Notes under the pieces: model-generated
The model's database searches: none
What the model was told of the DNA's origin: nothing
Seen by the model: the letters and a program-made list of their open reading frames with translations, nothing else
Part shown: piece by piece, positions 1 through 33,625 of the stretch
Layout of the letters: every line of letters begins with the position of its first letter
How positions within the stretch are numbered: position 1 is the first letter of the stretch
NCBI GenBank assembly: GCA_012839805.1
Contig: DUMU01000022.1
Location: 1-33,625 of the forward strand
Origin: Bacillota bacterium
Lineage (GTDB): Bacteria; Bacillota; Limnochordia; Limnochordales; DUMU01
Direction: 5' to 3'
Length of the DNA stretch: 33,625 nucleotides
Position numbers and translations under genes: made by a program

Positions 1-133
1 GCCGGTAGATCTCTTCGGCCGGTCCCAAGTACACCTGCTTGACCAGCTTGGGCTTGCCGTTCACCCGCTTGGTCTCGGTGTAGTAATAGTAGATCCGGCC
101 CTTGATCTTTTTCTTGAGCAACGCCACTAACAT
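1..133 (-). CDS. IS1634-type transposase, N-terminal fragment (cut by window edge)
   Basis: The 44 codons visible read from an ATG at 133 towards the window edge. The protein begins MLVALLKKKIKGRIYYYY and continues with TKRVNGKPKLVKQVYLG and PAEEI. A basic K/R-rich start, a run of tyrosines, 'RVNGKP' and 'YLG.AEEI' are the usual opening of IS1634/IS4-group DDE transposases. The catalytic residues lie outside the window, so activity cannot be judged. A near-consensus promoter lies just upstream (164-193). The family assignment rests on a short but characteristic stretch. Confidence 0.75.
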   Translation of the reverse strand, partial: MLVALLKKKIKGRIYYYYTETKRVNGKPKLVKQVYLGPAEEIYR

Positions 134-163
134 CCGCTCCGTGCATCTAGCCTTGCTAGATAC

Positions 164-193
164 ACTATATCCGCCCATCGCATCCATTGTCAA
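164..193 (-). promoter_or_regulatory. Sigma-70-type promoter of the transposase gene
   Basis: On the minus strand a perfect TTGACA (-35, 193-188) is followed after 18 bases by TATAGT (-10, 169-164). It points at the transposase ATG at 133. An inverted repeat, ATCTAG-5 nt-CTAGAT at 145-161, lies directly downstream of the -10 where transcription would start, so it could act as an operator or belong to the element end. Confidence 0.6.
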
Positions 194-732
194 GACCCGG
201 GATGGATGACCGGCCACGCCGTTGTTAGATATACGCTTCCCCGCGCCACCTAGCCCCGCTACCTCTGGATCTTGGACGCAAGGGGCAATTTAGTGGCGAA
301 AGTCCGGTCTGATTGTAGCCGCAGCATCGTCATTAGATCGGGTAAGTCTATTCTACCAGCAAATAATCGGCCCGTTGAGCGAGTTCTCCCGAAGTTTGTT
401 CATCGCTTGCCGTTCGGCAGGATAGAAAGCGCGTTAGCTGCGAACCTAGCCGGCCCGCCCGTAAAGCGGAAGAACTCCGCGGGTAGTCAACCGCGCTCGC
501 GTTTGCCAGGGTTCGCGGGGAAAGAAGCCCGAACCAGAAAGACCAGGAGGAGGTTAGCACGTGGCCTGGGTCTTGCGGCATGCCGCGTACTTCTTACCTG
601 TCTCGCCTACAAGCAATGTCCTGGCGGTCGGGACCCCAAAGATCCATGGGCCGTTGTCGGGGCTGTTGTGGGGTCAGCGCTAATCAACGCTGGCATTGAG
701 GATATCGTTCAAGGCCTGCGTTGATCGCTGCC
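194..732. other. Stretch without a recognisable gene between the transposase promoter and the glnS 3' side
   Basis: A 150-codon frame is open on the plus strand at 272-724, but its product is basic, of low complexity and resembles nothing I know, and its start has no ribosome site. Inside it, AGGAGGAGG at 545-553 sits 7 bases before a GTG at 561 that opens a different 40-codon frame ending at 683 (MAWVLRHAAYFLPVSPTSN...). That is the best-placed start here, but I cannot support it as a gene beyond the ribosome site. The stretch may be decayed mobile-element DNA. Confidence 0.4.
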
Positions 733-765
733 GAGCCGGCTCAAGCGTATCGCTCAAGCCGGCTC
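733..765. terminator. Hairpin downstream of glnS
   Basis: GAGCCGGCT (733-741) pairs with AGCCGGCTC (757-765), and a short inner stem AGCG/CGCT closes the loop. It lies about 110 bases beyond the glnS stop. No T-tract follows on either strand, so a role as terminator is only possible. Confidence 0.3.
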
Positions 766-874
766 TGGGTACTACAAGCCTGTGTGGTACATGGGGTCGT
801 GGGTGGCGGACTGGGTCCGCAGTAGGCTACCCGGCGCGGCACAGGTAGGTCCACTGCCCTTCGGTCAAGTCCAT

Positions 875-2800
875 TTAGTCCGACCGCACTTTAGCTTGGA
901 CCTTGGCCCACGTATCGCGGAGCGACACCGTCCGGTTGAAGACCAGCCGTGGCAACCGTGCCTCTCCCTGCTCCCCCGTCCGTGGCGCTGTCTCCGTTCC
1001 GGTGCTCCCCGCCACCTCCGAGTCGGGGTCAACGCAGAAGTACCCGTGCCGCAGGAACTGGAAGCGGTCCCCCACCCGGGCATCGGCGAGCGACGGTTCA
1101 ACCAGGCAAGAGGTGAGCACCTCGAGGGAGTTGGGGTTCAGGTTGGCGATGAAATCGCCCCCTTCGTCAGGGTCGTCGGTCAGGAAGAGGTAGTCGTAGA
1201 GGCGTACCTCGGCGGGAATAGCGTGGCCCGCCGATACCCAGTGGATCGTGGCCTTGACCCGCCGGCCACCGGCTTCCCCGGCCTCGCCCGACTCGCCGGC
1301 TGCAGCAGCTCCCCCGCTCCTCGTCGCCGGGTCGTACGTGCACCGCAGCTCCACCACTTCGCCGGTGGCCGGGTCTTTGACGACCTCGTTGCACCTGACG
1401 ATGTACGCGCCCTTGAGCCGGACCTCCCGCCCCGGCGCCAGGCGGTAGAACTTGGGCGGCGGGTTTTCCAGAAAATCGTCCCGCTCGATATACAGTTCAC
1501 GACTGAACGGCACGCGTCTTGTCCCCGCCTGCGGATCTTCGGGGTTGTTTTCCACCTCGACCCACTCTACCTGCCCTTCGGGGTAGTTGGTCAGCACCAC
1601 CTTGAGCGGGCGCAGCACCGCCATGCGGCGGAGGGCACGGCGGTTCAGGTCTTCCCGCACTACATGCTCAAGGTATTCGATGGCCACCACGCCCTTGGTC
1701 TTGGTGACGCCCAGGCGCTCGCAAAAGTCCCGGATGGCCTCGGGCGGGTAGCCGCGCCGCCGCATCCCCTTGAGCGTGGGAAGGCGCGGGTCGTCCCACC
1801 CGCGCACGTACCCCTCCTCAACCAGGCGGCGGAGCTTGCGCTTGCTGGTGACCGTGCGGGTGAGCTCGAGGCGGGCGAACTCGATCTGCTTGGGCGGTTC
1901 AGGAATCTGCAAGGTTTCGAGGAGCCAGTTGTAAAGCGGCCGGTGATCCTCGAACTCCAGCGTGCACAGGGAATGGGTGATCCCTTCGATGGCGTCGGAG
2001 AGCGGGTGGGCGAAGTCGTAGGTCGGGTAGATGCACCACTTGTCGCCGGTGCGGTGGTGGGTGGCGTGCTGGATGCGGTAGAGCACGGGGTCTCGCAGGT
2101 TGATGTTGCCGGCGGCCATGTCGATCTTGGCCCGCAGCGTGCGTGAACCGTCCGGGAACTCCCCCGCCCGCATCCTCCGGAAAAGGTCGAGGTTCTCCTC
2201 TACTGAACGGTTGCGGTACGGGCTCTCCCGCCCGGGCTCGGTGAGAGTGCCGCGGTACTCCCGCACCTCATCCGGGCTCAGGTCGCACACATACGCCTTC
2301 CCCATCTTGATCAGTTGAACGGCATACTCGTAAAGCTGTTCAAAATAGTCGGAAGCGTAGTAGAGCCGGTCCTCCCAGTCGAACCCGAGCCAGCGCACGT
2401 CCTCCATGATGGACTCGACGTACTCGGTGTCTTCCTTGGTCGGGTTCGTGTCGTCAAAGCGCAAGTTGCACACGCCGCCGAACCGGGCCGCCGTTCCGAA
2501 GTCGACGCAGATCGCCTTGGCGTGGCCGATGTGCAGATACCCGTTGGGCTCAGGCGGAAACCGGGTGTGGATCTGCCGGTGGAAGACCCCCTGCTTGATG
2601 TCTTCCTCGATGATCTCCCAGATGAAATTGGAAGGTTTCCCTTCTAGCCCGTCTGGCCCGTTCTCCCGTGAGCCGCTTCCTGGTGAACCGTTCCCCTCAC
2701 CTGGCCGCCCGTCGATGGCCGTGGCCTCCGCCGGCCGCTTGGCGGAAGCCTCTTTTGTGTGCGCTGCGGCTAGTTCAGCTGATTTAACCGGCTCTTGCAA
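875..2800 (-). CDS. glnS: Glutaminyl-tRNA synthetase
   Basis: Class I aminoacyl-tRNA synthetase that charges tRNA-Gln with glutamine in the cytoplasm. The HIGH signature is intact ([14 protein letters not shown] at about residues 90-93), preceded by [10 protein letters not shown]. The KMSKS counterpart appears as [11 protein letters not shown], which is the normal GlnRS form. Downstream sequence such as [14 protein letters not shown] matches the C-terminal anticodon-binding region. At 641 residues it is longer than the usual 550 or so. The excess is mainly an unconserved, Gly/Ser/Glu-rich N-terminal extension of about 50 residues before the conserved [11 protein letters not shown], plus a Gly/Ala-rich insert near residue 500. 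The start is a TTG at 2800 with GGTGGAG four bases upstream; I see no better start before the conserved core. It follows the Uma2 gene on the same strand after 141 bases. Many Bacillota lack this enzyme and use the amidotransferase route. Confidence 0.95.
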
Positions 2801-2941
2801 CTGACTCCACCCTTCCCAACCAACTCTCCGGCAAAGCTTCTACGGGGTTGCCCTTAGCCCGTAGCTTACCACAGCCTGAAGCCGCCATGTAGCTCCCCGG
2901 TGGATTCCGGCTAGCGAGGGGCAGTGAGCCTCGGCCAGGCT

Positions 2942-3487
2942 CTATCCCTCGCCGAAGAGCTCGGCCACCTTTACCGAGAACCCCGGGATAGCCGGATCGG
3001 AAAGGGTATCAGACGCCTCGAAGACCTGGCGCTGGTAGCGATGGGAGTGGACCATGACCAAGCAGCGGGCAGGGTCGACGAGCCACACGCTCTTTGCCCC
3101 TGCCGAAAGCCAGGCTTCGATGCGTTCCTGCACCTCGTAAAAGGTGTCGTTCGGTGAGAGGATCTCAATGGCCACATCAGGGGCACCGGGGTAGTACCCT
3201 TTGGGCCGAGGGCGGATCAGACGTTCTTTCGCGATGAAGGCGATGTCCGGTGCCCGCACGGTGTCCGGGTTACGCCCGACCAGGAACCCACCTTCTACTC
3301 GGATTTCTCCGATGCCTTGATGACGGACGAACGACCCTAGAACTTCCGCTATCACCGCGGCTACGGCGGCATGCTCGTCCCCCGGCGGGGTCATCTCGAC
3401 CAGCACCCCCTCTACCAGCTCGTAGCGCTTGCCGTTCCTCGGGAGCTTGAGGAGGTCGTCGGCGGTCAAAAACGTCCTGGTCGCCAC
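2942..3487 (-). CDS. Uma2-family (DUF820) PD-(D/E)XK nuclease-like protein, intact copy
   Basis: Uma2 proteins share a restriction-endonuclease-like fold and are abundant in genomes rich in mobile DNA; their cellular role is unknown. The expected order is present: N-terminal LTADDLLKLP, RYELVEGVLVEMTPPG, then VRAPDIAFI, the presumed catalytic APDVAIEILSP (Asp about 104, Glu about 108), and C-terminal SVWLVDP with a final 'DTLSDPAIPGFSV'. I place the start at the GTG at 3487 (181 residues), because AGGAGGG stands 7 bases in front of it. An upstream in-frame ATG at 3517 overlaps the -10 box and has no ribosome site. A closely related but broken copy faces away from it at 4482. Confidence 0.88.
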   Translation of the reverse strand: MATRTFLTADDLLKLPRNGKRYELVEGVLVEMTPPGDEHAAVAAVIAEVLGSFVRHQGIGEIRVEGGFLVGRNPDTVRAPDIAFIAKERLIRPRPKGYYPGAPDVAIEILSPNDTFYEVQERIEAWLSAGAKSVWLVDPARCLVMVHSHRYQRQVFEASDTLSDPAIPGFSVKVAELFGEG

Positions 3488-3507
3488 GGGCACTCCCTCC
3501 TGAAGTG

Positions 3508-3516
3508 AGTATACCA
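3508..3516 (-). promoter_or_regulatory. Extended -10 promoter element of the intact Uma2 gene
   Basis: The minus strand carries TGGTATACT, an extended -10 (TGnTATACT), about 20 bases before the GTG start. No good -35 is visible, as expected for extended -10 promoters. The same 9 bases stand in the same place before the second copy at 4453. The resulting transcript leader would be very short. Confidence 0.5.
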
Positions 3517-3640
3517 TTCGGAGCGTCCCGGGGCTAAAAGGGGGTACGCGATGGGCCTGGTGTGCTAGAAGGAACAGAATGCCAACTGCCTCGTGGTCAC
3601 AAAGCTGGATGAGGCACGCGCCATGAGGGGCCGGTAGGCC

Positions 3641-3757
3641 ATGGGGTACTCGGTGCTGGCCAACATCCGCGAAGCCATCGAACTGTGTCTGGAGGATGAC
3701 CCCGCCGCTGGAGAGGATACCACGTACGGCTCCGCCATGATGACGGCCGAGCCGTAA
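3641..3757 (+). pseudogene. HicB-type antitoxin remnant
   Basis: The frame from ATG 3641 reads YSVLANIREAIELCLEDD, matching the 'EALANIREAIELYLED' helix of HicB antitoxins, then a short tail ending in TAA at 3755-3757. An in-frame TAG at 3635 cuts it off from the expected N-terminal beta strands. Upstream sequence (about 3575-3630) only loosely resembles the missing part. HicB normally neutralises the HicA mRNA-cleaving toxin. A HicA remnant follows 32 bases later in the same orientation, which supports the reading of a dead hicBA operon. Confidence 0.5.
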
Positions 3758-3789
3758 CAGTCCCGGTTCACGCCGGTCAGATAGTTGGG

Positions 3790-3891
3790 CGTGGCTTGCT
3801 GAGGAAAATCCTCCGAGATGCCGAGCTGAGCCCCGACGAGTTCCGGTCTCTCCTGCACGGAAACGGCGGCTCGCCTGCCCCGGAGGACTGA
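3790..3891 (+). pseudogene. HicA-type toxin remnant (C-terminal end only)
   Basis: The frame reads RGLLRKILRDAELSPDEFRS and then LLHGN before a TGA at 3889. This matches the last part of HicA toxins ('ELKRGTLRSILRQAGLS.EEFR.LL'). The dsRBD-like N-terminal part with the catalytic His is missing, so no active toxin can be made. It lies directly after the HicB remnant. Confidence 0.5.
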
Positions 3892-4015
3892 TGCCCGGCA
3901 GGTGGTCAGTTCAGGCCACTCTATAGTGCCTGATAGCTGCATACCCGGAAATGCCCGCAAACCGTCCCGGGCAGTCGCCGGGCGACGACGGTTAGCTCTC
4001 TCGTCGCCCGGCGCT

Positions 4016-4068
4016 GATGGCGCAAGTAGCGCCATCGAAACCCGCGAGGCCTGGCGCAAATTGCGCCA
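4016..4068. repeat. Paired palindromic repeat, copy A
   Basis: Two palindromes lie with their centres 34 bases apart. The first is GATGGCGC-5 nt-GCGCCATC (4016-4036). The second is TGGCGCAA-A-TTGCGCCA (4052-4068), near-perfect. The same two-part unit with the same 34-base centre spacing recurs at 4238-4292. Repeated short motifs of this sort are typical of transposon ends that carry several transposase-binding repeats; that origin is inference. Confidence 0.6.
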
Positions 4069-4237
4069 TCCAGCCGGTGCCGGACTGGCGGTGGATCGTA
4101 ATCAGATGCATTATCACCAATGTTTTCGAGACACCAGGGCAGATGCCCAGCTAGTGCCCAGCCAACGGCATTGCCTCGCCCGCCGACCCGAGCCTCGCCC
4201 CCGGGCACCCGCCCGGTGAGTGGTCTGAGCCAGCGGA

Positions 4238-4292
4238 GATGGTGAAAACTGCGCCATCGAGATTCCTCGGACGTGGTGCAGATTGCGCCATC
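4238..4292. repeat. Paired palindromic repeat, copy B
   Basis: This is a second, more diverged copy of the unit at 4016-4068. GATGGTGA-AAACT-GCGCCATC is at 4238-4258 and TGGTGCA-GA-TTGCGCCA at 4274-4290, centres again 34 bases apart. The right half-sites (TGCGCCATCGA) are well kept while the left half-sites have drifted. It lies about 220 bases from copy A in the same orientation. Confidence 0.6.
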
Positions 4293-4452
4293 GAACGAGA
4301 CCGGCGGAACCTGTACTCCCGGCGGAACCTGTACACCGGCCGGCAAGCGCAGGCAGGCCTAACAGCGATTCAGTACGGTCTGCCAGCGCAGGACGCCCGG
4401 CCGTCCCGGGGAATGCCACCGGCGACTGCCAGACCTTGCCGTCCGCCGATCA

Positions 4453-4461
4453 TGGTATACT
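4453..4461 (+). promoter_or_regulatory. Extended -10 promoter element of the broken Uma2 copy
   Basis: TGGTATACT precedes the GTG start at 4482 by about 20 bases, with GGGAGGG between them. This is the same layout as the intact copy at 3508-3516, so the promoter was duplicated together with the gene. Confidence 0.45.
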
Positions 4462-4481
4462 CCCCTTGGGAGGGATCACCG

Positions 4482-4941
4482 GTGGCCACCAGGACTCTGC
4501 TTACCGCAGACGACCTCCTCAAGCTTCCAAAGGATGGCAAGCGGTACGAGCTCTTGAGAGGAGAGCTGATAACCATGACCCCGCCCGGGGCGCGCCATGG
4601 GTGGGTTGCCGCGCGCATCACTTACTTCCTTCAGCGCTTTCTGGCGGAGGATCCGCAAGGGGTCGTCCTCAACGAGGCTGGCTTCCTACTTCACCAGGAT
4701 CCCGACACAGTGCGCGCGCCCGACGTGGCCTTTATTGCCAAAAGCCGGCTGCAACGTCCGCTGCCCAGCCTGGCTTTCGGCAGGAACAAAAAGCGTGTGG
4801 CTGGTCGATCCCGGTCGCAAGCGGGTCATGGTCTACGCGCACCCCCACCGGCCTCAGGTCTTTGAGGTCACCGACACCGTCTCGGATCCCGCTATCCCCG
4901 GGTTCTCCGTGCCCGTAGTCGATCTCTTCCCGGGGGCGTAG
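4482..4941 (+). pseudogene. Uma2-family gene disrupted by an 86-nt deletion and frameshift
   Basis: From GTG 4482 (GGGAGGG 7 bases upstream) the product parallels the intact copy at 2942-3487: LTADDLLKLPKDGKRYELLR, then TVRAPDVAFIAKSRLQRPLP. At about 4770 the alignment breaks. The next bases match the other copy 86 nt further on, in another frame, giving AWLSAGTKSVWLVDP and ending FSVPVVDLFPGA with TAG at 4939-4941. The lost piece contains the catalytic 'PDVAIEILSP' motif, so even a frameshifted product would be inactive. Read without repair, the first frame runs on as unrelated residues to 4865. The other copy points the opposite way about 1 kb off, so the pair may stem from an inverted duplication. 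Confidence 0.85.
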
Positions 4942-5040
4942 GCGACGGCGGCGACGGCGGCGACGGTGGCGAACGGCATCGGCATCGGCGTCAGCACCAG
5001 CGCCAGCGCCAAAGCCAGTAGCAGCGCCAGCAGCAGCACC
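4942..5040. repeat. Low-complexity GGC/GAC and CAGC-type repeat tract
   Basis: Immediately after the Uma2 relic the sequence is a run of GGCGAC/GGC units, then GGCATC units, then AGCGCC/AGCAGC units. It resembles decayed trinucleotide-type microsatellite DNA. No gene is supported here. Confidence 0.6.
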
Positions 5041-5131
5041 GGCCTAAGCCGTCTGCGCCTAAATGCGGGCGCGCAAAGGCTGTAGCTGTATCAGGCCGTA
5101 TCCTCGAGACGCTGGAGTGGAGGGTAACAGT

Positions 5132-6094
5132 ATGAAGTTCAGCCGGATAAGGAGCGTTTCGCCGGGGGTTATTCTCAGACTCGGGCGGCCGGGGTTGGCC
5201 GTTCTCTTGGCCGTTCTCCTGGTGCTGGGGCTCGTAGCGGGGCTAAGGCTCGTGGTGGCGCTGGGGGCGGCCGGGGCCGATGGCGACGGTAGCGTTGGTG
5301 ACGACGGCGGCAGCCACCAGGAGCTGGAGCTAGAGCAAAAGCTCCGAGCCGAACTGCTCGCCCGCTTCCAGGGCCGCGTTCCCCGGCAATGGGGCGAACG
5401 GGTCACCGGCGTGGTCACCCGGATCGACACGACCGAGAAGGTGGTCGCGCTCACCTTCGATGCCTGCGGCGGGAGCACCCCGGCGAGCCCGAGCAACGGC
5501 TACGACCGCGATCTGATCGACTTCCTGAACCGGGAGCAGATACCGGCAACTCTTTTTATCAGTTCACGCTGGATCGATGCCAACCCGGAGCTATTCCAGG
5601 AGCTTGCTCGCAACCCTCTCTTCACCATCGAAAACCACGGGTACCTGCACCGGCCCCTCTCGGTGACCGGCCGCTCCGTCTACGGCGTCAAGGGAACTGC
5701 CAGCATCAACGAAGTAATCGACGAGATCCTGCTGAACCAGCGTCGCATCGAGCAGCTTACCGGCCGCGCCCCCCGCTACTTCCGCTCGGGAACTGCCTAC
5801 TACGACGAAGTAGCCGTCGAAATTGTCGAGGCGCTCGGACTCAAAGCCATCGGCTTCGACATTCTGGGCGACGCCGGCGCTACGTTCAACAAGGAGCAGG
5901 TCAAGCGGGCACTGCTCGGTGTGCGGCCCGGATCTATCGTCTTGTGCCACATGAACCATCCCGAGTCCGACACCGCCGAAGGCCTCATGGAAGCCGTCCC
6001 CATCCTCAAGCGAATGGGCTTTCGCTTTGTGAGGTTGCGCGACTACCACGACCGGCTCTCCGCCATCGGCGCTGAGACCGCCGCCCGCCGGTAA
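5132..6094 (+). CDS. Membrane-anchored polysaccharide deacetylase (NodB domain)
   Basis: Predicted metal-dependent N- or O-deacetylase of a cell-wall or surface glycan, carbohydrate esterase 4 family. The NodB signatures are visible: TFDACGG (residues 108-114, catalytic Asp and a metal Asp-equivalent region), ENHGYLHRPLS with paired histidines (H169, H173), and YFRSGTAYYD further on. Residues about 20-47 are a strongly hydrophobic helix, followed by a charged linker, so the enzyme is anchored outside the membrane. The form TFDAC in place of TFDD is common in a Bacillota subgroup. The ATG at 5132 is chosen because GGAGTGGAGGG stands 8 bases before it; an upstream in-frame codon at 5063 lacks this. 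At 320 residues it is a normal size. It stands alone between the Uma2 relic and the HepT-MntA pair. Confidence 0.88.
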   Translation: MKFSRIRSVSPGVILRLGRPGLAVLLAVLLVLGLVAGLRLVVALGAAGADGDGSVGDDGGSHQELELEQKLRAELLARFQGRVPRQWGERVTGVVTRIDTTEKVVALTFDACGGSTPASPSNGYDRDLIDFLNREQIPATLFISSRWIDANPELFQELARNPLFTIENHGYLHRPLSVTGRSVYGVKGTASINEVIDEILLNQRRIEQLTGRAPRYFRSGTAYYDEVAVEIVEALGLKAIGFDILGDAGATFNKEQVKRALLGVRPGSIVLCHMNHPESDTAEGLMEAVPILKRMGFRFVRLRDYHDRLSAIGAETAARR

Positions 6095-6120
6095 CGCTGC
6101 CACCGACCGCTTAGACGCGC

Positions 6121-6135
6121 CGGGTGTAGCACCCG
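6121..6135. terminator. Small hairpin after the deacetylase gene
   Basis: CGGGTG-TAG-CACCCG forms a 6-bp stem with a 3-base loop 26 bases after the deacetylase stop. No T-tract follows, so terminator function is uncertain. Confidence 0.25.
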
Positions 6136-6188
6136 TGGGCCGTGCCATGAGCCATGCTGCCTTCGCACTTCCAACCGTAAGATTTAGA

Positions 6189-6217
6189 TTGTGGTTCACG
6201 AGCATGCATGCTATATT
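6189..6217 (+). promoter_or_regulatory. Promoter of the MntA-HepT operon
   Basis: TTGTGG (6189-6194) and TATATT (6212-6217) are separated by 17 bases and lie about 90 bases upstream of the mntA start. Both boxes are close to sigma-70 consensus. Confidence 0.5.
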
Positions 6218-6305
6218 GGTAATGTCCAGCTGCACCCCTGAGCATTGTGCGTGCACTCTGCTTGGCAGTTGACGTTTTCGCGCCTGGAGAAAGGCAGGCC
6301 CTAAG

Positions 6306-6728
6306 ATGAAAGAGCCGCACATCATCGAAACGGAGCTTGCTCGTTATCTCGCGGCCCAACCTCAGGTGATACTGGCGTTCCTTTTCGGATCCATGTCCAA
6401 AGGAAAGGGACGTCCCTCTTCGGATGTAGATCTAGGAGTATACCTGGAAACTCCTTACGATTCGAGCGAAGTCCGACGGCTTTGGAACGGATTAGAAGAC
6501 TTAACCGGCCGTGATGTCGATCTGGTGGTCCTCAACGATGCTCCACCCGGGATTGCCTGGGCGGCTATCAAGGGAAGAATTCTCGTTAATAAAGCCCCTA
6601 AGCTGGCTATCGAACTCATGCTAGAGAAGTCTCGCGAAGCTGAAGACTTCCGCGAATTCCAACTCGACCTTATTAAGGACCGGAGCCGGCATTGGAGGAG
6701 TACCGATGGTTGTAAGAATGTCCCCTGA
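6306..6728 (+). CDS. mntA: MntA-type minimal nucleotidyltransferase antitoxin
   Basis: Antitoxin of a HEPN/MNT system. In characterised members it transfers AMP to a tyrosine of the HepT toxin and silences it. The nucleotidyltransferase signature is complete: FLFGSMSKGKGRPSSDVDLG gives GS...SDxD (GS at about residue 28, DVD about 41-43), and a third acidic residue lies in GRDVDLVVLND. The protein has 140 residues, normal for the family. It is the first gene of a two-gene operon: its last 23 bases overlap the HepT start at 6706. The start ATG follows a purine-rich GAGAAAGG at a rather long spacing. All catalytic residues are visible, so the pair looks functional. Confidence 0.9.
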   Translation: MKEPHIIETELARYLAAQPQVILAFLFGSMSKGKGRPSSDVDLGVYLETPYDSSEVRRLWNGLEDLTGRDVDLVVLNDAPPGIAWAAIKGRILVNKAPKLAIELMLEKSREAEDFREFQLDLIKDRSRHWRSTDGCKNVP

Positions 6729-7161
6729 ACAACTGGAAAGCATCCAGCGACGGCTGGACTTCCTCCGTATAGAAGCCGGCGATATCCCTCGTTTCGCAAC
6801 CATGAGTCAACAAGACTATGTCACAGATCGAGATCGGAGACGAAGCCTGGAACGTATGGTGGAAAACATCGTGAATGCCAGTGTAGACATTGCCAGAATC
6901 GTGCTGTCGGCAGGGGATCTACCCGTGCCCGACTCCTATCGAGAGTCTATGCTTCAACTCGGCATGAGTGGAGTTTTGCCACAGGAGTTGGCCAACAGGT
7001 TGGCTGAAATGACGCGGCTACGCAACGTCCTGGCCCACCAATACTTGGATATACGCTGGGCATCGCTGCGTACTTTCCTGGATGAAGCCGCACCGTTCCT
7101 GGAGCAATTCATGCAGTGTATCGAACGTCTGCTCGAGGATTCGGCCCCTCCCGGGCCATGA
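6706..7161 (+). CDS. hepT: HepT-type HEPN toxin (DUF86 ribonuclease)
   Basis: HEPN-domain RNase toxin partnered with MntA. The active-site motif R-x4-H-x-Y is present as RNVLAHQY (about residues 105-112), including the tyrosine that MntA-type partners AMPylate. The rest is all-helical, with LERMVENIVNASVDIARI and a C-terminal FLDEAAPFLEQF helix as usual for DUF86. The ATG at 6706 is preceded by GGAGGAG seven bases away, inside the end of mntA; a second ATG at 6718 is possible but less well placed. The 151-residue length is standard. Confidence 0.9.
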   Translation: MVVRMSPEQLESIQRRLDFLRIEAGDIPRFATMSQQDYVTDRDRRRSLERMVENIVNASVDIARIVLSAGDLPVPDSYRESMLQLGMSGVLPQELANRLAEMTRLRNVLAHQYLDIRWASLRTFLDEAAPFLEQFMQCIERLLEDSAPPGP

Positions 7162-7300
7162 CCTCTGGCCCTCGCCCGTCTGAACCCTGCAGCCCGCCGC
7201 CGGCGAGCAGTGAGCCACCCTTCGAAGCAGGAGAGATTGGACGGCCGTAGAGGAATAGGCGGGCTCTCCTCGAACTTCTTGTTGTCAGGAGGTGGTTGTC

Positions 7301-8662
7301 ATGGGGAGCTTGTCGACGAGCACGTGTGGGATTAGAACGGCACGGAACGGCCGGCCGGCGCCACTTACGGCAGTGCTGGTGACTTCCGTCCTGACCACGG
7401 CTTTAGCCGCCGGCCTGCTGGCGACCGCCACGACCGCAGTTGGGGCTGTCGGCGGGCAGAGCATCACCTACATGGCATACATCAGCCCGCAGCAGGCCCA
7501 GGCGCTGAAGAAGCTAACCGACGCGTTTTACAAGCAGACCGGCATCGAGGTCAAATTACTCAACGTCCCGTGGTATGACGTCTGGACCAAAATGAAACTC
7601 ATGATTGCGGCAGGAACGCCTCCCGATGTCTACGGCGGTGGCGTATACGCCTACGATATCGCTGCCATGGGTGCATTAGTCGATCTGACGCCCTACCTGC
7701 AGAGAGATCATCTTTCTCTGTCGAACTTCTTCGCCGCGGGCGTGGCTGCCCCTCGCTACGGTTCCATCCAGTACGGACTTCCTTTCGGCATCAACACCAC
7801 CCTGCTTGCCTATAACGCCGACATGGTGGAGGAGGCAGGGCTATCTCCCCCTGGAACTTGGAAAGACAAGGATTGGTGGACCTGGGACAAGTACGCCGAG
7901 TATGCGAAGAAGATGACAAAGGACACCAACGGCGACGGTTCTCCCGACATCTTTGGCGGAGTGGCTTGGCCACAGGGATCTTTGGACGTCCCCTGGATGT
8001 TCGGAACAGGGTGGTTGTCTCCAGACTTGAAACGCACGATCATAGACTCACCGGGAGCTATTCGCTCGTTTACGTTCGTTCGCCGGATGATTTACGAGTT
8101 GAAGGCAGCTCCCACACCAGACCAGTTCGGTGCTTTCGGTTACGGGATCAGTGCGGGCAAGATTGCGATGGGCTCCATCGGCACTTGGGATGTCAGTAAC
8201 TATCCGACCGTGATCAAGGGCTTCAAGTGGAACGTAGCCGCCATGCCCATAGGGACAGACCTACCTCCCGGCGGTGGCTACGCCATGCCGGCCTATCCAG
8301 ACGGGTTCATCCTCTTTAAGGGTGGAAACGTCGAGGCAGCATGGCAATGGGTGAAGTTCATCCTGTTCAACGAGGAAAACCTGCGGTATTTTGCCGCCAA
8401 CGTCGTGGGGCAGATACCGGCGACTGTTACCGCCGCCCGGTGGTACATTGAGAACCTGCGCCAAAAGGCACCGTATCTCGACCTGGCGACGGTGTTGCAG
8501 GCTCCCGAGCACGCCCAGATCCAGCGGCTTTTCTTCACAACCCGCACCCACGACATCCAGGCCATCGCCGACGAGGGAGTCTGGAAAATCCTCGCCCCTA
8601 ATGCCGATGTGATGAACGAGGTGAAGACCCTGGCCAGCAAGATTCAGGGAATGCTGGACTGA
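7301..8662 (+). CDS. ABC sugar transporter, extracellular substrate-binding protein
   Basis: Family 1 (MalE/UgpB-like) solute-binding protein that would capture a saccharide outside the membrane and hand it to a permease. Residues 1 to about 49 form a signal sequence with a basic start and an Ala/Leu/Thr-rich core ending near TTAVGA; there is no lipobox Cys. The mature part shows the family signs: an alpha/beta start (ITYMAYISPQQAQALKKLTD), AAGTPPDVYGGG, TPYLQRD, YGLPFGINTTLLAYN and AWQWVKFI. ATG 7301 is chosen because AGGAGG lies 8 bases upstream. It runs opposite to most of the neighbouring glycan genes and converges on the next binding-protein gene. No permease or ATPase gene is in the window. 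Confidence 0.9.
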   Translation: MGSLSTSTCGIRTARNGRPAPLTAVLVTSVLTTALAAGLLATATTAVGAVGGQSITYMAYISPQQAQALKKLTDAFYKQTGIEVKLLNVPWYDVWTKMKLMIAAGTPPDVYGGGVYAYDIAAMGALVDLTPYLQRDHLSLSNFFAAGVAAPRYGSIQYGLPFGINTTLLAYNADMVEEAGLSPPGTWKDKDWWTWDKYAEYAKKMTKDTNGDGSPDIFGGVAWPQGSLDVPWMFGTGWLSPDLKRTIIDSPGAIRSFTFVRRMIYELKAAPTPDQFGAFGYGISAGKIAMGSIGTWDVSNYPTVIKGFKWNVAAMPIGTDLPPGGGYAMPAYPDGFILFKGGNVEAAWQWVKFILFNEENLRYFAANVVGQIPATVTAARWYIENLRQKAPYLDLATVLQAPEHAQIQRLFFTTRTHDIQAIADEGVWKILAPNADVMNEVKTLASKIQGMLD

Positions 8663-8703
8663 ACCGCCTTGCTGGCCGGTCGGTGTCGGGCGGATGCCCC
8701 GGT

Positions 8704-8735
8704 GCCAGTGGCCGGCCCGTCGACCGGCCACTGGC
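8704..8735. terminator. Hairpin between two convergent binding-protein genes
   Basis: GCCAGTGGCCGG (8704-8715) pairs perfectly with CCGGCCACTGGC (8724-8735) around an 8-base loop. It lies between the stops of two converging genes and could serve both strands. No T-tract follows it. Confidence 0.5.
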
Positions 8736-8751
8736 GCGAACTGCTAGCCTG

Positions 8752-10140
8752 CTAGCCGCGCCGGGTTCGCAGCGCCCTTTGAATCTGCAGGTCGATCTGG
8801 TGAGCGATCCCGGCCGCTACCTCTTCCACAGGTATGCTTCCGAAGAACAGCGCGTCGGCCTGAGCCCAGAGGACGTTCTGGTAGGGGAAGGTGACCAGCG
8901 GCACGTTTCGCCCGTACCGTATCACCTGCTCGGCAAAGATCCAGGCCTGGCGCGGGGACTGGCCTTCCTTCGTCACCTCGGCTACCCACTCCCGCAGCAG
9001 GGACTGGCGGGGCGGCAGGCTCCGGGCGGGCTGAACTATGAGCACCCTTAGGGCCGCCGGCGAGGCCAGGAATTTCACCAGTTCCCAGGCGGCGTCGATA
9101 TGGGCGGTTTTCCTGCTGATAGCCCATCCGCCGCCGGTGGCGGAAACCACCCGCTTTCCGGAACGCGAGCGCGGCAGCATAGTGACATCAAAGGTGAACC
9201 GGTTGCGCTTCCTTTGCTGTAGTACCGACCACGACCCGTCCAGAGTCATGGCCGCCCGCCCTTCCGAGAAGACCAACCACCGGTTGGCTTCGTTAGGCCA
9301 GGGAGCGACGTGGTAGGTCCTGCTCACGTCGGCGATCATCTTGAGGGCGTTGATCGACGCGGGCTCGGTGATGGCACACTTGGTGTAGTCGTCGTTGAAA
9401 AGACGCCCGCCTTCGGTCAACAGGAACCCTTCGAGATACTGGCTCATCCACCAGTCATACACATCGCCGAGCCCCCAAACAGCCGTTTTCTCCCCGCTGC
9501 GCCTGGTCAACTTCCGAGCCGCTTCTATCACGTCCGGCCAGGTCCAGTTATCGTCGGGGTATCGCAGCCCCATCTGGTCGAAAAGGTCAGCGTTGTACCA
9601 GAGGCCGATCGAAGAAAGATCATAGGGCAAAGCCCACCACTTGCCCTGATATTGTAACTCGGGAATCTGGGCGCCGATGAAGTCCTCGATGCGAAGCTCT
9701 TCCGCATCCCGGCGAACCAAGGGATCGATGTCATAGACAAAGCCTTCGGCTGCAAAACGCCGGTCTGTACCCGGACGTACGTAGAAAACGTCAGCCAAGG
9801 TTCCTGCAACGGCGGCCGTCGTCACCTTAACGTAATAGTTATCCTGGTCACCCGTAGGTGTGTTGGAGAGATCCACCTCGATGTCGGGATGTAACTTTTC
9901 GAACTGCTTAACCACCTCTACGAAAAGTGGCTCTTCCTCTACACCATGGTTTATCCAGAGTTTGATCGTCGTCTTCGCCGACCCACACTGAGGCAAAGCG
10001 ACGACAGCCATGACCGCCATCAGCCAAACAAGAAATGTCGTGAAGTACCATGCTCTTGATCCAAACGATAGAACTCGCCTTGGCAATGCACCACCGTCAT
10101 AACTCTTCGGACGGCCCCAGCCTTCCACGAACTTTACCAT
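8752..10140 (-). CDS. ABC sugar transporter, extracellular substrate-binding protein
   Basis: Family 1 solute-binding protein, 462 residues from the ATG at 10140. A long basic leader precedes a membrane-spanning stretch (WYFTTFLVWLMAVMAVVALP) and then QCGSAKTTIKLW. The Cys might be a lipidation site, though the preceding residues (ALPQ) fit a lipobox poorly. Family signs are VEVVKQFEKLHPDIEVDL, WWALPYDLSSIGLWYNADLF, WTWPDVIEAARKLT and AAWELVKFLASPAA. GTGGGG stands 6 bases before the chosen ATG; a second ATG five codons upstream has none at a workable distance. It follows the GH42-like gene by 88 bases on the same strand and probably ends that operon, which suggests it binds the product of the neighbouring glycosidase. 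Confidence 0.88.
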   Translation of the reverse strand: MVKFVEGWGRPKSYDGGALPRRVLSFGSRAWYFTTFLVWLMAVMAVVALPQCGSAKTTIKLWINHGVEEEPLFVEVVKQFEKLHPDIEVDLSNTPTGDQDNYYVKVTTAAVAGTLADVFYVRPGTDRRFAAEGFVYDIDPLVRRDAEELRIEDFIGAQIPELQYQGKWWALPYDLSSIGLWYNADLFDQMGLRYPDDNWTWPDVIEAARKLTRRSGEKTAVWGLGDVYDWWMSQYLEGFLLTEGGRLFNDDYTKCAITEPASINALKMIADVSRTYHVAPWPNEANRWLVFSEGRAAMTLDGSWSVLQQRKRNRFTFDVTMLPRSRSGKRVVSATGGGWAISRKTAHIDAAWELVKFLASPAALRVLIVQPARSLPPRQSLLREWVAEVTKEGQSPRQAWIFAEQVIRYGRNVPLVTFPYQNVLWAQADALFFGSIPVEEVAAGIAHQIDLQIQRALRTRRG

Positions 10141-10228
10141 CACAATCCCCACCATCCCCCTGACCAGCCTTTAAGCCCTCTCGGGCCACGATTGCGCCGC
10201 CTTTTGTCTTTCCTAATTATGTCTTTTC

Positions 10229-12460
10229 TCAATTACTGTCGTCATAGCACAGTTGTAGCCAGCGCGTCTTCCCCGCGGCCATGTCAAAGGAGTACTGTGT
10301 GACACCGTCGGCCAGTAGCTCGCGGGTAATCGTGTCAATCACCCGGCCCGGGCGGGGCAAATAGATGATCTTTTGCCCGGCAGTGGTCGCATGGATGCTC
10401 AGGAAATCCCCGTTCACCTGGAGCACGTCGTTACTACGACAGTACACGGGTACACCGGCAAAGTCGGCGATCGCCCGGATGATCTCCGGCGACAACATCC
10501 AGCTACCGTAGAAGATTGAACTCCACCCGCTCTGCTCGTGCCACGGCCGCTCTCCGTCCTCCACCTTGAGCACGGCGAACGCGGGTTCATCGCTGCCGGC
10601 ATATTTCCCCAGGACCGTGACACCAGGCCCGGCGGCTACCGAGTAGAGCTGCACGCGAGGAGTCTCGCCCCAACTCTTGCCAGCTACCTCCCGCCAGGGC
10701 CCTTGTAACTCCGTCTCCATCGCAATCGTTCCGCGATAGCGCCCTCCTGGCAAAACCTTGATCTGAAACCCAGTAGTCCGCTCAGGATCAGCGTCCTGGC
10801 CCGCGACGTCCCCGGCATACACCCAAACCAGCACATTTCCGTCTTTCTTCAGCTTATCTATACCAGCGCGCTCCTCGGGCGTCAGGTAATACGCGTTCAG
10901 GAACACATAGACCTTGGGGCCTACTACTTGGCCCCTTACCACATCGTCCAGCAAATAGAGGCCGTATGAAACCCCCGAATGCTGGATCGCGCTGCGCTGC
11001 TTTCCGAGAAGGACCCCATTTACCGACTCCCCGTGCGTGGTAAGGAAGAAGCTCTTTTCACTGACCACGAAGGCAACATCAGGGGCAAAGGGACCTGCGC
11101 CTTCGTAGTAGCGTTCCATTGCTTGACGCATCGTAGCGATGTTTGCCCACAACTCCTCGTCAGCGAGCCACCCCTTCGACCAGAGGTCCATCCACCACAA
11201 GCCGCCCCGGTGAACCGCCACCGCCCCCAGATTCCGTCGGTGAACCGCGATGGTTTCCTCCCTCGTGTCCACCCTGAGATTGAACCCGGCATCCGGGTCA
11301 TCCGGACCGGATAGAAAAGTCCGAGTATCGTCCTCTTGCATCCAGATCTTGCCATGGAGCAGAGCCGAATCCACAGGCCCCATGAAAGGTCCTCCGCCCG
11401 TGCAACGGCGGTCATAGTAGCTAAAAGGTGAAGCGATGAGGTCGATGTCGGGACTGGTGAGAATTCTGTCAAGTGCAAGATGCCCGGAGTTAGAGTCGGG
11501 GAGCTCGAAAAGGTATCCGTAGAAGACCGCCACCAGTTTGGTACCGCCGGTCAAGCTCTTCACCTGGTGCGCAAAGTTGAGTATCCGTTCAGCCACGATT
11601 TGTGAACCGTACTCGAAAAAGTCGATCACCGGCCGGTCTTTCACCACATCGAGGAGCATCGAACGGGTATATCCTGACGTGGTCGACGGTATGGTCACCT
11701 CGGTCTCGCTGATCGACTCTCTCCCCCACGCGCGGGCCAATGCCTCAGTACTCCCGTACTTCCGAAGAAGCCAAATCCAAAAGACCTTACGGTTGGCGCC
11801 CGAAATGTCGTTGCCCTTTTCCCGGTATCCCAGGTGGAACCATTCGTCGGTGTTGCCGTAGGCCAGGTGGTAGCCTATCACGTGTTCTGCATAGCGGGGA
11901 TTGGCTTCAATGTGATTAACCAAAGCTGCCAGAGCCTGCTCCGTCTGCTCCACCCAGAAGGGCGAAGCAAGCGAGAATACCGATTGGGTCCCGTCGCCAT
12001 AGGTAATCAGTTCGTCTCCGTGTAGTACCGCCCAATCCTGCACATTGGGAGGCTGCAGGCGAACGCGTGGCATGATCAAAGCCTCGGGGTACACACTCAA
12101 GATGAAATCCAGCCAGGTATCGAGCGATTCATAGTTGTACTTGCCGTTCACCTTCCAGGGCAGCGACGTAATGAAAGTTATGAACGGTACCCCGGCCTGG
12201 CGGGCTAATTGGATCTCCTTGCCGATGGTAGCGACGGTCTCCTCCGTCGCCCGAACTTCAGTGTTGACAAAGAGCATCAGCGGCGGTAGACGCCGGCCGT
12301 TCACCTCTATCCACGGGCCGACCGCGGTGACCACTCGCACCTTACTACCGGTAGCATTACCACTCGCAAATGCCGCTTCCGCCCGGACTGCGGGGGCGGA
12401 AAGCAGCGTCGCCCCCGCCCCGGCCATCGCCAACCAGATTGCCCATCCAGCCCTCCGCAT
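10229..12460 (-). CDS. Secreted GH42-like glycoside hydrolase with beta-galactosidase trimerisation-like domain
   Basis: Clan GH-A glycosidase; substrate not identifiable. Residues 1-28 are a signal peptide ending at VRAEA. The TIM barrel (about 45-400) resembles GH42: the strand-4 region HLAYGNTDEW offers Glu206 as acid/base, followed by WIWLLRKYGSTEALARAWG, a pattern close to the 'W...YG.IE.LN.AWG' of GH42. GKIWMQEDDTRTF offers Glu376 as nucleophile, near to the E-D-D-x-R-T-H pattern of related proteins. Residues about 440-620 look like the flavodoxin-like trimerisation domain (FAPDVAFVVSEKS, VYVFLNAYYLTPEERAGIDK). Catalytic assignments are by analogy. It lies between a carbohydrate-binding protein gene (39 bases upstream) and a binding-protein gene. 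GH family could also be a GH42 neighbour. Confidence 0.75.
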   Translation of the reverse strand: MRRAGWAIWLAMAGAGATLLSAPAVRAEAAFASGNATGSKVRVVTAVGPWIEVNGRRLPPLMLFVNTEVRATEETVATIGKEIQLARQAGVPFITFITSLPWKVNGKYNYESLDTWLDFILSVYPEALIMPRVRLQPPNVQDWAVLHGDELITYGDGTQSVFSLASPFWVEQTEQALAALVNHIEANPRYAEHVIGYHLAYGNTDEWFHLGYREKGNDISGANRKVFWIWLLRKYGSTEALARAWGRESISETEVTIPSTTSGYTRSMLLDVVKDRPVIDFFEYGSQIVAERILNFAHQVKSLTGGTKLVAVFYGYLFELPDSNSGHLALDRILTSPDIDLIASPFSYYDRRCTGGGPFMGPVDSALLHGKIWMQEDDTRTFLSGPDDPDAGFNLRVDTREETIAVHRRNLGAVAVHRGGLWWMDLWSKGWLADEELWANIATMRQAMERYYEGAGPFAPDVAFVVSEKSFFLTTHGESVNGVLLGKQRSAIQHSGVSYGLYLLDDVVRGQVVGPKVYVFLNAYYLTPEERAGIDKLKKDGNVLVWVYAGDVAGQDADPERTTGFQIKVLPGGRYRGTIAMETELQGPWREVAGKSWGETPRVQLYSVAAGPGVTVLGKYAGSDEPAFAVLKVEDGERPWHEQSGWSSIFYGSWMLSPEIIRAIADFAGVPVYCRSNDVLQVNGDFLSIHATTAGQKIIYLPRPGRVIDTITRELLADGVTQYSFDMAAGKTRWLQLCYDDSN

Positions 12461-12499
12461 GACGGCTCACGCTCCCCGGCGCCGGCGTCCTGGCAGCCC

Positions 12500-13153
12500 T
12501 TAGTTTTCATTCGAATAGACCAGCGGGCCCTTTAGCTCCGCGGGTACTGCCTCTTCAGGGAGAAAGACAAAGCCGGTCCACCAGGCCTGGTCGTCCAGTT
12601 CCCATGTACCGAGACTCGTTCCCTGGATCGTGATGTAAGCCACGTTTTTCGCAGGAACGTAAACCACCCGGTGCAGCTGCCAGCCGGTCACCCCGGTTTG
12701 CCCGCCGCTGTTCGGTACACCCTTTTCGCGAGAGTACTCATACTGTATTACCTGGTCGGCCCGGTCATACGCCGCGATCGTCAGCCGGGCAAAGCAATCC
12801 TTGGCGCGTATAGAAGTCTTCACCCACGCAAAAGCGTAATACTTCTTGCCCGGTTCCAGGTTATAAATCCGCTGGTAGACGAGATCGTAATCCTGGCCGC
12901 CGGTGATGCTCACGGCTTTCCCACCAAAGAGCCCGGCGTCATCCACGAACCATGCAAACGTTCCGCCAGGGCCCCAGATGCTCCACGAGTCCAAACCGGC
13001 CTGGAAGGCTGGATTCTTTACCTTGTTCTGAGGCGAGTTCAGCAGATCCTCATACGGCACATCAGCCAGCGCAGTAACGGAAGAAATACTAGCCAGGACA
13101 AGCAACATCATTGTGCCCGCCAACAATGTCTTACTCAGGGTTCGAGCTTTCAT
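12500..13153 (-). CDS. Secreted carbohydrate-binding protein (CBM4/9, CenC-like)
   Basis: A 217-residue exported protein with no catalytic domain. Residues 1-30 are a signal peptide (MKARTLSKTLLAGTMMLLVL, cleavage near ALA-D). The mature part is a single beta-sandwich of the CenC type: VKNPAFQAGLDSWSIWGPGG, then QRIYNLEPGKKYYAFAWVKT and WQLHRVVYVPAKNVAYITIQ. The order 'N-F...W', 'Y.fs.wvk' and a closing 'D' strand is that of CBM4_9 modules. The likely role is holding a polysaccharide at the cell surface for the GH42-like enzyme encoded 39 bases downstream. GGAG precedes the ATG at a longish distance. Confidence 0.7.
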   Translation of the reverse strand: MKARTLSKTLLAGTMMLLVLASISSVTALADVPYEDLLNSPQNKVKNPAFQAGLDSWSIWGPGGTFAWFVDDAGLFGGKAVSITGGQDYDLVYQRIYNLEPGKKYYAFAWVKTSIRAKDCFARLTIAAYDRADQVIQYEYSREKGVPNSGGQTGVTGWQLHRVVYVPAKNVAYITIQGTSLGTWELDDQAWWTGFVFLPEEAVPAELKGPLVYSNEN

Positions 13154-13258
13154 TCTGACCGAACTCTCCTTTCTTATCGAGACCCTACCCGGTCAATTCA
13201 CTACTTCGGTCATTTCACGACTTCGGGCTGTGTGGCAACCATGTACCGTCTCGCCGGT

Positions 13259-15145
13259 CTACTCACCACCCCCCGCCAGGCCCAACGTAACGTCCAAAGG
13301 GACCTGGTAGGGTGGTTCCGGCCGCACGATGGCCAGCCTGGTCCTTACCCGGTCCCCGTTGCCCCGAACGGAAATGGCCAGAGTGTTAGTTCCTTTCTTC
13401 AAAGTCACGTTGGTGAACGTCCCTTCCTCAGGCCAGTGGTAGACGGGCCAGAAGGTCTTGCCCCCGTCGCTTTCCAGGACCGGTCGTCCGTTTAACTCCA
13501 CTTTCAGCGGCCGGGTAACCGCGACGATCAGCCGGACCGTCTGCTCCTGCCCGGCCTCTACCACCGTTTCGGCCCGGTGCCACTCTCGGCCCAGGACCTC
13601 ATCCGGCCACGGTATCTCGCTGGTCGGGCTGAACCGGACCAGGCGCTCTCCCCCCTCGAGGCAGATCTCCCAGCGGTGGGCCACGGCCAGGCTGAAGTTC
13701 ACCCGTTGAATCGTCCAGAGCGTGCCAAAACGGTGGCGGCGCAAAACGAGGACTACCGGTATCGTACCGGCCGCGCCGTCTGGCCTTGGCGCCAACGCAT
13801 GGTCCACCGAAAAGGTCACGGTCCGGATGACCGTCTGGGTGGCGCCCGGGGCGATGGCGAGGTCCCCGCCGATCAGGATCTCCTCGCCCCCCGGGAGGTT
13901 CAGGCAGGCTACGCCCTGCCACTCGTCGCGGCCTTGATTGGTAAAGCTCAGTCGCAGCGCGGTCTCGCGGCCGGGGACAACCACGGGCCCGTCAGGCCCC
14001 GCGTCGATGGTTACCACCATCTCCGGCTCCCGCACAGAAGAAATCGGTAGACAAAACCGGATGAGCCGCGGATCTTCGTTCACTATAGGGGGCTGATCCA
14101 CCATATAGGGCTGGTCCAAGGATACGAGCTCGCCGCCGGGCGGCTGCCCGACGGTTACCCCGGCGTCGTAGACCGAGAGCACCTCGTCGCAGACTGCCGC
14201 TACTCTCCGGGTGAGTTCATCCAGCGTTTGGGGGGCAGGAAAACCCGAGATTTCCTTGCTAACAACGATGCGATCGCCAATGGGCTTTACCCAACGATCG
14301 GGCAGCGCCTGCGCACCATGGATGATACCGAGAATCGCCCCTAGCGTCGCCGCGGTGCAGTCGGTGTCGTATCCGCAGTTTACCGCCTTCAGGAGCGAAT
14401 CTTCGAAATCACGACCACACAGCCAGCCCAGCATGGTAAAGGCAATGTTCTGCGGCGCGTTGGTGAAGTCCTCATGGCCGTATTTGGCCAGGATCCGCTC
14501 CCGCACCGCCAGCCAATCCAGTCCTTCCCGGCACCACCGGACGGTGTCCCGGACCGCGGCCCCCACCCGGCTGGATTCAGGCAGCATGGCCAGACCGATC
14601 TCTATGAGTTCATACGGGTCGTGGCGGACAAAGGCGGCGCTTTCCAGGGCGGCCAGGAATACCTCCCCCCAGACCCCTTCACCGCCGGCATGGTCTACCC
14701 ACCCGTCGGCCATAGCCAGCCGCCCCGCAAGCCTCGGCGCCCCCGGAGCCACCATCGCCCAGATCTCCGACCGGATAGGTGCTCCCATACAATCGATGAA
14801 CGGGTTGTCGTACCACCCGGCGGGTCCCGGCGGAATGCCGCGGCGTAGATTGGTCAGCGTGTACCCGTACTCTCCGTACTGGAATCCGACGTGGTCCAGC
14901 CATTCCTGGCACAACTGGGCGGTGGTCAGCCGTGCCCCGTACTGCTCGAGGGCATGTAATGACACGAGCTGGAGGTCCAGATCATCATTGGGGAGCGGCT
15001 CCGAGGATACCACCGGGTAAAAGGAAAGATGGAGCAGCTCTTTTCGCCCCTCCACCGGCCCGCCCAGCGTTCCGCCGATGTTCTTGCCCAGCCAGCCTCC
15101 GTACACCGAGCTCAGGTATTTCTCCCTGTCGAGAACGATTGGCAC
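13259..15145 (-). CDS. ADP-ribosylglycohydrolase-fold protein with C-terminal beta-rich region
   Basis: The N-terminal half (about 1-340) has the all-helical ADP-ribosylglycohydrolase fold: YLSSVYGGWLGKNIGGTLGG, the metal-site loop LPNDDLDLQLV, DHAGGEGVWGEVFLAALESA and the second metal site NCGYDTDCTAATLGAILG. The classical T-D-D-T is replaced by N-D-D-L-D, which marks a subgroup. Residues about 370-628 are beta-rich, with jelly-roll-like segments, and resemble nothing catalytic. There is no signal peptide. The GTG at 15145 is chosen (628 residues) because GGAG lies 5 bases before it and the protein then begins directly at the conserved fold; the open frame extends further up to 15283. It is first in a run with the CBM and GH42-like genes. 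The setting suggests a step in saccharide breakdown rather than protein de-ADP-ribosylation; this is inference. Confidence 0.8.
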   Translation of the reverse strand: MPIVLDREKYLSSVYGGWLGKNIGGTLGGPVEGRKELLHLSFYPVVSSEPLPNDDLDLQLVSLHALEQYGARLTTAQLCQEWLDHVGFQYGEYGYTLTNLRRGIPPGPAGWYDNPFIDCMGAPIRSEIWAMVAPGAPRLAGRLAMADGWVDHAGGEGVWGEVFLAALESAAFVRHDPYELIEIGLAMLPESSRVGAAVRDTVRWCREGLDWLAVRERILAKYGHEDFTNAPQNIAFTMLGWLCGRDFEDSLLKAVNCGYDTDCTAATLGAILGIIHGAQALPDRWVKPIGDRIVVSKEISGFPAPQTLDELTRRVAAVCDEVLSVYDAGVTVGQPPGGELVSLDQPYMVDQPPIVNEDPRLIRFCLPISSVREPEMVVTIDAGPDGPVVVPGRETALRLSFTNQGRDEWQGVACLNLPGGEEILIGGDLAIAPGATQTVIRTVTFSVDHALAPRPDGAAGTIPVVLVLRRHRFGTLWTIQRVNFSLAVAHRWEICLEGGERLVRFSPTSEIPWPDEVLGREWHRAETVVEAGQEQTVRLIVAVTRPLKVELNGRPVLESDGGKTFWPVYHWPEEGTFTNVTLKKGTNTLAISVRGNGDRVRTRLAIVRPEPPYQVPLDVTLGLAGGGE

Positions 15146-15325
15146 GACCTCTCCTACCCCCGTCCCCCCAGGCCCCGGGTTGCTTTCGTGGCCGGGATCG
15201 GCACCGCCGCCCGGCCGTGATGCCCGCGCTACACCAGTGGCCCGGAACTGGCCAACCACCCCGAGCCGGAGCGGCTCAACCACCCCACGTTTGTTTTTAC
15301 GTCGAACTCCTAGGGTTTTCTATGG

Positions 15326-15355
15326 ATTCTATTGACCCGAATTTGGACAGATTCG
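15326..15355 (-). promoter_or_regulatory. Possible promoter and operator upstream of the ADP-ribosylglycohydrolase-fold gene
   Basis: On the minus strand TAGAAT (15331-15326) could be a -10 box without a good -35. An inverted repeat CGAAT-8 nt-ATTCG (15338-15355) lies where the -35 would be. Weak -35 boxes are common where an AraC-type activator is needed, and such a gene is next door. The proposal is weak. Confidence 0.25.
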
Positions 15356-15426
15356 ACCTTGGTGTGCAATCCCGTGGGTAAGCGGGGTAAGCTTCCGGCC
15401 AGGTCCGCCGGCCGCGCCGGCTTCAG

Positions 15427-16338
15427 CTATTCCCGGTACTCACCGTAATAGGCGGCGATGAACTGGCGGGGCGACATGCCTTCACTGCGCCGGAATTCCC
15501 GGCTAAAGTAGGCAGGGTCAGAGTAGCCTACGGCGGCCGCCACTTCCTCCACCGTTTTGAACTCCGTGAGCTCGATGAGAAGCTTGCGGGCCTCCCGCAA
15601 CCGCAGGCTCCGTAGATATGCTTTGATGGTCATGCCGACCACTTTCCGGAAGACGCGCTCTATGTAGCTGTAGTTCAGGTGAAGTGCATCCCCGATCACG
15701 CTGGCATTGATAGGTTCGCGATAATGCTCCTGAAGGTATCGCTCCACCGCCCGTACTATTTCCAGTTCACGCGGCGAGGTGGGCCGCCGTAGAACTGTCT
15801 CTTTGGTGCCGTCGCTCTTTATCGTCTCGTACCCCTGGCCTAGCCTGGCGAGCAATGCCAGTATGTCCAGCAGGAGAGCCCCGGCCCGGCTCTTCGAGAA
15901 CGGCAGGCATTCCGTCCACTCAGCGATCAACTCCTTGAAGCGCTGGTGAACTTGAGGCGAATCGACGTGCCCCACCAGTGGCAGGCGAAGGTACTCGGAG
16001 TTCGGTCTACCTGCTTCAAGCCGGCCGCCCGTGTCGTTGCTCGTGACGTAGACCGGGCTCGGCTCCGTTCTGAACTGGGCAAAGCAGTACCCGGACGAGG
16101 GCTCGGCCTGCCCCCACGCCTGGTGCACCTGGTTGGGCATGAGGATGAGGAAGTCACCGTGGCGCAGGAAAAGGCGGTCATCGGCCCGACGGAACCGTAC
16201 CCCCCCGCCTTCTACCAGCACCAGCTGGTAGTTGGGGTTGCTGTGCTCCCGTTCCCTCCACGGCCGATGCGTATCGAGGATGTAGCCGGCCGCCGGAACC
16301 GTCACCCTCGAGCCGCCGTCGAATGCGAGGAACGCCAT
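15427..16338 (-). CDS. AraC-family transcriptional regulator
   Basis: A sugar-responsive DNA-binding regulator of the two-domain AraC type. The N-terminal half (about 15-110) is a cupin-like effector domain: NPNYQLVLVEGGGVRFRRAD, then HGDFLILMPNQVH. The C-terminal part (about 200-303) carries the double helix-turn-helix: INASVIGDALHLNYSYIERV, IKAYLRSLRLREARKLL and the closing signature VAAAVGYSDPAYFSREFRRS with MSPRQF. The protein is 303 residues, typical of the family. GGAGG stands about 10 bases before the ATG. It sits between the two glycan gene blocks and is the likely local activator of one or both, in particular the block starting at 15145. Confidence 0.92.
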   Translation of the reverse strand: MAFLAFDGGSRVTVPAAGYILDTHRPWREREHSNPNYQLVLVEGGGVRFRRADDRLFLRHGDFLILMPNQVHQAWGQAEPSSGYCFAQFRTEPSPVYVTSNDTGGRLEAGRPNSEYLRLPLVGHVDSPQVHQRFKELIAEWTECLPFSKSRAGALLLDILALLARLGQGYETIKSDGTKETVLRRPTSPRELEIVRAVERYLQEHYREPINASVIGDALHLNYSYIERVFRKVVGMTIKAYLRSLRLREARKLLIELTEFKTVEEVAAAVGYSDPAYFSREFRRSEGMSPRQFIAAYYGEYRE

Positions 16339-16439
16339 TGCGCCCTGGCCTCCCGTCCACGACCATGCCGCCTATCTATTTTTCGTCGCTTCTGACTCTC
16401 CTCCCTGTTGTGACCGTTGCCACGGCCGCTCTCACGCCC

Positions 16440-16467
16440 CCGCGGCCGCGCCCGGGCGCGGCCGCGG
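16440..16467. repeat. Perfect 28-bp GC palindrome
   Basis: The 28 bases centred on CCCGGG read the same on both strands (CCGCGGCCGCGC then its complement) with no spacer. It lies in the 219-base gap between the AraC-type gene start and the GH39-like gene stop. It could form a cruciform or an RNA hairpin ending the GH39-like transcript, but no T-tract accompanies it. Confidence 0.6.
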
Positions 16468-16557
16468 CGTGGCGGCAACGGGTACTCCGCAGTTCTTCAA
16501 CGGGCTCTCCCCCGCCCAACCCTCACTGTAGCAGCAGTTTCTTCGACACTCCCCTCG

Positions 16558-18765
16558 CTACAACCCAGGCGGAACCCCTTCGTACACCCGGACGTCATCG
16601 ATGTCAACCTGTTCATCTACATCCTCAAGTAGGATCATGAGTTCCCAGACGGTCTCATCACCCGTGGTGAAGGTCCGTTCGATCGTTTCCCACTGGCCAT
16701 TCGTATCCTGCGGTAGAGGAAACCTAACGTACCATCCGGGTCCCCCACCGATCCAAGATGCCCGGTTGTTCTTGGTCCGTACCTTCACTGATATGGTATA
16801 GTTTGTGTAAGGTTTGACCAATACCCGCGTGTAGATGCGGCCGTACACATTCCCTTCAAGTTCCGAGTCATTGCGGAGGCGCATGTAGGCCGCGCCTTCG
16901 GGAGCATCAGCGGCATCTTTCACGTAAGTCCACGAGAACTTTGAATTCCCTCTTATATGCACCATCCAGTCCCTGGGGAAATCGACATTGGGGACCGCCT
17001 CCTCGAATCCGGGATTTCGTACAAGGTTGACCGTACTTAATCCTCCGGATGCAGGTTTTATCGCCGACGGATCATCTGAGATAAGTGCTATGCCCTGCTT
17101 TTCCATCTGCGAAAGGTCGATGCCCTGGATATAGACCGGAGACTCAGTGATAGTCAACTCTACGCTTCCCCCGTGGGGTTCCAAGCGTTGTTTACGGCCC
17201 ATGATATCAGTAATCGTCACCGGCCCTGCGGCTGGCCAGCTCACTGTCTCGCTACGGCTTACGGACCACGCTACGACCACATTTCCTGCGGGGGTGTCAA
17301 AACTATAGGCCCGAAGCCACCGCTGGTCAAAAGCCAGGCTCTTCGAATACCGGCCGTTGCCCAGCATGCGCTCCATCGTCGCATAAGCCACATAGGCCGG
17401 TTTTGGGGTGAGGTCCTTGTGGACTATCCCAAAGTTCGCTTCCTGGTCATACGGAGAAACCCCGCCATCAGCGAACTCATACCAGAAGAACCGCCTCACC
17501 CCGGCTGCCATAGCTTGAACCATCGCCCTCGTCAGGAACCAGGCCTGATCCCTCTCAGGGATTGCTCTTTCATTCCCCAACGTATGGTAACCCATCTCGG
17601 TTATCCAAAGCTCCCGACCGCTCTTGCCATCTGCTCGCGGTGGAAGTTCCGTCTCTGTGAACGTCCTTGCCCGCAAGAGGCCAGGTAGGAGATACTCAGG
17701 CGGTGCGGGCTGCATGTAAGGGTGAAGGGAGACAACATCCATGTAAGGCCCGGCACCGGCGCTAACCACATCTCTGATCCAGTCCAGGGCCACTCCGGCA
17801 GTTCCGGCGATAGATACAGTGGCGCCGGGGTCGGCAGCCTTGATCTCCTCATAGGCCTGTCGGAGCAGAGCTGCATACTGAGCCGGTGTCCCCAGCCAGA
17901 AGCCGGTGTTTGCCTCGTTCCAGACCTCCCAGCAGCGTACCTTGTCCTGATAGCGTTCCACAAGCATCCTTACAAAAGCTCTCCAATCCTCTTCACACGG
18001 GGGGTAGCGGCTTGGATCTCCCTCGCGGACGCTTTCCAGTTTCTGAGCAGCAAAGTAGGGGGTGTAGTCAATAATCGGAAGTACTTCGATGTCATGATCT
18101 TTCGCTGTACCTACTATGCTGTCAAGTCGAGACCAGTTCACCGGCCCTCCCCTAAAGCCTTGGATTTCCTGCCACGATACGTCAGTGCGCAACCAGCGGA
18201 TACCGGCACGACGCATCGCTTCAGCCCACCCCTCATCCAGACCGTGTTCACAAATCCCGAAAAATGAGTCCGGGTGGGGGCCGGCCTCGGGAGGCGGTAT
18301 CACAGCGAACGTAACACACGGCTCCCCCGTTGCAAGCGCGGGATTCTCGAGGGGAATGGCACGATCCCCATCATAAAGTTCCAGGGATATTTTAAACCAT
18401 CCAAGTTCTCCACCTTGTTGGAACTTAGGTGCGATTTCAACCCAGCCGCCGAACGGATTGGTCCTGTGTAACTCTTCTGTCCCCGATGCAACTATGTTGT
18501 CCCAGAAATCCGTGACTCTGTAACGCACAACGGGCGCAGTAAGTTCTTCACCGTTGCTGAGTAGTATGACCAGTCGCGTCCTAATGTCTTCACCCGGAAA
18601 GAAGATGTTCAGGCGCGACGGTGCGAGAGCAACAGTTGCCCTAGGGTCCAGGTCCATGCATCTCCCTGCCACTCCCAATGACATCACCAGGGTGACACAA
18701 GAGAAAACCCCGAGAACGAACACGCCAGCCATTCGCGGACCACACGACCCAACCCACCGGTGCAT
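16558..18765 (-). CDS. Secreted GH39-like glycoside hydrolase with C-terminal carbohydrate-binding module
   Basis: Clan GH-A retaining glycosidase, 735 residues from the ATG at 18765 (GGAGG six to seven bases upstream). Residues 1-35 form a signal sequence or anchor (GVFVLGVFSCVTLVMSLGVA). Residues about 40-160 are a beta domain. The TIM barrel spans about 165-480: FFGICEHGLDEGWAEAMRRA, IRWLRTDVSWQEIQ, then WEVWNEANTGFW with Glu284 as acid/base and ELWITEMGYHT with Glu390 as nucleophile. VVSLHPYMQP and RFFWYEFADGG are further barrel strands typical of GH39 and neighbouring families. After a beta-sandwich, residues about 580-735 are a CenC-like module (NLVRNPGFEE, YTNYTISVKVRTKNN, VDIDDVRVYEG). 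It is last in the 22763-16558 block. The substrate is unknown. Confidence 0.8.
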   Translation of the reverse strand: MHRWVGSCGPRMAGVFVLGVFSCVTLVMSLGVAGRCMDLDPRATVALAPSRLNIFFPGEDIRTRLVILLSNGEELTAPVVRYRVTDFWDNIVASGTEELHRTNPFGGWVEIAPKFQQGGELGWFKISLELYDGDRAIPLENPALATGEPCVTFAVIPPPEAGPHPDSFFGICEHGLDEGWAEAMRRAGIRWLRTDVSWQEIQGFRGGPVNWSRLDSIVGTAKDHDIEVLPIIDYTPYFAAQKLESVREGDPSRYPPCEEDWRAFVRMLVERYQDKVRCWEVWNEANTGFWLGTPAQYAALLRQAYEEIKAADPGATVSIAGTAGVALDWIRDVVSAGAGPYMDVVSLHPYMQPAPPEYLLPGLLRARTFTETELPPRADGKSGRELWITEMGYHTLGNERAIPERDQAWFLTRAMVQAMAAGVRRFFWYEFADGGVSPYDQEANFGIVHKDLTPKPAYVAYATMERMLGNGRYSKSLAFDQRWLRAYSFDTPAGNVVVAWSVSRSETVSWPAAGPVTITDIMGRKQRLEPHGGSVELTITESPVYIQGIDLSQMEKQGIALISDDPSAIKPASGGLSTVNLVRNPGFEEAVPNVDFPRDWMVHIRGNSKFSWTYVKDAADAPEGAAYMRLRNDSELEGNVYGRIYTRVLVKPYTNYTISVKVRTKNNRASWIGGGPGWYVRFPLPQDTNGQWETIERTFTTGDETVWELMILLEDVDEQVDIDDVRVYEGVPPGL

Positions 18766-18981
18766 AATGTCCCTCCCCAGTTTTGCAGCATGCTCGCGAC
18801 AGTCTCGCGCAAGCTGCATCTTACTACGCGGAGCCCTACTGGCAGTCGACCTCGACTTGTCACAATCTTCCTTTACTTCGAACGCCAGCTTCCGCCGCCA
18901 GCTAAAACCGCCGCACACCTGCTGAAGCCCTTTCCCTTCATGCGGACCTCCCACGTGTATTGGGCGCTGTCCCCTCCCCAA

Positions 18982-20448
18982 TCATTCCAGCTGACAAACG
19001 TCCTGCGTCATGCATACCTTCTCCAGCAGCTGCTGCGGCTCAGTGTGAGGCCCCCAGCTAGCTTCGGCCAACAGTACCACCGGGAGCCACATTTTCTCCT
19101 CCCATAGGCCATCCTCGACAAGACCCAGTACCGTACTTCTCCGCGGTCTTGCATCTGCCAGGGCGCGCACGGTCTCCAGAACCCGCCCGAGGTTTTTTCT
19201 CCATTCACTTTCCACACGGCGCCAACGACCTATCTTCTGCTGAGCCCGATGAGAGACAAACCCCGGATCCCACTCTCCCATGACGAACGATCTCGGCTGA
19301 TGCTCAAAGCGCGACCAGTCAAGGTTTGTCATCGACTTCACAACTATCCCAACCCTCTCCTCCGCTCCACGCAGCCTCGCGATACGCGACGTATAGTTCA
19401 CAGCCGAGTCAAAGTACTCCAACTCCTCTGGTTCGTACGAAAACGGGAAGGCCGGGCGCGGTATGCCGATGTCTTCCCAGACGATGCTCACCCGCTCATC
19501 CACACCTGCCAACGCGCTATAGTTTTCCCTAATGGAAGTCGCATGCAGTCCAAACTGTATTATGAGTTCCGGATGCCTCTCGAACAACTTGCGGGATATC
19601 GTATTGACCCACTCGACAGCCAGCTCGGCTATCGGCCTCCCATTGAGCTCTAGATCGTTAGTTTCAGTAAATGTTTGGAAGTAGATACCATCACATCCGG
19701 TATCCTGGTACTCCCTTTCGTATTTCTCGATAGCGCGCTGAGTCCATATCTGTAGCTCTTCCGGACGGTTAGGATCAACTCGCTCGCCCCATCCCCAGGA
19801 GTAACCCCAAATGACCTTGATCCCTCTCTCATGCGCATACTCGACCACCTCACGAGCATTAACAGGGGCGTGGTCGTTCCAGATGACAACCATATTCATC
19901 TTCCAGCGGCTCATATTGTCCAGATAACGTTTATAGTCGTACACAACATGCCCCCAGGTCCAGAGCCCTCGGTAATCAATTGCGGGCCCACCCTTCATAT
20001 CCACTTGGCTGAGCTGGCGTTCAAAACTGGGGATTACGTTCTCCTGGCAGGCGCTGCCGGTACTACTTCTGTGCAAAACGTAGTGCTCAAGGTCGCGAAT
20101 GCCGTATAGAAGGCCGTTTGGATTCGATCCTGCGATGATCACAAAGTGTCGTCCGGGTACTCTGCCATTGGGAACGACACGCAGGTGGTAGCGTTCAGGT
20201 TTCCCATCACATATGTCTATCACTCCGTCTTCCAGAAACCGTCTTATCATTGGATTGCTCTTCGGGGTTCCCAAAATGATGACATTGTGGTGCATGACTT
20301 CCTCGTCTGCGGAGTCGGCGCCTACTATCCTGAGAATGTACGGGACATCCCTCTGGATAATCCGATTGATCTCTTTAACGGCGTACCACTCCGTCCCGCG
20401 CCGTTCCCCGTAGATTACGACCCAGTCCGACGTACGATCACGTTCCAT
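18982..20448 (-). CDS. Cytoplasmic GH20/GH67-like protein, substrate unknown
   Basis: A 488-residue protein without signal peptide. Residues about 5-135 look like the alpha/beta N-terminal domain found before GH20, GH67 and GH84 barrels: DWVVIYGERRGTEWYAVKEI, HHNVIILGTPKSNP, HFVIIAGSNPNGLLYGIRDL. Then a TIM-barrel-like part follows: IDYRGLWTWGHVVYDYKRYL, MNMVVIWNDHAPVN, VVEYAHERGIKVIWGYSWGW, and GIYFQTFTETNDLE (Glu262, Asp265 possible catalytic acids). The 'RG.H.W' opening resembles those families but the acidic motif is not the classical D-E of GH20. GGAGGAG lies five bases before ATG 20448. It lies between a binding-protein gene and the GH39-like gene, so it may process an imported oligosaccharide. 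The family assignment is by fold resemblance only. Confidence 0.55.
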   Translation of the reverse strand: MERDRTSDWVVIYGERRGTEWYAVKEINRIIQRDVPYILRIVGADSADEEVMHHNVIILGTPKSNPMIRRFLEDGVIDICDGKPERYHLRVVPNGRVPGRHFVIIAGSNPNGLLYGIRDLEHYVLHRSSTGSACQENVIPSFERQLSQVDMKGGPAIDYRGLWTWGHVVYDYKRYLDNMSRWKMNMVVIWNDHAPVNAREVVEYAHERGIKVIWGYSWGWGERVDPNRPEELQIWTQRAIEKYEREYQDTGCDGIYFQTFTETNDLELNGRPIAELAVEWVNTISRKLFERHPELIIQFGLHATSIRENYSALAGVDERVSIVWEDIGIPRPAFPFSYEPEELEYFDSAVNYTSRIARLRGAEERVGIVVKSMTNLDWSRFEHQPRSFVMGEWDPGFVSHRAQQKIGRWRRVESEWRKNLGRVLETVRALADARPRRSTVLGLVEDGLWEEKMWLPVVLLAEASWGPHTEPQQLLEKVCMTQDVCQLE

Positions 20449-20554
20449 TGCTTCTCCTCCCGGAATTCTTTCAAAGGCCAGTGGGCTGGCGTGTGCTGTG
20501 GGCCAACACTTACCGAACGTGCCGGTATTACGTGTACCCTGGTCCTTCCGCAAC

Positions 20555-20585
20555 GCATTGGCGGGGAGTGCATCCCCGCCAATGC
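20555..20585 (-). terminator. Strong intercistronic hairpin
   Basis: GCATTGGCGGGGA (20555-20567) and TCCCCGCCAATGC (20573-20585) form a perfect 13-bp stem with a 5-base loop. It stands 26 bases after the stop of the binding-protein gene and about 105 bases before the next gene of the block. No T-tract follows on the minus strand, so it may protect the upstream mRNA end or lower downstream expression rather than end transcription. Confidence 0.55.
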
Positions 20586-20610
20586 GAACTCCTGGCAACT
20601 GCCGCAGTGG

Positions 20611-21945
20611 TTACTTTTTCCGCAGGTTTGCGATCCCGGTCTGCATCCCCTCCTGTATCCTGGTGAGCACTTCGGAGACGCTTCGCTGGTTTGATAGCAT
20701 GGCCGGAAGCTCCCTTTGGGAAACCTGCTCGAGCCACGGCCTCCAGCCGCTGATAACATGGTCGTAAGCTTCACGCCCGTATTTCTGGCCGCCGGCCAGG
20801 ACCGTCAGGACATCCCGGGCACTCTGGTAACCGCTGAGCTTGCTCGCACGGTTGAGGTATTCTGGCAACGCCGAAGCGCGAGCTACCGGCGCTACCCCGA
20901 AGGTGGTGTAACTCTCCATGACCTTTTGGCTTGTTATGTACTTGATGAACCGCCACGCCGCCTCGGGGTGCTTGGTTTTGCTGCTAACCATCCAGGGGTC
21001 GGTAGCAAGCAGGGCTGCGGGCTGCGTCCCCCGGGGAATAGCTGCGATACCCCAGCGTATCTTGCCCTGCGTCGCGATAGCTCCGTTCATGACGTCAAGC
21101 AACGGATCGTTGACAACCATCCCCACTTTTCCTGACCAGAAACCCGCCTCGCCGTTTACGGCCACGCCGTAACGAGCCAGCTCTACCAGCTTTTGATAGG
21201 CAAGCTCGTTGGCACGGCTCAGCACCGTGCACTTGTTCGGAATTGACGTTTCGTACGTGTCCCTATCGAACCAATCGCCTCCCCACAGCCAGCTGTACAT
21301 GGGGGCTACAGTTCCGTCTGTTCTCACCACGACCCCGAGCTGCTGAACCCGCCCGTCGGCACCAACCCGGAACAGCTTCCGCGCATATTCGACGAGCCGG
21401 TCCCAGGTCCACGAAGCATCATCCCAATCGATAGGCGGAGTCGTAAGACCTGCTCCTTCGAAGAGATCTGCGTTGAATAGAAGCGGATAGGGCATCGAAA
21501 GGAAGGGCATACCCCAGAAGTGTCCGCCCCATTGGTACGCCCTCCAGGCCCCTGAAAAGAAATCTTCGGCTTTCAGCTCGGCAAGATCCCTCTTGACGTA
21601 AGGCATGAGGTCCAGGAGCCAACCCTGGCTGACATACGTGGCAACTGCACCGCCGTGGTCCCATACATCAGGTGGATCGCCCGTTGTCCATAGAAGCGTG
21701 AGCTTATCTAGGTAGTCGCTGCCAGACGGCGTGACTATCTCCAGCTTGATGTCCGGATTCTGCTTCTCGAACTCGGCGAACACCTTGTTCTCCCACTGCG
21801 ACTCAGCAAGCGTCCCTCCTGCGACCCCGCCCCGCACATACACTCGTAGGGTCACTTGCGAAGCCGCCATCGTTGGCGTTCCCACTGCCGAGCACAGACC
21901 AAGGACTATCATTGCTGAGGCCAAAGCCCTGACTAGCCGCGTCAT
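20611..21945 (-). CDS. ABC sugar transporter, extracellular substrate-binding protein
   Basis: Family 1 solute-binding protein, 444 residues from ATG 21945, with GGAGG eight bases upstream; an in-frame ATG six codons earlier has no ribosome site. The first 27 residues are a signal peptide (LVRALASAMIVLGLCSAVG, cleavage near MAA-S). The mature part shows VFAEFEKQNPDIKLEIVTPS, TGDPPDVWDHGG, FWGMPFLSMPYPLLFNADLF, WTWDRLVEYARKLF and PEAAWRFIKYITSQKVM, all usual for sugar and oligosaccharide binders. It follows the CBM9-like gene after 41 bases and precedes the two glycosidase-like genes, so it probably binds the oligosaccharide they act on. The hairpin at 20555-20585 follows its stop. Confidence 0.9.
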   Translation of the reverse strand: MTRLVRALASAMIVLGLCSAVGTPTMAASQVTLRVYVRGGVAGGTLAESQWENKVFAEFEKQNPDIKLEIVTPSGSDYLDKLTLLWTTGDPPDVWDHGGAVATYVSQGWLLDLMPYVKRDLAELKAEDFFSGAWRAYQWGGHFWGMPFLSMPYPLLFNADLFEGAGLTTPPIDWDDASWTWDRLVEYARKLFRVGADGRVQQLGVVVRTDGTVAPMYSWLWGGDWFDRDTYETSIPNKCTVLSRANELAYQKLVELARYGVAVNGEAGFWSGKVGMVVNDPLLDVMNGAIATQGKIRWGIAAIPRGTQPAALLATDPWMVSSKTKHPEAAWRFIKYITSQKVMESYTTFGVAPVARASALPEYLNRASKLSGYQSARDVLTVLAGGQKYGREAYDHVISGWRPWLEQVSQRELPAMLSNQRSVSEVLTRIQEGMQTGIANLRKK

Positions 21946-21986
21946 TGCCGTTCCTCCCCTCATTCTATCCCTGCCATCCCTGGGAG

Positions 21987-22763
21987 CTAAGGATTCCCTG
22001 CGCCTCGCTGAAGCTCCATCTTCCCCCAGTTAGCAGCTGTGGTCCAATGGTCCGGACCTCCGAAGTACGCTATGCAATGAGTACGGGTGCGCGGCATGTC
22101 ATAGTCATCCATGACCACGTCTACGCCGAGAATTCGACCAGCCTCCAGCTTAAGCGGGGGCAAAGAGTCCTTGGGTATGGCGACCTCAATACTCCAACTC
22201 TCCCCGTTCATGCGGGCAGCAAGTTTGACTCCCTTCGGTACGATGCCCTTGGAGTCGTCGGAGGCGTTCATAGGACTTATCGCGATACCGAGCGGGTTGA
22301 TAAGCAGCATATACTGCCAGTCTGATGGGGTGGGATCGTTCGTACCTAGGACATCCAGGTAGAGACGGAACCGGTCGCCGCGCGGGAAGTTCGCCGCCTC
22401 GTTCCACTCCACCCAGTACAGGTCATCCGTTACGTTCCCCGCGAAGTACAAGTACTCGTCATCCCAGGCAAAAGCAAACTCGCCTCGCCAGTCATCGCCT
22501 AACGGCTGGCCATCGTCGCGGCCTTGCCAAACCCGCAGGTTCTGCCCGGTGTACCAATCCGGAATCTGCTCGTCGTTAAGGGGAATCAGGGCTGGCCATT
22601 CCGACAGATCACCATCGACCTGAATTGCGCCGGTAACCCGGTAGGCAGGCAAAACCTCCGGCTGCACTTGAGAGAGACTTGGTGCTGCAAGGGCTGCCAT
22701 TGGAGTATACAGGGTCATAGCCAAGATCGTCGTCGCTAGTCTGAGGTACGCAAGACTTTTCAT
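21987..22763 (-). CDS. Secreted CBM9-like carbohydrate-binding protein
   Basis: A 258-residue exported protein made of one beta-sandwich domain of the CBM9 / DOMON-like kind. Residues 1-26 are a signal peptide (LATTILAMTLYTPMAALA). The domain opens with the hallmark IQVDGDLSEWPAL, then FAFAWDDEYLYFAGNVTDD, DRFRLYLDVLG and WSIEVAIPKDSLPPLKLEAG, ending with WGKMELQ. These are the strands of sugar-binding CBM9 modules. No enzyme domain is attached. The start at ATG 22763 is secure: AAGGAGGTG lies about nine bases before it. It is the first gene of the block that continues with a binding protein and two glycosidase-like genes. Confidence 0.78.
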   Translation of the reverse strand: MKSLAYLRLATTILAMTLYTPMAALAAPSLSQVQPEVLPAYRVTGAIQVDGDLSEWPALIPLNDEQIPDWYTGQNLRVWQGRDDGQPLGDDWRGEFAFAWDDEYLYFAGNVTDDLYWVEWNEAANFPRGDRFRLYLDVLGTNDPTPSDWQYMLLINPLGIAISPMNASDDSKGIVPKGVKLAARMNGESWSIEVAIPKDSLPPLKLEAGRILGVDVVMDDYDMPRTRTHCIAYFGGPDHWTTAANWGKMELQRGAGNP

Positions 22764-22796
22764 CCTTGACACCTCCTTATGGTTTGTGGCCCGGTC

Positions 22797-22825
22797 ATCA
22801 GATACGAAAGCCCCACTGACGTCAA
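22797..22825 (-). promoter_or_regulatory. Promoter of the CBM9-like / binding protein / glycosidase block
   Basis: TTGACG (minus strand, 22825-22820) and TCTGAT (22802-22797) are 17 bases apart, about 35 bases upstream of the CBM9-like start. The -35 matches consensus at five of six positions; the -10 is weaker, which leaves room for activation. Confidence 0.45.
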
Positions 22826-23344
22826 GAACACGCCGCGTCCTCTCGTCTTGCACCCATGCCTCTAGGAGCCGTCCGGCAACGCGTGGTGGCCACGCTCTAG
22901 GATTCTCGCCTCCTTTCATTCTCGTGCCAGCTCCTCAGCCAGAGCACGTGCCAGACCCGGCTGCAGCTGTTGGATCCGGGGCGCCTGATCGTACAGGAGG
23001 GCTGGCCCTATCCTTATACGCTATGCCGAGGCGAATTCCTTCTGGCCACAATCCATTTCGCCAAAACGGGCCCTTTACGCTTATGCCCAGCGTAGGCCCG
23101 GTGTTCTGAATCGGGGCCCGATATCTACCCAGAGGGCTCTGGTTCATGTATACTCTTCCCAGATCATGTTGTCTAGACAGGGGTCCTGTGCTTGTCCGGG
23201 GTCGTCCCTTCCCGTACTGTCGCTCCCTCTGCAATTGCGACGCCTTCTAAGTTAGAATGCTGCCGGGGGTGGGTGCGGGGGACGAAGCGACCTGATTCAC
23301 GGAACTGAACGAGGCGTGCCAAAGCCAAAGGAGCAAGAGCGGAG
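22826..23344. promoter_or_regulatory. Divergent intergenic region before the GntR-LacI regulator
   Basis: This holds no gene I can support. A possible -10, TATACT, is at 23149-23154 on the plus strand. A perfect 10-bp palindrome, TGTCTAGACA, lies at 23170-23179, just after where transcription would begin. That place suits an operator through which the regulator at 23345 might control itself. Both proposals need testing. Confidence 0.3.
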
Positions 23345-24574
23345 ATGCCAATGTCACAACGACCGAATCGGGGTTTCCCCTCCTCGTCTTCCTCGGCGGC
23401 CAATCAGCCGCAGTACATCCGCATCAGCGAAACTCTGCGGCGTCAGATCGCCAGCGGGGACTATCGGCCCGGGGACCTTCTCCCCTCCGAGGCTCAGCTC
23501 ATGGCCGAGTTTCGGGTCAGTCGCCATACGGTGCGAGCCGCCCTGGCCCGTTTGGAACAGGATCGATTGATCACCCGGGTCAAGGGACGCGGGAGTGTGG
23601 TCAACCTCACCCCGCACCGAGTGAACGAGCCGGGAGCCGGCCAGCGGAAAGAGGACAACCAGCACACCATCGCTTTCTGCGCTGCCGAGGAAGACCCGTT
23701 TACCACGTCGATCTTGTGGGGAGTCGAATCGGAGGCCAGCCGTCATCATCTCTCGGTGCTCTTTGTCAGTTCACACGGCGATATCACCAACCAGCAGACC
23801 CTGTTGGCGGGTTTTGCCGAGAGGGGCCTCCTCGGAGTGATCGTAATGCCGGTGGACGTTCCCCCTGCCCTGATGCGGGAGTCGGCCTTCAGCCTGGACC
23901 GCTTCGCCGAATCCGGGCTGCGTCTGGTTTGCGTGGACCGGTATTACCCCGGATCCCGGGTGCCAACGGTGACCTCCGACAATTTCGATGGGGCATACCA
24001 GGCCGTGAGTCACCTGCTACACATCGGGCGTCAAAGGATCGTCGCCGTATCGGCGACTAACACCAACACCTCATCGGTAGCCGCTCGCCTGGAAGGCTAT
24101 CGCTGGGCGTTCAAGGACACAGGTATCACCCCGAACCCCGAGTGGGAGTACACCGCTTTCTTCCAGGAAGACGAGGCGGGGTTCCTCAAGTTTGTGGAGC
24201 GAGTGCAACCCGACGGTCTTTTCGCCATGAATGACATGATCGCTATGCGCTGCATGCAACTCCTCCGTGCCAGCGGCCGAAAAGTCCCGGAAGACATAGC
24301 GGTCGTGGGTTTTGACGATATCCCGGCGGCTGCGCTGTTGGACGTCCCCCTGACCACGATCCGCCAGGACGGCCAGCGGATGGGTGCGGAGGCCACCCGG
24401 CTTCTTCTGGGGACGACCGGGCCTCCGCACCCCGCCAGACCCCTTCGGATCAAGATCCCGGTACAACTCGTCGTCCGCGCCTCTACCGTGGGGCGGGAAG
24501 TAGTATCGGAGCTCGTCGCCAGCCAGGCCCCGGAGAAAAGTGACCGCGATGAAGGGCCTGCTGCCGTTTCTTAG
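23345..24574 (+). CDS. GntR-LacI type (AraR-like) transcriptional repressor
   Basis: A hybrid regulator: a GntR-family winged helix at about residues 22-90 (YIRISETLRRQIASGDYRPG, LLPSEAQLMAEFRVSRHTVR, RLITRVKGRGSVV) fused to a LacI/periplasmic-binding-like effector domain at about 105-390 (TIAFCAAEEDPFTTSILWGV, GVIVMPVDVP, FDGAYQAVSHLLHIGRQRIV, GLFAMNDMIAMRCMQLLRAS, VVGFDDIPAAALLDVPLTTI). This is the layout of AraR, the arabinose repressor of Bacillus; the sugar sensed here is not determined. AAAGGAG lies about 11 bases before ATG 23345. It diverges from the CBM9-like block and converges on the binding-protein gene at 26028, with the two stop codons overlapping. Either neighbour may be its target. 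Confidence 0.92.
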   Translation: MPMSQRPNRGFPSSSSSAANQPQYIRISETLRRQIASGDYRPGDLLPSEAQLMAEFRVSRHTVRAALARLEQDRLITRVKGRGSVVNLTPHRVNEPGAGQRKEDNQHTIAFCAAEEDPFTTSILWGVESEASRHHLSVLFVSSHGDITNQQTLLAGFAERGLLGVIVMPVDVPPALMRESAFSLDRFAESGLRLVCVDRYYPGSRVPTVTSDNFDGAYQAVSHLLHIGRQRIVAVSATNTNTSSVAARLEGYRWAFKDTGITPNPEWEYTAFFQEDEAGFLKFVERVQPDGLFAMNDMIAMRCMQLLRASGRKVPEDIAVVGFDDIPAAALLDVPLTTIRQDGQRMGAEATRLLLGTTGPPHPARPLRIKIPVQLVVRASTVGREVVSELVASQAPEKSDRDEGPAAVS

Positions 24575-26028
24575 CGCCGGGTGTTACGGGTTGCCCAATA
24601 CTTGTCCAGGGCCTTCTGCGCGGCTTCCGCCGCCCGGGCCACTGCCACCCGCGGCTCGGCTGTGCCTCCGATCACCGGCCAGAAGCTGTTGTTGACGGTG
24701 TTTATCAGGTCGTTCAAGATCGGAAGGGCGGGCAGCGCTACCTCCGTCTCCAGGGCCATGAGCAGCCGGTCGAAAGCGGGATTGAGCTTGCGATACTCGG
24801 GGTTTTCGTTGAACTTGCGCACCGGCGAAGGCCGCCCCTGCGCGAACATCAAGAAGCCCGAGCCGCGAACGTCGGTCGTCAGGAATTTGACAAAAAGCCA
24901 GGCCGCCTCTTGTTTCTCCTTCGGAAGACCCTTGGGGATCACATACCCCCAACCGAAGGAGAGGCCGGAGACTCCGGTCGACTTGGCCTTGGGGTTGCGC
25001 TCGTTATACGGCATCAAGCCCACCCCCAGCCAGTCCGGGCGTCGCTTGGTCTCTTTGGCCTGCTCCAGTACCAGGTTCATCACGCTGACGTTCTCAAAGA
25101 TGGTTGCTTCCTTGCCACTGATGAACGCCTGCGCTACCCGGGTTTCGTTGCGATTCAGGAAGTCATTCTGCTGAGCGGGATTGTTCATCTTGATCAGTTG
25201 TCCGATGAAATCGGCAGCCTCAAGGCCCTCGTTGCTGTTGAACGCCACGCGCCGGAGATCGGGGGTGAGAAAAGTCCCGTTGTTGCTATACAGGAAGGGA
25301 ACGAACTGCTCGTACCAGGCTCGGAAGCCCAGTTGCGTTATCCGGCCGCTGCCATCCCGCCGGGTCAGCTTCCGGTTGGCCTCCAGAACACTCGACCAGG
25401 TTTCCGGCGGCTTTTCCGGGTCAAGGCCCGCCTCCTCGAAAAGTTCTTTGTTGTACATGTAGAAGCTGTTATTCAACCCGACCGTGGGCAGCGGGAGCGT
25501 CCACAACTCTCCCTCGTAACGGAAGGCATCCACCTCGCTACGGTAGAACATGTTGAGATCGACGTTGTCCCGTTTCACCAGGTCCGTGATGGGGATGATG
25601 GCGTTAATGTCGACCAGGGCAAAGATGTCTGCTCGCCGTGCCATCATCACTTCGGGCGGTACTCCGGCGGCGTACGCAGCCATAATCTTGCCGCCGATGT
25701 TGTCCCACCCCTGGATCTCGCTCTTCACGGTAATCCAGGGATACTCCTTCTGAAACTCCGCGATGACCCGGTCCATCAAAGGCTTGCGGGTGCCATCCCA
25801 CCAGTTCCAGAATCGTATGGTCACCGGCTTGGCCTGGGCGACCTCGCCGGCCGGGCGGTCCCCGCTCGGCTGTGCCCCCAATGCCGGTACGGTGGTCGTT
25901 GCCAGGCCCATCGCCAGGCCCATAGCCAGACCCAATGGGACCAGGAAAGCCCGAACCAGGAAGACCCGTAGGACTTCCACCCAGCCCTGCCTCGCTCTCG
26001 ACCTTGGTGCCAGCTGCGACACCGGCAT
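24571..26028 (-). CDS. ABC sugar transporter, extracellular substrate-binding protein
   Basis: Family 1 solute-binding protein of 485 residues. A basic start and a hydrophobic stretch (FLVRAFLVPLGLAMGLAMGL) end near ALGA and form the signal peptide. The mature part has VTIRFWNWWDGTRKPLMDRV, IAEFQKEYPWITVKSEIQGW, AAGVPPEVMMARRAD, LWTLPLPTVGLNNSFYMYNK and AWLFVKFLTTD. It differs clearly from the other three binding proteins, so a separate ligand is likely. A G-rich stretch stands about ten bases before the ATG. Its TAA stop (complement of 24571-24573) shares bases with the TAG stop of the facing regulator gene. There is no transporter membrane gene beside it. Confidence 0.9.
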   Translation of the reverse strand: MPVSQLAPRSRARQGWVEVLRVFLVRAFLVPLGLAMGLAMGLATTTVPALGAQPSGDRPAGEVAQAKPVTIRFWNWWDGTRKPLMDRVIAEFQKEYPWITVKSEIQGWDNIGGKIMAAYAAGVPPEVMMARRADIFALVDINAIIPITDLVKRDNVDLNMFYRSEVDAFRYEGELWTLPLPTVGLNNSFYMYNKELFEEAGLDPEKPPETWSSVLEANRKLTRRDGSGRITQLGFRAWYEQFVPFLYSNNGTFLTPDLRRVAFNSNEGLEAADFIGQLIKMNNPAQQNDFLNRNETRVAQAFISGKEATIFENVSVMNLVLEQAKETKRRPDWLGVGLMPYNERNPKAKSTGVSGLSFGWGYVIPKGLPKEKQEAAWLFVKFLTTDVRGSGFLMFAQGRPSPVRKFNENPEYRKLNPAFDRLLMALETEVALPALPILNDLINTVNNSFWPVIGGTAEPRVAVARAAEAAQKALDKYWATRNTRR

Positions 26029-26075
26029 GTGGACCCGTCCCCCCTTCAGCGCAGGCTACTGTGTCCTCGCGCCTC

Positions 26076-26090
26076 ATTACGTTAAGTAAT
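26076..26090. promoter_or_regulatory. Possible operator upstream of the binding-protein gene
   Basis: ATTAC-GTTAA-GTAAT is an inverted repeat about 50 bases before the start at 26028. Its position would suit a repressor of the LacI or GntR type, such as the one encoded at 23345. There is no shared copy near the regulator's own promoter, so this is a guess from position. Confidence 0.25.
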
Positions 26091-26095
26091 TGCAC

Positions 26096-26119
26096 GCCGG
26101 GAGGTTATTTCCTCCCGGC
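26096..26119. other. Hairpin in the intergenic region before the riboswitch
   Basis: GCCGGGAGG (26096-26104) pairs with CCTCCCGGC (26111-26119) over a 6-base loop. It lies near the 5' side of the 26028 gene and about 180 bases before the riboswitch promoter. Its function is unknown. Confidence 0.4.
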
Positions 26120-26300
26120 TCAGGAGGTGGGCTGGCAGAATGCCTTCGCCCAGGACGGCCACACCGCGAGGGAAGGGGGGGCCCCCGACCTGCTTGGGCG
26201 AGACCTGCTTTATCTGGGGTTCACAGTGCCCGTCAAACAGTCAGTGCCGATGGAACTGGCCGGGCAACAAGCGCCGCCCGCGCCTCAAGGCAGATCCGGC

Positions 26301-26329
26301 TTGACGCCTTCCCGTTCCAGAGGTATAAG
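26301..26329 (+). promoter_or_regulatory. Promoter of the SAM riboswitch transcript
   Basis: TTGACG (26301-26306) and TATAAG (26324-26329) are separated by 17 bases and lie about 30 bases before the aptamer. Both boxes match sigma-70 consensus at five of six positions. Confidence 0.65.
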
Positions 26330-26358
26330 GGATAATGGAAAACGGATAGCTGAACTAA

Positions 26359-26471
26359 GCCCCATCCAGATCGGCGGAGGGACGGGCCCGATGAAGCCGG
26401 GGCAACCTGCCCGGAAGGCGTGCCGGGCGTGGTGCCAATTCCCGCAGGCGTAGACCTGAGAGATGGGAGCC
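26359..26471 (+). ncRNA. SAM-I (S-box) riboswitch aptamer
   Basis: S-adenosylmethionine-binding mRNA leader. The conserved core is easy to read: GGAGGGAC (26376-26383), GGCCCGATGAAGCC, GGGGCAACC, a GCCCGG/CCGGGC P3 stem, GGTGCCAATTCC and the closing GAGAGATGGG. P1 is formed by CCCATC near 26361-26366 and GATGGG at 26462-26467. A promoter precedes it and a terminator (26497-26527) follows, so high SAM should stop transcription. The only downstream gene in reach on this strand is the charged protein at 26625; no methionine or SAM gene is nearby. Confidence 0.93.
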
Positions 26472-26496
26472 AGGAGACATGATTCGACGTGTTGAT

Positions 26497-26527
26497 GCCC
26501 CTGCTCCCGCAGGGGCTGTTTATTTTT
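26497..26527 (+). terminator. Intrinsic terminator of the SAM riboswitch expression platform
   Basis: GCCCCTGC (26497-26504) and GCAGGGGC (26509-26516) form an 8-bp stem with a 4-base loop, followed by TGTTTATTTTT. It begins 25 bases after the aptamer, the normal place for the SAM-controlled off switch. Confidence 0.9.
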
Positions 26528-26624
26528 GGGCGTCCCGGCCCGGAGCACGTGCACCGCCTAGTTACGGAGGCACCGTGGGCTTCGTAGCGTCCGAAAGCGA
26601 GTGTTCATCCGGGAGGGACGAAGG

Positions 26625-27014
26625 ATGGCCAGACACCGGTATTCGGAGATCAAGACCGAGTTCGTACGGCGGGAGCTAAGACGGACCCGCTGGAAGAACC
26701 GCGACTACATCCACACCCTCATGCTCGTCGAGGATCTGTACGCCCAGGGCGGCCCGAAGCACTGGCCCGAGGGCATGGGGCTTCGTGCTATCAGCCAGAG
26801 GTATCCCATGGCGGTACACGCCATCCGCAGCGAACTGATCGACGGCAAGGTACTCAGCGATGAAGAGCTGCGGGCATGGCTGGCCGAACGCCGGCGCGAG
26901 GAGGAGCGCCGGCGCAAGGAGTGGGAAGAGGAACATAGACGAAGGCGCGAGCAGGAGCGGGAGGACGAACGCCTGGATCGCGAGGAGTGGCTTCAGGCGG
27001 GCGGGCTGCCATGA
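26625..27014 (+). CDS. Small charged coiled-coil protein downstream of the SAM riboswitch, function unknown
   Basis: 129 residues from ATG 26625, with GGGAGGG about six bases upstream. I do not recognise a family. Residues about 1-75 could be a small globular or DNA-binding domain (YSEIKTEFVRRELRRTRWKN, then GMGLRAISQRYPMAVHAIRS, which has a helix-turn-helix look). Residues about 80-125 are almost only Glu, Arg and Lys and should form a long charged helix. It is the only gene between the SAM riboswitch terminator and the facing HD-GYP gene, so it is the presumed target. The stop codon lies in the loop of an 11-bp hairpin. Met-regulation of such a protein is unexpected. Gene reality is supported by the ribosome site and amino-acid composition only. 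Confidence 0.65.
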   Translation: MARHRYSEIKTEFVRRELRRTRWKNRDYIHTLMLVEDLYAQGGPKHWPEGMGLRAISQRYPMAVHAIRSELIDGKVLSDEELRAWLAERRREEERRRKEWEEEHRRRREQEREDERLDREEWLQAGGLP

Positions 27015-27029
27015 TATCGGCAGCCCGCC
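27000..27029. terminator. Hairpin enclosing the stop codon between convergent genes
   Basis: GGCGGGCTGCC (27000-27010) pairs with GGCAGCCCGCC (27019-27029), 11 perfect pairs, around an 8-base loop containing the TGA of the 26625 gene. The facing HD-GYP gene ends at 27041. It could act in both directions although it lacks a T-tract. Confidence 0.5.
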
Positions 27030-27040
27030 TCGTCCCCGGC

Positions 27041-28438
27041 TCACAAGGCCCTCCCGGCCAGATCCACTATCTCCCTGTCTAGGGCTCCGCTCTCGGCCAT
27101 CGATACAAGGATACTCTGCACCTGTTCCCGCGGAAGGCCCGGCCGGTAGGGACGATCGTCGGAAAGAGCGGAAAAAACATCACAAATGGCAATGACTCTG
27201 GCCTCCGTACTAAGCGAGGAGGAATCGAGCCCGAAGGGATAACCCCGCCCATCCAGACGTTCGTGGTGGAAGGAAGCCCAGTCCCTGATGCGATCAAAGC
27301 CAGGAACCTCGTCAAGGAGTTGGTACGTTAGATAGGGGTGACGTTTGACTATGCACATTTCCTCCTCTGTCAAAGCAGCTTTTTTGTCAAGAATGGTTTC
27401 AGACACACCGAGCTTGCCAAGGTCATGCAAAAGTCCGGCCACCCGAAGCTCCCTACACGTCAGCTCGTCAAACCCCAGGTGCTTACCTAAAATGAATGCG
27501 CACTCCCCAACTGACTGGGAGTGCTGGCGCGTGTAAGGGCTTCGACGGTCGACGACCTCGGCGAACACCCGAGCGAGCACCTCAAGAATATCGATGACCG
27601 ACGAACGTTGAAGCGAAGGTTCGGCGGAGACGGCCACCCTCGTTACAATCTCTCCGGTTCTCGCCTCAATCTCTTCGGTTTCGGGCGCGTCCCTCCCGGC
27701 CCGCGCCCCCAGCCTCCCAGGGAGGCACGCTTCGACGGTCTTGGCCAAGAAATCCGGTTCCAGGTCGAACCAGAAGCTGTCGCTCCTGGCCAGATCGTGC
27801 AATACATCGATGAGGGCGGGATCAAATTCCCGACCGCGCCGGGTCTCGAGTACCTCAAAGATTTCCCTTTTCTGATAGTTAAAAGGTTTCGCCGGATCCA
27901 ACAGCACATCCAGCCTGTCAGCCAGGTGGACTATCCGAGATTCAATAGGGATTTGATCTCTACAGGCTTGAGAAGGATTTCCCCCTTCCCATTTGTCGTG
28001 GTGATGCAGTATCACGCGCGCGTGAGCCAGGAGAAAACCCCGACCTTCCCCGCCCGCATCTGGTTCAGCCGCGGTCGTCGTGGTCGTAGTGGTCGTAGTG
28101 GTTGTCTCTCCTTCGCCACCTGCCCGGATGCCAGCTGTTCGCAGGGGCTTCCCGGCCCCGCCCCCGGTCAAGATGCGGTAGCCGTCTACCGCGTGTTCAT
28201 ACGGGTAATCCACCTCGAACTTGTGGACTCTGGCCCTATCGCCCCACGTTCTAATTCCGAGGTCGTGTATGAGAGCAGATCCCGTTGTTAAAGCAATCTT
28301 CGCTTCCGGCAGACCGAGGCTCCGGGCGATCTTGGAGGCAAGGACGGCAACCCTCCTGTGATGCGACAGAATGCCACTATAGCTAAGGTCAAGGGCTTTG
28401 CTGACCGACTTCAGAAAACCCCAAATAAGCTCGGGCAA
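27041..28438 (-). CDS. Tandem HD/HD-GYP domain protein (likely cyclic-di-GMP phosphodiesterase)
   Basis: 465 residues with two HD-type metal phosphohydrolase domains. The C-terminal one (about 285-450) is a full HD-GYP: HSQSVGECAFIL, LLHDLGKLGVSETILDKKAA, KRHPYLTYQLL, and HHERLDGRGYPFG, the set used to hydrolyse cyclic di-GMP. The N-terminal one (about 25-200) has HHRRVAVLASKIA, SALIHDLG, ILHHHDKWEGGNP and IVHLADRLDVLLDP, so its GYP triad is replaced by GNP and its activity is doubtful. A run of 11 threonines lies in the first domain. No sensor or membrane segment is seen. The start is the TTG at 28438, nine bases after AGGAGG; the TTG at 28447 abuts that site. It converges on the gene downstream of the riboswitch. 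Confidence 0.88.
   Translation of the reverse strand: MPELIWGFLKSVSKALDLSYSGILSHHRRVAVLASKIARSLGLPEAKIALTTGSALIHDLGIRTWGDRARVHKFEVDYPYEHAVDGYRILTGGGAGKPLRTAGIRAGGEGETTTTTTTTTTTAAEPDAGGEGRGFLLAHARVILHHHDKWEGGNPSQACRDQIPIESRIVHLADRLDVLLDPAKPFNYQKREIFEVLETRRGREFDPALIDVLHDLARSDSFWFDLEPDFLAKTVEACLPGRLGARAGRDAPETEEIEARTGEIVTRVAVSAEPSLQRSSVIDILEVLARVFAEVVDRRSPYTRQHSQSVGECAFILGKHLGFDELTCRELRVAGLLHDLGKLGVSETILDKKAALTEEEMCIVKRHPYLTYQLLDEVPGFDRIRDWASFHHERLDGRGYPFGLDSSSLSTEARVIAICDVFSALSDDRPYRPGLPREQVQSILVSMAESGALDREIVDLAGRAL
28073..28105 (-). repeat. Polythreonine codon tract in the HD-GYP gene
   Basis: Eleven consecutive Thr codons with a 9-base sub-repeat (ACTACGACC) encode a Thr tract between helices of the first HD domain. 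Its slippage-prone sequence may vary in length between strains. Confidence 0.8.
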
Positions 28439-28748
28439 GACACCCAACCTCCTACCGGTATCACCCTAACTACCATTGTCACTCAGCCATCAACGCGACC
28501 GTATTGCGGTAGATCGATTTCGGATCCAACCGTGTCCTTGCCGCATTCGACGAGGTGGCCGCCCTTGCAACTGCGCGCCGCGAAAGGAATTCTTCATCTT
28601 TTCTTACCGCAGCAGCCCGGGGAGCCGCCACTCCAATCTACGCGCCACCCCGGGCAACTCCGCCGGCATTGCCACCATAATTGCCGCCCCTCCCATCTTG
28701 CTAGAAGCGCTGGCGGAAGAGCCTCGCCCGGGACGATCACCCCGCCAC
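28439..28748. other. Intergenic stretch upstream of the HD-GYP gene
   Basis: I see no gene here. Frames open on both strands are GC-rich shadows without ribosome sites. The AGGAGG of the HD-GYP gene is at its left edge. No clear promoter is seen; the best match on the minus strand (TTGATG, 15 bases, TAGTTA) is weak. Confidence 0.5.
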
Positions 28749-28787
28749 GAAAAGGCCCGGGCCTGCTTTGCCCAGCAGGGCCCGGGC
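28749..28787 (-). terminator. Terminator of the His-rich protein gene
   Basis: On the minus strand, GCCCGGGCCCTGCT and AGCAGGCCCGGGC form a 13-bp stem with one bulged base and a 6-base loop, followed by CTTTTCG. It starts 17 bases after the stop codon of the His-rich gene. Confidence 0.7.
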
Positions 28788-28803
28788 GTTCTCGTTTGAA
28801 AAG

Positions 28804-29127
28804 CTAGTGGCAGCACCCGTGACCGTGACCGCTATCACGGCCTTTGTGGCTGTAGGGGCCGTCGTTGCCGCCGTTGCCGCCGAGGCGCCCATGTCCAGCG
28901 TGACTATTGCCGGCGCCCCTGCTGGTGGCATCTTGCGCCGTATTCTCCATCGCCGTCACCGCCGCGGCCGTAGCAGCCGCCACATATTGCTCGCGCCCTT
29001 CACGGTTCTCTTGCCCCTCGTGCTCCCTGTGTCCCACGTGTGCCTGATGCCCCTTGTGCCCGAGCAGCATATGACCCAGGCAGAAAGCGACCATGCCAAG
29101 GCCGGCCAACGGTATGAACCAGTCGAT
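28804..29127 (-). CDS. His-rich membrane-anchored protein, probable metal binder
   Basis: About 107 residues. The first 30 or so hold a membrane helix (FIPLAGLGMVAFCLGHMLLG), followed by His-rich segments (GHKGHQAHVGHREHEG) and a C-terminal tail with GNSHAGHG, SGHGHGCCH. The His clusters and final Cys pair suggest binding of copper, nickel or zinc on the membrane surface. The start is unusual: AAGGAGG stands seven bases before an ATC at 29127, and an ATT lies two codons earlier; no ATG, GTG or TTG is suitably placed. The frame is open further upstream to 29331, but that part includes regulatory repeats and looks non-coding. An ATG at 29094 would cut the helix. An array of 11-bp repeats and a -10 box lie upstream. 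Terminator follows at 28749-28787. Confidence 0.65.
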   Translation of the reverse strand: MDWFIPLAGLGMVAFCLGHMLLGHKGHQAHVGHREHEGQENREGREQYVAAATAAAVTAMENTAQDATSRGAGNSHAGHGRLGGNGGNDGPYSHKGRDSGHGHGCCH

Positions 29128-29202
29128 AGCAATCCCTCCTTCGGGTTGACACGAATTGACGGCCGGGCGCCGTGCGCTTTTTCGCCCCCCGGCGCCTGGC
29201 CG

Positions 29203-29208
29203 ATCATA
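29203..29208 (-). promoter_or_regulatory. -10 box of the His-rich gene
   Basis: TATGAT on the minus strand, five bases downstream of the 11-bp repeat array. No independent -35 is visible, because the last repeat occupies its place, as at activator-dependent promoters. The leader to the presumed start would be about 70 bases. Confidence 0.55.
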
Positions 29209-29213
29209 TTCAA

Positions 29214-29257
29214 GCCGCCTGAAATCCTCCTGAGACGAAGCTGAGAGCTGGATGAGA
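29214..29257 (-). promoter_or_regulatory. Four tandem 11-bp direct repeats, probable response-regulator site B
   Basis: On the minus strand four contiguous 11-mers begin TCTCATC, TCTCAGC, TCTCAGG and TTTCAGG, consensus TYTCAKS plus four free bases. Direct repeats with one-turn spacing are the usual binding mode of OmpR/PhoB-type regulators. A second four-repeat array with the same consensus lies before the cupredoxin gene (30871-30914), with equal distance to its possible -10. An OmpR-type regulator is encoded about 3.5 kb upstream in the same series. Confidence 0.75.
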
Positions 29258-29392
29258 AGGGGGGCCCCCCCCGCATCAGTTCTTTGCTCTTGACGCTGCG
29301 CGGCCGTGATTCGGGTCAATGCTCGGGCCATGACTTGGATCGTCGAAGGGTCGTAATCCGCGACGGGCTTTAGGCCTTGGCTGAGGTCGTGG

Positions 29393-30130
29393 TTAGACCG
29401 GTTTGTCCTGCAAGGAATCTTCCCCCAGGGAGCGGCCGTGCCAGGCGTGATACCAAACCTCTCCCGACAGGTCGTGAACGCTCAGCATGGCCTGCACCTG
29501 CCCATCCTTCACTATGTCGAACGTGTAGTAGCCGTAGAAATGGATGGGCTCAGCCACCTTCGTACCGGGAAACTCGGCATCCAGGAACCTTTGAGCCCGA
29601 GCCGCAGCTTCGGCTTCGGTCAGGCGGGTCACGGCCGAATCGGAACTGGGCCAATACCCGCCCGGCACTCCCGGGCCGTGGCAGCCTCCGCCCCAAGGCC
29701 CTCCGGGCCAAGAACTGCGGCTCGAGCGGCGACCGGCCCGCCATGATGCCCAACCACCCATGGGGCTGTACCGCTCGTTCCACATCATATTGGGGCCGGG
29801 CTCGGGACGAATCAGGCCGCTATAGGGGTCAACGATCAACTCCATAGCGCCGCGGCCGGTATCCTTCTCCGTCAACGCCACGTAATACCCGGTTTCGAAG
29901 TTCATCACGTGGTCGACGATAAGCTTAGGCTCATCTGGAGCTTCCAGGCCGGAACCGGCCAGAAACTCGCTGACAATCTGGGTGACCTGGGCGGGGGTTA
30001 ACCCCTCCTCCGCGCGAAGGGCCCGGCCCCAACCGGGACCGCGCTGGGCGAAGGCCAGAAAGCTTGCCCCCGCGACCAAACCCGCTACCAGCCCTCCGGC
30101 TACCCAAAGTGCACGTCGCGACAGTTTCAT
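29393..30130 (-). CDS. Exported protein with two PepSY-like domains
   Basis: 245 residues. A basic start and hydrophobic stretch (ALWVAGGLVAGLVAGASFLAFA) give a signal peptide or anchor. Two PepSY-like repeats follow: about 43-110 (LTPAQVTQIVSEFLAGSGLE, GYYVALTEKDTGRGAMELIV, DPYSGLI) and about 168-235 (LTEAEAAARAQRFLDAEFPG, YGYYTFDIVKDGQVQAMLSV, HDLSGEVWYHAWHG). They are joined by a Gly/Trp/Ser-rich linker with NMMWNERY. PepSY domains bind and restrain peptidases or other envelope proteins; the partner here is unknown. Its ATG overlaps the stop of the SHOCT gene by four bases, and GGGAGGA lies a few bases upstream. It ends the coupled run from 30833. Confidence 0.82.
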   Translation of the reverse strand: MKLSRRALWVAGGLVAGLVAGASFLAFAQRGPGWGRALRAEEGLTPAQVTQIVSEFLAGSGLEAPDEPKLIVDHVMNFETGYYVALTEKDTGRGAMELIVDPYSGLIRPEPGPNMMWNERYSPMGGWASWRAGRRSSRSSWPGGPWGGGCHGPGVPGGYWPSSDSAVTRLTEAEAAARAQRFLDAEFPGTKVAEPIHFYGYYTFDIVKDGQVQAMLSVHDLSGEVWYHAWHGRSLGEDSLQDKPV

Positions 30131-30390
30131 TCCTTCCTCCCTGCCTCCAGCTCGGCTACTAGCTGCCGGTACTCTTCGATGCCGATTTCTCCCCGCGCCA
30201 GCCGGGCATCAAGAATGGCCCGGGCAGAACTGCCCTCCGGTTGGGCCCGGCGGAACGCAGCCGCCCCCGTGAGTGAACGGACTGCCAACACAATCACGGC
30301 TGCCAGCCCGCCCCAGAAAGCCAGCATCATGACAAGCCCTCCAATCCAATGCCACCAAGACCAGGGACCTCCATACCAACCCCACATCAT
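30127..30390 (-). CDS. Small membrane protein with SHOCT domain
   Basis: 87 residues. A Trp-rich start (MMWGWYGGPWSWWHWIGG) leads into one membrane helix (LVMMLAFWGGLAAVIVLAV). After a short linker the C-terminus is a SHOCT motif: ARAILDARLARGEIGIEEYR and QLVAELE. SHOCT motifs are thought to mediate oligomerisation. The gene is coupled on both sides by four-base ATGA overlaps, with the cupredoxin gene upstream and the PepSY gene downstream. GAGGTG lies seven bases before the ATG. Confidence 0.85.
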   Translation of the reverse strand: MMWGWYGGPWSWWHWIGGLVMMLAFWGGLAAVIVLAVRSLTGAAAFRRAQPEGSSARAILDARLARGEIGIEEYRQLVAELEAGRKE

Positions 30391-30833
30391 GACTTCACAC
30401 CTCGCTTAGAACCGTCTTGTCGCCTGGCGTTTCGAACGACCAGGTGGCCGTGGTAGATACCGTGGTGACAGGTAAACAGGAACTCACCGGGAGTCGGATT
30501 GGGAATGATGACCGTCACCGGCACTCCCAGCGGCAGTTGCCGGTCGACACCGAAGGCCGGAATCAGGAGCCGGGAAGCACACTCGGCGGGGTCATGTCGC
30601 ACGAACCGGAGTTCAGCCGGTACCCCGGCCGAAAGCTCGATTCTATCCGGCACATAAACCCCCCGGACCTCCACTTCCAGTGTCTGTACCCGGCCATCCG
30701 CATCCAGCTTCGCCGGTACGGGGCGAAAACGCCGCCGGCAGGCCCACCGGGCTCCTCCCCAGGCGAGCAGTACTCCCGCCACCAGGATGAACAGACCGAG
30801 GTAGAGCGGCCAGGAGAGAACTGAAGTTCCCAC
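30387..30833 (-). CDS. Membrane-anchored cupredoxin-like protein
   Basis: 148 residues from a GTG at 30833, chosen because GAGGAG lies nine bases upstream; a TTG three codons earlier abuts that site. An N-terminal helix ([20 protein letters not shown]) anchors it. Residues about 50-140 are a cupredoxin fold: [57 protein letters not shown] and HHGIYHGHLVV. This is the form found with copper export genes, where the end normally reads 'CGMxMYRG'; here the Met positions are His. The Cys and His residues fit a copper site. Its start lies within the long 3' tail of the kinase reading frame. It opens the coupled run cupredoxin-SHOCT-PepSY, behind its own repeat array. Confidence 0.83.
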   Translation of the reverse strand: MGTSVLSWPLYLGLFILVAGVLLAWGGARWACRRRFRPVPAKLDADGRVQTLEVEVRGVYVPDRIELSAGVPAELRFVRHDPAECASRLLIPAFGVDRQLPLGVPVTVIIPNPTPGEFLFTCHHGIYHGHLVVRNARRQDGSKRGVKS

Positions 30834-32547
30834 GCGGACCAACTCCTCGCCACAGACGTAGTGTGCGAGACAATCCTGAAAGCCAGATGAGAGTCTCCTG
30901 AGGCGGATCTAAGAATGCTGAGCCGGCGGTTCGGACGTTGCCGGTATCCGTGCCCATCCCCAAACCCGCGCCTGTATTCGTACCCGTAGTTGCACCCGCA
31001 CCCGGTGGCGGCGTACTACCCGCCCGGGGCAGCAGGATTTCGAAAACGGTTCCCTGCCCCACCTTTGAACTCACGTTGATGTGGCCTCCGTGGCGGTCGA
31101 CGATCCAGCGGGCGATGGAAAGGCCCAACCCCGTTCCGCCGGCCCTCCGGGAACGAGCCTTGTCACCCCGGTAGAAGCGCTCGAAGATGTGGGGAAGGTC
31201 GGCGGCGGGGATCCCAATGCCGGTATCGGCCACGGTCAGCTTAGCCCACTCGCCCTCTGATTCCAGGCTCACCCGCACTTCGCCGGCGGGCGTATAGCGG
31301 AAAGCATTGTCCAGGAAGATGACCACCAACTGCCTCAGCCGTTCGGGATCGCCGTTAACGGTGATCGGCTCGATATGGGTGAGGCGGAGGGCGACCGGCC
31401 CGTCCTTGCTGCGCCGCCGGTAGGGGCGGAGCGTCTCCAGGAGCAGCCGGTCGAGCTCTACCGGCTCCCAGGCGATGGTGGCGCCGGCATCGGCCCGGGC
31501 CAGGACGAGCAGGTCCTCGATAAGCCGGGACATGCGCTCGGCTTCGGCCTGAGTGTCGGCCAGAACTTCCCGCCTTTCCTCCGGGCTCAGCCCGGGCTCT
31601 TGCTCCGTCGCCAGAAGATGGAGATTGCCGCGGATCACGGTGAGAGGAGCCCGTAACTCATGGGACGCGTCGGCGACGAACCGCTGCTGGGCATCGTAGG
31701 CTTCCGCCAGACTGGCCAGCATTTCGTTGAAAGTGGTCGCCAGTTGGCTCAACTCGTCGTCACGGTTCGGTACCTCCAAGCGCCGGTGAAAGCCACGCCC
31801 GGCGGCGATAGCACGGGCGGTTTCCGTCATGGCAGCCAGTGGTTCAAGAGCGCTTTCGGCCACCAGCAGGCCTACCAGGAGGGCGAGCAGGATTGCCAAC
31901 AATCCGACGCCGATCAGCCACACCGCAAAATGCCGCAACGTATTGCGAACTGCCGCCAGGGAGGTAGCGATTTGCAGGAAGACAGGCAAATCGGTGCGGG
32001 AGTTTTCGGAACGAAACATCTCGGGGTGAGAGACCCGGGTCAGGGGACCCACCCAAACTCGCCAGTTCCGCTCCACGGTGACAAGCTGCGGCGTGCCGGT
32101 GGCAACACTCCGTTGAGCCAGGTCCAGCTGGGGCGGGAGCGGTGGCCGGGCGGCGGTGCTGGCCAGCACCGTGCCGTCGGCGGTAAACAGAAGCGTGACC
32201 GTGTCCGGGGAGGCAAAGGCGACCAGGTTCCTTCCCATCATCATGTCGTGAGGCATCAGCGTGCCGGCGACATGCTGGGCCTGGCGGACCAGGTGCTCGT
32301 CTACAGATTGAGAGAGCTCGGCGGCAAGCAGCCCGTAGAGAAGTAATCCGAAGAGGGTCAGGGTGGCAGCGAGTACCGAGGTATACCAGAGGGACAATCG
32401 CCAACGGATCGGAAGCTGCCAACGGATCGGAAGCCGCCAGGGAATCGGCAGGCGTCGACGGAACGGCAGGCGCCAGCGGATGGACCACTGCCGGCGGGTG
32501 GAGGGCCGCCGGCCAACGTTCAACCGGGGCAGACGCAGCCTGCTCAT
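30643..32547 (-). CDS. Membrane sensor histidine kinase
   Basis: Partner of the OmpR-type regulator, with which it overlaps by four bases (ATGA). Residues 21-50 are basic hexapeptide repeats. A first membrane helix is at about 54-76, an outer sensor region at about 77-200 and a second helix at about 206-230, followed by HAMP (to about 280). The phosphorylation site is [15 protein letters not shown] (His296). The ATPase part shows [21 protein letters not shown] and [19 protein letters not shown]. The kinase core ends near residue 508 (FEILLPRAG), but the frame stays open for about 125 more residues of Gly/Thr/Pro-rich, then non-descript sequence to 30643. That tail runs through the repeat array at 30871-30914 and 190 bases into the cupredoxin gene. 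A lost stop or a nearby frameshift is likely; the true end may be around 31000. Confidence 0.88.
30860..30865 (-). promoter_or_regulatory. Possible -10 box of the cupredoxin operon
   Basis: CACACT on the minus strand, five bases after the repeat array, the same distance as the TATGAT at site B. It matches the -10 consensus poorly, so only the position supports it. Transcription would begin about 20 bases before the GTG start. Confidence 0.35.
30871..30914 (-). promoter_or_regulatory. Four tandem 11-bp direct repeats, probable response-regulator site A
   Basis: On the minus strand four contiguous 11-mers begin TCTTAGA, CCTCAGG, TCTCATC and TTTCAGG, fitting the same TYTCAKS plus four pattern as site B (29214-29257). 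The array ends 37 bases before the cupredoxin start. It lies inside the open 3' tail of the kinase frame. Confidence 0.65.
32398..32487 (-). repeat. Tandem 18-bp repeats encoding hexapeptides in the kinase N-terminus
   Basis: Five successive six-residue units of the form L-P-I-R-W-R ([30 protein letters not shown]) precede the first membrane helix, which begins with the related LSLWYT. The DNA repeats in step with the protein, which points to slippage or recombination. Confidence 0.8.
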
Positions 32548-33260
32548 GGCGAAGCCGGTTCACGCAGGACGTAACCGGCGCCCCGCACGGTGTGAATCAG
32601 GCGGGGCTCCCCTTCTTGCTCTAGCTTCCTGCGGAGATACCCGATGTACACCTCCAGCACGTTCGACTCGCCGGCGAAATCGTAACCCCACACCCGTTCC
32701 ATGATGAGGTCACGGGTGAGAACCTGGCGCGGGTGGCGCAGGAAGAGCGAAAGCAGTTCAAATTCGGTGGTAGAGAGGGAGATCTCCCGGTTGCCCCGCC
32801 GAGCGCTGCGCGTCCCCGTGTCGAGAGAAAGGTCGGCGAAGGTGAGGACTTCGGGGGACTCGTCAGCTTTACGGTAGTTGCCGCCTTCCCGGTTACCCCT
32901 CTTTTGCCGGCGCAAGAGCGCTTCCACCCGGGCCTGCAGCTCTTCCAGGGCGAAAGGTTTGACCAGGTAGTCGTCGGCACCCGTCTTCAGCCCTGCCACC
33001 CGGTTCTCCACGGCGTCCCGGGCAGTGAGCATGAGAATGGGTACGTCGGTGGCCGCCCGCAGCCGGCGGCAGACCTCCAGCCCGCTCATGCCCGGCAGCA
33101 TCCAATCGAGGATGACCAGGTCGGGGTCTTCGGTGAGGGCGGTTTTGAGACCGGCCTCACCGTCACCGGCCACCTGCACCTGGTGCCCGGCAAGGCCGAG
33201 GGAACGCCGCAGCATCGCACCCAGGCGGGGATCGTCGTCAACGACCAGGATCCGTGCCAT
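32544..33260 (-). CDS. OmpR/PhoB-family response regulator
   Basis: 238 residues. The receiver domain (1-120) has the acidic pocket VVDDDP (Asp9, Asp10), phosphorylation site VILDWMLPG (Asp52), Thr79 and Lys101 (YLVKPF). The C-terminal winged helix (about 140-235) shows [50 protein letters not shown] and [12 protein letters not shown]. It is first in the series and overlaps the kinase gene by four bases. GGAG lies five to six bases before the ATG. OmpR-type proteins bind direct repeats spaced by one helical turn, and two such arrays stand before the cupredoxin and His-rich genes, making these the likely targets. No such array is seen upstream of this gene itself. Confidence 0.93.
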
Positions 33261-33625
33261 GTATGCTCCGTCTTGCCTCCTTCTGCGCCTTTCGCCCTTC
33301 TCTGCCCACCGCCTGTCCGGAAATGCCAGAGAAAGGACTATTTCTATTTGAATGATAGCATGGTCACGAGCCAGTTCCAGTCGGACATGCTGTCGTACCC
33401 TTCCAGCCGACCGAGGTGCCGCTCGAAAAGACCGCTGCCGCCGCCATGGGAACGCAACGGGCGCTCCGTTCCTGATGGGTTACGCGAGCAGTTACCGGCA
33501 GCACTTTGACACCCGTAATGCAAAGAAATGGCTATACAAGGGCGTTTTGGGCGCGCGAAGCCTCCGTTTTGGCATCACGGTCGTCCTTCGCCAGGGGCTC
33601 GATGCGTGGTGGAATGCGGTATCCC
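33261..33625. other. Window-end stretch with no firm gene
   Basis: The left part should hold the promoter of the response-regulator gene, but no box stands out. From ATG 33474 a plus-strand frame stays open to the window end ([20 protein letters not shown] and onwards). It has a plausible composition but no ribosome site and no family I recognise; it could be the start of a gene or chance. Confidence 0.3.

Follow-up and report, generated by a model that had tools for sequence, protein, structure and literature searches.

A SAM-I riboswitch upstream of a gene for an undescribed helical protein family in Limnochordia and related lineages

SAM-I riboswitches bind SAM and turn transcription off when SAM is high, and most S-box genes known so far serve the supply of methionine and SAM. 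In the ubiG operon of Clostridium acetobutylicum, a SAM riboswitch acts in antisense (PMC9943018). One paper remarks, in general terms only, that SAM riboswitches of Bacillales, Clostridiaceae, and Chloroflexi control novel genes (PMC3766115), and our literature search found no paper linking SAM-I riboswitches to Limnochordia. The locus described here shares with the transcription-attenuation type of SAM-I riboswitch (RF00162) a full-length aptamer, an antiterminator overlapping P1, an intrinsic terminator, and an upstream sigma-A-type promoter, and departs from the norm of RF00162 in its target: where one expects a known methionine or SAM gene, there is one whose protein family has no name. 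The canonical S-box genes metK, metNIQ, and metY stand under the same riboswitch class in the same genomes and presumably follow the same off-at-high-SAM logic; unlike them, the target considered here is a single gene, carries no enzyme or transporter domain, and occurs in only some genomes. The riboswitch itself is ordinary.

The window, that is, the whole stretch of 33,625 nt that was analyzed, is contig 7 of a 2.78-Mb draft genome from the class Limnochordia. The features discussed below are the following.

26301–26329, + strand: sigma-A-type promoter, TTGACG-17-TATAAG (10 of 12 consensus bases; similar promoters precede all 15 S-box units compared below)
26359–26469, + strand: SAM-I (S-box) riboswitch aptamer (RF00162, 77.1 bits, E 1.2e-16)
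26465–26508, + strand: predicted antiterminator, in which GGGAGC(C)AGG (26465–26474) pairs with CCTGCTCCC (26500–26508)
26497–26528, + strand: intrinsic terminator with an 8-bp stem (26497–26516) and a T-rich tail (position kept in the 15 units)
26611–26616, + strand: probable ribosome binding site, GGGAGG
26625–27014, + strand: gene for a 129-aa protein of an undescribed helical family, very probably S-box regulated (homologues, purifying selection, alignments, and models)
27000–27029, no strand assigned: perfect 11-bp inverted repeat, GGCGGGCTGCC / GGCAGCCCGCC, with an 8-nt loop (read from the sequence)

The original prediction described a strong promoter, an S-box aptamer, and a terminator. 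The aptamer was borne out by the covariance model (cmscan): the match lies above the gathering score of 44.4, spans the full model (positions 1–108), and is the sole Rfam match across the window; the two outermost pairs of its P1 are nonstandard. The promoter is present, and “strong” slightly overstates its agreement with the consensus; its boxes lie at 26301–26306 and 26324–26329, separated by a 17-nt spacer, and a strict promoter scan did not list it, the final base of the −10 box being other than T. The terminator consists of a GC-rich stem followed by TGTTTATTTTT. By pattern alone it is within chance expectation (1 found versus 0.9 expected in a pattern scan), yet a terminator-like hairpin lies 3′ of the aptamer in 15/15 units.

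The segment at 26465–26474 comprises the 3′ strand of P1 and adjoining bases, and its partner at 26500–26508 is located in the 5′ arm and loop of the terminator, which makes P1 plus terminator and the antiterminator mutually exclusive, as in known SAM-I attenuators. Calculations with forced pairs (ViennaRNA) gave an antiterminator of 9 bp that excludes both P1 and the terminator, with P1 plus terminator computed at −72.8 kcal/mol and the antiterminator at −68.7 kcal/mol. Both antiterminator segments are also readable in the leader of the homologue in genome G002. In our reading, 26301–27014 is an S-box transcription unit, intact and with a single gene. When SAM is ample, the aptamer would close P1 and the terminator would halt transcription; at falling SAM levels, P1 would give up its 3′ strand to pairing with the 5′ arm and loop of the terminator, transcription would proceed, and the 129-aa protein would be produced. 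That this leader binds SAM and is off at high SAM is what we infer by analogy with other SAM-I riboswitches.

The open reading frame starts with ATG at 26625, 155 nt past the aptamer end; an alternative 137-aa reading is open from GTG 26601, and homologues favor the start at 26625. Judging by sequence comparison, it is a real gene under purifying selection, since its changes relative to the G002 homologue (67% identity over 129 residues) concentrate at third codon positions. At the three codon positions, the two genes differ by 36/24/61 nucleotides, with dN 0.24 and a dS of 2.26 that is near saturation, making the dN/dS ratio approximate. Other homologue pairs show a like codon-position bias, which is less sharp for G425/G295.

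The next gene (27041–28447, − strand) is convergent, lies only 27 nt downstream, and encodes an HD-domain (HD-GYP-like) protein, in which we also noted a run of 11 threonines (TTTTTTTTTTT) that a repetitive tract near 28070–28100 encodes. Because this gene is on the other strand, the 129-residue frame is the sole gene able to follow the switch, as originally claimed. The inverted repeat between the convergent genes covers the stop codon of the 129-aa frame, is without a T tract, and from its sequence is a possible transcript end. In its convergent downstream gene, this SAM-I locus resembles the ubiG system, and the short distance would suit an antisense-acting S-box, whose low-SAM readthrough into the HD-GYP gene represses that gene. 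An antisense riboswitch has no sense target of its own, however, and the window differs from the ubiG system in having a conserved sense gene between the switch and a convergent neighbor that varies from locus to locus; the inverted repeat, too, may end transcription. We consider antisense action highly improbable.

Promoter, aptamer, terminator, and family gene occur in the same order at 15 loci in 14 genomes, the window genome included, and the family gene is intact in 11 of these units. The window genome itself carries a second paralogue, likewise behind an S-box. A search of the class gave a family match in 10/73 genomes, with SAM-I directly upstream in G000 (both copies), G001, G002, G036, G038, G028, G065, G066, and G067; the exception is G025, with a 5′-truncated gene remnant and no S-box. 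In a sample of the phylum, 18/398 genomes had a family match, and the f64 members of G425, G295, G247, and G456, as well as a truncated copy in G405, also lie behind SAM-I. The promoters read TTGACR-17 in nearly all units (TTAACA in G066; a spacer of 18 in G405), and a ribosome site is shared in the same position order across the 15 complete units. In G103 (f47), the aptamer start and the terminator are kept upstream of the gene, and the middle of the aptamer is deleted. The family gene of this genome is flanked by two decaying tandem S-boxes (contig 21, L128, 1450–2170), the downstream one of which scores 43.2 bits (below the cut-off), has a terminator, and has no evident gene after it. Apart from this weak element, Rfam at a relaxed threshold gave only implausible matches at the loci lacking an S-box. 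A weak protein match in G008, covering 41 residues of charged helix, was absent from the profile search and was dropped.

Conserved neighbors were considered as a clue to function and set aside: synteny is confined mainly to the same-genus pairs G038/G028, G036/G067, and G295/G425, and the remaining loci share little besides the family gene and generic ABC transporter or two-component genes. Since the flanks mostly differ between loci, the association of switch and gene has outlasted changed surroundings, at loci that are not 15 independent events, related genomes sharing ancestry.

The original prediction had left two options, a new S-box target or a stranded switch whose gene was lost, and had named homologues that never follow S-boxes as the sign against the first. 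The homologue search showed the opposite, with the family repeatedly found directly downstream of S-boxes, so that a new S-box target is well supported, and control of the 129-aa gene by the S-box is very probable. A switch that lost its true gene and now has this frame as a chance neighbor would account for the lack of a following methionine gene, and the group does contain damaged or gene-less S-boxes, such as the downstream S-box of G103; recurrence of the pairing at 14 other loci, in mostly unlike surroundings, already contradicts this for the window, and we give it practically no credence. Within the phylum, the family would instead belong to the S-box regulon of Limnochordia and some other lineages, as an optional member that recurs alongside metK, metNIQ, and metY.

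By inspection, the other two S-boxes of the window genome precede a MetN-like ATPase gene and a MetY-like (O-acetylhomoserine sulfhydrylase) gene, and of approximately 36 S-boxes inspected in relatives, most stand before a metK-, metN-, or metY-like gene, a few having other or uncallable followers. Two followers were unusual: a 163-aa protein of no recognized kind (MDRLKEVVMKALASVGVEHDD...) in G120 (contig 20, L126) and a 548-aa acyl-CoA-synthetase-like frame in G009 (contig 141, L157). Elsewhere in the window, four related sugar-type ABC substrate-binding proteins (7292–8662, 8752–10155, 20611–21963, and 24571–26028) and a regulator that combines a DNA-binding domain of GntR type with a sensor domain of LacI type (23345–24574) mark a carbohydrate-use region.

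At least six of about 28 family loci are damaged, in draft genomes where an isolated stop may stem from faulty sequencing and a fusion from faulty assembly. The damage comprises in-frame stops (one TAA in G038, two TAG in G066), loss of the 3′ end in G028 and of the 5′ end in G025, and a disrupted gene in G336. In G405 (contig 159, L068, 1498 onward), the first ~23 family codons run in frame into peroxiredoxin (AhpC)-like sequence behind an intact S-box, which reflects either a true fusion by deletion or a fault of assembly. The several damaged copies indicate that the gene is dispensable; from these sequences it seems useful nonetheless. Frequent decay would also suit a passenger gene, such as a mobile or toxin-like cassette whose promoter is a captured S-box and which has no role in SAM metabolism, as would its stand-alone nature, patchy distribution, varied neighborhoods, and the presence of two copies each in G000 and G148. 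We regard this as quite unlikely, given the purifying selection on the gene, the lack of any relative among plasmids, phages, and viral contigs, and a neighborhood comparison that found no transposase or partner gene common to the loci.

The coupling of gene and switch is not universal. The class to which families f76 and f86 belong has a family match in 8/12 genomes, and those of them that were searched showed no SAM-I riboswitch near the gene or elsewhere in the genome. The seven intact members from this class form one side of a branch in the family tree with moderate support (80/79), and the unrooted tree needs one change of state for switch presence. Because these genomes keep the gene without SAM-I anywhere, the role of the protein need not be tied to SAM. 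In this clade, a 22-nt hairpin with a conserved loop, GGCGAGGACCCCTCACCTCGCC, lies ~24–62 nt downstream of each intact family gene (L115–L121, in G148 with two copies, G183, G216, G266, G313, and G380) and was not found elsewhere in those genomes at ≤1 mismatch. It contains TCACCTC, a sequence also present in the 3′ end of 16S rRNA. As read from its sequence, the hairpin could pair with the GAGGTG-type ribosome sites of the family genes themselves and is possibly a gene-linked 3′ regulatory element.

The protein family is named by none of the libraries searched. Pfam, NCBIfam, and PHROG gave nothing below E 0.05 for the protein and its homologues; a PDB profile search gave a best E of 0.084, its weak matches, which we judged to be chance, falling on charged or helical stretches in unrelated proteins. 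Foldseek found no significant neighbor for two models in the PDB, nor for one model among viral structures. The two AlphaFold models agree (mean pLDDT 92.8 and 94.3) and show several short helices followed by a long C-terminal helix. In the window protein this is the Glu/Arg helix of the original prediction (residues 79–124), and its length and charge suggest that it may serve self-association.

The helix-turn-helix look that was also claimed found no support: no such family matched in Pfam or NCBIfam, and the confident helical models had no significant fold match in the PDB. This bears on the idea of a DNA-binding protein that is induced at low SAM and regulates the transcription of methionine or sulfur genes. 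S-box control would fit such a regulator, as would a small, basic, helical protein (pI 9.1) with two short helices (47–59 and 61–73) joined by a tight turn; however, pI varies from 5.3 to 9.7 within the family, and the helix after the turn, which reads VEYECIKKE in most members, is not rich in residues of the DNA-contact type. We therefore consider a regulator of this kind unlikely.

In an alignment of 18 family members, ten columns are invariant, and a GG close to the C-terminus is nearly so. This GG raised the idea of a ubiquitin-like or Pup-like tail, which was set aside, since K/R/L and P/D follow it rather than E/Q. Many conserved positions (F, W, Y, P, and G) appear to be structural and there is no obvious catalytic set, so that binding of a partner seems likelier than enzymatic activity. 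An S-box-regulated gene whose product may bind a partner is the reading that we consider likely. Our tentative picture is of a small, nonenzymatic helical adaptor, probably self-associating, that would bind a cellular partner in SAM or methionine shortage. A SAM-starvation effector of a new kind, binding the ribosome, RNA polymerase, or a methylation enzyme and so adjusting the cell to low SAM, is a possibility that we hold to be doubtful; if true, the S-box regulon would have a global response arm besides its supply genes.

The gene is small and defined, and the switch itself indicates the condition in which to seek its effect. Natural comparisons are at hand in the two S-box paralogues of one genome and in a sister clade that has the protein and lacks SAM-I. 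A conserved stand-alone target that has no recognizable relatives and keeps the same switch in changed surroundings suggests that Limnochordia and related lineages respond to SAM shortage in a way not yet studied.
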